NCBI GenBank assembly: GCA_947176455.1
Contig: CAMWQQ010000041.1
Span: 1 to 10,478, forward strand
Length of the DNA: 10,478 nt
Direction: 5' to 3'
DNA from: an uncultured Odoribacter sp.
GTDB lineage: Bacteria; Bacteroidota; Bacteroidia; Bacteroidales; Marinifilaceae
Positions 1-10,478 of this stretch are shown here, piece after piece. Below the pieces are notes generated by a model that did no database searches, was not told where the DNA came from, and saw only the letters and a program-made list of their open reading frames with translations. Each line of letters starts with the position of its first letter. Position 1 is the stretch's first letter. Both the position numbers and the translations under genes were made by a program.

Positions 1-57
1 ACAGGCGACTGCTCCAACAAGCCCAAACCATAAATAAAATGTTCTAAACCAATTCAT
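1..57 (-). CDS. Lipoprotein, N-terminal fragment (signal peptide only)
   Basis: The first 19 codons of a gene that continues beyond the left edge are visible. They read MNWFRTFYLWFGLVGAVAC, a short hydrophobic signal peptide ending at a cysteine in a relaxed lipobox (A-V-A-C), so the product is most likely a lipoprotein processed by signal peptidase II. The start ATG lies one base past the stop codon of the PKD-like gene. An A/G-rich stretch (AGAAAAGAA) at the 3' end of that gene can act as ribosome binding region, so translational coupling is likely. It would be the fourth consecutive lipoprotein after susC. Nothing of the mature protein is in the window, so its function cannot be inferred. 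The reading frame and signal peptide are seen directly; that this is a real gene is an inference from the tight spacing and clean signal sequence. Confidence 0.7.
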   Translation of the reverse strand, partial: MNWFRTFYLWFGLVGAVAC

Positions 58-58
58 A

Positions 59-1459
59 TTATTCTTTTCTATAAATCATATCCACAATCTCTCCTCCAAT
101 TCCGGTCTTTTCCCATTCCAAATCCCAATCCACCAACTCTTCTTCTGGATTATCCCCGTCCAAACCGGACACGAGAAAACTTTTTACGCACCCTTTTAAT
201 TTCCCACCGTCAACAGCATCATAAGCGACATAAAATTTCTTTTCATCGGGGCTGAACAGCATGGACTTGATTACGTCTCCGGACTTTCCTACCGTATATT
301 TAGGAGTAGTCGGAAAATTCGCATTACTCATGTAATCATAGATAAAAATCTTATTCCCTACCGAATAGTACAAATGAGCCATATTCTGTCTGGCTACAAA
401 GCGACTGGTCTCGTCAATGCCCGTACCTTCCGTGGACACAGTTGAATAATGTACACCCTCTTCTGGATTGACATACACGATTTCCGGACTTTCTCCTTCT
501 TTCCGAACAATCAACAATCCCTCCTCTTCATGATTACAGCAAACACAATCCATTAGTTTTTTTCCGGCAAACACCTCTTCTGCACATACCGGGGAGGCAT
601 TTTCATCTAACAATACCCCCTCCGTATCGTTATAGAAATAAGCATCCGACTTACAAATCAAAGCCTTAGGTGCTACTCGGGCACCTGGATAAAACATTCT
701 GAACATCTGCTGGAAAAAATTCATAAACGAATCCTGTGTTCCGTCCATTTCTATCATCTCCCCGTCAGCAAAACAATACAAGGTCATTGTACCGTATGCA
801 GGTCCTGACATATAGTCGAAATGTTCTACGGGATAATCCGGAAACATATAAACCGCTTCCATGGTCTGCACATTCACTTTCACGTAGCGAATGGGATCCA
901 CTGTCGCAAAATACAGATGATTGCCGACTTGCGTTGCCTTCACCGGAGTACGCCCCAAAGGAAAGTCCGGATTGTTTAATTTATAGGCATCCAACTGAAA
1001 TTCTGCATTCCGCTTATCTTCCCGTTTGAAAGAAATCATCGTTCCATCGTCAGTTTTACTCATCACGACCAATCCGACTTGATAAGGAGAAGTCACCAAC
1101 AAAGTAAAATCCATAAATGCCGAACCGTCTTCGTTACTCACCACCAAACGACAAGGGAAATTATCCTGATCCGGCGGAGTCAATTCTTCGCACACAACCC
1201 TCAAATCTTTTTCAGTGGAAACCGTTTTATAATTGATATCCCATCTGTAAGTCAGAGGTTTTTCTTCGTTTTCCTGAACAATTTCAGGACATGGAAGAAC
1301 AAATTCAGCCCATTGGTCCGTCCGGAAACTATTTTTTTCCGGATCGAATTTTATAGTAATTCGGGATATTTTATCCGTTCCCAATTCTGTTGAATTATCA
1401 ATACAGGAGCCAAACAAAACAGCCCATAGCATCAAAAAAAGGTATTTATTATTTTTCAT
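59..1459 (-). CDS. PKD-like family lipoprotein
   Basis: This 466-residue protein starts with a lipoprotein signal peptide whose probable lipidated residue is Cys19 (context LFGSC). The ATG at 1459 is preferred over one 24 bases upstream because it puts the positively charged MKNNK directly before the hydrophobic segment and avoids overlap with the previous gene. Residues about 30-125 resemble the PKD-like family of Bacteroidetes: the TYRWDI strand is at 70-75, and the characteristic SPYQVGLVVMS linker is at about 124-134. The rest looks like short repeated beta strands, for example SPDEKKFYVAY near 403-413, and may be propeller-like. Residues 305-308 carry a C-V-C-C cluster. Proteins of this family sit next to DUF4843 lipoproteins in SusC/SusD operons and are presumed surface accessory proteins; no activity is known to me. 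The start is 16 bases after the upstream stop. Family assignment is by motif and context and is fairly secure; ligand and role are unknown. Confidence 0.85.
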   Translation of the reverse strand: MKNNKYLFLMLWAVLFGSCIDNSTELGTDKISRITIKFDPEKNSFRTDQWAEFVLPCPEIVQENEEKPLTYRWDINYKTVSTEKDLRVVCEELTPPDQDNFPCRLVVSNEDGSAFMDFTLLVTSPYQVGLVVMSKTDDGTMISFKREDKRNAEFQLDAYKLNNPDFPLGRTPVKATQVGNHLYFATVDPIRYVKVNVQTMEAVYMFPDYPVEHFDYMSGPAYGTMTLYCFADGEMIEMDGTQDSFMNFFQQMFRMFYPGARVAPKALICKSDAYFYNDTEGVLLDENASPVCAEEVFAGKKLMDCVCCNHEEEGLLIVRKEGESPEIVYVNPEEGVHYSTVSTEGTGIDETSRFVARQNMAHLYYSVGNKIFIYDYMSNANFPTTPKYTVGKSGDVIKSMLFSPDEKKFYVAYDAVDGGKLKGCVKSFLVSGLDGDNPEEELVDWDLEWEKTGIGGEIVDMIYRKE

Positions 1460-1475
1460 AGCGTCAATCTTTAAA

Positions 1476-2186
1476 TTAATCAAAAGGAAACCACATATTG
1501 GGCATAAATTGCCAATCCGAAGTCAGCTCCGGATGCTCCTTCGCATAATCGACCACCTCATGTTTAAAGACATACATCACTTTCAAATAATTACTAAAAA
1601 CATACATCTCTTCCAAAGGTCCACCGAAATAAGCAATCAATTGCTGATACATCCCCGGATGATACAAAGCATAAGCAATAAACACATTATTCCACCAGCC
1701 CGGCTCTTCCAGAAAATCATTAAAAGTAACCACCGCTCGAAGATTTTGCTTGCTCCCCAGCTCAAAATCCTCGTTAGGCACCAAATTCAGCACAATTTTA
1801 TAAACATCATTGTAATCCTTTGACAGATTCTCCCGAATCAATTCTATCGGAATATAGGCATTTACGGAATCCTTCAAAAAGATGTATTCAGATTGCAAAG
1901 GAGCGAAATGCACCCCTTCCTCCGCCGTGGATGCCGTATCGAGTTCCACCTTGAATTTCAGTTCCCGGGTTGTTTTCAATCCCATCAGTCGAACCGGCAC
2001 CTGAACGGTGTGCCGTTGACAAGCCACCACCTTGTCTCCAAAGGTAAAATTTAGACTATCCGTTTCTGCCGGAAAATAAATCCGATAAACGTTATCATAG
2101 AATCCATCCTCGTTATCATCACAAGCACAAAATATGCCCATGAAAAATAACGCAGTCAGAAAAAAGTATTTTTTTACGTTGTTCAT
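1476..2186 (-). CDS. DUF4843 domain-containing lipoprotein
   Basis: This 236-residue protein has a clear lipoprotein signal peptide, MNNVKKYFFLTALFF, ending at a probable lipidated Cys22 (GIFCAC). I chose the ATG at 2186 because it directly precedes the signal peptide and leaves a 7-base gap after the SusD stop; the in-frame ATG at 2213 would overlap susD and add an unneeded N-terminus. The mature part looks like a beta-sandwich: a YRIYF strand at 34-38, a long strand TVQVPVRLMG at 60-69, a Calx-beta-like AEEGVHF at about 88-94, and PGWWNN at 162-167 leading into a C-terminal half rich in Tyr and Phe. Size, layout and position after SusD match the DUF4843 family of Bacteroidetes. The biochemical role of that family is unknown; a surface-exposed helper to the SusC/SusD complex is inference from context. 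Confidence 0.85.
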   Translation of the reverse strand: MNNVKKYFFLTALFFMGIFCACDDNEDGFYDNVYRIYFPAETDSLNFTFGDKVVACQRHTVQVPVRLMGLKTTRELKFKVELDTASTAEEGVHFAPLQSEYIFLKDSVNAYIPIELIRENLSKDYNDVYKIVLNLVPNEDFELGSKQNLRAVVTFNDFLEEPGWWNNVFIAYALYHPGMYQQLIAYFGGPLEEMYVFSNYLKVMYVFKHEVVDYAKEHPELTSDWQFMPNMWFPFD

Positions 2187-2193
2187 AGTATCT

Positions 2194-3690
2194 TTATTTA
2201 TTTGTATAACCAAATTCTTTCTCTTCGTCAGGCCAAGGCAACACTGCGATTTCCGGAGTCATGACAATTTTATTCTCATTATTATAATCCATAAATGACG
2301 CATTCGTGCGTTTGTAGTCTAGAAATATCTGTCCTTCGCCCCACAATTCTTTTACTCTTTCGCTTTGAAGCGCCTGTCGAAATTTTTCAACCGTATTGAC
2401 CTGTGCAATGTCCAAGGCAATGGTCAAGCCTCGGCTTCTCCGCACTTTATTCAAATAGTCCAAAGCCTTTTGAGGGTCTTTTTCATAAACTGCCTCTGCT
2501 GCAATATAATACATTTCAGGCAGACGAATCAAGCTTACCCCCTTGGTATTCTCTTTCTGCAATTCCACATCTTTCGGATCTGAAGCGTTCACATTCAAAA
2601 AACGGACAAAACAAGGCGACTTCTGACTATCTCCTACACCATCCGCGCTTCCCTCTCTGCTACGCATAGCAAAAAAATGATCCCAACGATAATCATGGTT
2701 GTCAGCCGTCCAGCTCACATCCTTATAAATTCCCTCATAATCAATACGGGGTCTCAACCAATTAAAATAAGTAGCCGAATACCGCAAAAATTGGTTATAT
2801 AATGGCTCATACAATTTGCCTGTCGACAATCCCCAAATGATTTCTATTCCTCCCGGATATTTTTTTACTTCGGACAATTCCGTCGGCACGGAAATCAAAC
2901 GATGCAAAGAAGAGGCGATTACTTTTTCCGCATAAAACCGAGCGCTGTCCAATTGCACTCCTTCCGCCTGAAATACCCTTGCCTTGATCGCATAAACTGC
3001 AGATAAATTCAGAAAATTATAACGGGCTTCCCGATATTCAGTTGAAACATTGACCGTATCACCTGCCAAATAATACTGGGCAACATCCAAATCTTTCAGA
3101 ATATTCCCGTAACACGCTTTCAAGGAAAATAATTCCTTATTCTTCAAATCAAAAGAATAAGCATAAGGGATACCTCCGGCTTCCGGATTGTCTTGTATAT
3201 TGGCGCTAAAATAACGCAATATGTCAAAGTGCAGGAAAGCCCGCAACGCGTAAGCCTCCCCCTTGATTAATGTCAAATCAGGATGTTTGCTCAGATTCTC
3301 TTTCTCAATATTCTCCAAAACATTATTGATATAAGAGATCACTCTGTAAGTTTCTGACCAAATTGTATTGATGCACTCCTCTACCTCCGGATAAGCATAG
3401 TCGTAGGATTGGACTTTTAAAACCAAGTCTTCTCCAAAAACCTCGGCATGAGGATTGTAACACAAATGTGCCAGTTGATCGGCAAATCCCCAAGTCAGGT
3501 TTTTCCCGTATAAGTCACCGGAAGCCAAACTAGCATAAATTCCATACATGGCATCCATATACCCTCTCGCATCTTCAAACATTTTGTCATTGACAACCTC
3601 GCCCTTCGGTTGTATATCCAGGAAATGGTCACATCCGGCAAAAGCAAATCCCGCCAATATGCCAACTACAATATTTTTAAACTTTTTCAT
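2194..3690 (-). CDS. SusD/RagB family nutrient-binding outer-membrane lipoprotein
   Basis: This 498-residue surface lipoprotein forms the lid over its SusC partner and captures substrate outside the cell. Its signal peptide ends at Cys20 (FAFAGC), followed by DHFLDIQPKG, the usual start of mature SusD-like proteins. Family features in order are the N-terminal SusD-like helical region, with GEAYALRAFLHFDILRYF at about 144-161 (TPR-like helices); a variable central region; and the C-terminal RagB/SusD domain with RLPEMYYIAAEAVY, the helix DYLNKVRRSRGL and the signature RVKELWGEGQIFLDYKRT. Length is normal for the family and there is no sign of truncation. It begins 13 bases after the susC stop, so it is cotranscribed. 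The substrate cannot be read from sequence. SusD proteins of loci with STN-type SusC and FecR often serve host-derived glycans, but the DUF4843/PKD-like companions here leave the ligand class open. Confidence 0.96.
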   Translation of the reverse strand: MKKFKNIVVGILAGFAFAGCDHFLDIQPKGEVVNDKMFEDARGYMDAMYGIYASLASGDLYGKNLTWGFADQLAHLCYNPHAEVFGEDLVLKVQSYDYAYPEVEECINTIWSETYRVISYINNVLENIEKENLSKHPDLTLIKGEAYALRAFLHFDILRYFSANIQDNPEAGGIPYAYSFDLKNKELFSLKACYGNILKDLDVAQYYLAGDTVNVSTEYREARYNFLNLSAVYAIKARVFQAEGVQLDSARFYAEKVIASSLHRLISVPTELSEVKKYPGGIEIIWGLSTGKLYEPLYNQFLRYSATYFNWLRPRIDYEGIYKDVSWTADNHDYRWDHFFAMRSREGSADGVGDSQKSPCFVRFLNVNASDPKDVELQKENTKGVSLIRLPEMYYIAAEAVYEKDPQKALDYLNKVRRSRGLTIALDIAQVNTVEKFRQALQSERVKELWGEGQIFLDYKRTNASFMDYNNENKIVMTPEIAVLPWPDEEKEFGYTNK

Positions 3691-3703
3691 CTTTACTTTT
3701 CAA

Positions 3704-6700
3704 TTAGAACGTTGCACTAATATTTAACTGAAAACTCCTGGCAAACGGATAATCAAATCCCCGTTCCTGTTTCACCGTCGATACCCGAAAAAGGTCATTG
3801 GTCATAAATTCCAACCGCAGGCGACTTAAATACAAACGATGAGATATCGCTTCCGGAAAATCGTATGCCAACGACAAACTCCGCATATTCAACGTATATT
3901 CGTCTTCAATAAAACGGCTAGTCTGTTCAGGAACAGAAGTGTCCGCAATATTCTTGTATTTAACATAGTCGCCCGTTTCTTTCCAACGGCTGTCAAATAC
4001 CCGCCGGTCAGCATTATCACGAGGATTGGCTCCTTCCACACGAGTTACCAGCGTTTGATTATAAATGGTCGATTTCAATTTATAATCGAACATCATATTT
4101 AACGAAACTCCTTTATAGGTCAAATAAGAACTGAACACTCCATAAAGTTTGGGATCGCTGTCTCCATATACGATTTTATCCTTATAGTCATAAATAAAGG
4201 TTGGCTTGTTATCTCTTCCTATGTATATTTCTCGTCCCGTTGCCGGGTCAATGCCACCAGATTTCACAACCTTAATGGCACTCATGGATTCCCCTTCCTC
4301 ATACAACGGACGAGGCGTTCTTGATTTGTCCGCATTCTGTTTCTCATTTTCAGCTTTCAAGGCATTACTGATTTTCTTAATCTTGTTGGTATTGTGCGTT
4401 GCCGTCAATGAAAGCGTCCAATCCCAGTCTTTATTTCGAATTGCAATAACACGAGTGCGCAACTCTACACCTGTGTTGTCGACTTTCCCTAAATTCTCTT
4501 TGGCTGTCGTTACTCCGACCGAAGGAGCTTTAGTTACATCCAGCAACAAATTATCCGTAATCCTTTTGTAATAATCAAACGTCAAATCCAAACGATTGTG
4601 AAACAAATTAATGTCCAAACCTGCATTATAATTCAAAGTTCGTTCCCATTTTAAATCAGGATTGGCTATTGCCATCGGTATTGCCCCGATTCCTTTGTCA
4701 TAAATCAAATCGGCTTGGTACTGATAAGTGGTGACAGCCATATAGGCAGGGAAACTGGCATTACCCAAATAACCGATACTGGCCCGCACTTTCAACCGAT
4801 CCGTCGAATTGGCCGCAAAGAAACTTTCCTTGTGAATATTCCAACCGACACCGGCACTCCAAAAAGGAGCAAAACGCTCGTCCGCACCGAATTTTGAAGA
4901 CCCTTCGTAACGCAAGGAAAAATCAGCAAAATAACGGTCCTTGTAAATGGCATTGGCATTCAGAAAACCACCCATGGACCGGTCGATTGTCTCTGAGCCA
5001 TTCGGAGAACCGGAAGTGGGATATTTTGAAGCAAAAGAGGGATGAGCTAATTTATCGGACAAAATACCGATTCCTCTATATCCATTACTATTTTGGTTTG
5101 TCGCCTGCAAATTACCTCCACCGACAAGACTCAATAACGTACCGTTTTCAAACACTTTATTATAAGTCAGTAGCAACTTGCCTTGATAGTCCATGGAGCG
5201 ATTATTGACAACATCTATCGAACCGGCTTCTTCTACTGAAGAAGAGGCAAACTGCTTGGAATCCGGAGAAACAAAAACTTCTTTATTATTTTTGTATTTC
5301 GTCAATGAAAACGATCCTTCCAAACGCAATCCCTCTACCAACTGAAATTTAAAATCCAGCACGTCATAGAGGCTGAAATTCTCTCCCGTATTATAACTAC
5401 CCAAAGTCGCCTCATAAAGCGGATTCTCTTTGTTATAATGCAAATCATTATTCAGCGAACCGTCCAAATTATAAGCCCGGTCGTAAGGATTCTGTTTTAC
5501 AAAGCCACCAAACGACCCGTAAGGAGATTCATGGTTCGTCGTAGAAGAAATGGTCATCGTATTGGACAAATAAACTGCCTCCCCTTTATTATAGGACAAC
5601 TTGAAAGAAAGAGAATAACGCTGACGATCAGACCCTTTCATCACTCCCCGGTCGTTGCCGTACCGGAGTCCTAAATTGTAACGAATATATTCATCGCCAC
5701 CATATATGGTCAGATTATGGTTGTTGACAAATGAATTGCGCAACGGATAAGACATCCAGTCAGTATTTACTCCTTCCCGTATACGCTGGAATATTTCATT
5801 GTAATCTTTGTCCAACTGGTACTGCTGTGCATTTGACTTTGACGTATACAAACCCGCTAAACGTTCGTATTCCAACTTGTCTTTTGCATTCAACAAGTGG
5901 TAATCACTCAAATCCGGCACCGTCAGCGAAAAATTGCCGTTATAAGAAACTTTCATCTTACCGCCCTTCATGGGTTTGGTCGTAATCACAATCACTCCAT
6001 TGGCCGCCTTTGCCCCGTAAAGAGCGGATGCAGAAGCATCTTTCAATACCGTAACAGACTCTACATCATTGATATCCATGTCAAATACGTAATCGGCAGA
6101 CACCTCTGAACCATCAACAATAAAAGTCGGCACATTGGCTCCCTCGGTAAAACTGCTACGCCCCCGCACCAATATTTCAGGACGCACATTCGGATTAGAG
6201 CCCTGCGCATTATTTTCCACCAGCAACATTCCCGGCACAAAAGCCTGCAAACTTTGTAATATATTCTTTGTGCCCACACTCAATAACTGTTCCTTGCTCA
6301 CAGTCTGCGCCGCACCTGTAAAACTGGCTTTGGATTTCGCCGTGTAACCTGTAACCACGACATCATCCAACGTCTGTACTTCCGGATATAGCACGATTCG
6401 ATAGTCCGTCTTGTTTTCCGCAATCTTTTGTTCATGACTCTTCATTCCGACAAATGAGAAGACCAGAACCACCGATTCACTCTCAGGAACATTGATAGAA
6501 AAATTTCCTTCCGCGTCTGTAACAACCCCCAAGGCAGTACCTTTTAGAAGAATCGACACCCCAGGCAATGTCTCTCCCTTATCATCTACTACTTTTCCCG
6601 TAATTTTGAGTTCTTTCACTTGGGGCGAAGTTTTCTCTTGTCGAAAAACGACAATACGGTCATTTAAAATCTCGTAATAAAAAGGCAATTCTTTTAATGC

Positions 6701-6973
6701 CATATCCAATACCTCTTCAAGAGTATTGTTACGAGCAACCCCGTTCACGACATAATCGCGTACGTCTTCATGATTGAAAATAAATTTCAGACTTGTCTTC
6801 TTCTGAAGATTCTCCATAAACTGGACCAGACTGGTCTGTTCAAATTCCAAATCGAACCGCTTTTGTTGCGACCAGACTTCCGCCCTCAATGCAGAGCACC
6901 CCAGTAGCACAATCAGGCACATGAGTTTGATTTTTATCATGCCCCAAATGACTTGTTGAATTGTTTTTTTCAT
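3704..6973 (-). CDS. SusC/RagA family TonB-dependent transporter with STN signalling domain
   Basis: This 1089-residue outer-membrane importer draws energy from TonB. Residues 1-31 are a signal peptide. The STN domain (secretin/TonB short N-terminal domain) spans about 38-112, with FEQTSLVQFMENLQKKT and the ending NDRIVVF. It is the part that contacts a FecR anti-sigma factor in the periplasm. A carboxypeptidase-D-regulatory-like domain follows at about 122-198 (GKVVDDKGETLPGVSILLKG). The conserved TLDDVVVTGY segment at 201-210 precedes the plug, which carries LKDASASALYG at 310-320. The rest is the 22-strand barrel, ending in a terminal Phe (NISATF), as expected for assembly by the Bam machinery. 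Length is normal for an STN-bearing SusC, with no frameshift. The presence of STN together with the upstream sigma and FecR genes indicates trans-envelope autoregulation. A candidate antisense RNA covers its leader. Substrate is unknown. Confidence 0.97.
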   Translation of the reverse strand: MKKTIQQVIWGMIKIKLMCLIVLLGCSALRAEVWSQQKRFDLEFEQTSLVQFMENLQKKTSLKFIFNHEDVRDYVVNGVARNNTLEEVLDMALKELPFYYEILNDRIVVFRQEKTSPQVKELKITGKVVDDKGETLPGVSILLKGTALGVVTDAEGNFSINVPESESVVLVFSFVGMKSHEQKIAENKTDYRIVLYPEVQTLDDVVVTGYTAKSKASFTGAAQTVSKEQLLSVGTKNILQSLQAFVPGMLLVENNAQGSNPNVRPEILVRGRSSFTEGANVPTFIVDGSEVSADYVFDMDINDVESVTVLKDASASALYGAKAANGVIVITTKPMKGGKMKVSYNGNFSLTVPDLSDYHLLNAKDKLEYERLAGLYTSKSNAQQYQLDKDYNEIFQRIREGVNTDWMSYPLRNSFVNNHNLTIYGGDEYIRYNLGLRYGNDRGVMKGSDRQRYSLSFKLSYNKGEAVYLSNTMTISSTTNHESPYGSFGGFVKQNPYDRAYNLDGSLNNDLHYNKENPLYEATLGSYNTGENFSLYDVLDFKFQLVEGLRLEGSFSLTKYKNNKEVFVSPDSKQFASSSVEEAGSIDVVNNRSMDYQGKLLLTYNKVFENGTLLSLVGGGNLQATNQNSNGYRGIGILSDKLAHPSFASKYPTSGSPNGSETIDRSMGGFLNANAIYKDRYFADFSLRYEGSSKFGADERFAPFWSAGVGWNIHKESFFAANSTDRLKVRASIGYLGNASFPAYMAVTTYQYQADLIYDKGIGAIPMAIANPDLKWERTLNYNAGLDINLFHNRLDLTFDYYKRITDNLLLDVTKAPSVGVTTAKENLGKVDNTGVELRTRVIAIRNKDWDWTLSLTATHNTNKIKKISNALKAENEKQNADKSRTPRPLYEEGESMSAIKVVKSGGIDPATGREIYIGRDNKPTFIYDYKDKIVYGDSDPKLYGVFSSYLTYKGVSLNMMFDYKLKSTIYNQTLVTRVEGANPRDNADRRVFDSRWKETGDYVKYKNIADTSVPEQTSRFIEDEYTLNMRSLSLAYDFPEAISHRLYLSRLRLEFMTNDLFRVSTVKQERGFDYPFARSFQLNISATF

Positions 6974-6980
6974 AAATTTG
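6973..6980 (+). promoter_or_regulatory. Bacteroidetes -7 box (TAAATTTG) antisense to the susC start
   Basis: TAAATTTG matches all six fixed positions of the Bacteroides -7 consensus TAnnTTTG. It points away from susC and shares its first base with the susC start codon. The upstream -33 element is weak: the closest TTG is at 6953-6955, with a 17-base gap, slightly short of the usual 19-21. A start site about 6 bases downstream would give a transcript of some 70-75 bases ending at the terminator at 7030-7060. The word alone could occur by chance in AT-rich DNA; the terminator in the same direction makes it more credible. Confidence 0.5.
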
Positions 6981-6999
6981 TTTGGTTAATAATTAAACT

Positions 7000-7025
7000 T
7001 TAATTTCCCTTGCTTGGGAAGTTAA
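7000..7025 (+). repeat. Inverted repeat / hairpin in the susC leader
   Basis: Arms TTAATTTCCC (7000-7009) and GGGAAGTTAA (7016-7025) pair over 10 positions with loop TTGCTT. Nine pairs are Watson-Crick; the remaining one is U-G in plus-strand RNA and C-A in minus-strand RNA. It lies 5' of the terminator hairpin and would be the 5' stem of the proposed antisense RNA. It could also be a DNA operator with the core TTCCC-N6-GGGAA. Confidence 0.6.
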
Positions 7026-7029
7026 TCGA

Positions 7030-7060
7030 CGGAATGCATTGCCGTGCATTCCGTTTTTAT
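7030..7060 (+). terminator. Intrinsic terminator, plus strand, in the fecR-susC gap
   Basis: CGGAATGCA at 7030-7038 and TGCATTCCG at 7045-7053 form a perfect 9-bp stem around the 6-base loop TTGCCG, followed immediately by TTTTTATAT. This is a textbook rho-independent terminator for plus-strand transcription. In the minus direction the stem is not followed by a U-tract, so it should not stop the operon transcript, although the hairpin can still form there 17 bases past the fecR stop codon. No plus-strand protein gene ends here, which points to a non-coding transcript. Confidence 0.75.
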
Positions 7061-7070
7061 ATAATCAGGT

Positions 7071-8237
7071 TTATCTTTTTCCCACCACCAAAGTTTTACC
7101 ATCCAAGCGAAACCACACTTTATGAGTTTTCTCCAACAATTCCATGACCTGAGTCAACGAATCGTTTCTGTTAAACCAAGCTGTAAAATGGAAATTCCTT
7201 ACTTCCGAATCTTGATAGAAAATATCCATGTCATACCAGCGAGCCAAGTCCTCGAGAATGATTTGCAACGGACATTCCCGAAAATCAAAAATACCGTTAC
7301 GCCAGGAAATCTCCCGTTCCGTATCCACCGGACAAATTTCAAATTTATCTCCGCGCAGACGTCCTTGCTGCCCCGGCAACAGATGGCGGATTTCTCCAGC
7401 ATGCTCCAACTGCACTTTCCCTCTCACCAAAGTCACCGACTTGTTGTTCTCCGTATAAGAACGCACATTGAACTCTGTGCCAAGTACCCGGATATCAAAA
7501 GAGGAAGTTCGAACGACAAAAGAAGAAAGCATATCCCGCGCAACTTCAAAATAAGCCTCACCTCTCAATAAGCTCACCTCTCTGGAATTTCCGACAAAAG
7601 CCACCGGATATTTCAATCGGCTATCTGAATTCAACCACACTTTAGTTCCGTCAGATAATGTCACTTGACACTCTCCACCCCGGGGTACCTCTATTTCATT
7701 CCAAACCAATTGGCGGATGCCTGCTCCTCCCTCATACGACAAATTTCCCCTATGATTCTGAACTATCACATTTTCCTTTTCCATAAAAGCAGAATCATTC
7801 AAAGCGACACCTAAAGATACGGTCCGACCATCGGACAAAGTCAGTAACGCCAACGGTCTATCAGTAGCTATTTTAGATACAAGAGGCTGAACTGAGACAA
7901 TGGAAGAGGAACGCCAAAACCACAAACATCCGACGCCCACAAGCAATAGCAAAGAAGCTGCTATTCCTAACCACCTGCGCCCGATTCGTCTGGAATGAAC
8001 ACGATAGCCGCAAATTTCAGCAATCTTGTTCCAAGATTTCTCCGCATCACCGGTCTGATAATATACGTGGTATTCTTTACTGCTAAATTTCCGGGAACAA
8101 ATTTGTTCATACAAGCGCTCATTGTCTTCAGAAGCCTCCCGCCAATCCGACAATTCACACTCTTCTTCTGGCAAAAGCACTTCTCCCGACAAATATCTGT
8201 GTAGCAAATCCGACAAACGAATATAATCCCTAATCAT
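7071..8237 (-). CDS. FecR family anti-sigma factor with DUF4974 domain
   Basis: This 388-residue inner-membrane regulator holds the ECF sigma factor inactive until it receives the signal from the STN domain of SusC. Residues 1-87 are the cytoplasmic sigma-binding part, including SDWREASEDNERLYEQI. A single membrane segment spans about 88-108 (WLGIAASLLLLVGVGCLWFW) and is preceded by basic residues RRIGRR. The periplasmic FecR domain covers about 182-278, with the hallmark VPRGGECQVTLSDGTKVWLNS, LRGEAYFEV and VLGTEFNVRSY. The C-terminal DUF4974 domain is at about 318-386, with LQIILEDLARWYDMDIFY. The DUF4974 fold resembles STN and is thought to help in the contact with the transporter. It follows the sigma gene by 64 bases and precedes susC by 97. 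The start codon has an A8 tract just upstream, typical of A-rich Bacteroidetes initiation regions. All domains appear intact. Confidence 0.95.
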   Translation of the reverse strand: MIRDYIRLSDLLHRYLSGEVLLPEEECELSDWREASEDNERLYEQICSRKFSSKEYHVYYQTGDAEKSWNKIAEICGYRVHSRRIGRRWLGIAASLLLLVGVGCLWFWRSSSIVSVQPLVSKIATDRPLALLTLSDGRTVSLGVALNDSAFMEKENVIVQNHRGNLSYEGGAGIRQLVWNEIEVPRGGECQVTLSDGTKVWLNSDSRLKYPVAFVGNSREVSLLRGEAYFEVARDMLSSFVVRTSSFDIRVLGTEFNVRSYTENNKSVTLVRGKVQLEHAGEIRHLLPGQQGRLRGDKFEICPVDTEREISWRNGIFDFRECPLQIILEDLARWYDMDIFYQDSEVRNFHFTAWFNRNDSLTQVMELLEKTHKVWFRLDGKTLVVGKR

Positions 8238-8301
8238 GCTTTTTTTTGGTTTTTATTTAAAACCGCAAAAAGGAAAAACGGGTAGTCGGACGATTAAAAA
8301 A

Positions 8302-8820
8302 TCAAATAAAAATGAAGTAGAAATATTCTCGCAATTCCTTGCGCAATATCTTATAAGCATTCTTTTTGTGGAATTTTACCGCATCAATAGAGATTTTCAA
8401 CAAATCGGCTATTTCCTGATTGGTCTTTCCATCCAAATTCAGTAATATAATTTTACGTACCTGTTCCGGCAAACGACGGATCGCACCAAATAGCAATCTT
8501 CGGGTTTCTTCTTCAATAATGGCTCCCATACAATCGCTTTCAGTCGCCCCGACCGAAAGATGATTCGTCGCATAAAGCGTCTCCACCTTTCTATGCCGAA
8601 TACTATTCAAAGCCTTTCCGCGCACAGTCGTATACAAATAACTTCTTACAGAAAAACTATCCGAAAAGTTATCCCTATTTTCCCATAAGGCAACAAAAGT
8701 ATCTTGTATTATCGACTCACACTCTTCCATTTCCAAGCCGAAACGTCTCGCAAAGAAGACCAAAGCATGAAAATACTCTTCAAACGTGTCAGAAAAATTC
8801 ATTGTATAATTCCTCTTCAT
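8302..8820 (-). CDS. ECF RNA polymerase sigma factor (Bacteroidetes sigma-70 family)
   Basis: This 172-residue sigma factor has only regions 2 and 4, as in the large Bacteroidetes ECF expansion. Region 2 lies at about 13-80, with ESIIQDTFVALWENRD for core binding and SYLYTTVRGKALNSIRHRK for -10 recognition. Region 4 is at about 108-162, with LPEQVRKIILLNLDGKTNQE leading into the helix-turn-helix (EIADLLKISIDAVKFHKKNA), which reads the -35 element. The protein should direct transcription of susC and the genes after it when released by the adjacent FecR protein. The start at 8820 is tentative: an in-frame ATG at 8802 (MNFSDTF) has AAAAGGAA upstream and fits the usual family start as well or better. 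The tail after region 4 (REYFYFIFI) is short and hydrophobic, which is ordinary. It is the first gene of the minus-strand operon. Confidence 0.95.
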   Translation of the reverse strand: MKRNYTMNFSDTFEEYFHALVFFARRFGLEMEECESIIQDTFVALWENRDNFSDSFSVRSYLYTTVRGKALNSIRHRKVETLYATNHLSVGATESDCMGAIIEEETRRLLFGAIRRLPEQVRKIILLNLDGKTNQEIADLLKISIDAVKFHKKNAYKILRKELREYFYFIFI

Positions 8821-8850
8821 ACTTTAGTCTCTACTACTGATTAAACAAGG

Positions 8851-8858
8851 CAAAGATA
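8851..8858 (-). promoter_or_regulatory. Candidate promoter (-7 box TATCTTTG) of the sigma factor gene
   Basis: On the minus strand TATCTTTG fits TAnnTTTG. It lies 30 bases upstream of the ATG at 8820. Only a partial -33 match (CTTG at 8881-8884, spacing 22) is present. It would give a leader of roughly 25-45 bases depending on which ATG is used. This is a housekeeping-type promoter, consistent with basal expression of a sigma/anti-sigma pair. Confidence 0.45.
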
Positions 8859-8970
8859 ACAAGATATTCATTCCTACACCCAAGCGAATATCAAGATGCA
8901 GTAAAAATATTAAGAATATAAACTAAAACACCCAAATGTTGAAAAACAAAAAGAAATTGTTTTAACAGAA

Positions 8971-9000
8971 TTCGGAGACGATTAATCATCGTTTCCCGAA
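8971..9000. repeat. Bulged inverted repeat (hairpin)
   Basis: TTCGGAGACGAT at 8971-8982 pairs with ATCGTTTCCCGAA at 8988-9000 around the 5-base loop TAATC. As plus-strand RNA this gives 5 pairs, a bulged C, an A-U, a G-U and 5 more pairs. A weak T-tract (CGTCTTTTTC, 9001-9010) follows on the plus strand, so a terminator is possible, but no plus-strand promoter or gene is visible just upstream. It may instead be a regulatory site. Confidence 0.5.
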
Positions 9001-9010
9001 CGTCTTTTTC

Positions 9011-9068
9011 AAATTTCCCCTCAAAAGGGAAGAAATTGCCCACATTTGTCCCCTTTGAAGGGAAATTT
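9011..9068. repeat. Paired quasi-palindromes / 20-bp inverted repeat upstream of the ATPase gene
   Basis: The 20-base arms 9011-9030 and 9049-9068 are inverted repeats matching at 18 of 20 positions. Each arm holds a near-palindromic 16-mer: TCCCCTCAAAAGGGAA (9016-9031) and TCCCCTTTGAAGGGAA (9049-9064). These are also direct repeats with 13 of 16 matches. Centre-to-centre spacing is 33 bases, about three helical turns. The right copy sits just upstream of the -7 box at 9072, which suits a repressor operator. The repeat structure is seen directly; its function is inference. Confidence 0.7.
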
Positions 9069-9071
9069 GTG

Positions 9072-9079
9072 TATTTTTG
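9072..9079 (+). promoter_or_regulatory. Candidate promoter (-7 box TATTTTTG) of the ATPase gene
   Basis: TATTTTTG fits TAnnTTTG and ends 19 bases before the ATG at 9099. TTTG words occur at 9045-9048 and 9054-9057, but their spacings (23 and 14 bases) bracket rather than match the usual 19-21. Its position argues that translation starts at 9099 and not at the in-frame ATG at 9036, which lies upstream of the promoter word and between the repeat arms. Confidence 0.5.
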
Positions 9080-9098
9080 TGGCAAAAAGACAGCAGAT

Positions 9099-10274
9099 AT
9101 GATAGATCTTAAATTGGTCAGCTATATGCAGGAGGAGCTCCAACGCACTCCCACCAAATTTCAGCGGTATATGTATGACAAGATAATATGGACGGATCGT
9201 ATGATCGGTCTTGTCGGTCCACGCGGTGTCGGAAAATCCACGTTGGTCAAACAACACCTGCTGAACCACGAAGAACATACAGATTGGCTGTACGTATCTG
9301 CCGACCATACTTTTTTTTCCAACCATTCCCTGACAGACCTTGCCGATGAGTTTGTCAAAGAAGGAGGCAAACACCTCATCATCGATGAAATCCACAAATA
9401 CGAAAGCTGGTCAAGGGATCTGAAACAAATTTACGACACCCACGAATCCCTGCAGGTGATTTTCACTGGCAGTTCCATACTGGATATCCGAAAAGGGACA
9501 GCAGACCTCAGTCGGCGAGTCCTGATATTTGAAATGCAAGGACTTTCATTCCGTGAATATCTTGAACTGTTTGAAGACATTCGGCTACCTATTTACACGC
9601 TCGAGGAACTCCTTGCTCACCAAGTAAAGCTTCCCACAGATTTTCATCCACTGCCACACTTCCGGCATTATCTGGCAAAAGGCTATTATCCTTTCAGCCA
9701 ACTGGACGGTTATGAAATACGCCTCCAACAAATTATGTCCCAAACCATTGAAGTTGACATTCCCCAATATGCAGGAATGAACGTATCTACCGCTCGCAAA
9801 TTAAAAAGAATGCTCCATATCGTGTCAAAATCCGCACCTTTCAAGCCCAGCGTTCTCAATCTGAGCAGCGAACTGAAAATCAGTAAAAATGACGTGCCGG
9901 ACTATATGCTATTTTTGGAAATGGCAGGTATGATAGGACAATTACGCGATGAGACAGGCGGACTGCGCGGACTTGGCAAAGTAGACAAAACCTACATTGA
10001 CAATACCAACCTGATGTATGCCCTGGCAGACGACCTCCCCAACATCGGCAATGTCCGCGAAACATTTTTCTATAATCAGATGCGCGTAAACAACGAAATC
10101 GTTTCATCCAAGGTGTCCGATTTCCGAATCGGAGACTATACATTCGAAGTCGGAGGAGCCAAAAAAGGCAAAAAACAACTCCAAGGAATGAAAAACGGCT
10201 TCATCGTGAGGGATGAAATAGAATATGGACACAATGAATTTATTCCCTTGTGGTATTTCGGACTAAACTATTGA
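9099..10274 (+). CDS. AAA_14/DUF4143-type ATP-binding protein
   Basis: This 391-residue cytoplasmic protein belongs to a P-loop ATPase family that occurs in many copies in Bacteroidetes and archaea. It has a Walker A motif GPRGVGKST at 40-48, a Walker B with adjacent acidic residue HLIIDEIHK at 92-100, a sensor-1-like VIFTGSS at 120-126, and SRR at 138-140 with a possible arginine finger. Residues about 230-285 look like a winged helix (VLNLSSELKISKNDVPDYML). The C-terminal part (about 318-391) resembles the nuclease-like DUF4143 fold, with ETFFYNQM and DFRIGDYTFEVGG. In a PD-(D/E)XK reading, D341 and E350 are present but the expected lysine is G352, so catalysis is doubtful. I prefer the start at 9099 because a promoter word lies between it and the ATG at 9036. 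Its physiological role is not established. The locus gives no link to the neighbouring uptake operon apart from shared intergenic DNA. Confidence 0.88.
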   Translation: MIDLKLVSYMQEELQRTPTKFQRYMYDKIIWTDRMIGLVGPRGVGKSTLVKQHLLNHEEHTDWLYVSADHTFFSNHSLTDLADEFVKEGGKHLIIDEIHKYESWSRDLKQIYDTHESLQVIFTGSSILDIRKGTADLSRRVLIFEMQGLSFREYLELFEDIRLPIYTLEELLAHQVKLPTDFHPLPHFRHYLAKGYYPFSQLDGYEIRLQQIMSQTIEVDIPQYAGMNVSTARKLKRMLHIVSKSAPFKPSVLNLSSELKISKNDVPDYMLFLEMAGMIGQLRDETGGLRGLGKVDKTYIDNTNLMYALADDLPNIGNVRETFFYNQMRVNNEIVSSKVSDFRIGDYTFEVGGAKKGKKQLQGMKNGFIVRDEIEYGHNEFIPLWYFGLNY

Positions 10275-10278
10275 CCGA

Positions 10279-10478
10279 TCACCATATAAATACCTCTCTG
10301 AACACCTCCCCGGCAACCCGGACGGGGTCTTCTTGCGGGGTGGCGGCGTAATCGTTTTGCTGGTGCGTCCAGGGTTCTTCGAGGGCGTACCAGTCAATGT
10401 CGCGGGGTGGTTCGCCCGACAGGCGGTTTTGCAACTCGGCAAACCAGGTTTTCCAGCGCGGATAGTAAAAATCTTTCA
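10279..10478 (-). CDS. Probable alpha-N-acetylglucosaminidase (GH89), C-terminal fragment
   Basis: An open frame of 65 codons plus stop enters from the right edge on the minus strand. It begins KDFYYPRWKTWFAELQNRL and continues to EEPWTHQQNDY, ending VAGEVFREVFIW. The (D/N)-x-Y-x-PRW motif followed by an amphipathic helix and a late E-x-W/F segment is what I recall from the C-terminal helical domain of alpha-N-acetylglucosaminidase (NAGLU family, GH89), which removes terminal alpha-GlcNAc from heparan-type or mucin glycans. Catalytic residues are outside the window, so assignment rests on this short tail. It converges on the ATPase gene with 4 bases between the stops. GC content over 10321-10440 is 76 of 120 bases (63%), far above the uptake operon. 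The active gene product is probably secreted, but no signal peptide can be seen here. Confidence 0.7.
   Translation of the reverse strand, partial: KDFYYPRWKTWFAELQNRLSGEPPRDIDWYALEEPWTHQQNDYAATPQEDPVRVAGEVFREVFIW

Follow-up and report, generated by a model that had tools for sequence, protein, structure and literature searches.

The window, by which we mean the whole stretch of 10,478 nt analyzed here, comes from an uncultured Odoribacter sp. whose genome, at 2.04 Mb, is 68% complete. Its minus strand carries, as open reading frames with domain matches, genes for an ECF-type sigma factor (Sigma70_r2 and r4_2 domains; 8302..8820), the anti-sigma factor FecR (7071..8237), a SusC homolog with a plug, a TonB-dependent barrel and an STN/FecR_C-like N-terminal domain (3704..6973), a SusD homolog (2194..3690) and a DUF4843 protein (1476..2213), followed by a gene for a PKD_2-like protein (59..1483), whose score of 37.2 bits falls slightly below the Pfam cut-off of 39.2. 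A SusC/SusD pair is present in the window, and none of its seven scanned proteins was a glycoside hydrolase; the contig stops after the PKD-like gene. A PDB search with the DUF4843 and PKD-like proteins gave no credible relative. Past the sigma factor gene lies a gene for an AAA_14 ATPase (9036-10274, +). Elsewhere in the same genome one fecR match (L013, G000:C8:13501-14583) contains one in-frame TAA, and a genome of the same genus (G002, 4.4 Mb) holds 60 FecR matches, a very large sigma/anti-sigma complement for a single genome.

Between the fecR stop codon (7071-7073, -) and the susC ATG (6971-6973, -) lies a gap of 97 nt (6974..7070), which is the susC leader and the presumed target of an antisense RNA. 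On the plus strand of this region, TAAATTTG at 6973..6980 matches TAnnTTTG, the consensus that PMC7366714 and PMC9723704 give for the -7 box of sigma-ABfr type promoters. This word overlaps the ATG, as the first-pass annotation had noticed in describing a consensus promoter word that touches the susC start codon: the first T of TAAATTTG is the complement of the A in the ATG, and box and start codon share one base pair. Because the box spans -12 to -5 in PMC9723704, and carries the name "-7" in PMC7366714, we placed the predicted start of the antisense RNA at 6985..6987 (+), 5 to 7 nt past the box. A -33 TTTG element upstream of the box was not enriched among genes with a box (at most 7/87 at any single spacing), a point against the antisense reading.

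The predicted RNA of about 72-76 nt (6985..7060, +) would match the susC leader with full complementarity over the stretch from about -12 to -87, with the start codon outside. On folding, its first hairpin (7000..7025, +) formed the ten pairs described earlier (7000-7009 with 7016-7025) around the loop TTGCTT. The intrinsic terminator hairpin (7028..7055, +), found both by scanning and by folding, stood at the top of the terminator scan list for the window, at -16.9 kcal/mol. The earlier description of a terminator with a run of five T held for the terminator itself and for the T-run (7054..7058, +); the stem, given there as 9 bp, was slightly longer, with 12 pairs (7028-7039 with 7044-7055), and positions 7029-7038 and 7045-7054 formed ten Watson-Crick pairs. 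The 75 nt from 6986 to 7060 folded into two hairpins with a minimum free energy of -29.2 kcal/mol, compared with -11.0 +/- 2.7 kcal/mol for 200 shuffled sequences (z = -6.8). We also found, in agreement with the first-pass annotation, that no plus-strand gene ends at the terminator: no plus-strand open reading frame of at least 80 aa ended within 900 nt upstream of it, the nearest ending at 5985.

Over the whole window these signals were no more frequent than expected, with 11 occurrences of TANNTTTG (10.1 expected), one of CATANNTTTG (0.55 expected) and 10 terminator-like sites (9.3 expected). With such counts at chance, the weight of the argument therefore rests on the joint position of the signals and on their recurrence in relatives.

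Recurrence of box and terminator in fecR-susC gaps

We evaluated this recurrence in a first set of 111 loci fetched by FecR, after leaving out as repeats 29 loci from the window's own genome (L054-L082); susC followed fecR in the fetched flank in 98 loci, and in 13 it did not. CATANNTTTG stood on the antisense strand exactly at the first susC ATG in 51/98 gaps, and the box was found at this ATG in 14/19 gaps of the window's own genome, 15/28 of a sample with one locus per relative, 14/22 of a complete genome of the same genus and 8/29 of a phylum-wide sample. At a threshold of -9 kcal/mol or better, a terminator was present on the antisense strand in 57/98 gaps and on the sense strand in 9/98, the mean for shuffled gaps being 2.7/98. 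The antisense terminator accompanied 47 of the 51 boxes and occurred in 10 of the 47 gaps lacking one (Fisher p = 2e-13); as these paralogous loci are partly related to one another, Fisher values overstate their independence and p should be taken as a guide only.

In a wider set, to which more loci from the complete genome and the orthologs were added, and in which later ATGs were accepted as well if they were in frame and no more than 150 nt from the first, the box was found at 87/139 fecR-preceded susC genes, in 73 of these 87 at the first ATG. An order-wide sample with one locus per genome, where susC was missing at 2/25 loci, gave the box at 14/23, with a terminator in 13/14 loci with the box and 3/9 without. 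When all 157 distinct gaps were pooled, orthologs included, the start-codon TANNTTTG and the antisense terminator occurred together in 89, the box without the terminator in 8, the terminator without the box in 14 and neither of them in 46; sense-strand terminators were found in 15/157. Of the 27 pooled gaps shorter than 60 nt, four had the box and none the terminator. Counting against the antisense reading are the fact that the pair was seen in just 89/157 gaps, the phylum-wide figure of 8/29 for the box, and the 4/18 susC genes in the window's own genome that are without a box. One locus from another class of the phylum (L140) had a box and a strong antisense terminator (-23.0 kcal/mol) in its fecR-susC gap.

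The box was rare at other translation starts. In 400 kb of a genome of the same genus, it was found at the first ATG of 3/225 open reading frames of at least 200 aa, two of these three being fecR-preceded susC genes, and at 7/225 when later in-frame ATGs were allowed. At fecR starts, with later ATGs also allowed, it occurred in 3/149, and susC genes without fecR within 400 nt upstream had the box in 1/8 cases and the terminator in 0/8. This distribution is not what a translation-start context would give.

The predicted RNAs of 79 loci had a median length of 76 nt (range 53-109 nt). Relative to the fecR stop codon, the T-run complement began at a median of 0 nt (quartiles -3 and 18), and at 34/79 loci it began inside fecR. 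The antisense gene thus tends to take up the whole interval between the susC start and the fecR stop; in the window, 12 nt separate the last T from the fecR stop codon.

Orthologs of the operon and covariation in the predicted RNA

Among the matches listed for 40 relatives, none of the FecR relatives exceeded 41% identity, and for this reason orthologs of the operon were sought through SusD, in 56 genomes of the family. This search returned eight loci at 46-60% identity, with a clear break before the next match at 38%. The order fecR-susC-susD-DUF4843-PKD was kept in 8/8 of them, and the best sigma factor match lay upstream on the same strand in 7/8 (on the opposite strand in L175). A ninth ortholog, with a sigma factor gene, fecR and a partial susC, was found in Ca. 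Odoribacter faecigallinarum (L231). The first-pass annotation had directed attention to related loci that keep these genes and lack the signals; the start-codon box and the antisense terminator were both kept in 8/9 orthologous gaps (7/8 of the loci found by SusD, plus L231), and the exception, L177, with neither box nor terminator, had a fecR-susC gap of just 36-39 nt. L171, the closest of the orthologs (70% SusC identity), had its box at in-frame ATG number two, from which point on its SusC is homologous to that of the window, and its RNA was predicted to form a first hairpin at the same place as in the window, with partly different stem bases.

When the window RNA was aligned by MAFFT with eight ortholog RNAs, the terminator stems of two groups were, judged by eye, one column out of register, and we therefore restricted the counting of pairs to six of the nine rows. 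These six alike orthologs come from other genera of the family, one of them Sanguibacteroides. Among them 96.0% of cells were paired, compared with at most 50.5% when the structure was slid along the alignment, and the terminator stem accounted for all of the four pairs that had changed on both sides, a number reached in 3/500 shuffles. The first stem was invariant in this set and is uninformative there. These pair counts are modest: further pair types were not above those in shuffles (101/500), a slide of -2 gave three pairs changed on both sides, and RNAalifold run on all nine aligned RNAs, window included, recovered only six consensus pairs.

Candidate antisense RNA, known systems and alternative readings

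We consider it very probable, from signals read in the DNA, that the plus strand of the fecR-susC gap is a small antisense RNA gene of the DonS-like kind. The anatomy of the gap, its orthologs and its recurrence support the first-pass proposal, in which a sigma/FecR-controlled SusC/SusD locus has an antisense RNA facing the leader of susC; the recurrence adds much to the evidence that the first-pass annotation had. We infer the transcription of this RNA and its exact ends from the sequence, and repression of susC from the analogy with DonS; taken whole, an antisense RNA gene that lowers expression of the susC operon is the most likely explanation. In such a mechanism, the primary sigma factor would read the promoter whose -7 box overlaps the susC start codon, and transcription would head away from susC, cross the leader and end at the hairpin and T-run before the fecR stop. 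As long as the sigma/FecR switch stays off, the product of 72-76 nt, with its two hairpins, would most likely hold down the expression of susC-susD-DUF4843-PKD, either by pairing with the leader on the susC mRNA (with an effect on its translation or its stability) or by working against transcription of the leader. Because it would start 5-7 nt after the box, this RNA could not cover the start codon. The leader of the B. thetaiotaomicron susC gene BT_3983 is about 77 nt long by the numbering of PMC11697453, with position 72 at -6, and if this length held in Odoribacter the RNA would cover most of the susC leader.

The closest known systems are DonS and its relatives. According to PMC11697453, DonS of B. 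fragilis is an antisense RNA that represses its cognate locus by a mechanism called unknown there. For B. thetaiotaomicron, PMC10994844 reports 32 annotated PUL-associated antisense RNAs, and Northern blots detected five such RNAs and later two more (PMC7366714, PMC10994844); in PMC7366714, 52% of the cis-antisense RNAs of this species have a canonical promoter for the primary sigma factor. Some of the antisense/PUL pairs are anticorrelated and some positively correlated with susC (PMC10994844), and repression is therefore not universal. The candidate resembles these RNAs in being short, in facing the 5' end of susC as a divergently oriented antisense RNA, and in its occurrence at many loci per genome, and on sequence evidence alone it has its own promoter box and intrinsic terminator. 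It differs from them in its host, Odoribacter, in its DUF4843 and PKD-like genes with no enzyme gene seen in the window, and in its slightly shorter predicted length, 72-76 nt compared with 78-128 nt for the DonS family (PMC7366714).

In PMC11697453, translation of susC is repressed by FopS RNAs that pair with its start region, which shows that susC leaders are open to RNA control. FopS and GibS of B. thetaiotaomicron resemble the candidate as small RNAs with terminator hairpins, FopS pairing at the susC translation start; they are described as acting in trans, through a seed and at the start codon, whereas the candidate is cis-encoded and its predicted first base lies some 12 nt before the start codon.

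Whether RNA pairing is the main mode of repression we regard as evenly balanced. CopA/CopT and hok/Sok are plasmid-type cis-antisense RNAs with loop-loop recognition; the U-turn has the form YUNR. Their likeness to the candidate is formal only, and consists of a structured antisense RNA to a leader together with an enrichment of U-turn loops on either strand. U-turn words occurred on one strand or the other in 37/74 terminator loops of the class (2/76 were dropped for loop size), compared with 19.9 +/- 3.6 in loop shuffles, and on the antisense strand alone in 16/74 compared with 10.5, a count reached in 25/500 shuffles. This enrichment points to loop-loop pairing, as a lead and not as proof. 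The apical loops of these terminators show two recurrent forms, TT at the start (22/74) and AA at the end (18/74), and an apical [AG]TG.T...CA[CT] was present in 18/76 terminators of the class and 0/33 gene-end terminators of the same genus.

A possible but less probable reading is that the gap acts by transcriptional interference, polymerase from the antisense promoter blocking or colliding with polymerase transcribing susC, and the short RNA being a by-product. Such interference would fit the recurrence of promoter and terminator positions while the body of the RNA varies widely among paralogs, and also an antisense gene that fills the gap, as any susC promoter within the gap must then sit inside it. 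When we looked upstream of the hairpin for a susC promoter shared among the loci, just a weak purine-rich bias was found. However, the two-hairpin fold goes beyond chance, and interference needs just a working terminator. DonS reportedly works when made in trans. It is also placed in a family of RNAs that negatively affect susC (PMC7366714).

We consider it improbable that the signals belong to the sense strand, with CAAANNTATG as translation-start context, the hairpin as an element of the susC mRNA leader, and no antisense RNA. A-rich start contexts are described for Bacteroidota (PMC7366714), and a TNAAC word near -20 (in the window TTAAC on the minus strand, 6985-6989) was enriched before susC regardless of the box (51/83 with it, 22/51 without, 36/225 in the control), but the box is almost missing from other starts and from susC genes without fecR, the terminator is found mostly on one strand (57/98 antisense, 9/98 sense), and a start context would not predict that box and terminator co-occur. 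The TNAAC word may be an element read by a sigma factor or a site for RNA pairing; a search for a second element at a fixed distance from this GTTAA/TNAAC word near -20 of susC found none. A coincidence of signals, or pervasive antisense transcription without function, is very improbable: although word and terminator counts over the whole window are at chance, and PMC7366714 cautions that some cis-antisense candidates may lack function, the position is kept in 8/9 orthologs and both signals recur in 89/157 gaps.

Membership in the trans-acting GibS/FopS family is extremely unlikely, since the full-length match to GibS (RF04182) is weak (24.1 bits, E 0.08) and far under the gathering score of 115 bits, which 0/40 relatives exceeded, no FopS was among the nine matches listed at E 10 or better, and the 5' word shared with GibS is the antisense of the susC start and expected at any such site. 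An Rfam scan of the window gave no family at its cut-off, and matches at relaxed thresholds (GibS, MicC, BjrC68 and others) all fell below theirs, BjrC68 matching the minus strand at E 0.001 with 20.9 bits where 39 is the cut-off. In the Rfam models GibS and BTnc231, the consensus 5' ends (UUUUUCAUAG... and UUUUUUUCAUAG...) resemble an antisense susC start (window 6963-7062, +), and RNAs of this type may be copies of antisense susC starts or may have originated from them. A weak GibS match in G002 (3503129-3503240, -) lies directly after fecR and resembles such an antisense RNA.

Geometry of the predicted antisense gene and its meaning

The antisense RNA gene that we favor most likely belongs to a known class, and what is new would be its host, the type of locus, its breadth, and the tight fit of promoter and start codon. 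The less expected feature is the geometry: one base pair belongs to both the box and the start codon, and the terminator in relatives typically meets the fecR stop. We found no description of the start-codon overlap in the available portions of PMC7366714, PMC11697453, PMC10994844, PMC9723704, PMC5061871 and PMC13370916, and one may exist in print. Box bases -7 to -4 and -1 can be changed while the protein is left unaltered.

SusC/SusD uptake loci are numerous in Bacteroidota, and sigma/anti-sigma pairs control many of them; functional study of the PUL antisense RNA class has been called for (PMC10994844). It could well be, although we would put the opposite on an equal footing, that throughout the order to which the window belongs, and in some cases beyond it, the start codon of fecR-preceded susC genes lies within a primary-sigma -7 box and an antisense gene fills the gap to the fecR stop. 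If so, the rule of CATANNTTTG at the start codon together with an antisense terminator would be readable from sequence in hundreds of genomes, and such a predictive rule would permit a survey of these RNAs without RNA data. The sigma/anti-sigma/SusCD module would in that case commonly include a built-in antisense brake, irrespective of the substrate.
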